Shown here: one piece after another, positions 1 through 35,248 of the stretch
How the letters are laid out: every line of letters starts with the position of its first letter
How positions within the stretch are numbered: position 1 is the stretch's first letter
DNA from: Janibacter anophelis NBRC 107843
Lineage (GTDB): Bacteria > Actinomycetota > Actinomycetes > Actinomycetales > Dermatophilaceae
Direction: 5' to 3'
DNA: 35,248 bases
NCBI RefSeq assembly: GCF_001570945.1
Contig: NZ_BCSQ01000037.1
Coordinates: 1-35,248 of the forward strand
Program-made: the position numbers and the translations under genes
Notes under the pieces: generated by a model
The model's database searches: none
Told to the model about the DNA's origin: nothing
The model's input: the letters and a program-made list of their open reading frames with translations, nothing else

Positions 1-512
1 TCTCGCGGTCGACGCGGACCGCGAGCGCCACCACCTCCTCGACGCCCACCTCGGCCGCCACGGTCGTGACCCGCACCCAGTTCGCGGACCTGCGCTCGAC
101 CGTCCTGGCCCAGGGCGCCCGGGGCGCCGAGGTCAAGGTCCTGCAGCGTGCCCTCGGCGGGGTCGCCGTCGACGGTGTCTACGGCAGCAGCACGGTCAAG
201 GCGGTGCGCGCCTTCCAGGAGGCCCAAGGCCTGCGGGTCACGGGCATCGCCGACGAGAAGCTCTGGATCGACCTCGAGCGGCAGACCTATCCCTTCCTGC
301 GGTACCGCACGCAGGTGCTCAAGCCCGGCTCGACCGGCCAGGCCGTGCGTGAGGTCCAGCGGGCCCTCGGGCTCGAGGCGGACGGTGTCTACGGCACGTC
401 GACCAAGGACGCCGTCAAGTCCCTGCAGGGGCGCCACCACCTGACGCGCACCGGCTATGTCGGCGGCGTGACATGGCAGGCGCTGGAGCGCGAGGTGCGC
501 GGCCAGCGCTGA
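1..512 (+). CDS. Peptidoglycan-binding domain protein, C-terminal part
   Basis: The reading frame is open from the left edge (codons begin at base 3), so this is the C-terminal end of a longer protein; a GTG at 66 is available but the frame continues upstream. Two tandem PG_binding_1 repeats are visible. The first runs from about LAQGARGAEVKVLQRAL to a DGVYGSSTVKAVRAFQ segment, and the second repeats it as GSTGQAVREVQRALG and DGVYGTSTKDAVKSLQ. The DGxYGxxT(x)xAVxxxQ pattern is typical of this three-helix cell-wall-binding fold. Upstream residues are rich in Ser, Thr and Ala, like a linker. The domain family anchors hydrolases or other extracytoplasmic proteins to peptidoglycan. The catalytic or signal-peptide portion lies outside the window, so the enzyme class cannot be told. 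Confidence 0.85.
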   Translation, partial: SRSTRTASATTSSTPTSAATVVTRTQFADLRSTVLAQGARGAEVKVLQRALGGVAVDGVYGSSTVKAVRAFQEAQGLRVTGIADEKLWIDLERQTYPFLRYRTQVLKPGSTGQAVREVQRALGLEADGVYGTSTKDAVKSLQGRHHLTRTGYVGGVTWQALEREVRGQR

Positions 513-542
513 CCGGACGTCGTCGCCGCGACCGCACGTCGG

Positions 543-1247
543 TCAGGCGGTGACGCCTTCGGCGTCCGCCCGGCGGGCGACCGTCGCCTCATCGGTGGGG
601 CCCAGGTGGACGACGAGAGAGCCGCCTGCGGCCCACACGGACATCGCGGCGCGCAGCAAGGACTCGGCGGAGGGGTCGACGAGCTGCACGCGGGCACCTC
701 GGTCAGTGGTCGTGGTCGTCGCGACCACCGCGCCGTAGCTCGCCGTCTCGCCCGCCACGCGCAGGGCGACGTCGCCCTCTTCGGGCTCGGCCCAGGGGGT
801 GAAGAGGTCGCCGTACGACGCGAGGTCGGCCGCCTCGTCCATGACGCCGTCGGGCAGCTCGATCCCGGCCGAGCGGGCGAGCGCGGCGCGGGTGACGAGG
901 ACCGCGGGGCCGTCCGCCGGCAGCCTCTCGGCGTCGTCGGTCACCACGAGGTCGGCGGAGCGGGCGTCGTCGAGGTCGAGGACCGCTCCGACGGACCACA
1001 CGGCCCAGGCCCAGTAGAGGAGGCGCCAGTGCGGTCGGATCGCCACGTGCACGACCGACCCCGGCTCCACGTCCCACTCCTCCTGCAGGGCATTGGCCGC
1101 CTTGCTCACCCAGGTCCCGAGGACCCGTCCGGACAGCTCGATGCGTTCGCCCGCGGTCGGCCCGGGCAGGTCGTCGTAGCAGGTGATCCGCGGTGCGGCG
1201 GAGTCGGTCTGGTTCAGTGTCGCGAGGACCTCGGCGGGGGTGGGCAT
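543..1247 (-). CDS. TIGR03089 family protein
   Basis: This 234-residue protein matches the actinobacterial TIGR03089 family as I remember it. The family is distantly related to the N-terminal part of AMP-binding (ANL) enzymes but far too short to be one. Recognisable parts are the N-terminal MPTPAEVLATL, the ITCYDDLPGPTAGERIELSG stretch, and GSVVHVAIRPHWRLLYWAWA, which resembles the substrate-entry helix region of ANL ligases. The C-terminal ATP and adenylate motifs of ANL enzymes are absent, so catalysis of adenylation is unlikely. The start is ATG, preceded by a TAGGCT box six bases upstream, which suggests a leaderless mRNA. It is divergent from the membrane protein at 1296. The function is unknown. 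Confidence 0.8.
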   Translation of the reverse strand: MPTPAEVLATLNQTDSAAPRITCYDDLPGPTAGERIELSGRVLGTWVSKAANALQEEWDVEPGSVVHVAIRPHWRLLYWAWAVWSVGAVLDLDDARSADLVVTDDAERLPADGPAVLVTRAALARSAGIELPDGVMDEAADLASYGDLFTPWAEPEEGDVALRVAGETASYGAVVATTTTTDRGARVQLVDPSAESLLRAAMSVWAAGGSLVVHLGPTDEATVARRADAEGVTA

Positions 1248-1253
1248 GGGGCC

Positions 1254-1259
1254 AGCCTA
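1254..1259 (-). promoter_or_regulatory. -10 box of TIGR03089 gene (leaderless type)
   Basis: On the minus strand TAGGCT is followed by six bases and the ATG at 1247. This is the TANNNT-start spacing expected for a leaderless actinobacterial transcript. No Shine-Dalgarno sequence is present between. Confidence 0.55.
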
Positions 1260-1282
1260 CGAAGGGAGGACCGTCCGGCGGT

Positions 1283-1288
1283 TAGCGT
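1283..1288 (+). promoter_or_regulatory. -10 box of membrane protein gene (leaderless type)
   Basis: TAGCGT is followed by seven bases and GTG at 1296. It lies back to back with the minus-strand TAGGCT box, so two divergent promoters share a 48-bp gap. Confidence 0.55.
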
Positions 1289-1295
1289 TGCCGCC

Positions 1296-3380
1296 GTGGA
1301 GACCCCGATGACCGACCGCAGCGACCTCGCACCCTTCCTCGAGCGGGTTGTCGTCGGCGTGGGGCTGTGGGTGGTGCTCCTCGGGTTCGTCGGGTCGGTC
1401 ATCGCGTGGATCGGGGCGTGGATCCCCGTCGTCGGCTTCACGACCGCGCTGGTCAGCGCGGCGGTGGCCGCGCGACTGGCGGCCCGGTTGCCGGCCCCGA
1501 CCGGGCGACCCCTCGGGCCCGTGGCGGCCGGCGCGCTCGTCGTGGGGGTGCTCGCCGTGACCGTGTGGACGGGCGTGACCCACTCCGAGCAGGTCCTCCC
1601 GCGGCGTGACTCGGCGAGCTATCTGCAGGCGACGATCCTGCTCGCCGAGGAGGGCAGCCGGCCGGTGTCGGTCGACGCCGGCACCATCGGCGGCCCCGAG
1701 ACCCTGGCCGAGGACGGGCTGACGCTCGAGGCGCCCGCGTTCTACGAGATCGGCTCGCCCGAGGACCCGCAGGTCCAGCCGCAGTTCATGCCCGGGCCAG
1801 CGCTCGTCTACTCCCTGCCCTGGTGGGCGGGGGGAGCGACCCCCACCCTCTGGACGCCGGCCGTCGCGGGCGGGCTGGCCCTGCTCGCCGTCGGAATGCT
1901 CGTCGCCCGGGTCGTCGGTCCTTCCGCCGCCGCCCCGGCGGCCGTGCTCGTCGGCGCCTGCTTCCCGTGGCTGCACACCGCGCGCTCGACCTATTCGGAG
2001 CCGCTGGCCGGCCTGACCCTGGGCGCCGGGTTCCTCGCCCTGACCCTGCTGGCGCGATCGGCCGAGCAGCGGACCGGAGGTGAGCGCACCTGGGGCACCG
2101 CGGCGGTCGTCGCCGGCGCCCTCATCGGGGGCACGGCGATCGTGCGCATCGACGCGCTGCGCGAGACGATGCTGCTCATCCCCGTCGCCGCACTGCTGCT
2201 CGCCCGCGGCCGGGCCTGGGCCCGCCCCCTTCTCGTCGGAGCGGTCGGCACGACCCTCGCCGGCTTCGCGGTGGCCGGTGTCATGAGCTGGCGCTACCTG
2301 GGCGAGATCGGCAGCTCACTCGTCCCGCTGGTCGCCCTCGTCGTCCTCATGTCGCTCGTCTGTTGGTGGCTGCTGCGGCGCGCCCGCGCCGGCTGGTCCG
2401 TGCCGCGACCGCTCACGCAGCGACTCCCTTCGCTGCTCGCGGGTGCGGTGCTCGTCGTGGGCGTGGCGCTCTCCCTCCGACCGCTCTTCATGACCGTCCG
2501 GCAGGACCCCAGCGACCCCGGGGCCATGTACGTCGCCCGCATGCAGGCCCAGCTGGGTCTGCCGATCGACGGGGGGCGTACCTACGCGGAGCACTCCGTC
2601 GACTGGCTCGCCTGGTGGATCGGGCCGGCCGCCCTGGTCATCGCGCTCGTCGCGTTGGCGGTGCTGGCCCACCGCCTCGGCACCTGGTGGGCGAAGGGGG
2701 GTCCCCTCCCCGCGTGGGGTCCCGCGCTCATCGTCGTCACCGGGTCCACGCTGCTCACCCTCGTGCGGCCGGGGATCACCCCGGACCACCCGTGGGCGGA
2801 CCGCCGTCTGCTCATCGCCCTGCCCCTCGCCCTCGTGCTCGCCGTGGCCGCCGCCTGGTGGGCCGGTGGGCAGGCCAGCCGGCGGTGGGGGAGCGCGGCG
2901 GGTGCCGCCGTGCTCGTCGCGCTGCTCGCAGCGACCGCGGTGCCGACCGCGGCGGCGACGTGGCCGCACCGGACCGAGCGGGTGGAGCAGGGCGGCCTGG
3001 CGGCTGCCGCCACCTACTGCGATGCCCTGGGCCCCGACGACGTCGTGCTGGCCGTGGACGACTGGGCGGTCAACCACTGGACGCAGGTCACCCGCGGCAT
3101 GTGTGGGGTGCCCGCCATCGCGACCACCGGCCGGCTGCGGGACGATCCCGACCGGGTCCTCGCGGCCGCGCAGCGCCTCGACGAGCGGGTCCGTGCGCAG
3201 GGCGGCCGGGTGCTGCTCGTCGCCCACCGGGAGCCCGCGACGCTCGAGGAGCTGGGGGCCACGGACGTGCGCACCGTCCTCGACACCGTGCTCATGGAGG
3301 ACCCGCACGTGCTCACCGAGCGACCCGAGCGGCTGGACCCACTGCGCCTCACCGTGTGGACGGGTCGTGTCCCGCGCTGA
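1296..3380 (+). CDS. Polytopic membrane protein, GT-C-like
   Basis: A protein of about 694 residues, mostly hydrophobic helices (roughly 12 by eye), with a C-terminal soluble tail of about 130 residues. After the first helices comes an acidic extracytoplasmic loop with RRDSASYL (Asp105), the place where GT-C glycosyltransferases carry their catalytic acidic residue. A QPQFMPGPALVYSLPWW stretch then leads into the second helix block. This layout is like GT39/ArnT-type polyprenyl-phosphate-sugar transferases, but I see no diagnostic motif, so substrate and activity are inferred. I chose GTG 1296 because TAGCGT sits seven bases upstream; ATG 1308 is the alternative. The longer open frame upstream is antisense to the TIGR03089 gene and is not coding. 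It is followed by GT4, flippase and methyltransferase genes, which supports a role in envelope glycan building. Confidence 0.7.
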   Translation: METPMTDRSDLAPFLERVVVGVGLWVVLLGFVGSVIAWIGAWIPVVGFTTALVSAAVAARLAARLPAPTGRPLGPVAAGALVVGVLAVTVWTGVTHSEQVLPRRDSASYLQATILLAEEGSRPVSVDAGTIGGPETLAEDGLTLEAPAFYEIGSPEDPQVQPQFMPGPALVYSLPWWAGGATPTLWTPAVAGGLALLAVGMLVARVVGPSAAAPAAVLVGACFPWLHTARSTYSEPLAGLTLGAGFLALTLLARSAEQRTGGERTWGTAAVVAGALIGGTAIVRIDALRETMLLIPVAALLLARGRAWARPLLVGAVGTTLAGFAVAGVMSWRYLGEIGSSLVPLVALVVLMSLVCWWLLRRARAGWSVPRPLTQRLPSLLAGAVLVVGVALSLRPLFMTVRQDPSDPGAMYVARMQAQLGLPIDGGRTYAEHSVDWLAWWIGPAALVIALVALAVLAHRLGTWWAKGGPLPAWGPALIVVTGSTLLTLVRPGITPDHPWADRRLLIALPLALVLAVAAAWWAGGQASRRWGSAAGAAVLVALLAATAVPTAAATWPHRTERVEQGGLAAAATYCDALGPDDVVLAVDDWAVNHWTQVTRGMCGVPAIATTGRLRDDPDRVLAAAQRLDERVRAQGGRVLLVAHREPATLEELGATDVRTVLDTVLMEDPHVLTERPERLDPLRLTVWTGRVPR

Positions 3381-3394
3381 GCGGCACCGTCGCA

Positions 3395-3400
3395 TAGGCT
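3395..3400 (+). promoter_or_regulatory. -10 box ahead of leaderless uORF and GT4 gene
   Basis: TAGGCT is followed by seven bases and GTG at 3408. The GTG opens a short ORF that runs into the glycosyltransferase start. Confidence 0.5.
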
Positions 3401-3407
3401 GCCCCGA

Positions 3408-3488
3408 GTGAGCGAGCCCCTCGACGACACCGCGCCCACCGCCCCTGACGCGGGGGCCGAGGACGGAGCCAGCGCCCGCGATGAGTGA
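3408..3488 (+). CDS. Short leaderless upstream ORF (26 aa)
   Basis: GTG 3408 lies seven bases after a TAGGCT box and opens a 26-codon ORF. The predicted peptide starts VSEPLDDTAPTAPDAGAEDG and is acidic and Pro/Ala-rich, with no known domain. Its TGA (3486-3488) lies inside the first codons of the GT4 gene (ATG 3481), so the two frames overlap by eight bases. There is no Shine-Dalgarno sequence before ATG 3481. The layout therefore fits translation starting on a leaderless mRNA at the small ORF and passing to the main gene by coupling. The alternative is that the small ORF is chance and the real GT4 transcript starts elsewhere. Confidence 0.4.
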   Translation: MSEPLDDTAPTAPDAGAEDGASARDE

Positions 3489-5382
3489 AGCCTCGCTGAA
3501 GATCGCGGTCGTGGGGCCGACCCACCCCTACAAGGGGGGCGTCGCCTCGCACACGACCACGCTCGCGCACGAGCTCGAGCAGGCCGGGCACGACGTGACG
3601 CTGGTGTCGTGGAGCCACCTCTACCCGAGCTTCTTCTATCCGGGCGAGCAGTCGGTGCCGAGCAAGGGCGACCCGGACGTGCCTCCCTTCCCCCGCACGG
3701 TGCGGGCCCTGTCGTGGGCGCGGCCCGACTCCCTGATCAGTGCGGGTCGCCGGCTGCGCGACGTCGACCTCGTCGTGGTCGTGCACGTCATCCCGCCGGT
3801 CGTCCCCCTCCATCTGACCCTGCTGCGGGCCGCCGGGGTCGGCCGCACGGCCATCTCGGGCCACGGCCCGCGCAGCGTCGTCATCGCCCACAACGTGCTG
3901 CCCCACGAGCCGCACCCGGGCGACTCGGCCCTCATGCGCACCTTCTTCCGCAGGGTCGACGCCGTCGTCGTCCACTCGGCCGAGCAGGCGCGCCTGGCCC
4001 GCGAGCTCGATGCCGAGCACGTCGTCGTCACCGACCTGCCGCCGCACCTGCCCGGCGGGGCCCCGGTCGAGCGGGCGGAGCACCACGGACCCGCCCGGCT
4101 GCTGGCTCTGGGCCTCGTGCGCGGCTACAAGGGCATCGACGTGCTCATGCGCGCGATGCTGCGGGTGCCCGACGTGACGCTCACGGTCGCCGGCGAGATC
4201 TGGGGCGACGCCGGTGACGAGCTGCGGCGCCTGGCCGAGCACCGCAGCCTGCGCGACCGCGTGCGCATCCACAGCGGCTACGTGCCCGCGGACCGCATCG
4301 CGCCCCTCCTCGGCCAGCACGACGTGCTCACGCTCACCTACCGCAGCGCGACCGCCAGCCAGAACGTCCTGCTCGCCCACGAGCACGGCCTGGCCGTGCT
4401 CGCCTCCGACGTCGGGACCTTCGGCGACCAGGTGCGCGACGGGGTCGACGGCTATCTCGTCCCACCCGAGGACGAGGACGCGATCGTCGAGGTGCTGCAG
4501 CGCCTCACCGACCCGGCCGAGGTGGCCCGAGTCCGCGGAGGCGTGCGCCCGCCCGACCTGCACGCTCCGTGGGCCCGCTACGTCGGGACCCTCGAGGCAC
4601 TCAGCTCGCCAGACGCGATCGCCGACCCGACCCTCCCGACCCCGGGGCGCCGTCGCTCCCGCCTCGGGCGGGTCGCCGACCGGGCCGAGGACCTCGTCAC
4701 CTTCGCCCGGCTCGTGCGGGACCGCCGTCGTCCTCGGCTGGAGCTCGAGCCCTCCGACTTCCCCTCGTGGGTGCGTGCGACCGACGTCCTGGCGCACGAC
4801 GACGAGGCCGTCCGTGCCCACGAGCTCGTCCGCGAGCTCGACCTGCCGCGCGGCGGCGACGCGATCTCGGAGTGGGCCGCGCTCGGCGCCCTCGAGGTGC
4901 TCATCGGCATGAGCGACCGTGGCCGTCGTGACGCCCTGATCATCGACGCGTCCGGCAGCGGGTCCCCCTTCGGCCGCTGGGCCCGGGCCGCCGGTTACGC
5001 GCCCGTCGAGGTCGAGCTCACCGGCGCCCGCTCGTCGATGACCCTGCTCGACGTCGACACCGCGACGCTGGACGTCGTCACCCGGCTGCACCCGGACGAC
5101 GCCGGCGCTGCCGATGTCGACGAGACCCTCACCCAGGCCGGCTGGGCGCTGCGCGCCGGTGGCCTGCTGTGCCTGACGCTGCCGGTCGGCGGGACGGGCG
5201 AGGACGTCATCGGCGGCGCCGCGGACCTGCGGGCGGTCATCGCGCGGGCCTCCGACGCCGGCTTCTCCCTCGTCGGCGACGTCGACGGTGCCCTCACCGC
5301 CCGCCTGCGCCACGCCTCCCGCGTCAGCGCCGACCCCGAGGCGGCCCACGCCCTGGTCCGGCTCACGCTGCGTCGCCGATGA
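3481..5382 (+). CDS. GT4 glycosyltransferase fused to methyltransferase-like domain
   Basis: A 633-residue cytoplasmic or membrane-associated protein. Residues 1 to about 370 form a GT-B glycosyltransferase of family 4: the N-terminal KIAVVGPTHPYKGGVASHT glycine-rich loop, GLVRGYKGIDVLMRAM near 211, and EHGLAVLASDVGTFGDQV from about 301, where an E-x7-E sugar-nucleotide motif usually sits. Residues from about 391 form an extra domain. It contains DALIIDASGSGSPFGRW near 484 and LRAGGLLCLTLPVGG near 557, which look like worn versions of motif I and the 'LRPGG' strand of class I SAM methyltransferases. Whether that domain still binds SAM is doubtful. The gene overlaps the next by ATGA. The family transfers sugars from nucleotide donors to lipid or glycan acceptors. 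Confidence 0.82.
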   Translation: MSEASLKIAVVGPTHPYKGGVASHTTTLAHELEQAGHDVTLVSWSHLYPSFFYPGEQSVPSKGDPDVPPFPRTVRALSWARPDSLISAGRRLRDVDLVVVVHVIPPVVPLHLTLLRAAGVGRTAISGHGPRSVVIAHNVLPHEPHPGDSALMRTFFRRVDAVVVHSAEQARLARELDAEHVVVTDLPPHLPGGAPVERAEHHGPARLLALGLVRGYKGIDVLMRAMLRVPDVTLTVAGEIWGDAGDELRRLAEHRSLRDRVRIHSGYVPADRIAPLLGQHDVLTLTYRSATASQNVLLAHEHGLAVLASDVGTFGDQVRDGVDGYLVPPEDEDAIVEVLQRLTDPAEVARVRGGVRPPDLHAPWARYVGTLEALSSPDAIADPTLPTPGRRRSRLGRVADRAEDLVTFARLVRDRRRPRLELEPSDFPSWVRATDVLAHDDEAVRAHELVRELDLPRGGDAISEWAALGALEVLIGMSDRGRRDALIIDASGSGSPFGRWARAAGYAPVEVELTGARSSMTLLDVDTATLDVVTRLHPDDAGAADVDETLTQAGWALRAGGLLCLTLPVGGTGEDVIGGAADLRAVIARASDAGFSLVGDVDGALTARLRHASRVSADPEAAHALVRLTLRRR

Positions 5383-6386
5383 GCCCGAGCGACGTCCCGG
5401 CCGAGCCGCCCGTGCGCACCCGGCGCAAGCGGGTGCTCGACACCCTGCGCATCGGGTTCCTCGTCGTCATCCTCGTCGTCGTCGCCGTCGCGCTCTGGAG
5501 CAACTGGGAGGAGGTCCGCGGGGACCTGCGCCGCCTGGGGCCGGTGACGCTGCTGTCGGCGACGGCGCTGGCGCTGCTCTCGCCCTTCTTCACCGTGCTC
5601 GGGTGGCGGGTCCTGCTCGCCGACCTCGGCTCCCGCCTGCACATCGCCCAGGCGAGCGGGGTCTTCTTCGTCGGGCAGCTGGGCAAGTACCTGCCCGGCT
5701 CGGTCTGGTCGGTCGTCGTGCAGACCGAGATGGCGGCCAAGCTGGGCGTACCCAGGCGCCGCTCCGCCGTCGTCGGGCTGCTGTGCATCGCCCTGTCCGC
5801 CCTCACCGGGATGATCGCCGGGCTGCCGGCACTGCCGGTGCTGCTCACCCGGGGTGACGCGGTCATCCCGTGGTGGTTCCTGCTGCTGATCATCGGCGTG
5901 CTCGGCGTGCTCCTGTGGCCGCCGCTGCTCAACTGGGGCATCCGCACGCTTCTGCGCGTGCTGCGTCGTGAGCCGCTCGACCACGACCTCACGCACGCGG
6001 CCGTGGGCCTGTCGAGCCTGTGGTTCCTCTCGTCCTGGCTCGTCGGCGGCCTTTCGGTGTGGGTCATGGCACGCAATGTCGCCCCCGATGACGCCGACGC
6101 CTCGCGCCTGCTGCTCGTCGCCGTCTCCGGGTACCTGCTCGCGGCGGGCATCGGCATGTTCAGCATCGTCGTCCCCGCGGGCGTGGGCGTGCGTGACGGC
6201 GTCATGGTCGTCCTGCTGACCACGCAGATGTCGCTGTCCGCGGCCACCGCGGTCGTCGTCGTCGCGCGGTTCCTCACCGTGCTCGCCGACGTCGTCTGGG
6301 CCGGCATCGGCTGGCTCTGGGCCAAGGCCCACCACCTGCTCCCCGGCGACACGACGCCGGACCCCGATCCCAGCCCGTCCTCGTAA
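5379..6386 (+). CDS. Flippase-like membrane protein (UPF0104/LPG synthase TM domain)
   Basis: A 335-residue polytopic protein with about eight to nine hydrophobic helices. The GVFFVGQLGKYLPGSVWSVV segment near residues 93-112 is the hallmark of the lysylphosphatidylglycerol synthase transmembrane/UPF0104 (TIGR00374) superfamily. A second match is the later GIGMFSIVVPAGVGVRDGVM motif. Members translocate lipid-linked substrates or act as the membrane part of aminoacyl-lipid synthases; no synthase domain is present here. The ATG overlaps the GT4 stop (ATGA), so the two are translationally coupled and probably act on the same lipid-linked glycan. The open frame upstream of ATG 5379 lies inside the GT4 gene and was rejected. 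The stop is TAA, which also forms part of the next gene's -10 box. Confidence 0.82.
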   Translation: MSPSDVPAEPPVRTRRKRVLDTLRIGFLVVILVVVAVALWSNWEEVRGDLRRLGPVTLLSATALALLSPFFTVLGWRVLLADLGSRLHIAQASGVFFVGQLGKYLPGSVWSVVVQTEMAAKLGVPRRRSAVVGLLCIALSALTGMIAGLPALPVLLTRGDAVIPWWFLLLIIGVLGVLLWPPLLNWGIRTLLRVLRREPLDHDLTHAAVGLSSLWFLSSWLVGGLSVWVMARNVAPDDADASRLLLVAVSGYLLAAGIGMFSIVVPAGVGVRDGVMVVLLTTQMSLSAATAVVVVARFLTVLADVVWAGIGWLWAKAHHLLPGDTTPDPDPSPSS

Positions 6387-6389
6387 GGT
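6384..6389 (+). promoter_or_regulatory. -10 box of methyltransferase gene, overlapping a stop codon
   Basis: TAAGGT is followed by eight bases and ATG 6398. Its first three bases are the TAA stop of the preceding flippase gene. Confidence 0.5.
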
Positions 6390-6397
6390 GTCCTCCC

Positions 6398-7246
6398 ATG
6401 TCTGAACCCACCTCGTCCGGCCAGGTCGCCGCGCCCCCCGGCGGTCGTCTCCTCGCAGTCGCCAAGCGCGGCGCCGAGCACCTCCTGTGGGGTCGAGTCG
6501 CCGTGCAGCGTCGTCTCGAGTCCAGGGCGAAGGGGGAGCGTGCCCTCCCCACGAGCGTCACCCCGACCGGCGTGCTCACGGATGCCGCGACCTGGCGCCG
6601 GGCCGCCGACGAGGCCAAGCGGCTGCGGTTGCCCCTGCACCGCGATCTGCCGAAGAACTGGGATGCCCTCGGCGCCGTCGGCGCGGTCCTCGAGCTCGTC
6701 GACGACGGCACCCGCAGCGCGCGGGTCATGGACGCCGGCAGTGCCCGGTACTCACCCGTCCTGCCGTGGCTGCGGCTCTACGGATTCGGGGCGGCGGCCG
6801 GCTCGCTCATCGGCATCAACCTCGAGTTCGGCGACCAGGTCACGCGCGACGGCGTCGTCTTCCGCTACGGCGACGTCACCGACACGGGCCTGCCCTCGGG
6901 TCACCTCGACGCCATCACCTGCATGTCGGTCATCGAGCACGGCGTGCCGCTCGAGGGATTCCTCGCCGAGTCCGCCCGGCTGCTGCGTCCCGGCGGGATC
7001 CTGTGCGTCTCCACCGACTACGACCAGGACCCGCCGGACACCACCGGCAAGGTCATCTACGGCTCGCAGGTGCACATCTTCTCCCCCCAGGAGATCCGCG
7101 ACCTCGTCGAGACGGCCGACCGGCACGACCTCGAGCTCGTCGGCACGCTCGATGACGCGACGCTGTCGCACACCGAGCGCCCGGTCCACTGGAGCAGGGT
7201 CGACCTCGACTACACCTTCATCCTCCTGACCTTCCGCAAGCGCTGA
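6398..7246 (+). CDS. Class I SAM-dependent methyltransferase
   Basis: A 282-residue protein with a Rossmann methyltransferase core from about residue 105. ARVMDAGSARYSP (108-120) occupies the motif I position, INLEFGDQVTRDGVVFRYGD gives the motif II acidic turn, and MSVIEHG and LLRPGGILCVSTDY (to about 208) are the classic 'VIEH' and 'LRPGG' signatures of Methyltransf_11/23 proteins. The first 100 residues are a basic extension with no recognised domain. It closes a run of three envelope-glycan genes, and a sugar or lipid-linked glycan substrate is an inference from that context only. The ATG is preceded by TAAGGT at eight bases, so the gene can be transcribed on its own. It converges with the phosphotransferase gene with 27 bases between stops. 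Confidence 0.8.
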   Translation: MSEPTSSGQVAAPPGGRLLAVAKRGAEHLLWGRVAVQRRLESRAKGERALPTSVTPTGVLTDAATWRRAADEAKRLRLPLHRDLPKNWDALGAVGAVLELVDDGTRSARVMDAGSARYSPVLPWLRLYGFGAAAGSLIGINLEFGDQVTRDGVVFRYGDVTDTGLPSGHLDAITCMSVIEHGVPLEGFLAESARLLRPGGILCVSTDYDQDPPDTTGKVIYGSQVHIFSPQEIRDLVETADRHDLELVGTLDDATLSHTERPVHWSRVDLDYTFILLTFRKR

Positions 7247-7273
7247 GCGCAACCCGAGCCCGGCGCCCGCTCC

Positions 7274-8089
7274 TCACGCACGGAGGCCGGCGAGGACCGG
7301 GGCGAGGGCGGACTCGAGGGCCGGCGCATGCGCCGGTCGGTCACTGAGGAGGCGGAAGAGCGCCGCACGCAGCATGGCCTGGCGCGGGGCCCCCTTCGTC
7401 CACTCCGTCATGACGGCGGGGTCCGCGTCGAGGTCCGTGACCCCGTCGAGCACGCAGGTCGCCTCCGCCCACAGGGCGGGTCGCCAGTACGGCGCCACGT
7501 CGATGACGACGGGCGCGCCGTCGGGGTCGAGCAGGACATTGCCCGCGAGGTCGCCGTGCACGAGCTGCGCCGGACCGAGCGGCGTGGCGTCCAGCCCAGC
7601 AGCCAGTCGGTCCGCGAGGTGACGCACGTCCGGGGCAAGACGCTCGGGGAGGCCTGACTCGCCGAAGGCGATGCGCTCGGCGACCGCCCACCGACCGGTC
7701 GGTGGCTGCGCAGCCGGCGGCCACGAGCGCACGGCGCGAGCCAGCTCGGCGTGCAGGACGGCGCCCACGGCCCGGACCGCGGTGAGGTCGGTCAGACGCC
7801 GCGTGCCGGGCTCGTAGCGCGTGGCGGCCCACCCGTCGACGACCCAGTTGCCGTCCCGGGCCGGCACGGGCATGGCGATGCGCAGGTCGCGGCGGTCGCG
7901 ACCGCGGCGGGTGTCGAGGTCGGCCGCCAGCCGCGCCAGGTGCGGGTTGAGCCGGCTCTGGGTCGCTTCGTCCCGCCCGGGGGAGAGGACGAGGTCACCG
8001 GCTCGCACGCTGTGGCCCTGCCCGCCGGGCAGCGGCTCGAGGTCCCCGGGCACTGCGAACATGTCCAGCACGTGCTCGCTCGGTCGCAT
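7274..8089 (-). CDS. Aminoglycoside-phosphotransferase-fold protein (TIGR02569-like)
   Basis: A 271-residue protein with the kinase-like APH fold. The catalytic loop reads LVHGDLAGNVLLDPDG (Brenner-type HGDL plus Asn, near residue 175), followed by VVIDVAPYWRPALWA where ordinary APH enzymes have an IDW/IDF metal-binding Asp. The HGDLAGNVL plus PYWRP combination recalls the actinobacterial TIGR02569 family from memory. The substrate is unknown and drug resistance should not be assumed. The start ATG 8089 is chosen because TACCGT lies six bases upstream on the same strand; the longer open frame overlaps the divergent DNA glycosylase gene. Confidence 0.75.
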   Translation of the reverse strand: MRPSEHVLDMFAVPGDLEPLPGGQGHSVRAGDLVLSPGRDEATQSRLNPHLARLAADLDTRRGRDRRDLRIAMPVPARDGNWVVDGWAATRYEPGTRRLTDLTAVRAVGAVLHAELARAVRSWPPAAQPPTGRWAVAERIAFGESGLPERLAPDVRHLADRLAAGLDATPLGPAQLVHGDLAGNVLLDPDGAPVVIDVAPYWRPALWAEATCVLDGVTDLDADPAVMTEWTKGAPRQAMLRAALFRLLSDRPAHAPALESALAPVLAGLRA

Positions 8090-8095
8090 GCCGTC

Positions 8096-8101
8096 ACGGT
8101 A
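8096..8101 (-). promoter_or_regulatory. -10 box of phosphotransferase-fold gene (leaderless type)
   Basis: TACCGT on the minus strand is six bases before ATG 8089. The geometry matches the other leaderless starts in this window. Confidence 0.5.
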
Positions 8102-8118
8102 GGGGACCGGGCGCCGGG

Positions 8119-8124
8119 CACAAT
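8119..8124 (+). promoter_or_regulatory. Possible -10 box of DNA glycosylase gene
   Basis: CACAAT precedes GTG 8132 by seven bases. A GGAGG at 8126-8130 lies only one base from the GTG, too close to serve as a normal ribosome-binding site, so a leaderless start is favoured. Confidence 0.35.
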
Positions 8125-8131
8125 CGGAGGC

Positions 8132-9058
8132 GTGACGACGCACACCGGTGCCGCGACCCTGCGCCACCGCCCTCCGGATCCGGTCGACCTTGACCTCGTG
8201 CTGCCCGCCTTCGTCCGCGGGTCGGGGGACCCGACGAGCCACGTGGGCCGCGACGGGTGGTGGTTCGCCTGGACGACCCCGCAGGGCCCGGTGACCCTCC
8301 ACCTCCAGGACGAAGGGGGCGAGGTCGTCGCCTCCGCCTGGGGAGACGGCGCGGCGTGGATGCTCGGGCGGGTCCCGGACCTCGTCGGAGGACGGGACGA
8401 CCCCAGCGGCTTCGTCCCCCACCACGACCTCGTGGCGCGCGGCTGGCCGCGGATGTCGCGGTGGCGCGTGCCTGCCAACGGGCTCGTCGCGCAGATGCTC
8501 GTCTGCTCCGTGCTGGAGCAGCGGGTGACCGGCAAGGAGGCCTTCTCCAGCCAGCGGCAGCTCGTGCGGCGGTTCGGCAGCCCGGCTCCGGGGCCGGGGG
8601 AGGAGCTGCGCCTCGTCTGCCCGCCGAGCGCTGCGGAGTGGGCGCGCATCCCCTCGTGGGCCTGGCTGCGCGCGGGTGTGGACGGCGCCCGCTCGCGGGT
8701 GGTCGTGCGAGCCATGCAGGTCGCCGGACGCCTCGACGAGTGCGCCGACCTGCCCCTGGACCGGGCGCACGCCCGGCTGCGCTCGCTGCCCGGCGTGGGG
8801 GAGTGGACCGCCGCCGAGGTCGCCCAGCGAGCGCTCGGCGATGCCGACTCACCGAGCTTCGGCGACTACCACGTGGCCAAGGACGTCACCCTCGCCCTGG
8901 ACGGGCAGGTGGGCGACGACGCGCGGATGGCGAAGCTGCTCCAGCCGTATGCGGGGCAGCGCTACCGGGCGCAGCGGATCGTCACGGCCACGGCCGGTCA
9001 CCGGCCGCGGCGCGGCCCCCGCCGGTCCCTGCCCACGCACCTGCCGACGCGCTTCTGA
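8132..9058 (+). CDS. AlkA-like DNA-3-methyladenine glycosylase
   Basis: A 308-residue protein of the HhH-GPD base-excision superfamily. The helix-hairpin-helix reads LRSLPGVGEWTAAEVAQRAL near residue 215, and the following GDYHVAKDV (about 243-251) carries the Asp equivalent to the catalytic Asp of AlkA. An upstream VAQMLVCSVLEQRVTGKEA helix is the usual 'QQV/EQRVT' substrate-pocket segment. It should remove alkylated bases from DNA. The N-terminal roughly 90 residues are the AlkA-like beta domain. GTG 8132 was chosen because the longer frame runs into the divergent gene. The very basic C-terminus (RPRRGPRRS) is likely a DNA-contacting tail. A 19-bp duplication covers its stop codon. Confidence 0.83.
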   Translation: MTTHTGAATLRHRPPDPVDLDLVLPAFVRGSGDPTSHVGRDGWWFAWTTPQGPVTLHLQDEGGEVVASAWGDGAAWMLGRVPDLVGGRDDPSGFVPHHDLVARGWPRMSRWRVPANGLVAQMLVCSVLEQRVTGKEAFSSQRQLVRRFGSPAPGPGEELRLVCPPSAAEWARIPSWAWLRAGVDGARSRVVVRAMQVAGRLDECADLPLDRAHARLRSLPGVGEWTAAEVAQRALGDADSPSFGDYHVAKDVTLALDGQVGDDARMAKLLQPYAGQRYRAQRIVTATAGHRPRRGPRRSLPTHLPTRF

Positions 9059-9086
9059 CCCGGGCTCGCGCGTCTGACCCGGGCTC
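9049..9086 (+). repeat. 19-bp tandem duplication across a stop codon
   Basis: Two 19-base units (9049-9067 and 9068-9086) differ by one base (GCGCTTCTGACCCGGGCTC versus GCGCGTCTGACCCGGGCTC). The first contains the TGA of the DNA glycosylase gene and the second holds a second TGA. Confidence 0.8.
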
Positions 9087-9091
9087 CCTGA

Positions 9092-9217
9092 ACCAAGACG
9101 TCGCATCTCCCCGGGGAAATGCACTCTCTCGACATCAGAACTGTGGATTTCCCCGGGCAAATGCAACCTCTCGACATCAAGACTGTGCATTTCCCCGGGG
9201 AAATGCACAGGACGGGG
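9092..9217. repeat. Three 42-bp tandem repeats, each centred on a palindrome
   Basis: Three units start at 9092, 9134 and 9176 with an exact 42-bp period. The CCCC|GGG centres fall at 9112/9113, 9154/9155 and 9196/9197. The last unit contains a 28-bp perfect palindrome at 9183-9210 whose half is CTGTGCATTTCCCC; the other two are imperfect copies. The linker between centres conserves CTCTCGACATCA. The array fills the gap between the convergent DNA glycosylase and cofD-like genes. Because 42 is divisible by three and no stops occur, several frames on both strands read through as 14-residue peptide repeats (HFPGEMHSLDV-type), which I regard as by-products. There are no variable spacers, so this is not a CRISPR array, and there is no T-run for a classic terminator. 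Confidence 0.9.
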
Positions 9218-9223
9218 GCGGGG

Positions 9224-10123
9224 TCAGGGGCGGAGGGACTCGGCGAGGGCGAGGGCGTCGCCGGCGACCTCGTCGGCCGGGCGGGCGAGGTCGACCTGCC
9301 GCGTGGTCCAGCGAGCCGCGCCGCTCGCGGGTGCGTCGTCGGTGCCGGTGAGCCACCCGTCGAGCAGGTCGCGGTAGAGGCCGGCGACGGCTGCGGAGGT
9401 CGGCTCGGCGCCGACCGCCGCCAGCGACGGCGCGAGGAAGGTCAGGTCCGGGCAGACGCCGACGACGGGGGCGGAGGTGCCGCGCAGGGCGTCCCGCACC
9501 CCGGGCACGCCGAGGACGATGCCGACCGACAGGACCGGGGCGAGCAGGACCAGGTCCGCCTCCCGCAGGGCGTCGAGGACGCCCGGGGCGGCCACGGCCC
9601 GGTCCATGCCGGCGACGACGAAGCGGGTGGCCGGGGGCGCGCCGAGCTCGTGGCGCCACTGCTGGACGTGCACCGCCTGCTGCTCGTGCTCACCGTCGAG
9701 GACGGCATGCGTCTCGACGGGCACGTCGCTCATCGGCAGCAGCCGAACTCCGCGCCCCGGCAGGCCCCGGCGCTCGGCCAGGCGCGTGGTCACCTCGCTG
9801 AGAGTGGCCCCCTGCCCGAGCCACGCGGTGCGCGCCAGGTGGGTGGCGACCTCGCCGTCGGTCACCGGGTACCACTGCGGGTGGACGTCGAGGGCGGCGA
9901 GCTCGCCCGCGACCGCGGACGTGGCACTCACCGGGTCGTCGGAGAGCTCGGCCAGCAGGCCGTCGATGTCGGGGCAGGCCCGCAGCCCCCAGAGGGAGAG
10001 GTCGTCGCCGGTGTTGGCGATGACCGTCAGCTCCGCGGGGACGGAGGCACGGGGGAGCCGGTCGACGAGTCCACGGACGAAGCGGGCTCCCGCCGGGCTG
10101 CCGGAGATCACGGTGATGCGCAT
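9224..10123 (-). CDS. Divergent CofD/FbiA family protein (F420 biosynthesis-type transferase)
   Basis: A 299-residue homologue of CofD/FbiA, which moves a phosphoenolpyruvate- or lactate-derived moiety onto FO in coenzyme F420 synthesis. Family features include MRITVISGSPAGARFVRGL at the N-terminus, NTGDDLSLWGLRACPDID (from 37), GATLSEVTTRLAERRG, RLLPMSDVPVETHAVL, and VGAEPTSAAVAGLYRDLLDG near the end. Two normally conserved pieces look eroded. The GGVGGA-type loop reads GSPAGA. The SNPxxSIxPI loop is shortened to LAPVLSVGIVLG, and the SPIxGG segment is replaced by VCPDLTF. It sits beside whiB as fbiA does in mycobacteria, but no fbiB/cofE is adjacent. ATG 10123 was preferred over GTG 10129 because family members start MRITV. 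Activity on FO is uncertain. Confidence 0.75.
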   Translation of the reverse strand: MRITVISGSPAGARFVRGLVDRLPRASVPAELTVIANTGDDLSLWGLRACPDIDGLLAELSDDPVSATSAVAGELAALDVHPQWYPVTDGEVATHLARTAWLGQGATLSEVTTRLAERRGLPGRGVRLLPMSDVPVETHAVLDGEHEQQAVHVQQWRHELGAPPATRFVVAGMDRAVAAPGVLDALREADLVLLAPVLSVGIVLGVPGVRDALRGTSAPVVGVCPDLTFLAPSLAAVGAEPTSAAVAGLYRDLLDGWLTGTDDAPASGAARWTTRQVDLARPADEVAGDALALAESLRP

Positions 10124-10196
10124 GCGCACATCGTCGCAGCAGGCTCGTCCCGGGCCACATCCGGACTACCGTTCACCGCTCCATAGCCTGCTCCGC

Positions 10197-10226
10197 TTGA
10201 CGACGCACGCATGACACGCATGTAAT
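10197..10226 (+). promoter_or_regulatory. whiB promoter with overlapping TGTAATTACA palindrome
   Basis: TTGACG (10197-10202) and TGTAAT (10221-10226) are separated by 18 bases, a good sigma-70-type promoter. The -10 is embedded in a perfect 10-bp palindrome TGTAATTACA (10221-10230), an AT-rich island in a GC-rich gap, with GACATGTC immediately after. The transcript would have a leader of about 66 bases. An 8-bp inverted repeat (AGCAGGCT at 10138-10145, AGCCTGCT at 10185-10192) lies upstream. Confidence 0.5.
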
Positions 10227-10299
10227 TACAGACATGTCACGTCGGAAGGTCGGCGAGACGCGAAGTACATGGGTCGAGTGCCGAGGTCGAGGAGGGACC

Positions 10300-10569
10300 A
10301 TGCACGAACTTCAGCTGATCATGGGTGGCGAGCCCACCGACGAGTCGTCCGAGATGTCCTGGCAGGAGCGATCGCTCTGCGCCCAGACGGATCCGGAGGC
10401 CTTCTTCCCGGAGAAGGGCGGATCCACCCGCGAGGCCAAGAAGGTCTGCGTGGGATGTGAGGTGCGACAGGAGTGCCTCGAGTACGCGCTGGCGCACGAC
10501 GAGCGCTTCGGGATCTGGGGCGGTCTGTCCGAGCGCGAGCGCCGCAAGCTCAAGAAGCGCGCAGTCTGA
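10300..10569 (+). CDS. whiB: WhiB (WhiB2/WhmD-type) iron-sulfur regulator
   Basis: An 89-residue Wbl protein. The four cluster-binding cysteines are Cys27, Cys50, Cys53 and Cys59 (C-x22-C-x2-C-x5-C), followed by the GIWGG turn (71-75) and a basic tail ERRKLKKRAV. The core LCAQTDPEAFFPEKGGSTRE is nearly the same as in Streptomyces WhiB and mycobacterial WhiB2/WhmD, so the orthologue assignment is firm. Wbl proteins carry a [4Fe-4S] cluster and act with the primary sigma factor; this type, with WhiA, controls septation or sporulation genes. ATG 10300 has a strong GGAGGG upstream, whereas the longer ORF from 10234 lacks one. It is followed after 14 bases by the GT2 gene, so the two may be co-transcribed. 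Confidence 0.95.
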   Translation: MHELQLIMGGEPTDESSEMSWQERSLCAQTDPEAFFPEKGGSTREAKKVCVGCEVRQECLEYALAHDERFGIWGGLSERERRKLKKRAV

Positions 10570-10583
10570 CTGCCCGCGAGGTC

Positions 10584-13500
10584 GTGACGCAGCCCAGCCC
10601 CACGTCGACCTCCGCGTCTCCGTCCCGGCGGACGACGGCACCTCCGGTGACCGTCACCGCGGTCGTCGTGGCGCGCACCCGAGACGATGCCGGACAGGTC
10701 CTGAGCGCCCTCCTCGCCCAGGACCGTCTGCCGGACCGACTCCTCCTCGTCGACGGCGCCATCGACGGTCTGGGCGACCCCAGCGCACTCCTGGCGCCGG
10801 TCGAGGACACCGGTGTCGAGGTCCTCACGACCACCCTGGGCCCGCGGCGGGGGATCCGCAGGATCCTGCCGGCGATGATCGACCGCCTGCCGCGCGCGGG
10901 CGTCGGTCGTGACCTGGTGTGGGTCCTCACCTCGCGATCACGACCCCACCCGGAGGCGCTGCGTCGCCTCGTCGCCGCCTCGGGCCGGGGCATCGGTGTC
11001 GCTGCGCCCAAGCTCGTCGACGAGAAGGATCCGTCGACGATCGTGCGGCTGGGCCTGCAGACCACCCGCGCCGGCCGCATCGTGCCGGACCCGGTGTCCG
11101 GGACACCCGACCAGGGGCAGCACGACGGCGACGTCGACGCGATCGCGGCCCCGCTCGACGGGGCCCTCATCGACCGGGGCACCTACGAGTCCCTCGACGG
11201 CCACGATCCCGCCCTGGGTGACTTCGGCGGCGACCTGGACCTGGGGTGGCGCTCGCAGCGCGCGGGACGTCGGGTCGTGCTCGTCCCGGACGCCCGCGTC
11301 GCCGTGCGGCCCTCCGCGGCCGAGCGACGCCCCACGAGCGACCACCGTCGGCAGGCCAGGCGCACGGCCCTGGCGCGCGCGCACTTCGGCGTCGCCCCCT
11401 TCCTCGCCCTGTGGATCGCCCTGAGCAGCCTCGTCATCGGCCTCGTGCTGGCGCTGCTCAAACGGCCCGGCATGGCCGCCGACGAGTTCGCGAGCATCCC
11501 GGCCGCCCTCGACGTACGCACCCTGCGGTCCCGCCTGCGGGGCAAGGCTCCTCGTGAGGTCGCCCGCGGTGACCTGGACGCACTCTTCGTCACGTCCCGG
11601 GCCGCGCAGCGTCGGCTCGTCGACGAGGCCCGCGGAGGTGCCCGACGTGAGCGGGGCATCGAGGCCCGCTCCCTCGAGGTCGAGCGCGGCGGCGGCTGGC
11701 TGACCCACCCGCTCCCGTGGTTGCTCCTCGTGACGACCGCCTACTCGGCCTGGTCCGCTCGGCACATCACCGGAGAGCTGCGTCACCGCATCGACTCCGG
11801 TCTCGTGGGCGGAGAGTTCCTCGGCGGACGGGCCACGGCGGAGCAGCTGTGGGACTCGTGGTGGATGGGCTGGCACGCGCAGGGGTGGGGACACGCGGGC
11901 GAGCAGAGTCCAGCGCTCGTCGTCCTGGCCGGGCTCAGCCAGCTGGCCGCATGGGTCCCGGGTCTGGGCGCCGCCCACTCACCGGCCGGGGTCGTCCTGG
12001 CGGTCCTCGTGGTCGTGGCGCTGCCGCTCGCGGCGGCCGTCGCCTGGTCCGCGTCGCGCACCTTCACCCACCACCGGTGGCTGCGTGCCGCCGCGGCACT
12101 GGCGTGGGTGACCTGCGCCCCGGCCGGTCTGGCCGTGGGCGAAGGGCGGATCGGTGCCCTCTGCGCCCTCGTCCTGCTCCCCCGGGTCGTGGCGGGCCTG
12201 GTGCGGGCCACCCGCAGGTCGAGCAGCTTCAGCGACTCGGTGCGCACCGCCCTGTGGGGCACCCTCCTCGGCGCGGTCGCCCCGCTCGCCGCGCTCGTCG
12301 TCATGGCCGTCGGCCTCGCCCTGCTCGTCCTCGGTGACGCGCGCAGGCGGTGGCGGGGCATCGCCCTGGCGCTCACCCCCTTCGTCCTCGCCGGGCCCTG
12401 GGTGCTCACGCTCAAGGACGACCCGCGCCGACTGCTGTCGGGGTGGGGCCTGACCGATCTGCCGCACGACCTGCCGGCCCACGAGCTGGCGCTGGCGCAG
12501 CTGCCGGGCGGTGCGGCGACGACGTGGTGGACCCTCGCGCTCCTCGCCCTCGGCGCCCTCGCCCTGCTCGTGCCCGGCCGACGACCTGCCTCCTGGGGCG
12601 CCGCCGTGGTCGCCCTCGCCGGGCTGGCCTGGGCGCTCTGGGCGCCGCACGTGGTCCTCGGCCACCGCCCCGCGGGCGGCCCGGACGCGGGCGCCGAGAT
12701 CACCCCGTGGGCCGGCACCGGCCAGCTCGTCCTCGTCGGCGCAGCCCTGGTCGCGGTGCTCGCCGCGGGTGACGTGCTGCCGCAGCGACTGCGCGGTGCC
12801 GGCCGGCGCAGCTGGACCCTCCTGCCGGCCCTGGTCCTGCCCGTCGCGGCGATCGGCAGCGGTGTCGTCGTCGCCCAGCACTCCTACGGCGAGGACCTGA
12901 CCACGTGGCGCGACCCCCGTCCACTCGTCGCCGTCGCGGCGTCGGAGGGGCCCCAGGCCTCGCGGACGCTCGTGCTGCGCACCCAGGATGCGGGCGTCAC
13001 CTACCGCCTCGTCGGCTCCGAACCCGGTGACCTCGTGCGTGACCTGCCCGCCCCCGACCCGACCGTGGCCGGTGAGGAGGAGGTCGCCGCAGCGGTGGCC
13101 CAGCTCGTCGGCGCGGGGGAGGGGGACCGACCGGCGGCCGACGCGCTGGCCCGGCACGGGATCTCCCACCTGGTGCTGGTCGACCCCTCCCAGGCGGAGC
13201 GCCGGCTCGTCGACGCCTCACCGGGCCTCGCCCGCCTCGGCACGAGCGCCGGCACGACCACCTGGGCGGTGCGCTCGCCCGTCACCGATGGGTCCACCCC
13301 CTCCCGGGTGCGGGTCACCTCGGACGGATCGAGCGAGCCCGTGCCCTCCCGCGCGCACGGCGACACCGACGGGCCCGTCGAGGTGCCCGCCGCCGATGAG
13401 CTGGTCGTCGCCGAGTCCCTCGAGTGGAGCGACCGCGTGCAGGTGCGGGCGGACGGCCGGCTGCTCGAGGTCGCCACGCACAGCGCGGTCCCGACCTACG

Positions 13501-13655
13501 CCCTGCCCGAGGGCACCGACGAGGTGAGCGTCGACGTCGGGGCCGGGCACCCGCTGTGGAAGCTGGGCCAGGGCCTCGCCCTCGTGCTCGCGCTCTATCT
13601 CGCGCTGCCCACCGAGCGGCGTCCCGAGCCCGACGACGAGGAGGAGCAGCGATGA
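10584..13655 (+). CDS. Large GT2-like membrane protein
   Basis: A protein of about 1,023 residues. The N-terminal 250 residues resemble a GT-A glycosyltransferase family 2 domain (VTVTAVVVARTRDDAGQVL; GDFGGDLDLGWRSQRAGRR, the usual 'ED-x-DLxxR' acceptor region). At the position where the family has an Asp-rich DxD segment the sequence is VLTSRSRPHPEAL (about 112-124), so the metal and nucleotide-sugar ligand appears lost. A helix pair follows near 275-295, then a long block of about ten hydrophobic helices (roughly 370-780) and an extracytoplasmic C-terminal region ending in one more helix. Similar proteins sit beside whiB in many actinobacteria. The gene overlaps the DUF5719 gene by ATGA, suggesting a complex. 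GTG 10584 is the first plausible start after whiB. Function is unknown; an envelope role is inferred. Confidence 0.75.
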   Translation: MTQPSPTSTSASPSRRTTAPPVTVTAVVVARTRDDAGQVLSALLAQDRLPDRLLLVDGAIDGLGDPSALLAPVEDTGVEVLTTTLGPRRGIRRILPAMIDRLPRAGVGRDLVWVLTSRSRPHPEALRRLVAASGRGIGVAAPKLVDEKDPSTIVRLGLQTTRAGRIVPDPVSGTPDQGQHDGDVDAIAAPLDGALIDRGTYESLDGHDPALGDFGGDLDLGWRSQRAGRRVVLVPDARVAVRPSAAERRPTSDHRRQARRTALARAHFGVAPFLALWIALSSLVIGLVLALLKRPGMAADEFASIPAALDVRTLRSRLRGKAPREVARGDLDALFVTSRAAQRRLVDEARGGARRERGIEARSLEVERGGGWLTHPLPWLLLVTTAYSAWSARHITGELRHRIDSGLVGGEFLGGRATAEQLWDSWWMGWHAQGWGHAGEQSPALVVLAGLSQLAAWVPGLGAAHSPAGVVLAVLVVVALPLAAAVAWSASRTFTHHRWLRAAAALAWVTCAPAGLAVGEGRIGALCALVLLPRVVAGLVRATRRSSSFSDSVRTALWGTLLGAVAPLAALVVMAVGLALLVLGDARRRWRGIALALTPFVLAGPWVLTLKDDPRRLLSGWGLTDLPHDLPAHELALAQLPGGAATTWWTLALLALGALALLVPGRRPASWGAAVVALAGLAWALWAPHVVLGHRPAGGPDAGAEITPWAGTGQLVLVGAALVAVLAAGDVLPQRLRGAGRRSWTLLPALVLPVAAIGSGVVVAQHSYGEDLTTWRDPRPLVAVAASEGPQASRTLVLRTQDAGVTYRLVGSEPGDLVRDLPAPDPTVAGEEEVAAAVAQLVGAGEGDRPAADALARHGISHLVLVDPSQAERRLVDASPGLARLGTSAGTTTWAVRSPVTDGSTPSRVRVTSDGSSEPVPSRAHGDTDGPVEVPAADELVVAESLEWSDRVQVRADGRLLEVATHSAVPTYALPEGTDEVSVDVGAGHPLWKLGQGLALVLALYLALPTERRPEPDDEEEQR

Positions 13656-15136
13656 GCACCGCGAGGAGCAGGCCGGTGTGGGCCCACCCGGCCGGACGCA
13701 TCGTCCTCGTCGGGGGCATGGCGGCCGGTCTCGTGCTCGGGGTCTCCCGGGTCGGCGCCGCCCCCGACGCGGAGCCGCCGGTCGAGACCGGCGATCGGGT
13801 CGCCGCCTCGCTCACGACGTCGTACTGCCCGGGAAACCCCTTCTCTGGGGCCGACGAGGGCGCCCCGGAGGACGACCTCGACGGAGGCGTGCGGGCCCAG
13901 GCCGCGCCCGCAGAGGTCCTCGAGGGGCTCGTCAGGCCTTCCGACGAGCCGGGCACGATCACCGTCGAGGAGCTCACCGGTCCGCCGACCGACCGGCAGA
14001 CGGGCGCTCCCGAGAGCGGACCGACCAGCGAGGCCCTCGACGGCCTGGGCGCACGGTCGGTCCGGGTCCGCGGCACCGCCGAGCGGGCGCCCGGCCTCGT
14101 CGCGACCCAGTCCTTCACTGCCGCCGGCCAGCAGGTGCGGGGGCTCGCGGCCGTCCCGTGCGGCGCGCCGACCGCCGACGCCTGGCTCGTCGCCGGTGGC
14201 GGCGAGAAGGGCCGACAGGAGCGCCTCGTCCTGACCAACCCCGGTGGCAACCCGGTCAACGTGCGCCTCGACGTCGTCGGGACGGACTCGGACGACACGG
14301 GCGAAGGGGGGACCGCGGACCGCTCCGTCGTGGTCCCGGCACACGGTCGTTCCGTCATCCTGCTCGATGCCATCGGAGGAACCCAGGACCCCCAAGCGGT
14401 GCACGTGGCGACGACCGGCGGCCTCGTCGTCCCCGTCATCGCCGACCACCACCTCGACGGACTCGTCCCCGCGGGGGTCGAGACGGTGGGCCCGACGGCC
14501 GCCCCCGCCAAGCGTCTGGTCCTGCCGGGCACGGCCAGCACCCGCGCCCGCGGGCTGGTCGTCGCCGTCCCCGGGGACCGCGACGCGGTCGTGCAGGTGC
14601 GGCGCCTCAGCGACGGACCACCGCGTGGCGTCGAGGTCGCGACGGTCCCCGCCGGCGAGGTCGCCGACATCACGCTGCCCGAGACGCCGGGGACCCGGGG
14701 ATGGGTCGTCGAGGCCGATGAGCCCGTCGTCGCCGCGGCCCACACGACGACGCAGGACTCACGTGGTCGCGCCGACATGGCGTGGTCGGTGGCGACGCCG
14801 GCCTTCGGCGGCCTCGGCGCGGCGGTGCTCCCACAGACCTCCGGCCTGCGACGGCTGGTCCAGGTGAGCGCCACCGACGGGCCGGCCGAGGTCGAGGTCC
14901 ACCTCCTCGAGGACGGCGAGCTGCGCACGGCGACACTGGATCTCGAGCAGGACCGGGCCGGCGAGGTCGACGCCGGCGAGGCGACCGCGGTCTGGGTGCG
15001 GCCGGTCTCCGGGCGGGTGCACGCGGCCGCCCTGCTCATGGGGCGCGACGGCGGCTCCCGCGCCGAGGCGACCTCTGTGCCGATCCTGCCCGCCCGGGTC
15101 GCGGTGCGCGACGTGCCGGTCACGCGGGTGCGGTGA
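13652..15136 (+). CDS. DUF5719 family secreted or membrane-anchored protein
   Basis: A 494-residue protein with a basic N-terminus (MSTARSRPVWAHPAGR) followed by one hydrophobic segment (IVLVGGMAAGLVLGVSRVGA), so it is exported or anchored by one helix. The rest is a repetitive beta-rich extracytoplasmic region with recurring patterns such as RLVLPGTAST, VPAGEVADITLP and LVLTNPGGNPVNVRL, as expected for a chain of small beta domains. Cys59 (SYCPG) and Cys170 (VPCGAP) could form a disulfide. I match it to DUF5719, which in actinobacteria follows the GT2-like membrane protein as here. The ATGA overlap implies coupled translation and a shared envelope function. No catalytic motif is seen. It converges with the zincin-like gene. 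Confidence 0.7.
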   Translation: MSTARSRPVWAHPAGRIVLVGGMAAGLVLGVSRVGAAPDAEPPVETGDRVAASLTTSYCPGNPFSGADEGAPEDDLDGGVRAQAAPAEVLEGLVRPSDEPGTITVEELTGPPTDRQTGAPESGPTSEALDGLGARSVRVRGTAERAPGLVATQSFTAAGQQVRGLAAVPCGAPTADAWLVAGGGEKGRQERLVLTNPGGNPVNVRLDVVGTDSDDTGEGGTADRSVVVPAHGRSVILLDAIGGTQDPQAVHVATTGGLVVPVIADHHLDGLVPAGVETVGPTAAPAKRLVLPGTASTRARGLVVAVPGDRDAVVQVRRLSDGPPRGVEVATVPAGEVADITLPETPGTRGWVVEADEPVVAAAHTTTQDSRGRADMAWSVATPAFGGLGAAVLPQTSGLRRLVQVSATDGPAEVEVHLLEDGELRTATLDLEQDRAGEVDAGEATAVWVRPVSGRVHAAALLMGRDGGSRAEATSVPILPARVAVRDVPVTRVR

Positions 15137-15152
15137 TCCCCCCTTCGTCCGG

Positions 15153-15548
15153 CTAGCGGTCGGGGTCGACCTCGTCGGGGTCGACGCCGAGGAGCAGGGC
15201 GACCTGCTCGACCATGACGTCGTGCACGAGGTCGCCGCGCTCCGCGCCGGGGGCGACCGACTCGACCGGGCGCCGGTAGACGACGATGCGCGCGGGCAAC
15301 GGGCCCTGTGCCGGCCAGAGCCGGGCGAGGGGCACGCCCTCCTCCCAGCCGGCCGGGCCGGAGGGCGGGATGTCCTCCACCGCGAACTCCACGGACCCCC
15401 ACCGCCGACCGAGGACCTCGCGGAACCGCTGTGCCGTGTCGGCCACCAGGTCGTCGAAGGCCTCGGCCCGGGTCGCCATCGCGGGCACCGACGGATGGGC
15501 CAGGGGTCCGCGCAGGCCCCGGCCCCGGCGATCGCGGTGTCGGCTCAC
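15153..15548 (-). CDS. Zincin-like metallopeptidase-family protein, degenerate active site
   Basis: A 131-residue protein that starts VSRHRDRRGRGLRGPLAHP, typical of the small actinobacterial 'metallopeptidase family protein' next to DUF3499. VEFAVEDIPP and ARIVVYRRPVE are conserved family strands. The helix that carries HExxH in true PF06262 peptidases reads LVHDVMVEQVALLLG: only His109 remains, with Asp110 in place of Glu and Glu114-Gln115 in place of the second His. Protease activity is therefore doubtful. GTG 15548 is preceded by TACGAT at six bases. The stop is TAG. The gene is divergent from DUF3499, and both have leaderless-type promoters. Confidence 0.8.
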   Translation of the reverse strand: MSRHRDRRGRGLRGPLAHPSVPAMATRAEAFDDLVADTAQRFREVLGRRWGSVEFAVEDIPPSGPAGWEEGVPLARLWPAQGPLPARIVVYRRPVESVAPGAERGDLVHDVMVEQVALLLGVDPDEVDPDR

Positions 15549-15554
15549 CCGCCG

Positions 15555-15560
15555 ATCGTA
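15555..15560 (-). promoter_or_regulatory. -10 box of zincin-like gene (leaderless type)
   Basis: TACGAT on the minus strand lies six bases before GTG 15548. Confidence 0.55.
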
Positions 15561-15602
15561 GGCCGCTGCGGCGTGCCTTCGAGGTTCGGGTGCGACGTGG
15601 CC

Positions 15603-15608
15603 TAGCCT
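15603..15608 (+). promoter_or_regulatory. -10 box of DUF3499 gene (leaderless type)
   Basis: TAGCCT lies six bases before GTG 15615, with no Shine-Dalgarno sequence between them. Confidence 0.55.
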
Positions 15609-15614
15609 GCACGG

Positions 15615-15998
15615 GTGACTCTCTCCCGACAGTGCTCCCGTGCCGCGTGTGGGCGACCGGCTGCCGGGACCCTCACCTACGTCTACTCCGACTCCACGGT
15701 CGTGCTGGGCCCGCTCGCCACCTACGCGGAGCCGCACGCCTACGACCTGTGCGAGGACCACGCCCAGCGCCTCACCGCCCCCCGCGGGTGGGACGTCGTG
15801 CGTCTGGCCACCGACCAGCCCGCGCCCGCGACCTTCGACGACCTCGTGGCCGTCGCCGAGGCCGTGCGGCAGCGGCCGGAGCCGCGGACCGACTCCGAGC
15901 GCACGGCGCACCTGCCGACGACCGCCCGGCCCGAGCCGCTCGGGATCACCGAGACCCGGCGGCGCGGCCACCTGCGGGTCCTGCGCGACGAGGACTGA
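15615..15998 (+). CDS. DUF3499 family protein
   Basis: A 127-residue protein. The N-terminal half has a small zinc-ribbon look: Cys7 and Cys12 (RQCSRAACGRPA) pair with Cys46 and His49 (YDLCEDHAQRL). TLTYVYSDSTVVLGPLATY between them is a well-conserved DUF3499 segment. The C-terminal half is polar and probably flexible. The family is actinobacterial and lies between whiB and manB in several lineages. The function is unknown; a nucleic-acid- or protein-binding role is only a guess from the zinc-ribbon-like Cys pattern. The start is fixed by the promoter box six bases upstream. Confidence 0.85.
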   Translation: MTLSRQCSRAACGRPAAGTLTYVYSDSTVVLGPLATYAEPHAYDLCEDHAQRLTAPRGWDVVRLATDQPAPATFDDLVAVAEAVRQRPEPRTDSERTAHLPTTARPEPLGITETRRRGHLRVLRDED

Positions 15999-16037
15999 TC
16001 CCTCGCGGGCCGGCGGCGAGCGGTCGCCGGGGACAAC

Positions 16038-16043
16038 TAGGCT
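16038..16043 (+). promoter_or_regulatory. -10 box of manB operon (leaderless type)
   Basis: TAGGCT lies seven bases before GTG 16051. It probably drives manB, the Trm112-like gene, the SIS gene and mycothione reductase. Confidence 0.55.
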
Positions 16044-16050
16044 GAGCCGC

Positions 16051-17484
16051 GTGACCACCAAGCTCAGCGACTTCGTCAAGGCGTATGACGTGCGTGGCGT
16101 CGTACCGGACCAGCTCAACATCGACGTGGCCCACGCCCTCGGCGCGGCCTTTGCGGAGGTCGTCGCCCTCGCGGACGGTGCGTCCGCGGTCGTCATCGGC
16201 CACGACATGCGGCCGAGCTCGCCCGAGCTCGTCGACGCCCTGGCCCGCGGCATCACCGCGCGCGGCGTCGACGCGGTGCTCATCGGGCTGTCGAGCACCG
16301 ACGGCCTCTACTACGCCAGCGGCGCCCTGGGCCTGCCCGGCGCGATGTTCACCGCGAGCCACAACCCCGCGAAGTACAACGGGATCAAGTTCTGCCGCTC
16401 CGGGGCGCGGCCGGTCGGTCAGGACACCGGCCTGGCCGACATCCGTGACCTGGCCCAGCAGCACCTCGACGGGGGCGTCTCCGCCTTCGACGGGGTGCGC
16501 CCCGGCACGATCACCGAGCGGGACGTCCTCGCCGACTACGCGGGCTTCCTGCGCGGGCTGGTCGACCTGTCCGGCAGCCGCCCGCTGCGCGTCACGGTCG
16601 ACGCGGGCAACGGCATGGGCGGCCTGACGGTCCCCGCCGTCCTCGGCACCGGATCCGGTCTGCCCGAGCTGCCCCTGACGATCGACCCGATGTACTTCGA
16701 GCTCGACGGCACCTTCCCCAACCACGAGGCCAACCCGCTCGACCCCAAGAACATCGTCGACCTGCAGGATCGGGTCCGCTCCCACGGCGCCGACATCGGC
16801 ATCGCCTTCGACGGGGACGCCGACCGGTGCTTCGTCGTGGACGAGCAGGGCAACCCGGTGAGCCCCAGCGCGATCACCGCGATGATCGCCCGGCGCGAGA
16901 TCGCCCGGGAGGTCGCCGCCGGCCGCTCGGCCGCGGGCGTGGCCATCATCCACAACGCGATCACCTCGGCCGCCGTGCCGGAGATCATCGCCGAGGACGG
17001 CGCCACCCCCGTGCGCACGCGGGTCGGGCACTCCTACGTCAAGTCGGTCATGAGCGAGCACGACGCCGTCTTCGGTGGCGAGCACTCCGCCCACTACTAC
17101 TTCCGTGACTTCTGGTTCGCCGACACCGGCATGCTCGCCGCGATGCACGTCCTCGCCGCGCTGGGCGAGAGCGACGCGCCGCTCAGCGAGGTCATGGCCC
17201 CCTTCGAGCGCTACGTCGCCTCCGGCGAGATCAACTCGACCGTCGCCGACGCCGCCGCGGTGACCGAGGTGGTGCGGGAGCGCTTCGTCACCGACGGCAC
17301 GACGGTCGACGAGCTCGACGGCCTGACGGTGACCCACGAGGGCTCGGACGCGGAGCCGATGTGGTGGTTCAACCTGCGCCCGAGCAACACCGAGCCGCTG
17401 CTGCGGCTGAACGTCGAGGCCGCCGACGAGGCGACGATGGCCCGCGTGCGCGACGATGTCCTGACGACGATCCGGGAGGCCTGA
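16051..17484 (+). CDS. manB: Phosphomannomutase/phosphoglucomutase
   Basis: A 477-residue alpha-D-phosphohexomutase that interconverts mannose-6-phosphate and mannose-1-phosphate (possibly also the glucose pair), feeding GDP-mannose for glycolipids and glycoproteins. All four active-site loops are present: the phosphoserine loop TASHNPAKYNG with Ser103, the Mg-binding loop DGDADRC (Asp254, Asp256, Asp258), the sugar-recognition loop GEHSAHYYF (Glu344, His345, Ser346), and the phosphate-binding loop RPSNTEP (443-449). The length is normal. GTG 16051 follows TAGGCT by seven bases. One base separates it from the Trm112-like gene. Position and neighbours match mycobacterial manB (Rv3257c) as I recall. 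Confidence 0.93.
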   Translation: MTTKLSDFVKAYDVRGVVPDQLNIDVAHALGAAFAEVVALADGASAVVIGHDMRPSSPELVDALARGITARGVDAVLIGLSSTDGLYYASGALGLPGAMFTASHNPAKYNGIKFCRSGARPVGQDTGLADIRDLAQQHLDGGVSAFDGVRPGTITERDVLADYAGFLRGLVDLSGSRPLRVTVDAGNGMGGLTVPAVLGTGSGLPELPLTIDPMYFELDGTFPNHEANPLDPKNIVDLQDRVRSHGADIGIAFDGDADRCFVVDEQGNPVSPSAITAMIARREIAREVAAGRSAAGVAIIHNAITSAAVPEIIAEDGATPVRTRVGHSYVKSVMSEHDAVFGGEHSAHYYFRDFWFADTGMLAAMHVLAALGESDAPLSEVMAPFERYVASGEINSTVADAAAVTEVVRERFVTDGTTVDELDGLTVTHEGSDAEPMWWFNLRPSNTEPLLRLNVEAADEATMARVRDDVLTTIREA

Positions 17485-17485
17485 C

Positions 17486-17677
17486 ATGAGCGAGTGGACG
17501 ATCGAACCCTGGCTGCGCGAGATCCTGCGCTGCCCCGCGTGCCGCTCCGCCCTGCGCGACGAGACCGGGGCATCCGGTCCGGAGCTCGTGTGCACCGGCG
17601 CCGACTGCGGCCTGGCCTACCGGGTCGAGGACGGCATCCCGGTCCTCCTCGTCGACGAGGCCCGGCCGAGGGCCTGA
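17486..17677 (+). CDS. Trm112-like small zinc-ribbon protein
   Basis: A 63-residue protein with four cysteines: Cys16 and Cys19 (ILRCPACRSAL), and Cys36 and Cys41 (LVCTGADCGLAY). The C-terminal YRVEDGIPVLLVDEARP is the typical Trm112/UPF0434 ending. Trm112 in eukaryotes and archaea activates several methyltransferases, while the bacterial protein has no settled role. A GGGAGG inside the end of manB serves as ribosome-binding site, and the ATG is one base after the manB stop. The conserved manB-Trm112-SIS order points to co-expression with mannose metabolism; a direct link is an inference. Confidence 0.88.
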   Translation: MSEWTIEPWLREILRCPACRSALRDETGASGPELVCTGADCGLAYRVEDGIPVLLVDEARPRA

Positions 17678-17684
17678 GGCGACC

Positions 17685-18863
17685 ATGGCCCCCTTCGACG
17701 AGACCCTGCTCGACGACGAAGGGCGCCGTCGGGCCGTCGACCCGAGCGACCTGCTGCGGGCCCTCGCCGGTGCCGGCGCGCAGGTGCGCCGCGCGCTGAC
17801 GCTCGCCGAGGAGACCGACCTGACGCGCGTCGCCGGAGGCGAGCGGCCCCGGGCGGTGCACGTCGCGGCCGTCGGCGGCGCCGAGTCGGTCAGCACCGTG
17901 CTCGACCTGCTCGTCTCCCGCAGCGGGCCCGTCCTGCTCACCTGCGACGGCTCCGGCCCGCTGCCCGGGTGGGTCGGTGCCCTCGACCTCGTCATCGCGA
18001 TCTCCCTGTCGGGTCGGGCCGAGGGCCCCGTGCGCCAGGTCCGCGAGGCGGCCCGGCGCGGGGCGCACGTGCTGACCATCGGGGCCCCCGACAGCCCGCT
18101 CGCCGCTGCCGCAGCCGGGGCCCGCGGGGTGCACCTGCCCATGGACCTCGGCGTCGGCCACTCGCGAGCAGCGTTGTGGGGCATGGCCGCTCGTGCCGTC
18201 CTGGCAGCCAGTGCCTGCGGGATCGTCGACGTGCGCGCCTCGGTCCTGGCCGCCGTCGCGGACCGGCTCGACGAGCAGGCCGAACGCTTCCGACCCGACG
18301 CGGAGTACTTCGTCAACCCCGCCAAGACCCTCGCGGTGGAGCTGTCCGCGCTCGCTCCCGTGGTCCTCGGGGACGGCCCGGTGACCGGCGTCGCGGCCCG
18401 CCGCACGAGCGCGATGCTCGCCCGGACCGCCCGCACCCCGGCGACCTGGGGGCGGCTGCCCGACGCCGCCGCGCAGGTCGTGGCCTGCCTGTCCGGTCCC
18501 TACGCCGACGCGGGGACCGCGCCGGACGGCGGCCGCGACATCTTCGCCGACCCCTACCTCGACGGGCCCGTCGGACCCCGGCTGGGGCTGCTCTTCCTGC
18601 GCGACCCCGTGCCCACGCCCGAGGACGACGCGGGCGAGCTCGAGCGGCACAACACCGCCCAGTCCGTGGCCGACCACGCGACAGCATCGGGTGTGCGGGT
18701 CATCGAGCACGTGGCCGGTCCCGGTCACGACCTCGAGCGGCTGGCCGAGCTGGTCGCCTTGACGGACTTCGCGAGCGCCTACCTCGCGATCGGCCACGGC
18801 CTCGACCCGGCGTGCACGCCGGGCATCTCCGACCTGCACCTGCCACAGAAGGCACCTGAGTGA
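17685..18863 (+). CDS. SIS-domain protein of the PGI/PMI family
   Basis: A 392-residue protein with an N-terminal SIS fold (VHVAAVGGAESVSTVLDLL; LVIAISLSGRAEGPVRQVRE near residue 105) and a C-terminal bact_PGI_C-type domain. It resembles the product between manB and manA in mycobacteria (Rv3256c, from memory). Genuine bifunctional glucose/mannose-phosphate isomerases have an NEN-x-K plus ELNHNE segment supplying the catalytic Glu. Here the NPAKTLAVEL part is kept, but the next stretch reads RRTSAMLARTARTPATWGRL with no such Glu motif. It may bind a sugar phosphate without isomerising it, or the catalytic residue may have shifted. It lies seven bases after the Trm112-like gene and overlaps mycothione reductase by GTGA. 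Confidence 0.78.
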   Translation: MAPFDETLLDDEGRRRAVDPSDLLRALAGAGAQVRRALTLAEETDLTRVAGGERPRAVHVAAVGGAESVSTVLDLLVSRSGPVLLTCDGSGPLPGWVGALDLVIAISLSGRAEGPVRQVREAARRGAHVLTIGAPDSPLAAAAAGARGVHLPMDLGVGHSRAALWGMAARAVLAASACGIVDVRASVLAAVADRLDEQAERFRPDAEYFVNPAKTLAVELSALAPVVLGDGPVTGVAARRTSAMLARTARTPATWGRLPDAAAQVVACLSGPYADAGTAPDGGRDIFADPYLDGPVGPRLGLLFLRDPVPTPEDDAGELERHNTAQSVADHATASGVRVIEHVAGPGHDLERLAELVALTDFASAYLAIGHGLDPACTPGISDLHLPQKAPE

Positions 18864-20281
18864 TTGACGTCGACATCGCGGTCATCGGCAGCGGATCGGG
18901 CAACACCCTGCTCACCGATGACCTCGCGGACAAGACCTTCGCGATGATCGAGGGCGGTGAGGTCTTCGGCGGCACCTGCCTCAACGTCGGGTGCATCCCG
19001 ACCAAGATGTTCGTCCACGTCGCCGAGATCGCCACCGCCGTGCGCGAAGGGGGGCGCCTCGGGGTCGACGCGACGCTCCAGGGAGTGCGCTACGAGGACG
19101 TGCGCGACCGCGTCTTCGGCCGCATCGACCCGATCGCCGCTGCGGGGGAGGCCTACCGCCGCGACGGGGACAACGTGCACCTCCTGCGCGGACGGGCGCG
19201 GTTCACCGGCCCCCTCGAGCTCGAGGTCGAGATGCGTGACGGCACGACCGAGCACGTGCGGGCGGGGCAGGTGGTCATCGCCTCGGGCTCCCATGCGACG
19301 TGGCCCGAGGACCTGGGCGCCGCCGCCCACCGCGAAGGCATCACGATCCACACCTCCGACACGGTCATGCGGCTGCCGGAGCGTCCCCGGCGGATGCTCG
19401 TCGTCGGAGGCGGGTACATCGCGATGGAGATGGCGCACGTCTTCTCCGCCTTCGGCACCGAGGTCGTCGTCTCCTCGCGCAGCGGTCTGCTGCGCCACCA
19501 GGACACCGACATCGCCGAGGCCTTCACCACCGCCGCGCGCGAGCAGTGGGACGTGCGCACCGGCACCGTCGTCACCGACCTGCACCGGAGCGACGAGGGC
19601 ATCTCGGTGACGCTCTCGGACGGGTCGGTGGTCGTCACCGACGTCGTGCTCGCCGCGACCGGACGCCGCCCGAGCACCCACCACATGGGGTTGGACCTTG
19701 CCGGCGTCGAGGTCCACGACGACGACCGCATCGTCGTCGACGAGCACGGCCGGACCACCGCGGCAGGGGTGTGGTCCCTCGGGGACGCCAGCTCCCCCTT
19801 CCAGCTCAAGCACGTGGCCAACCACGAGGCGCGGGTCGTCGCCCACAACCTGGCCCACCCGCAGGACCTGCGCTCCTTCACGCACTCCGCCGTGCCGGCG
19901 GCCGTCTTCACCCACCCCCAGATCGCGTCCGTCGGGCTCACCGAGGAGCAGGCGCGGGCGCAGGGCATCGACGTCACCGTCAAGGTGCAGCAGTACGGCG
20001 ACACGGCGTACGGCTGGGCGATGGAGGACACGACGAGCCTGTGCAAGGTCATCGCCGACCGCCGCACGGGTCACCTCGTCGGTGGCCACCTCATCGGTCC
20101 GGAGGCGTCCACGCTCATCCAGCCGCTCATCCAGATGATGGCCTTCGACCAGCCCGTGGCCGAGATGGTGAGCGGCCAGTACTGGATCCACCCGGCGCTG
20201 ACCGAGGTCGTGGAGAATGCGCTGCTCGGCCTCGACCTCAACCCGAGCGAGGACCTCAGCGAGTCGCCGCCGTTGGCGTGA
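18860..20281 (+). CDS. mtr: Mycothione reductase
   Basis: A 473-residue FAD- and NADPH-dependent pyridine nucleotide-disulfide reductase. The N-terminal FAD loop is VIGSGSGNTLL (the usual GGG/GSG pattern of Mtr). The redox disulfide is Cys40 and Cys45 in GGTCLNVGCIPTK, the NADPH-binding loop is VVGGGYIAMEMAHVF, and the C-terminal His-Glu pair is His444 and Glu449 in HPALTEVVENALL. The SGSGN start and the YWIHPALTE end distinguish mycothione reductase from lipoamide and glutathione reductases. The enzyme reduces mycothione to mycothiol in the cytosol. It starts at GTG 18860, overlapping the previous stop by four bases. Its place in a mannose-phosphate operon is unusual and suggests co-expression rather than a shared pathway. 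Confidence 0.9.
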   Translation: MIDVDIAVIGSGSGNTLLTDDLADKTFAMIEGGEVFGGTCLNVGCIPTKMFVHVAEIATAVREGGRLGVDATLQGVRYEDVRDRVFGRIDPIAAAGEAYRRDGDNVHLLRGRARFTGPLELEVEMRDGTTEHVRAGQVVIASGSHATWPEDLGAAAHREGITIHTSDTVMRLPERPRRMLVVGGGYIAMEMAHVFSAFGTEVVVSSRSGLLRHQDTDIAEAFTTAAREQWDVRTGTVVTDLHRSDEGISVTLSDGSVVVTDVVLAATGRRPSTHHMGLDLAGVEVHDDDRIVVDEHGRTTAAGVWSLGDASSPFQLKHVANHEARVVAHNLAHPQDLRSFTHSAVPAAVFTHPQIASVGLTEEQARAQGIDVTVKVQQYGDTAYGWAMEDTTSLCKVIADRRTGHLVGGHLIGPEASTLIQPLIQMMAFDQPVAEMVSGQYWIHPALTEVVENALLGLDLNPSEDLSESPPLA

Positions 20282-20333
20282 GCTGCCCCCTTCGCCGTAC
20301 CCGCGTCGACACCAGTGGAGGCCGCCGTCCCGT

Positions 20334-20339
20334 TACGCT
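20334..20339 (+). promoter_or_regulatory. -10 box ahead of leaderless uORF and DUF808 gene
   Basis: TACGCT lies six bases before GTG 20346, which opens a 12-codon ORF overlapping the DUF808 start. Confidence 0.5.
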
Positions 20340-20345
20340 AAGCGC

Positions 20346-20384
20346 GTGCTGACGACCCACGAGACCACCGGACCCATCCGATGA
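20346..20384 (+). CDS. Short leaderless upstream ORF (12 aa)
   Basis: GTG 20346 lies six bases after TACGCT and encodes VLTTHETTGPIR, then TGA at 20382-20384. The stop overlaps ATG 20381 of the DUF808 gene as ATGA. No Shine-Dalgarno sequence precedes that ATG (the bases are GACCCATCCG). The main gene could therefore be translated by coupling from this leaderless mini-ORF. Three Thr codons near the start are not enough to argue for amino-acid attenuation. It may still be a chance reading frame. Confidence 0.4.
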   Translation: MLTTHETTGPIR

Positions 20385-21346
20385 GCGGCGGCCTCGTCGC
20401 GCTCCTCGACGACATCTCGGTGCTGGCGCGCGCCGCCGCGGCCTCGGTCGACGACGTCGCGGCCGCCTCGGGCCGTGCGAGCGTCAAGGCGGCGGGAGTC
20501 GTCGTCGACGACACCGCCGTCACCCCGCGCTACATCGAGGGCGTGGACCCCAAGCGCGAGTTGCCGATCATCAAGCGGATCACCATCGGGTCGCTGCGCA
20601 ACAAGCTGGTCTTCATCGTCCCGGCGATCCTGCTGCTCAACGCCTTCATCCCCTGGCTGCTCTCGCCGCTGCTCATGCTCGGTGGCACGTACCTGTGCTT
20701 CGAGGGCGCGGAGAAGATCTGGGAGAAGGTCTCCGGCCACGGACGCGAGGCCGAGGAGGAGGCCGCCGCCCAGGACGAGGACACGATCGTCAAGGGTGCG
20801 GTCACGACCGACTTCATCCTCTCCGCCGAGATCATGGTCATCTCGCTCAAGGCCGTCCTCGACGAGGGCCTCAACGACTCGTTCTGGTACCTCCTGGCCG
20901 TCATGCTCGTCGTCGCCATCGCGATCACGTTCGTCGTCTACGGCACCGTCGGTCTCATCGTCAAGATGGACGACATCGGGCTGGCCCTCAGCAAGCGCGA
21001 GTCCGGACTGTCGCAGACGATCGGGCGCGGACTGGTCACCGGGATGCCCAAGCTGCTCACCGTCCTGTCCGTCGTCGGCGTCGCCGCGATGCTCTGGGTG
21101 GGTGGCCACATCATCCTCGTCGGCCTCGAGGAGACCGGTTGGCTGCCGCAGCCGTACGAGTTCGTCCACCACCTCGAGGTGCTCGTCCACGACGCGACCG
21201 GCGCCCTCGGGGGGATCCTCGGCTGGCTGACCAACACCGTCGGCTCGGCGATCCTCGGGCTGCTCGTCGGGGCCGTTGTCGTCGCGATCATGCACGTGCT
21301 CCCCTTCGGCAAGAAGCACGAAGGGGAGGGTGCCGCCGCGCACTGA
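20381..21346 (+). CDS. DUF808 (YedI-like) membrane protein
   Basis: A 321-residue inner-membrane protein. The N-terminus MSGGLVALLDDISVLARAAA, then KAAGVVVDDTAVTPRYIEG and LPIIKRITIGSLRNKL, is diagnostic of DUF808/YedI. Five or six hydrophobic helices follow, including LVFIVPAILLLNAFIPWLL and the final VGSAILGLLVGAVVVAIMHV. The MLGGTYLCFEGAEKIWEKV segment is also conserved in the family. The function is unknown in E. coli as well. The start is certain from family alignment, which makes the missing ribosome-binding site notable. It is transcribed in the same direction as ahcY, but ahcY has its own promoter and leader. Confidence 0.9.
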   Translation: MSGGLVALLDDISVLARAAAASVDDVAAASGRASVKAAGVVVDDTAVTPRYIEGVDPKRELPIIKRITIGSLRNKLVFIVPAILLLNAFIPWLLSPLLMLGGTYLCFEGAEKIWEKVSGHGREAEEEAAAQDEDTIVKGAVTTDFILSAEIMVISLKAVLDEGLNDSFWYLLAVMLVVAIAITFVVYGTVGLIVKMDDIGLALSKRESGLSQTIGRGLVTGMPKLLTVLSVVGVAAMLWVGGHIILVGLEETGWLPQPYEFVHHLEVLVHDATGALGGILGWLTNTVGSAILGLLVGAVVVAIMHVLPFGKKHEGEGAAAH

Positions 21347-21378
21347 GCGGCCGAAGGTGCGAGGGGCGCCGACCCGTC

Positions 21379-21384
21379 TAGACT
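21379..21384 (+). promoter_or_regulatory. -10 box of ahcY
   Basis: TAGACT precedes a leader of roughly 78 bases before GTG 21470. Unlike most genes here, ahcY is not leaderless. Confidence 0.5.
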
Positions 21385-21392
21385 GTCGGCAG

Positions 21393-21462
21393 CCGGCGTG
21401 GGTGATGACCCGCGAGAGCCCAGAAGGGTCGCGCCGGGTCCGAACCCCACCCGTCACAGGAG
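21393..21462 (+). promoter_or_regulatory. Structured ahcY leader, candidate riboregulator
   Basis: The leader can fold into a three-way junction. The closing stem is CCGGCG (21393-21398) with CGCCGG (21432-21437). Inside are two hairpins: GGGT/ACCC (21400-21403, 21408-21411) and GCCC/GGGT (21418-21421, 21426-21429). A competing hairpin GGGT/ACCC (21436-21439, 21444-21447) uses the 3' side of the closing stem, so two folds exclude each other. AGGAG at 21458-21462 is the ribosome-binding site, seven bases before GTG. I do not recognise the known SAH riboswitch consensus in it. Pairings were found by eye. Confidence 0.4.
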
Positions 21463-21469
21463 TTTTCAC

Positions 21470-22921
<1,452 letters not shown>

Positions 22922-22996
22922 GGTTCATTGTCCGGGGTGGGTCCATACCCGCTCGGCTGAGTCTCGTGACGAGGCCCGGGCACGACGCCGCGCTGG

Positions 22997-23055
22997 GGAA
23001 AAGCCCGGACGACTTCGCACGCATCTCGCGGTGCCGGAGGAGTCCGGGCTTTTCC
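22997..23055 (+). terminator. Intrinsic terminator of ahcY with a large loop
   Basis: GGAAAAGCCCGGAC (22997-23010) pairs perfectly with GTCCGGGCTTTTCC (23042-23055), a 14-bp stem with a TTTT run on the 3' arm. The loop is 31 bases and holds a small inner helix (GCAC 23017-23020, GTGC 23031-23034). The symmetric A and T runs mean it could also stop minus-strand transcripts from the SMR operon. The rest of the gap, 23056-23174, shows nothing I recognise. Confidence 0.75.
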
Positions 23056-23174
23056 TTGATTCGCGCGACGCCGTCCCCGGGCCTCGCGCAACCTCAGGCG
23101 CGCAGGTACCCGGGGAGATGCGCGGTCGGCGGTTCGTCAGGCGCGCAGCCGCCCGGGCGGATGTGCGAAGGGGG

Positions 23175-23504
23175 TCACTCGTCCGGGCGGGAGGGCAGGA
23201 CCTTCAGGCCGATGACGGCGGCGACGATGCCGGTGAGGAGCAGGGCCTTGGCGGGGGAGAAGGTCTCGTCACCCGTGGCCATCGCCCAGATGACGGTCAG
23301 GGCGGCACCGACCCCGGTCCACACCGCGTAACCGGTGCCGATGGGGATGGTGCGCACGGCGTGGCCCAGTCCGCCCATGCTCAGGGCGAGGGCGACGACG
23401 AAGACACAGGTCGCGAGCGGGGCGCTGAACCCGTCGGACCGGCCGAGCGCGGTGGCCCAGACGGCCTCGAGGACGGCGCTGACGAGCAGGACCACCCACG
23501 GCAT
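23175..23504 (-). CDS. SMR family exporter subunit, second gene of pair
   Basis: A 109-residue four-helix membrane protein of the small multidrug resistance family. The membrane Glu13 in LLVSAVLEAVWATALG is the proton/substrate-coupling residue. IPIGTGYAVWTGVGAALTVI matches the SugE/Gdx subgroup more than EmrE. It begins one base after the stop of the other SMR gene, so the two form a heterodimeric pair. The upstream guanidine-III riboswitch implies guanidinium, or related compounds, as substrate; this is an inference from regulation. The C-terminal PSRPDE is hydrophilic, so the topology may be opposite to that of its partner. Confidence 0.9.
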   Translation of the reverse strand: MPWVVLLVSAVLEAVWATALGRSDGFSAPLATCVFVVALALSMGGLGHAVRTIPIGTGYAVWTGVGAALTVIWAMATGDETFSPAKALLLTGIVAAVIGLKVLPSRPDE

Positions 23505-23505
23505 C

Positions 23506-23820
23506 TCAGGCCACCACCTTCAGGCCGGCGACGCAGGCGACGAGCAGGACGACCAGACCCAGGCGGGCCGGGGAGGCGACCTCGTCCCCCTTCGCCATGG
23601 ACCAGACGACGGTGAGGCTGGCGCCGATCCCGACCCACACGGCGTAGGCGGTGCCCGTCGGCAGGCCGGTCATGGCCCACGCCAGCCCGAGCATGCTCAG
23701 GACGAGGGCGACGGCGAAGAGGACGGTGGGGCCGCGGCGGGTGAAACCACGGGAGGCGGACAGGGCGCCCGCCCAGACGGCCTCGAGCATCCCCGAGACG
23801 ATGAGCACGAACCAGGACAT
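23506..23820 (-). CDS. SMR family exporter subunit, SugE/Gdx-like, first gene of pair
   Basis: A 104-residue four-helix SMR protein. MSWFVLIVSGMLEAVWAGAL with Glu13, then GFTRRGP, LSMLGLAWAMTGLPTGTAYA and VWVGIGASLTVVW, closely resembles E. coli SugE/Gdx, a guanidinium exporter. It is the riboswitch-proximal gene of a pair. ATG 23820 follows GAGGGAG, which sits in a hairpin (23823-23840) and so can be masked. The longer open frame upstream reads through the riboswitch and is not coding. In mycobacteria the sahH-mtrA interval carries tmk instead (from memory), so this operon looks like a lineage-specific insertion. Confidence 0.92.
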   Translation of the reverse strand: MSWFVLIVSGMLEAVWAGALSASRGFTRRGPTVLFAVALVLSMLGLAWAMTGLPTGTAYAVWVGIGASLTVVWSMAKGDEVASPARLGLVVLLVACVAGLKVVA

Positions 23821-23822
23821 CA

Positions 23823-23876
23823 GGACTCCCTCGTGAGTCCGTCTTGTCGTGGTGCGGGTACGGCTCCCTCGTCCGC
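23823..23876 (-). promoter_or_regulatory. Guanidine-III (ykkC-III) riboswitch
   Basis: Read on the minus strand, the leader contains CGGACGAGGGAGCCGTACCC, then six bases, then GACAAGACGGAC (aptamer about 23876-23837). These match the conserved blocks of the guanidine-III riboswitch as I remember them (GGACGAGG, GCCGUACCC, GACAAGACGG), in the correct order and spacing. The CCGT and ACGG blocks can form the class's pseudoknot. The last GGAC of the aptamer also starts a 6-bp hairpin GGACTC/GAGTCC (23840-23823) that buries the GAGGGAG ribosome-binding site. Guanidine binding would hold the GGAC strand and expose the site, an ON switch. The downstream SMR exporters are the expected regulon. Confidence 0.88.
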
Positions 23877-23902
23877 AGGCCCGGTCGTGGGCCTCGTGGA
23901 CC

Positions 23903-23908
23903 ACCGTA
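23903..23908 (-). promoter_or_regulatory. -10 box of SMR operon
   Basis: TACGGT on the minus strand would start a transcript near 23896, giving a leader of about 76 bases. That leader holds a GGCCC/GGGCC hairpin (23893-23878) and the riboswitch. Confidence 0.4.
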
Positions 23909-23984
23909 CCCGCCGTGGCACACCGGGAGCGGGCGCCCGCTGTGTGATGATGGGCGGGCTGTCACCACGTGGGAAGGGAAGACC

Positions 23985-24662
23985 GTGAAGGGACGTGTCC
24001 TCGTCGTCGACGACGACCAGGCGCTGGCCGAGATGCTCGGGATCGTCCTGCGCAAGGAGGGCCTCGACGTCGCGCACGTCGCCGACGGCGCCCGTGCGCT
24101 CGACGCCTTCCACGAGACCCGACCCGACCTCGTCCTCCTCGACGTCATGCTGCCGGGGATGGACGGCATCGAGATCTGCCGTCGCCTGCGGCAGGAGTCT
24201 GGGGTGCCGATCGTCATGCTGACCGCCCGCACGGACACCGTCGACGTCGTCGTCGGCCTCGAGTCCGGCGCCGATGACTACATCGTCAAGCCCTTCAAGC
24301 CCCAGGAGCTCATCGCGCGGTTGCGCGCCCGGCTCCGCCGCGGCGACGAGCCGGAGCCGGAGCGGCTGACGATCGGCGACCTGACGATCGACGTGGCAGG
24401 CCACTCGGTCAAGCGCGGCGAGCAGCCGCTGGCCCTGACCCCGCTCGAGTTCGACCTCCTCGTTGCCCTTGCCCGCAAGCCGTGGCAGGTCTTCAGCCGA
24501 GAGGTGCTCCTCGAGCAGGTCTGGGGTTACCGCCACGCCGGTGACACCCGCTTGGTCAACGTCCACGTGCAGCGACTGCGCAGCAAGATCGAGCACGACC
24601 CCGAGAACCCCCAGATCGTCGTCACCGTCCGGGGTGTCGGGTACAAGGCAGGACAGTCCTGA
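23985..24662 (+). CDS. mtrA: Response regulator MtrA
   Basis: A 225-residue OmpR/PhoB-type response regulator. The receiver domain (1-120) has Asp9-Asp10, the phosphoacceptor Asp53 in LLDVMLPGMDG, Thr80 and Lys102 (YIVKPFKP). The C-terminal winged helix contains LTPLEFDLLVALARKPWQVF and TRLVNVHVQRLRSKIE, with the recognition helix typical of MtrA. It controls cell-wall, division and replication-linked genes together with MtrB. GTG 23985 follows an AAGGGA ribosome-binding site. The stop is two bases before mtrB, and lpqB follows by overlap, the conserved mtrAB-lpqB operon. The promoter region is shared with the divergent SMR operon. Confidence 0.95.
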   Translation: MKGRVLVVDDDQALAEMLGIVLRKEGLDVAHVADGARALDAFHETRPDLVLLDVMLPGMDGIEICRRLRQESGVPIVMLTARTDTVDVVVGLESGADDYIVKPFKPQELIARLRARLRRGDEPEPERLTIGDLTIDVAGHSVKRGEQPLALTPLEFDLLVALARKPWQVFSREVLLEQVWGYRHAGDTRLVNVHVQRLRSKIEHDPENPQIVVTVRGVGYKAGQS

Positions 24663-24664
24663 CG

Positions 24665-26380
24665 ATGTCCTCGGGCTCCGTCACCGAGGAGACCGAGGCC
24701 CCGGACGCGCCGAGCCCCGAGGTCGCGGATGACGATGCACCCCGCGATGAGGGTTTCCTCGTCCGGCAGGTCAAGGCCCTCGTCGACCTGTGGCGGCGCT
24801 CGCTGCGCTTCCGGGTCGTCACGAGCACGCTGATCCTCGGGCTCGTCGTCGTCTCGATCATCAGCCTGACGATGTACCGCTCGATCGCCGACGGGCTGGT
24901 GGACAACCGGATCAGCCTGGCCCAGGCCGAGTCGCGCAAGCTCGTCGACGACGCCCAGGCCGGGTTCAACGGCTACACCGGTACGCCCGAGCTGCCCGTC
25001 TTCGCGAGCAACCTCGTCAACCGCACGCTCAAGGCGCCGGCCGGCGACGAGAGCCGCTACGTCATCTTCACCCGCAGCGTCGACAACTCCTCCGACGTGC
25101 GCATTCCGTCCGAGGAGTCCGACAACGTAAACCTCGAGTCGGTGCCCAGCTCGTTGCGTGATGCCGTCGCGGCCGATCCCAGCCGACAGCAGACGATGGT
25201 CATCGAGCTCACCCGCCCCGTCGGTGACGGCGTGGGCACGGCCTTCCCCGGTACCCCCACCGACTCCGAGACCGTCCCTGCCGTCGTTGTGGGCTCCCAG
25301 GTCGAGGTGCCCAGCGCCGACAAGTACGACATCTACTTCATCTACCCGATGGACCAGGAGGAGGCGACCCTCGGGACGATCTCGCGCTCCTTCACCCTCG
25401 GCGCGCTCTTCCTCATCGCCCTGGTCTCCGCGATCGCGTACATCGTGACGAGCATGATCGTCACGCCCGTGCGCCGGGCCGCGGCCGCTGCCGAACGGCT
25501 CTCGTCGGGTCACCTGAACGAGCGGATGTCGGCCCGGGGCCACGACGACCTGGCCCTCCTCGGTCAGTCGTTCAACGAGATGGCAGACAACCTGCAGACC
25601 CAGATCCGTCAGCTCGAGGGCCTCTCCCGGGTCCAGCAGCGCTTCGTCTCGGACGTCTCCCACGAGCTGCGCACCCCGCTGACGACGATCCGCATGGCGG
25701 CCGACCTGCTGCACTCGTCCCGCGACGAGATGGACCCCGTCGCGGGGCGATCCGCGGAGCTGCTGCACGACGAGCTCGACCGTTTCGAGGAGCTGCTCGC
25801 CGACCTGCTCGAGATCAGCCGCTACGACGCCGGTGCCGCCGTGCTGGAGCAGGACCCCGTCGACCTCTTCGCCATCATCGAGCGCGTCGTCGACTCCACC
25901 GAGTCGATCGCCGACGCCCGGGGGAGTGAGGTCACCGTCCACCGGGTGCCGGGGGAGTCGGCCGTCGCCGAGGTCGATGCACGGCGCATCGAGAGGGTCC
26001 TGCGCAACCTCGTCGTCAATGCGATCGAGCACGGCGAGGGGCAGCCCGTCGACATCTGGGTCGGGGCCGACGACGAGGCCGCGGCTGTCCTCGTGGAGGA
26101 CCACGGGGTCGGGCTGAAGGCCGGCGAGGCCTCGCTCGTCTTCAACCGCTTCTGGCGAGCGGACCCGGCCCGCACGCGCACGACGGGCGGGTCTGGCCTC
26201 GGCCTGGCGATCGCCCTCGAGGACGCGCGACTGCACCACGGATGGCTGCAGGCGTGGGGTGAGCCCGGCGTCGGGTCCCGTTTCCGGCTCACGGTCCCGC
26301 GCGCGGCCGGTGGGCCCCTCACGACCTCACCCCTGCCGCTCACGCCGCGCGAGGGAGACCTGCCGAAGGGCGCGGCATGA
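24665..26380 (+). CDS. mtrB: Sensor histidine kinase MtrB
   Basis: A 571-residue membrane sensor kinase. Order of parts: an acidic cytoplasmic N-terminus, TM1 (about 50-72), an extracytoplasmic sensor region (about 73-240), TM2 (about 245-266), HAMP (VRRAAAAAERLSSGHLNERM), a HisKA helix with the phosphorylated His333 in RFVSDVSHELRTPLTTIR, and HATPase_c with NLVVNAIEHGEG (N box), EDHGVGL (G1) and GGSGLGLAIA (G2). It phosphorylates MtrA and in mycobacteria is modulated by LpqB and localised at the septum. ATG 24665 lies two bases after the mtrA stop; its TGA overlaps the lpqB start. The sensor region appears to be of full length. Confidence 0.95.
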   Translation: MSSGSVTEETEAPDAPSPEVADDDAPRDEGFLVRQVKALVDLWRRSLRFRVVTSTLILGLVVVSIISLTMYRSIADGLVDNRISLAQAESRKLVDDAQAGFNGYTGTPELPVFASNLVNRTLKAPAGDESRYVIFTRSVDNSSDVRIPSEESDNVNLESVPSSLRDAVAADPSRQQTMVIELTRPVGDGVGTAFPGTPTDSETVPAVVVGSQVEVPSADKYDIYFIYPMDQEEATLGTISRSFTLGALFLIALVSAIAYIVTSMIVTPVRRAAAAAERLSSGHLNERMSARGHDDLALLGQSFNEMADNLQTQIRQLEGLSRVQQRFVSDVSHELRTPLTTIRMAADLLHSSRDEMDPVAGRSAELLHDELDRFEELLADLLEISRYDAGAAVLEQDPVDLFAIIERVVDSTESIADARGSEVTVHRVPGESAVAEVDARRIERVLRNLVVNAIEHGEGQPVDIWVGADDEAAAVLVEDHGVGLKAGEASLVFNRFWRADPARTRTTGGSGLGLAIALEDARLHHGWLQAWGEPGVGSRFRLTVPRAAGGPLTTSPLPLTPREGDLPKGAA

Positions 26381-28158
26381 CCCCCGGCGCGGGCCTGACC
26401 CGACGAGGGGCCTTCGGGCTCCTGGCGGCCGGTGCCCTCGCGGGGTGTGGGCTCGGTGCGGACTCGACCGTCCGTCCGGGGCTCAAGGTGGACGGTGAGC
26501 CTCCCGTCCCGCTCAATCGCATCCCCAACCGCCCCGACGAGGGCGCGACGCCGGAGCAGATCATCCTGGGCTTCCTGCACGCGGGAGCCACGAGCGGCGA
26601 GCGACTCGACATCACGCGCTCCTACCTCACCGACGCCCTCGCCCGCGGCTGGATCCCCGACAGCCGGACGGTGATCTACGGAGGGACCGAACCCAAGGTG
26701 ACGCGGGTGCAGGGCAAGCCCGACACCTACCGGACAAAGGTGCACGTGCGCGCGACCATCGACACCGAGGGGCGCTACACGGTGGCGCCGCACAACCTCT
26801 GGGAGATCTTCGAGTTCACCATGACGACGGTCGACGGCGAGTGGCGCATCGACCAGCTCGAGGAAGGCTTCGGCCGCGTCCTGCAGGAGCAGGAGGTCGG
26901 CTTCATCTTCCGCGACTACCCGGTGCACTACCCCGCCATCGGATGGAACTCCCTCGTCGTGGACCAACGGTGGTTCCCCCAGGACCAGCTCGCGACCCGG
27001 CTCGTGCGGGCGCAGCTCGGGAGAGTGCCCGACTACCTCGAGGACGCCGTCTCCACGGACACGGGCGCCCGCCTCGTCGTCGACGCCGTCCCCGTGCGTG
27101 ACGGAGTGGCCCGGGTGGACCTGGACAGCGAGTCCGTCGCGGATGCGGCGACCGTGCGCAAGCAGCTGGCGGCCCAGCTCGTCGCCACCCTGATGTCGCT
27201 GCCGGCCGTCACCGAGGTCGTCATCACCCTGTCGGGCAACGAGCTGGACCTGGGACTCACCGAGCCGCTGACGACCCCGGAGCAGCTCGGCTTCGTCGAC
27301 CGCGCGCAGACGAGCACACCCGTCGTCATGGCGCGGCGCGGGACGAAGCTGGTGCGGGTCGGGGACCGACTGGCCTCGGCGTCCGAGCAGCACATGCGCA
27401 CCGCCGACTCGACCTTCGAGCCGATCCCGGAGACGTCGACCCGCCTCGCGCTGCGGATCGACGGCAAGGAGGTCGCGGCCGTCGACCGCACCGGACGCGA
27501 GTTGGTGCGGTACAACGAGGACGGCACCCACACGGACGTGCCGACCTTCGCCGCTGACATGTGTCACCCGTGCTACGACTACGGCGGTGTGCTGTGGGTC
27601 GGCGGCTCCGGCCTGGGGCGCGAGGCGGGGCACCGCCTCTGGGCCATCAACGCGACCGTCGACCCCACCGACGAGGACGCCGCAGAGCCCCAGTACATCC
27701 CCACCCCGTGGTTGGGCAGTCGCCTCGTCCAGGCGGCGGTCATCTCGCCCGAGGGCAGCCGCATCGCGGTCATCTCCGAGCAGATCCCGCGCGCCGGGAG
27801 CACGCTCGAGGTGGCCGGCGTCGTGCGGCGGGCCAATGGCCTGCCGACGAAGACCTCGCCGCAGAGCTTCCGCGTCGGGGCCTCGCTCGTCGAGATGACC
27901 GAGGCGGTGTGGGTCGACCAGACGACCCTGGCGGTCATCGGCCGCAAGGACAAGCAGACGGTGCTGCAGCCCTATCTGGTGCACGTGGGTGGTCAGGTCG
28001 AACCGATGACCGAGCGGCCGGGCGCGGTCAGCATCACGACGACGGGCGATGACAAGGACGTCGTGCTGACGTCCGCTGGTGGGCGGGTCTTCCAGCGCTC
28101 CGGTGGACGCTGGCAGGAGCTCACGGCCCTCACCGGAGTCGTCACCGCGGGCAAGTGA
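26377..28158 (+). CDS. lpqB: Lipoprotein LpqB
   Basis: A 593-residue secreted lipoprotein. The signal peptide has a twin arginine (LTRRGAFGLLAAGALAGC) and a lipobox LAGC with lipidated Cys24. The middle (about 200-300) is a GerMN domain (VARVDLDSESVADAATVRKQ; VTEVVITLSGNELDL), and the C-terminal half is an LpqB beta-propeller with repeated blades such as TRLALRIDGKEVAAVDRTG and SRLVQAAVISPEGSRIAVIS. In mycobacteria LpqB binds the extracellular region of MtrB and tunes MtrA signalling. It overlaps the mtrB stop by ATGA. The RR in the signal peptide is suggestive of Tat, but the following residues do not fit a strict Tat motif. Confidence 0.93.
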   Translation: MTPGAGLTRRGAFGLLAAGALAGCGLGADSTVRPGLKVDGEPPVPLNRIPNRPDEGATPEQIILGFLHAGATSGERLDITRSYLTDALARGWIPDSRTVIYGGTEPKVTRVQGKPDTYRTKVHVRATIDTEGRYTVAPHNLWEIFEFTMTTVDGEWRIDQLEEGFGRVLQEQEVGFIFRDYPVHYPAIGWNSLVVDQRWFPQDQLATRLVRAQLGRVPDYLEDAVSTDTGARLVVDAVPVRDGVARVDLDSESVADAATVRKQLAAQLVATLMSLPAVTEVVITLSGNELDLGLTEPLTTPEQLGFVDRAQTSTPVVMARRGTKLVRVGDRLASASEQHMRTADSTFEPIPETSTRLALRIDGKEVAAVDRTGRELVRYNEDGTHTDVPTFAADMCHPCYDYGGVLWVGGSGLGREAGHRLWAINATVDPTDEDAAEPQYIPTPWLGSRLVQAAVISPEGSRIAVISEQIPRAGSTLEVAGVVRRANGLPTKTSPQSFRVGASLVEMTEAVWVDQTTLAVIGRKDKQTVLQPYLVHVGGQVEPMTERPGAVSITTTGDDKDVVLTSAGGRVFQRSGGRWQELTALTGVVTAGK

Positions 28159-28232
28159 TCCACAGCAGCTGACGCAGGGACCCCGTCGTCCACACCCGGG
28201 CCGGTTCCCCGGTCGTCAGCCGTCGCCGACGC

Positions 28233-28238
28233 CAGACT
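28233..28238 (+). promoter_or_regulatory. Possible -10 box of comF-like gene
   Basis: CAGACT lies six bases before GTG 28245. The first position departs from TANNNT, so this is weaker than the other boxes. Confidence 0.3.
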
Positions 28239-28244
28239 GCGAGC

Positions 28245-28982
28245 GTGGGTACCGCGACGATGACGGCCGTGCTGGGCGCCGCACTGGACCTCGTGCTGCC
28301 GCGTGACTGCGCCGGGTGCGGGCAGCCCGGCCCGACCCTGTGCCCGGCCTGCCGAGACGAGCTGGCCGGGTCGGCCCTGGACGAGACCGGTCCGGTGGCA
28401 CCCGTCCCCGTCCCGGCGGAGTGGCCGGGATGCTCCGGGACCCTCCGGTACGAGGGAGTATCGGCGCGGGTGATGAAGGCCTTCAAGGACGACGGGCGCC
28501 GCGACCTCACCGACCCGCTGGCGCGACTGCTCGCGGACGCGGTGGGTCGGGAGCTGATGCGCCACCCGGCAGGGGGTGGTCCCGTCCTCCTCGTGCCCGT
28601 CCCGAGCGACCCCTCAGCGGTACGCCGACGAGGTGACCGTCCGACGCTGGTGCTGGTGCGCCGCGTGGCGCACCTCCTGGGACCCGAGGTCGAGCCGGCG
28701 CCCGTGCTCACGATGGCCCGGCGCACCGCCGACCAGGCGGGTCTGGGCCGGCAGGCGCGACAGGACAACCTCAAAGGGGCCATGCGGGTCCGCACGCCCG
28801 AGTCCGTGCGGGGCCGACCCTGCGTGCTCGTCGACGACGTCCTGACGTCGGGTGCCACGCTCGGCGAAGGGAGGCGCGCCCTGCGCGCCGCCGGCGCCGC
28901 GAGCGTGGGCATGGCGGTGTGCATGGTGACACCACGCAGGTCCCCACCGCCCGCCCTACCTTTCCGTCGTCCGGCGGACTAA
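28245..28982 (+). CDS. ComF family phosphoribosyltransferase-fold protein
   Basis: A 245-residue protein. The N-terminal zinc finger has Cys22, Cys25, Cys33 and Cys36 (RDCAGCGQPGPTLCPACRDE). TLRYEGVSARVMKAFKDDGR, VLLVPVPSDPSAVRRRG and the PRPP loop PCVLVDDVLTSGATLGEG (near 195) are the ComF/PRTase signatures. In Bacillus and Haemophilus ComF-type proteins aid DNA uptake; the actinobacterial gene next to lpqB and hpf has no proven role. GTG 28245 is favoured by position; ATG 28260 (MTAVLG) is the alternative. The TAA stop is the beginning of the next promoter's TAACGT. Confidence 0.88.
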   Translation: MGTATMTAVLGAALDLVLPRDCAGCGQPGPTLCPACRDELAGSALDETGPVAPVPVPAEWPGCSGTLRYEGVSARVMKAFKDDGRRDLTDPLARLLADAVGRELMRHPAGGGPVLLVPVPSDPSAVRRRGDRPTLVLVRRVAHLLGPEVEPAPVLTMARRTADQAGLGRQARQDNLKGAMRVRTPESVRGRPCVLVDDVLTSGATLGEGRRALRAAGAASVGMAVCMVTPRRSPPPALPFRRPAD

Positions 28983-28985
28983 CGT
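28980..28985 (+). promoter_or_regulatory. -10 box of hpf leader, overlapping a stop codon
   Basis: TAACGT begins with the TAA stop of the comF-like gene. It is followed by six bases and an ATG at 28992, so the transcript starts at or near that ATG. Confidence 0.5.
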
Positions 28986-28991
28986 GTCGTC

Positions 28992-29146
28992 ATGGGCCCC
29001 TCGTACGGCCGGCACAGCCGGTGCGGAGCAGGGGCCTTCCGCGTCCACGGGCGGCAGCCCGTGACGACCGAGCTCCCCGCAAGGGAGGTGGTGCACCGGA
29101 CCCGACGCCCTCGCCAGGCGTGACACATTGCATCACCGACGTCCCC
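28992..29146 (+). ncRNA. Structured hpf leader, candidate raiA-motif RNA
   Basis: The 5' leader of hpf is about 165 bases with a chain of hairpins. These are GGCCCCT/AGGGGCC (28995-29001, 29030-29036) around a GC-rich inner stem, CACGGG/CCCGTG (29046-29051, 29058-29063), CTCCC/GGGAG (29073-29077, 29083-29087) and ACGCC/GGCGT (29105-29109, 29117-29121). Its place upstream of a RaiA/HPF gene in an actinobacterium fits the described raiA-motif RNA class; I could not compare it with the consensus. The same bases also hold a 43-codon ORF from ATG 28992 to TGA 29121-29123 (MGPSYGRHSRCGAGAFRVHG...), so a leaderless leader peptide is the competing reading. Confidence 0.5.
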
Positions 29147-29157
29147 AGGAGGACTCC

Positions 29158-29859
29158 GTGGAAATTGCCATCACCGGACGCCATGTCAACGTCTCCGATC
29201 GACTGCGCGACTACCTCGACACCAAGTTGTCGAAGGTCCCGCAGCTCGATCCTCGCGTCCAGCGGATCGAGGTCATGGTGAGTCACGAGCCCAATCCACG
29301 GCAGGCCAAGGCCAGCGAGCGCGTCGAGATCACGTGCCGCTCCAAGGGTCCGGTCATCCGGGCCGAGGCCTGCCACGACGACCGCCAGGCCGCGGTCGAC
29401 CTCGCCGTCGACAAGCTCCTCGAGCGACTGCGCCGGGCCCACGACAAGCGCAATGTCCTGCGCGGTCGCCGCCGCCGGTCCGTCGCCGAGGCCACCGCCG
29501 GGCTGACCGAGCCGCTGTCGACCGACCTGCCGACCGACGAGTCGCCGCAGGAGAGCGACCAGTTCGGCACCATCGGCGACAGCCCGGTCGAGGTCCGCGA
29601 AAAGGTCCACGAGTCGGCCCCGATGACCCTCGCCGAGGCCGTGCGCCGCATGGAGCTCGTGGGGCACGACTTCTTCCTCTTCCACGACTCCGACTTCGAC
29701 CGACCGAGCGTCGTCTACCGCCGGCGCGGCTGGTCCTACGGTGTCATCCACCTCGACGTGCAGGAGGGGGAGGCCGCTGCCGTCAACGGCACCCACGTCG
29801 ACGGTGTCGCCGCCGTCAACGGCACCGATGTCTCCCGGGCGCGCGCCTCGGTGGGCTGA
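29158..29859 (+). CDS. hpf: Long-form ribosome hibernation promoting factor
   Basis: A 233-residue HPF of the long type. Residues 1 to about 105 are the S30AE/RaiA domain (VEIAITGRHVNVSDRLRDYL; LAVDKLLERLRRAHDKRN), which binds the 30S decoding region. A linker of about 60 acidic residues follows, and residues from about 165 form the C-terminal dimerisation domain (SAPMTLAEAVRRMELVGHDF; SVVYRRRGWSYGVIHL), which joins two ribosomes into a 100S particle. GTG 29158 has AGGAGG five bases upstream, and the protein then begins VEIAITGRHV as the family does. It ends in a tail with duplicated VNGTHVDGVAAVNGTDV. A 16-bp hairpin follows. Confidence 0.95.
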   Translation: MEIAITGRHVNVSDRLRDYLDTKLSKVPQLDPRVQRIEVMVSHEPNPRQAKASERVEITCRSKGPVIRAEACHDDRQAAVDLAVDKLLERLRRAHDKRNVLRGRRRRSVAEATAGLTEPLSTDLPTDESPQESDQFGTIGDSPVEVREKVHESAPMTLAEAVRRMELVGHDFFLFHDSDFDRPSVVYRRRGWSYGVIHLDVQEGEAAAVNGTHVDGVAAVNGTDVSRARASVG

Positions 29860-29878
29860 CACGCACCGCACGACTCCC

Positions 29879-29915
29879 GCGCGGCCCCGCACCCGACCCG
29901 GGTGCGGGGCCGCGC
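29879..29915 (+). terminator. 16-bp stem-loop after hpf
   Basis: GCGCGGCCCCGCACCC (29879-29894) pairs perfectly with GGGTGCGGGGCCGCGC (29900-29915) around a 5-base loop. There is no T-run after it, which is common for actinobacterial terminators. Confidence 0.75.
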
Positions 29916-29950
29916 CGCACGTTGTCGGTGCGACCGGGCAGGGTGGTGGT

Positions 29951-31144
29951 GTGAGCCGTTCACTGACGCCTGCCGCCGCCCGCCGCATCGCGATCGCCGC
30001 GCAGGGTCTGGCTCGACCCCGCCCCGGGCACGTGCCCACAACGCGCGACCTCCAGCGGGTCGTCGACACCGTGGGCCTGGTGCAGATCGACAGCGTCAAC
30101 GTGCTGACGCGCAGCCAGTACCTGCCCTTCTTCTCCCGCCTCGGCCCGTACGAGACGGCGCTGCTGGACCGGATGCGCGACCGGGCGCCCCGTCGACTCG
30201 TCGAGTACTGGGCGCACGAGGCCAGCCTCATACCGCCGTCGACCTGGCCGCTCATGGAGCACCCCCGGATGCGTCGCGTCGTCGACGGCTCGTGGGGCGG
30301 CATGCAGCGGGTGGCGCGCGACCACCCGGACGTCCTGGCCGCCGTGCGACAGGAGGTCGCCGCGGGCAGGCCGCGCACCGCGCGCGAGCTCGAGGCCGCC
30401 CTCGGGCACGAGCGGCAGGGCGAGCGGGAGCACTGGGGGTGGAACTGGTCGCAGGTCAAGCACGCCCTCGAGTACCTCTTCTGGGCCGGCGAGATCAGTT
30501 CCGCCGGGCGGACCACGCAGTTCGAGCGGCGCTATGCCTCGCTCGAGCGGGTCGTGCCGAAGGGGGAGTCCCGGGCCTGGTTGGAACCGAGCGCCCGACC
30601 GGACGAGCCCGAGGCGTACCTCGAGCTCGTGCGGATCTCCGCCCGGGCGATGGGCGTGGCGACCGAGGCCGATCTCGCCGACTACTTCCGGCTCAGGCGC
30701 GACCGGGTGCGTCCGGCCATCGCGGAGCTCGAGCGCATCGGCGAGCTCGAACCGGTGGACGTGCGGGGCTGGGCGCAGCCGGCCTGGCTGCACGCCGAGG
30801 CCCGCCGGCCCCGGGCCGTGCACGCCCGGGCGGTGCTGTCCCCCTTCGACAGCATGGTGTGGTGCCGGCCGCGGGTCGAGCGGCTCTTCGACTTCCACTA
30901 CCGCATCGAGATCTACACGCCCGCCGAGCAGCGGGTGCACGGGTACTACGTGCTGCCCTTCCTCGTCGGCGACGCGCTCGTCGGACGGGTCGACCTCAAG
31001 GCCGACCGTTCCGCCGGGACGTTGCTCGCCCGGCAGGTCACGTGGGAGCCCGGGCGTGGGGGAGCGGACGACCGGCGCGAGCTCGCGGAGGAACTGGCGC
31101 AGATGGCCGGTTGGCTCGGTCTCGGCGAGGTCGTGGGCGCCTGA
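29951..31144 (+). CDS. YcaQ-type DNA glycosylase (winged-helix HTH_42 family)
   Basis: A 397-residue protein of the HTH_42/YcaQ-AlkZ superfamily of DNA glycosylases that act on alkylated bases and interstrand cross-links. Conserved pieces are LTPAAARRIAIAAQGL, GLVQIDSVNVLTRSQYLPFF with the catalytic Q-x-D motif (Gln45, Asp47), ALLDRMRDRAPRRLVEYWAH, and the late HARAVLSPFDSMVWCRPRVE and YYVLPFLVGDALVGRVDLKA. The Q-x-D form groups it with YcaQ rather than AlkZ, which has Q-x-Q. GTG 29951 is preceded by CAGGGT at six bases, a weak leaderless-type box. Its stop directly abuts the stop of the convergent GNAT gene. Confidence 0.87.
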   Translation: MSRSLTPAAARRIAIAAQGLARPRPGHVPTTRDLQRVVDTVGLVQIDSVNVLTRSQYLPFFSRLGPYETALLDRMRDRAPRRLVEYWAHEASLIPPSTWPLMEHPRMRRVVDGSWGGMQRVARDHPDVLAAVRQEVAAGRPRTARELEAALGHERQGEREHWGWNWSQVKHALEYLFWAGEISSAGRTTQFERRYASLERVVPKGESRAWLEPSARPDEPEAYLELVRISARAMGVATEADLADYFRLRRDRVRPAIAELERIGELEPVDVRGWAQPAWLHAEARRPRAVHARAVLSPFDSMVWCRPRVERLFDFHYRIEIYTPAEQRVHGYYVLPFLVGDALVGRVDLKADRSAGTLLARQVTWEPGRGGADDRRELAEELAQMAGWLGLGEVVGA

Positions 31145-32302
31145 TCAGGCCAGTCGTTCCCAGTGCAGCGCAGGGCCGATGCTCCCGTCCGGCGCGTCGG
31201 CGGCCTCCTCACGTCCCCAGACCGTGAACCCCGCACCGGCCAGGACCCGGTTGCTCGCCTCGTTGTCGGCGGCGGTCTCGGCGACCAACCGACGCAACCC
31301 CAGGCCGCCCTCTGCGACCGGTCGCAGTGCGTGCTCCGACGCCAGTCGGGCAGCACGGCCCGCGATCCCGCGGCCGCGGGCACTCGGGCGCATCGCGTAG
31401 CCCAGCTCGGCGCTCCCGCCCGCCTCGAGCGCCCCCTCGCGCACGAAGAGGAGGACCTCACCGAGGGGATCGTCCGTCGCGGCGTCGGCGATGGACCAGT
31501 TGACGCCGCGGCCGAGGGACATCCCCTCGCGTCGTCGCAGCAGCCAGTCGTCGAAGGTCTCGGGGGTCGGGACCGCGCGTGCGGGCAGGTGGTGCGCGGG
31601 ACGGTCGTGGGGCTCGGCGACAGCCCGGTCGTCGTCACGGATCGGGCGCAGGCGCAGGCCGTCGGCCTCGATGACCGGCGGGACGATCCATGGGTGCCGC
31701 GGCGTCATCGATTGCCCGGCCAGCAGGGAGGCGACCCAGGCGTCCGCCGACCGCTGCCCCCGCAGGTGCACGGCACTCGGCAGGGTGCCGTGGTGGGTGA
31801 ACCCGGCGGCGTGGGCGACCCGCCACGAGGCGAAGTTGCCCCGGGCAGCCCACCAGCGCAGGCTCGGCGCCCCCTGGTCGAAGGCCCACTGCGCCGCGAG
31901 CCGCAGGGCCGCCGACATCACGCCACGCCCGCGCGCAGCGGGATGCAGCGAGAAGCCCGTCTCCCAGGCGTCACCCTCCCGGCCGCTCGGCCGCACGTTG
32001 ATGACCCCGGCGAAGGGGGTGCCCGGCGCGTCCTCATGGGGGAGGCGCTCGATGGCCCAGTAGCGCCGTCCGCCCGACTCGGTCCACTGCTCCGCGTGGA
32101 AGGCGAGGGCGGCTCGGGCGTCGTCGAGACCGTGCGGCTGCGGGACCACGGTCCAGGCGATCGACTCGGGGTCATTGCTCTGCTCGACGAGCGAAGGGAG
32201 GTCGCGCTCGGTCATCGCGCGCAGCCGCACCGCTCCCTTCGTCAGGACGGGCACGACGTCGGGGAAGGCCCTCGGAACCACGGTGGCCACCTGCTCGTTC
32301 AC
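31145..32302 (-). CDS. Double GNAT-domain N-acetyltransferase
   Basis: A 385-residue protein with two GNAT domains of the RimJ/RimL type. The first (about 20-195) starts LTKGAVRLRAMTERDLPSLV and carries the acetyl-CoA loop GFSLHPAARGRGVMSAALRL. The second (about 212-385) starts IEADGLRLRPIRDDDRAVAE and carries GYAMRPSARGRGIAGRAARL. Both have the R/Q-x-x-G-x-G/A signature. Each ends in the expected 'N-x-ASxRVxxxxGF' helix (NFASWRVAHAAGF and NEASNRVLAGAGF), so both may be active. The substrate is unknown; protein N-termini or small amines are typical. GTG 32302 is preferred over the upstream in-frame start at 32338, because family members begin close to this point. Confidence 0.85.
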   Translation of the reverse strand: MNEQVATVVPRAFPDVVPVLTKGAVRLRAMTERDLPSLVEQSNDPESIAWTVVPQPHGLDDARAALAFHAEQWTESGGRRYWAIERLPHEDAPGTPFAGVINVRPSGREGDAWETGFSLHPAARGRGVMSAALRLAAQWAFDQGAPSLRWWAARGNFASWRVAHAAGFTHHGTLPSAVHLRGQRSADAWVASLLAGQSMTPRHPWIVPPVIEADGLRLRPIRDDDRAVAEPHDRPAHHLPARAVPTPETFDDWLLRRREGMSLGRGVNWSIADAATDDPLGEVLLFVREGALEAGGSAELGYAMRPSARGRGIAGRAARLASEHALRPVAEGGLGLRRLVAETAADNEASNRVLAGAGFTVWGREEAADAPDGSIGPALHWERLA

Positions 32303-32343
32303 TCGGCAAGGGTGTCCGGTCGGTGACCGACCCGGCAAGCGAT

Positions 32344-32349
32344 TAGCCT
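32344..32349 (+). promoter_or_regulatory. -10 box of secA
   Basis: TAGCCT would start a transcript near 32356, leaving a leader of about 64 bases before GTG 32420. The leader has a CAGGAG ribosome-binding site (32405-32410). I see no strong hairpin in it. Confidence 0.45.
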
Positions 32350-32419
32350 GTCAGCAGACTGTTCCGTGCAGCGGCGTTGTGTCGTGCCCGGATGGAAGAG
32401 ACGTCAGGAGCTTTGTTTC

Positions 32420-35203
<2,784 letters not shown>

Positions 35204-35220
35204 CCGAGCAGCACTGCATC

Positions 35221-35248
35221 GGCCCGGGCCCCGCGTGGGGCCCGGGCC
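35221..35248 (+). terminator. 12-bp stem-loop after secA
   Basis: GGCCCGGGCCCC pairs perfectly with GGGGCCCGGGCC around the loop GCGT. It begins 17 bases after the secA stop and reaches the window edge, so any following T-run is out of view. Confidence 0.75.

Follow-up and report, generated by a model that had tools for sequence, protein, structure and literature searches.

The gap between two converging genes of Janibacter anophelis NBRC 107843 holds three palindromes at a regular distance from each other, and the question that this locus raises is whether they are an array of sites for a dimeric protein, a REP-like mobile palindrome, a bidirectional terminator or a structured RNA, all of which were put forward in an original prediction. 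The question reaches beyond this gap: decades after REP-like palindromes were first described, there is no agreement on their function. The window examined here is the whole stretch of 35,248 nucleotides (contig NZ_BCSQ01000037.1, positions 1 to 35,248). We find that its array belongs to a REP-like family whose palindromic sites are dispersed over the whole genome.

The palindrome array and its gap

Recomputation confirmed the predicted three palindromes with their centres, the 42-bp period and the perfect 28-bp dyad of the third (Table 1). Each palindrome is a 20-bp dyad, successive centres lie exactly 42 bp apart, and Tandem Repeats Finder describes the array as 2.5 copies of a 42-bp period. 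The linkers are conserved, as had been claimed, and have the word CTCTCGACATCA in common. The palindrome pattern matched the window three times at no more than three mismatches, against no match in 100 dinucleotide shuffles. On each strand the array also folds better than its shuffles (z -5.8 and -8.2), as would be expected of any palindromic array.

Table 1. Coordinates of the palindrome array and of the neighbouring genes in the window.
Feature	Position	Strand	Description
Convergent intergenic gap holding the array	9059..9223	.	165 bp, from the stop at 9058 to the stop at 9224
Palindrome 1	9103..9122	.	GCATCTCCCCGGGGAAATGC; centre 9112/9113; 1 mispair; among the 106 genome copies
Linker 1	9123..9144	.	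22 nt, GACATC centre; outer letters of palindrome 1 T+5, C+6, G+9 (sequence reading)
Palindrome 2	9145..9164	.	GGATTTCCCCGGGCAAATGC; centre 9154/9155; 2 mispairs
Linker 2	9165..9186	.	22 nt, 18/22 identical to linker 1
Palindrome 3	9187..9206	.	GCATTTCCCCGGGGAAATGC; centre 9196/9197; perfect; dyad perfect over 28 bp (9183-9210)
Left convergent gene	7751..9058	+	AlkA-like DNA glycosylase (weak); start uncertain; outside the element
Right convergent gene	9224..10129	-	CofD family (PF01933, E=2.1e-32); outside the element

The gap was said to be convergent and to adjoin a DNA glycosylase gene. The first part holds; the glycosylase label rests on a weak match of the searched stretch (8102-9055) to NF007641 (E=0.0036), under the cut-off of that model, and the same stretch had no match in Pfam or in the PDB. 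A near-identical tandem duplication of 19 bp crosses the stop codon of this gene (9048-9086). No Rfam family matched at the palindromes above its gathering score, and a terminator consensus scan of positions 8700-9600 returned no terminator-like site. The sole Rfam match of the window is a Guanidine-III riboswitch (44.5 bits; 23832-23897, minus strand), and the two small genes immediately downstream of it (23506-23820 and 23175-23504) by eye resemble SMR-type exporters. A plasmid or phage origin of the array was rejected, since a search with 201 bases against 72,556 plasmid and 50,697 phage records, sets that may omit records very near the window, found nothing at E 1e-5.

A dispersed family in part of the genus Janibacter

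With up to three mismatches allowed, the assembly from which the window comes (the own genome; 3.31 Mb in 124 contigs) contains 106 copies of the A-type palindrome TGCATTTSCCCGGGSAAATGCA, and the reversed control has none. A lack of further copies or a loss of the spacing was to count against the original prediction; both the copies and the spacing are present, and the search of the genome and its relatives uncovered a dispersed family, represented in congeners by palindromes with the same architecture and a different core. At up to two mismatches the A-type was found in two of 149 genomes of the bacterial family, 46 times in the own genome and once in a congener. The B-type pattern GCATTGCCSTAVGGCAATGC, also at up to two mismatches, is present in 10 of the 16 genomes of the genus, with no match in the controls: 144 copies in Janibacter sp. 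Soil728 (G101), 119 in J. indicus CGMCC 1.12511 (G152), 93 in J. terrae NBRC 107853 (G117), 35 in J. hoylei PVAS-1 (G151), 32 in the own genome, 27 in G144, 15 in G132, 6 in Candidatus J. merdipullorum (G153), 2 in G075 and 1 in G155. In the six genomes without it, CofD is 57-64% identical to the own protein, against 67-80% in the other nine congeners, which suggests that the palindrome carriers form one clade.

A scan of 84,980 species gave at least 90 loci; among the matches listed, 82 lie in Janibacter and 8 in other organisms; inspection of the latter showed tandem repetition or imperfect dyads (2-4 mispairs each), which by eye stand outside the family. A doublet pattern was met in three of 396 genomes of the order, with 56 doublets in the own genome, one in another Janibacter and one unrelated match, likewise repetitive or imperfect (2-4 mispairs) and by eye no member of the Janibacter palindrome family. 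In the searches made, the family is thus confined to part of the genus Janibacter.

Within a sample of 1.56 Mb from the own genome (47% of it, window included), the detector picked up 113 palindromes, against 5 in the reversed control. Palindromes with shortened or lengthened cores escape it (6 in this sample, 0 in the reversed control), and the element counts are therefore slightly low. At about positions 1500-1660 of a G144 locus (L016), after a copy of GCATTCCCCCGGGGGAATGC, there are palindromes of like outline with other outer letters, for example CCCTAGGG centres and GCAAAA arms; the GCAT pattern applied here may thus not cover the whole family.

Location at gene ends

In this sample, in which genes were called with a crude self-trained ORF caller, the 113 palindromes form 63 clusters of one to four: 33 in convergent gaps, 19 in tandem gaps, 2 in divergent gaps and 9 inside called coding regions. 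Convergent gaps thus take 33 of the 54 intergenic clusters while making up 241 of 1453 gaps (16%; p=2e-13). The clusters hug the gene ends, 20 of the 33 convergent ones lying within 40 bp of both stops and 16 of the 19 tandem-gap ones no more than 63 bp from the stop of the gene upstream. Among the 8-kb congener loci, which were picked by the doublet pattern, convergent gaps are again the largest class for J. terrae, Soil728 and J. indicus (13, 15 and 15 clusters), but not for J. hoylei (2 of 10).

A CRISPR nature was rejected on the cluster sizes, 25 of the 63 clusters being single palindromes and the largest having four. The lead of an autoregulated operator was dropped as well: by eye, no regulator stands beside the two divergent-gap clusters, whose neighbours resemble a PfkB-type kinase and a MoxR-type ATPase in one case, and an OsmC-type protein and an NAD(P)H-reductase-type protein in the other. 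A further sequence, CCCCTTCG/CGAAGGGG, is enriched in the gaps of the own sample (247 of 1198 occurrences within 8.8% of the sequence) and was seen 3' of stop codons next to several arrays.

Two spacing classes

Neighbouring palindromes were sought at start-to-start distances between 26 and 56 bp. The 142 pairs obtained from five genomes (own 39, J. indicus 46, J. terrae 29, J. hoylei 17 and Soil728 11, the last set being just its CCNNGG-core part) comprise 62 at 29-32 bp, 78 at 41-46 bp and 2 at 54-55 bp; not one was spaced at 33-40 or 47-53 bp, and the reversed controls gave 0. Four further pairs outside this set have spacings of 45 bp (J. indicus), 30 bp (G075) and 31 and 31 bp (Candidatus J. 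merdipullorum). A search at 57-87 bp added 18 pairs (own 10, J. hoylei 5, J. terrae 3) with a third palindrome, or a sequence resembling one, between the two. When 156 pairs were grouped by their linkers at a loose 65% identity, 68 groups resulted, 24 at 29-32 bp, 43 at 40-46 bp and 1 at 55 bp; 67 of the 68 fall into the two length classes, and many different linkers thus share two lengths.

The class means are 10.3 bp (own genome, J. terrae) to 12 bp (Soil728) apart, so the two spacing classes differ by close to one helical turn. With two main classes only, the period is not precisely fixed, 10 to 12.5 bp fitting nearly equally, and a Rayleigh scan favours 11-12 bp over exactly 10.5 bp because of the tail at 43-46 bp. 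The original prediction took the 42-bp period as four turns that place all dyads on one face of the DNA. The 42-bp spacing is exact in the window array but not universal, a second class of 31-32 bp existing elsewhere in the family; the idea of phasing itself is supported by the two classes about one turn apart with their many linkers.

Double-stranded site or hairpin

If the palindromes were selected as RNA hairpins, serving as bidirectional terminators or as stabilisers of 3' ends, their halves should vary together. At positions 5-7 of 88 A-type copies, 154 of 264 positions are paired between the halves, against 153.3 +/- 7.0 after shuffling; the paired count equals random association, and the A-type half-sites thus vary independently. 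A pooled value for core positions 5-10 of the own genome suggests covariation (0.782 vs 0.682) and mixes A-type with B-type, for which reason the within-type test is preferred. Own copies in tandem gaps, read on the mRNA strand, do not favour G.U over A.C (19 vs 15, p=0.61); the ratio is 4 to 1 in J. hoylei, and neither kind occurs in the other three species. Runs of T after the palindrome are rare (2 of 198 sides in the own genome, 4 of 118 in Soil728, 0 of 216 in J. terrae, J. indicus and J. hoylei together).

The inner linkers are overall not self-complementary. Self-complementarity of at least 80% was found in none of 48 linkers of 22 nt and in one of 41 of 12 nt; inner pairing of the 48 distinct 22-nt linkers is 0.371 against 0.359 expected (P 0.32), and that of the 41 12-nt linkers lies under the null. 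A weak excess is seen in the 22-nt inner linkers of J. indicus (0.494 vs 0.405, P 0.026). The outer three linker letters, however, pair above chance when pooled with species mixed (0.583 vs 0.427) and in the 22-nt linkers of the own genome (0.778 vs 0.650, P 0.004). Flank positions -1 to -3 do so in Soil728 (0.690 vs 0.518 by chance) and slightly in the own A-type, and J. terrae shows an excess at positions -4 to -7 (0.432 vs 0.338, P 0.024).

The flanks also carry conserved letters. Of 233 distinct halves on neighbour-free sides, 102 have A at -5 (background 12%, p=5e-33), 110 have G at -6 and 154 have C at -9. The outer C is present in all five species. The outer GA occurs in the own genome, J. 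terrae and J. indicus; in Soil728 it is weak, and J. hoylei lacks it. These letters extend the unit to about 38 bp in the own genome, J. terrae and J. indicus, the own-species half-unit reading approximately C-N-N-G-A-N-N-N-Y-GCAT-Y-N-S-C with the dyad in the middle.

Given the lack of half-site covariation, the inner linkers that are not self-complementary, the rare T-runs and the G.U count, a selected hairpin is unlikely. The parts of the original prediction that saw a structured RNA or an intrinsic or bidirectional terminator as the selected feature are thus not supported by the A-type covariation, T-run and linker results, and with the empty terminator scan we rejected this candidate as the main selected feature.

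Orthologous gaps and species dialects

Presence and absence of arrays differ between Janibacter species. A CofD query recovered all 15 congeners, and a palindrome scan of their CofD loci found no GCAT-type palindrome. Thirteen congener gaps were read: the contig ends in G155, another gene comes first in G038, and the remaining 11 are orthologous glycosylase/CofD gaps without the element, so that the window array has no counterpart there. In G075, G132 and G144 (L021, L023 and L024) this gap contains a long inverted repeat of another kind, its arms reading GGTGGCCC...CGAAGCCGG; the glycosylase/CofD gap has thus been used again by another repeat.

Beyond the window, the gaps are shared more often: where the congener gap holds an element, so does the own gap in 18 of 38 cases, against 18 of 434 where the congener gap is empty. 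The rows are congener gaps, so that one own gap may count for several species, and two overlapping Soil728 samples count three filled gaps twice. Taken by sample, neither J. hoylei (p=0.07) nor the unbiased Soil728 sample (p=0.19) is significant alone. In 14 of the 17 shared pairs shown, the own gap has at least one CCCGGG-centred core and the congener a TA-centred one; both are B-type in the other three. At own gap C11 and its Soil728 counterpart, the distance from the conserved flank to the second palindrome agrees to within 1 bp, with the core CCCCGGGG in the own genome and CCATAGGG in Soil728; the spacing is 42 vs 31 bp, so that these orthologous arrays differ by one turn. At own gap C21, flank and linker are still alignable with those of J. 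terrae, and the core differs. One B-type array is common to own C1:148666 and G144, nearly unchanged, which suggests that the B-type is older.

Ten comparisons of an empty with a filled gap were made, and in the six readable ones no target duplication is evident. Those of C13 with L185, C19 with L236 and C20 with L176 align poorly, and own gap C3 (compared with L241) is not empty: it contains a palindrome with a shortened centre.

Transposase, direction and half-sites

A search for the Y1 transposase of RAYTs (PF01797) was negative in all 16 Janibacter genomes and positive in 5 of 14 control genomes, which rules against a RAYT-driven REPIN, within a search limited to the Y1 family. In three species one core pair is asymmetric, at position 9 in J. 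indicus (57 of 62, position 9 alone) and Soil728 (52 of 73) and at position 6 in J. terrae (32 of 39), and the palindrome there has a direction. Copying from a master would explain such a fixed pair. Of 94 pairs in these species, 76 can be oriented: 35 are inverted, 36 direct and 5 everted.

The main half-site GCATTTCCCC was seen 32 times in 0.82 Mb of own sequence (both strands), always inside palindromes, while GCATCTCCCC and GCATTGCC occur outside them 4 and 15 times, against 3.9 and 12.7 expected. Neisseria uptake signals form inverted pairs at gene ends, and the palindromic gene-end pairs and species dialects of Janibacter resemble such uptake sequences; an uptake role is nevertheless hardly conceivable, as the main half-site is never single and the others stand at about chance outside, and it was refuted in the form tested.

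Interpretation and alternatives

Our preferred reading, to which we give even chances, is that these REP-like elements are phased double-stranded binding arrays for a putative dimeric protein and act as boundaries at gene ends. Each palindrome would be a double-stranded DNA site for one candidate dimer. Neighbouring sites, three or four helical turns apart, would put the dimers on one face, where they may touch and stabilise each other; just 3' of stop codons, and mostly between convergent genes, the complexes could form a two-way barrier to RNA polymerase or to supercoiling. The dialects may track a changed specificity of the putative protein, or homogenisation by gene conversion. A phased dimer array is favoured by the spacing classes with their varied linkers, the independent half-sites and the conserved outer letters, and it is these statistics that speak for the dimeric-protein array of the original prediction, in which the binder itself is putative. 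The one-turn difference at C11 agrees with it too. Against it stand the asymmetric core pair, the pairing of the flanks, the outer GA that is weak in Soil728 and absent from J. hoylei, the loosely fixed period, and the fact that REPINs also combine a fixed spacing with variable spacers (PMC3116915). Rather unlikely, as a more far-reaching form, is a chromosome-wide boundary system of many phased arrays at gene 3' ends, in which a single lineage-specific dimeric protein would insulate convergent genes and its code would be rewritten in place in each species, the array positions often being kept.

The main rival to the binding array is a selfish REP/REPIN-like mobile family, spread as singlets and doublets by a putative non-RAYT enzyme or by gene conversion; the spacing would then be the length of the copied unit, and the location where insertion is harmless. 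We consider it unlikely, if well worth weighing. The largely fixed asymmetric pair in three species, the species-specific cores and the differences in presence between species all agree with it, as do the preferred inter-REP distances with variable spacers that are reported for REPINs (PMC3116915); the 35 inverted pairs may do so, REP dimers being described as mostly inverted (PMC3733652), next to 36 direct and 5 everted ones. However, no Y1 transposase is encoded in any of the 16 genomes, inner linkers are overall not self-complementary (the weak 22-nt excess of J. indicus apart), elements tend to recur at the same positions, the readable empty gaps give no sign of target duplication, and varied linkers of two lengths fit poorly with copies of a single unit. 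The RNA hairpin is improbable by comparison: the position 3' of stop codons in convergent gaps, some near-flank pairing and the folding of the window array agree with it, the last as for any palindrome array, but the missing A-type covariation, the G.U counts, the rare T-runs and the empty terminator scan do not, and it gives no reason for spacing steps of 10 bp. REPs and BIMEs have a known link to gyrase, and the Janibacter elements could be topological elements akin to the gyrase-binding BIMEs of E. coli, recruiting gyrase or a nucleoid protein at convergent positive supercoils. The 3'-end and convergent location suits this reading; gyrase, however, takes up a much longer stretch of DNA than a single 38-bp unit, and we hold the reading to be quite improbable. 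Several proteins are described as binding REPs and BIMEs, with a suggested role in chromosome organisation (PMC2817692). The topological reading is compatible with the phased protein array, from which it differs in the partner.

The absence of RAYT, the phased spacing, the independent half-sites and the dialects in orthologous gaps mean that this family can separate a role in double-stranded binding from that of a hairpin transposon, and the question becomes testable in culturable actinobacteria. If a binding protein exists, it would define a new kind of gene-end boundary; if it does not, Janibacter would have a REP family with an unexplained mode of spread.

Comparison with known systems

Palindromic operator arrays for dimeric proteins are well known, for example ParB/parS and LacI-type operators, and the Janibacter palindromes are like them in their dyads, independent half-sites and spacing near whole helical turns. 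They differ in standing at many gene 3' ends, and not at promoters or in one cluster near the origin. A literature search, with subscription papers mostly outside its reach, met no account of such repeats in Janibacter or of helically spaced REPs, and a large REP survey has at least three Actinomycetota in its table and does not mention Janibacter in its main text (PMC12306157).

REPs of the GTAG and CGTC super-families, from Proteobacteria and others, are described as palindromes of 20-40 bp in high copy, extragenic, at 3' ends and in convergent gaps, forming dimers and species-specific classes (PMC3733652), and differing REP classes are reported to adjoin orthologous RAYT genes (PMC3686654). 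The Janibacter family shares the high copy number, the extragenic 3'-end and convergent location, the dimers and the species classes. In contrast to REPs, its flanks have no GTAG or CGTC foot tag, as judged from position-wise composition in five species (the J. indicus palindrome has CTAC/GTAG in its centre, not at its foot), Y1 transposase is missing, direct pairs are as common as inverted ones, the spacing classes lie about a turn apart, the linkers are overall non-complementary and the A-type halves do not covary. RAYT-mobilised REPINs have a fixed spacing with variable spacers, taken as the length of the copied unit (PMC3116915). The preferred distances and variable spacers of the Janibacter doublets are reminiscent of them, and inverted pairs are common, if no more so than direct ones, whereas REPIN spacers fold with compensatory changes, which the Janibacter linkers overall do not, and none of the 16 Janibacter genomes has a Y1 transposase. 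BIMEs, described as mosaic clusters of regularly spaced palindromes (PMC2817692), are similar to the Janibacter clusters in the regular spacing; in the latter, however, the alternating orientation of BIMEs is seen in part and the linkers are many, in another phylum and with another sequence. The REP-like alternative of the original prediction was thus right as a description of kind, the elements being dispersed, extragenic and placed at 3' ends.
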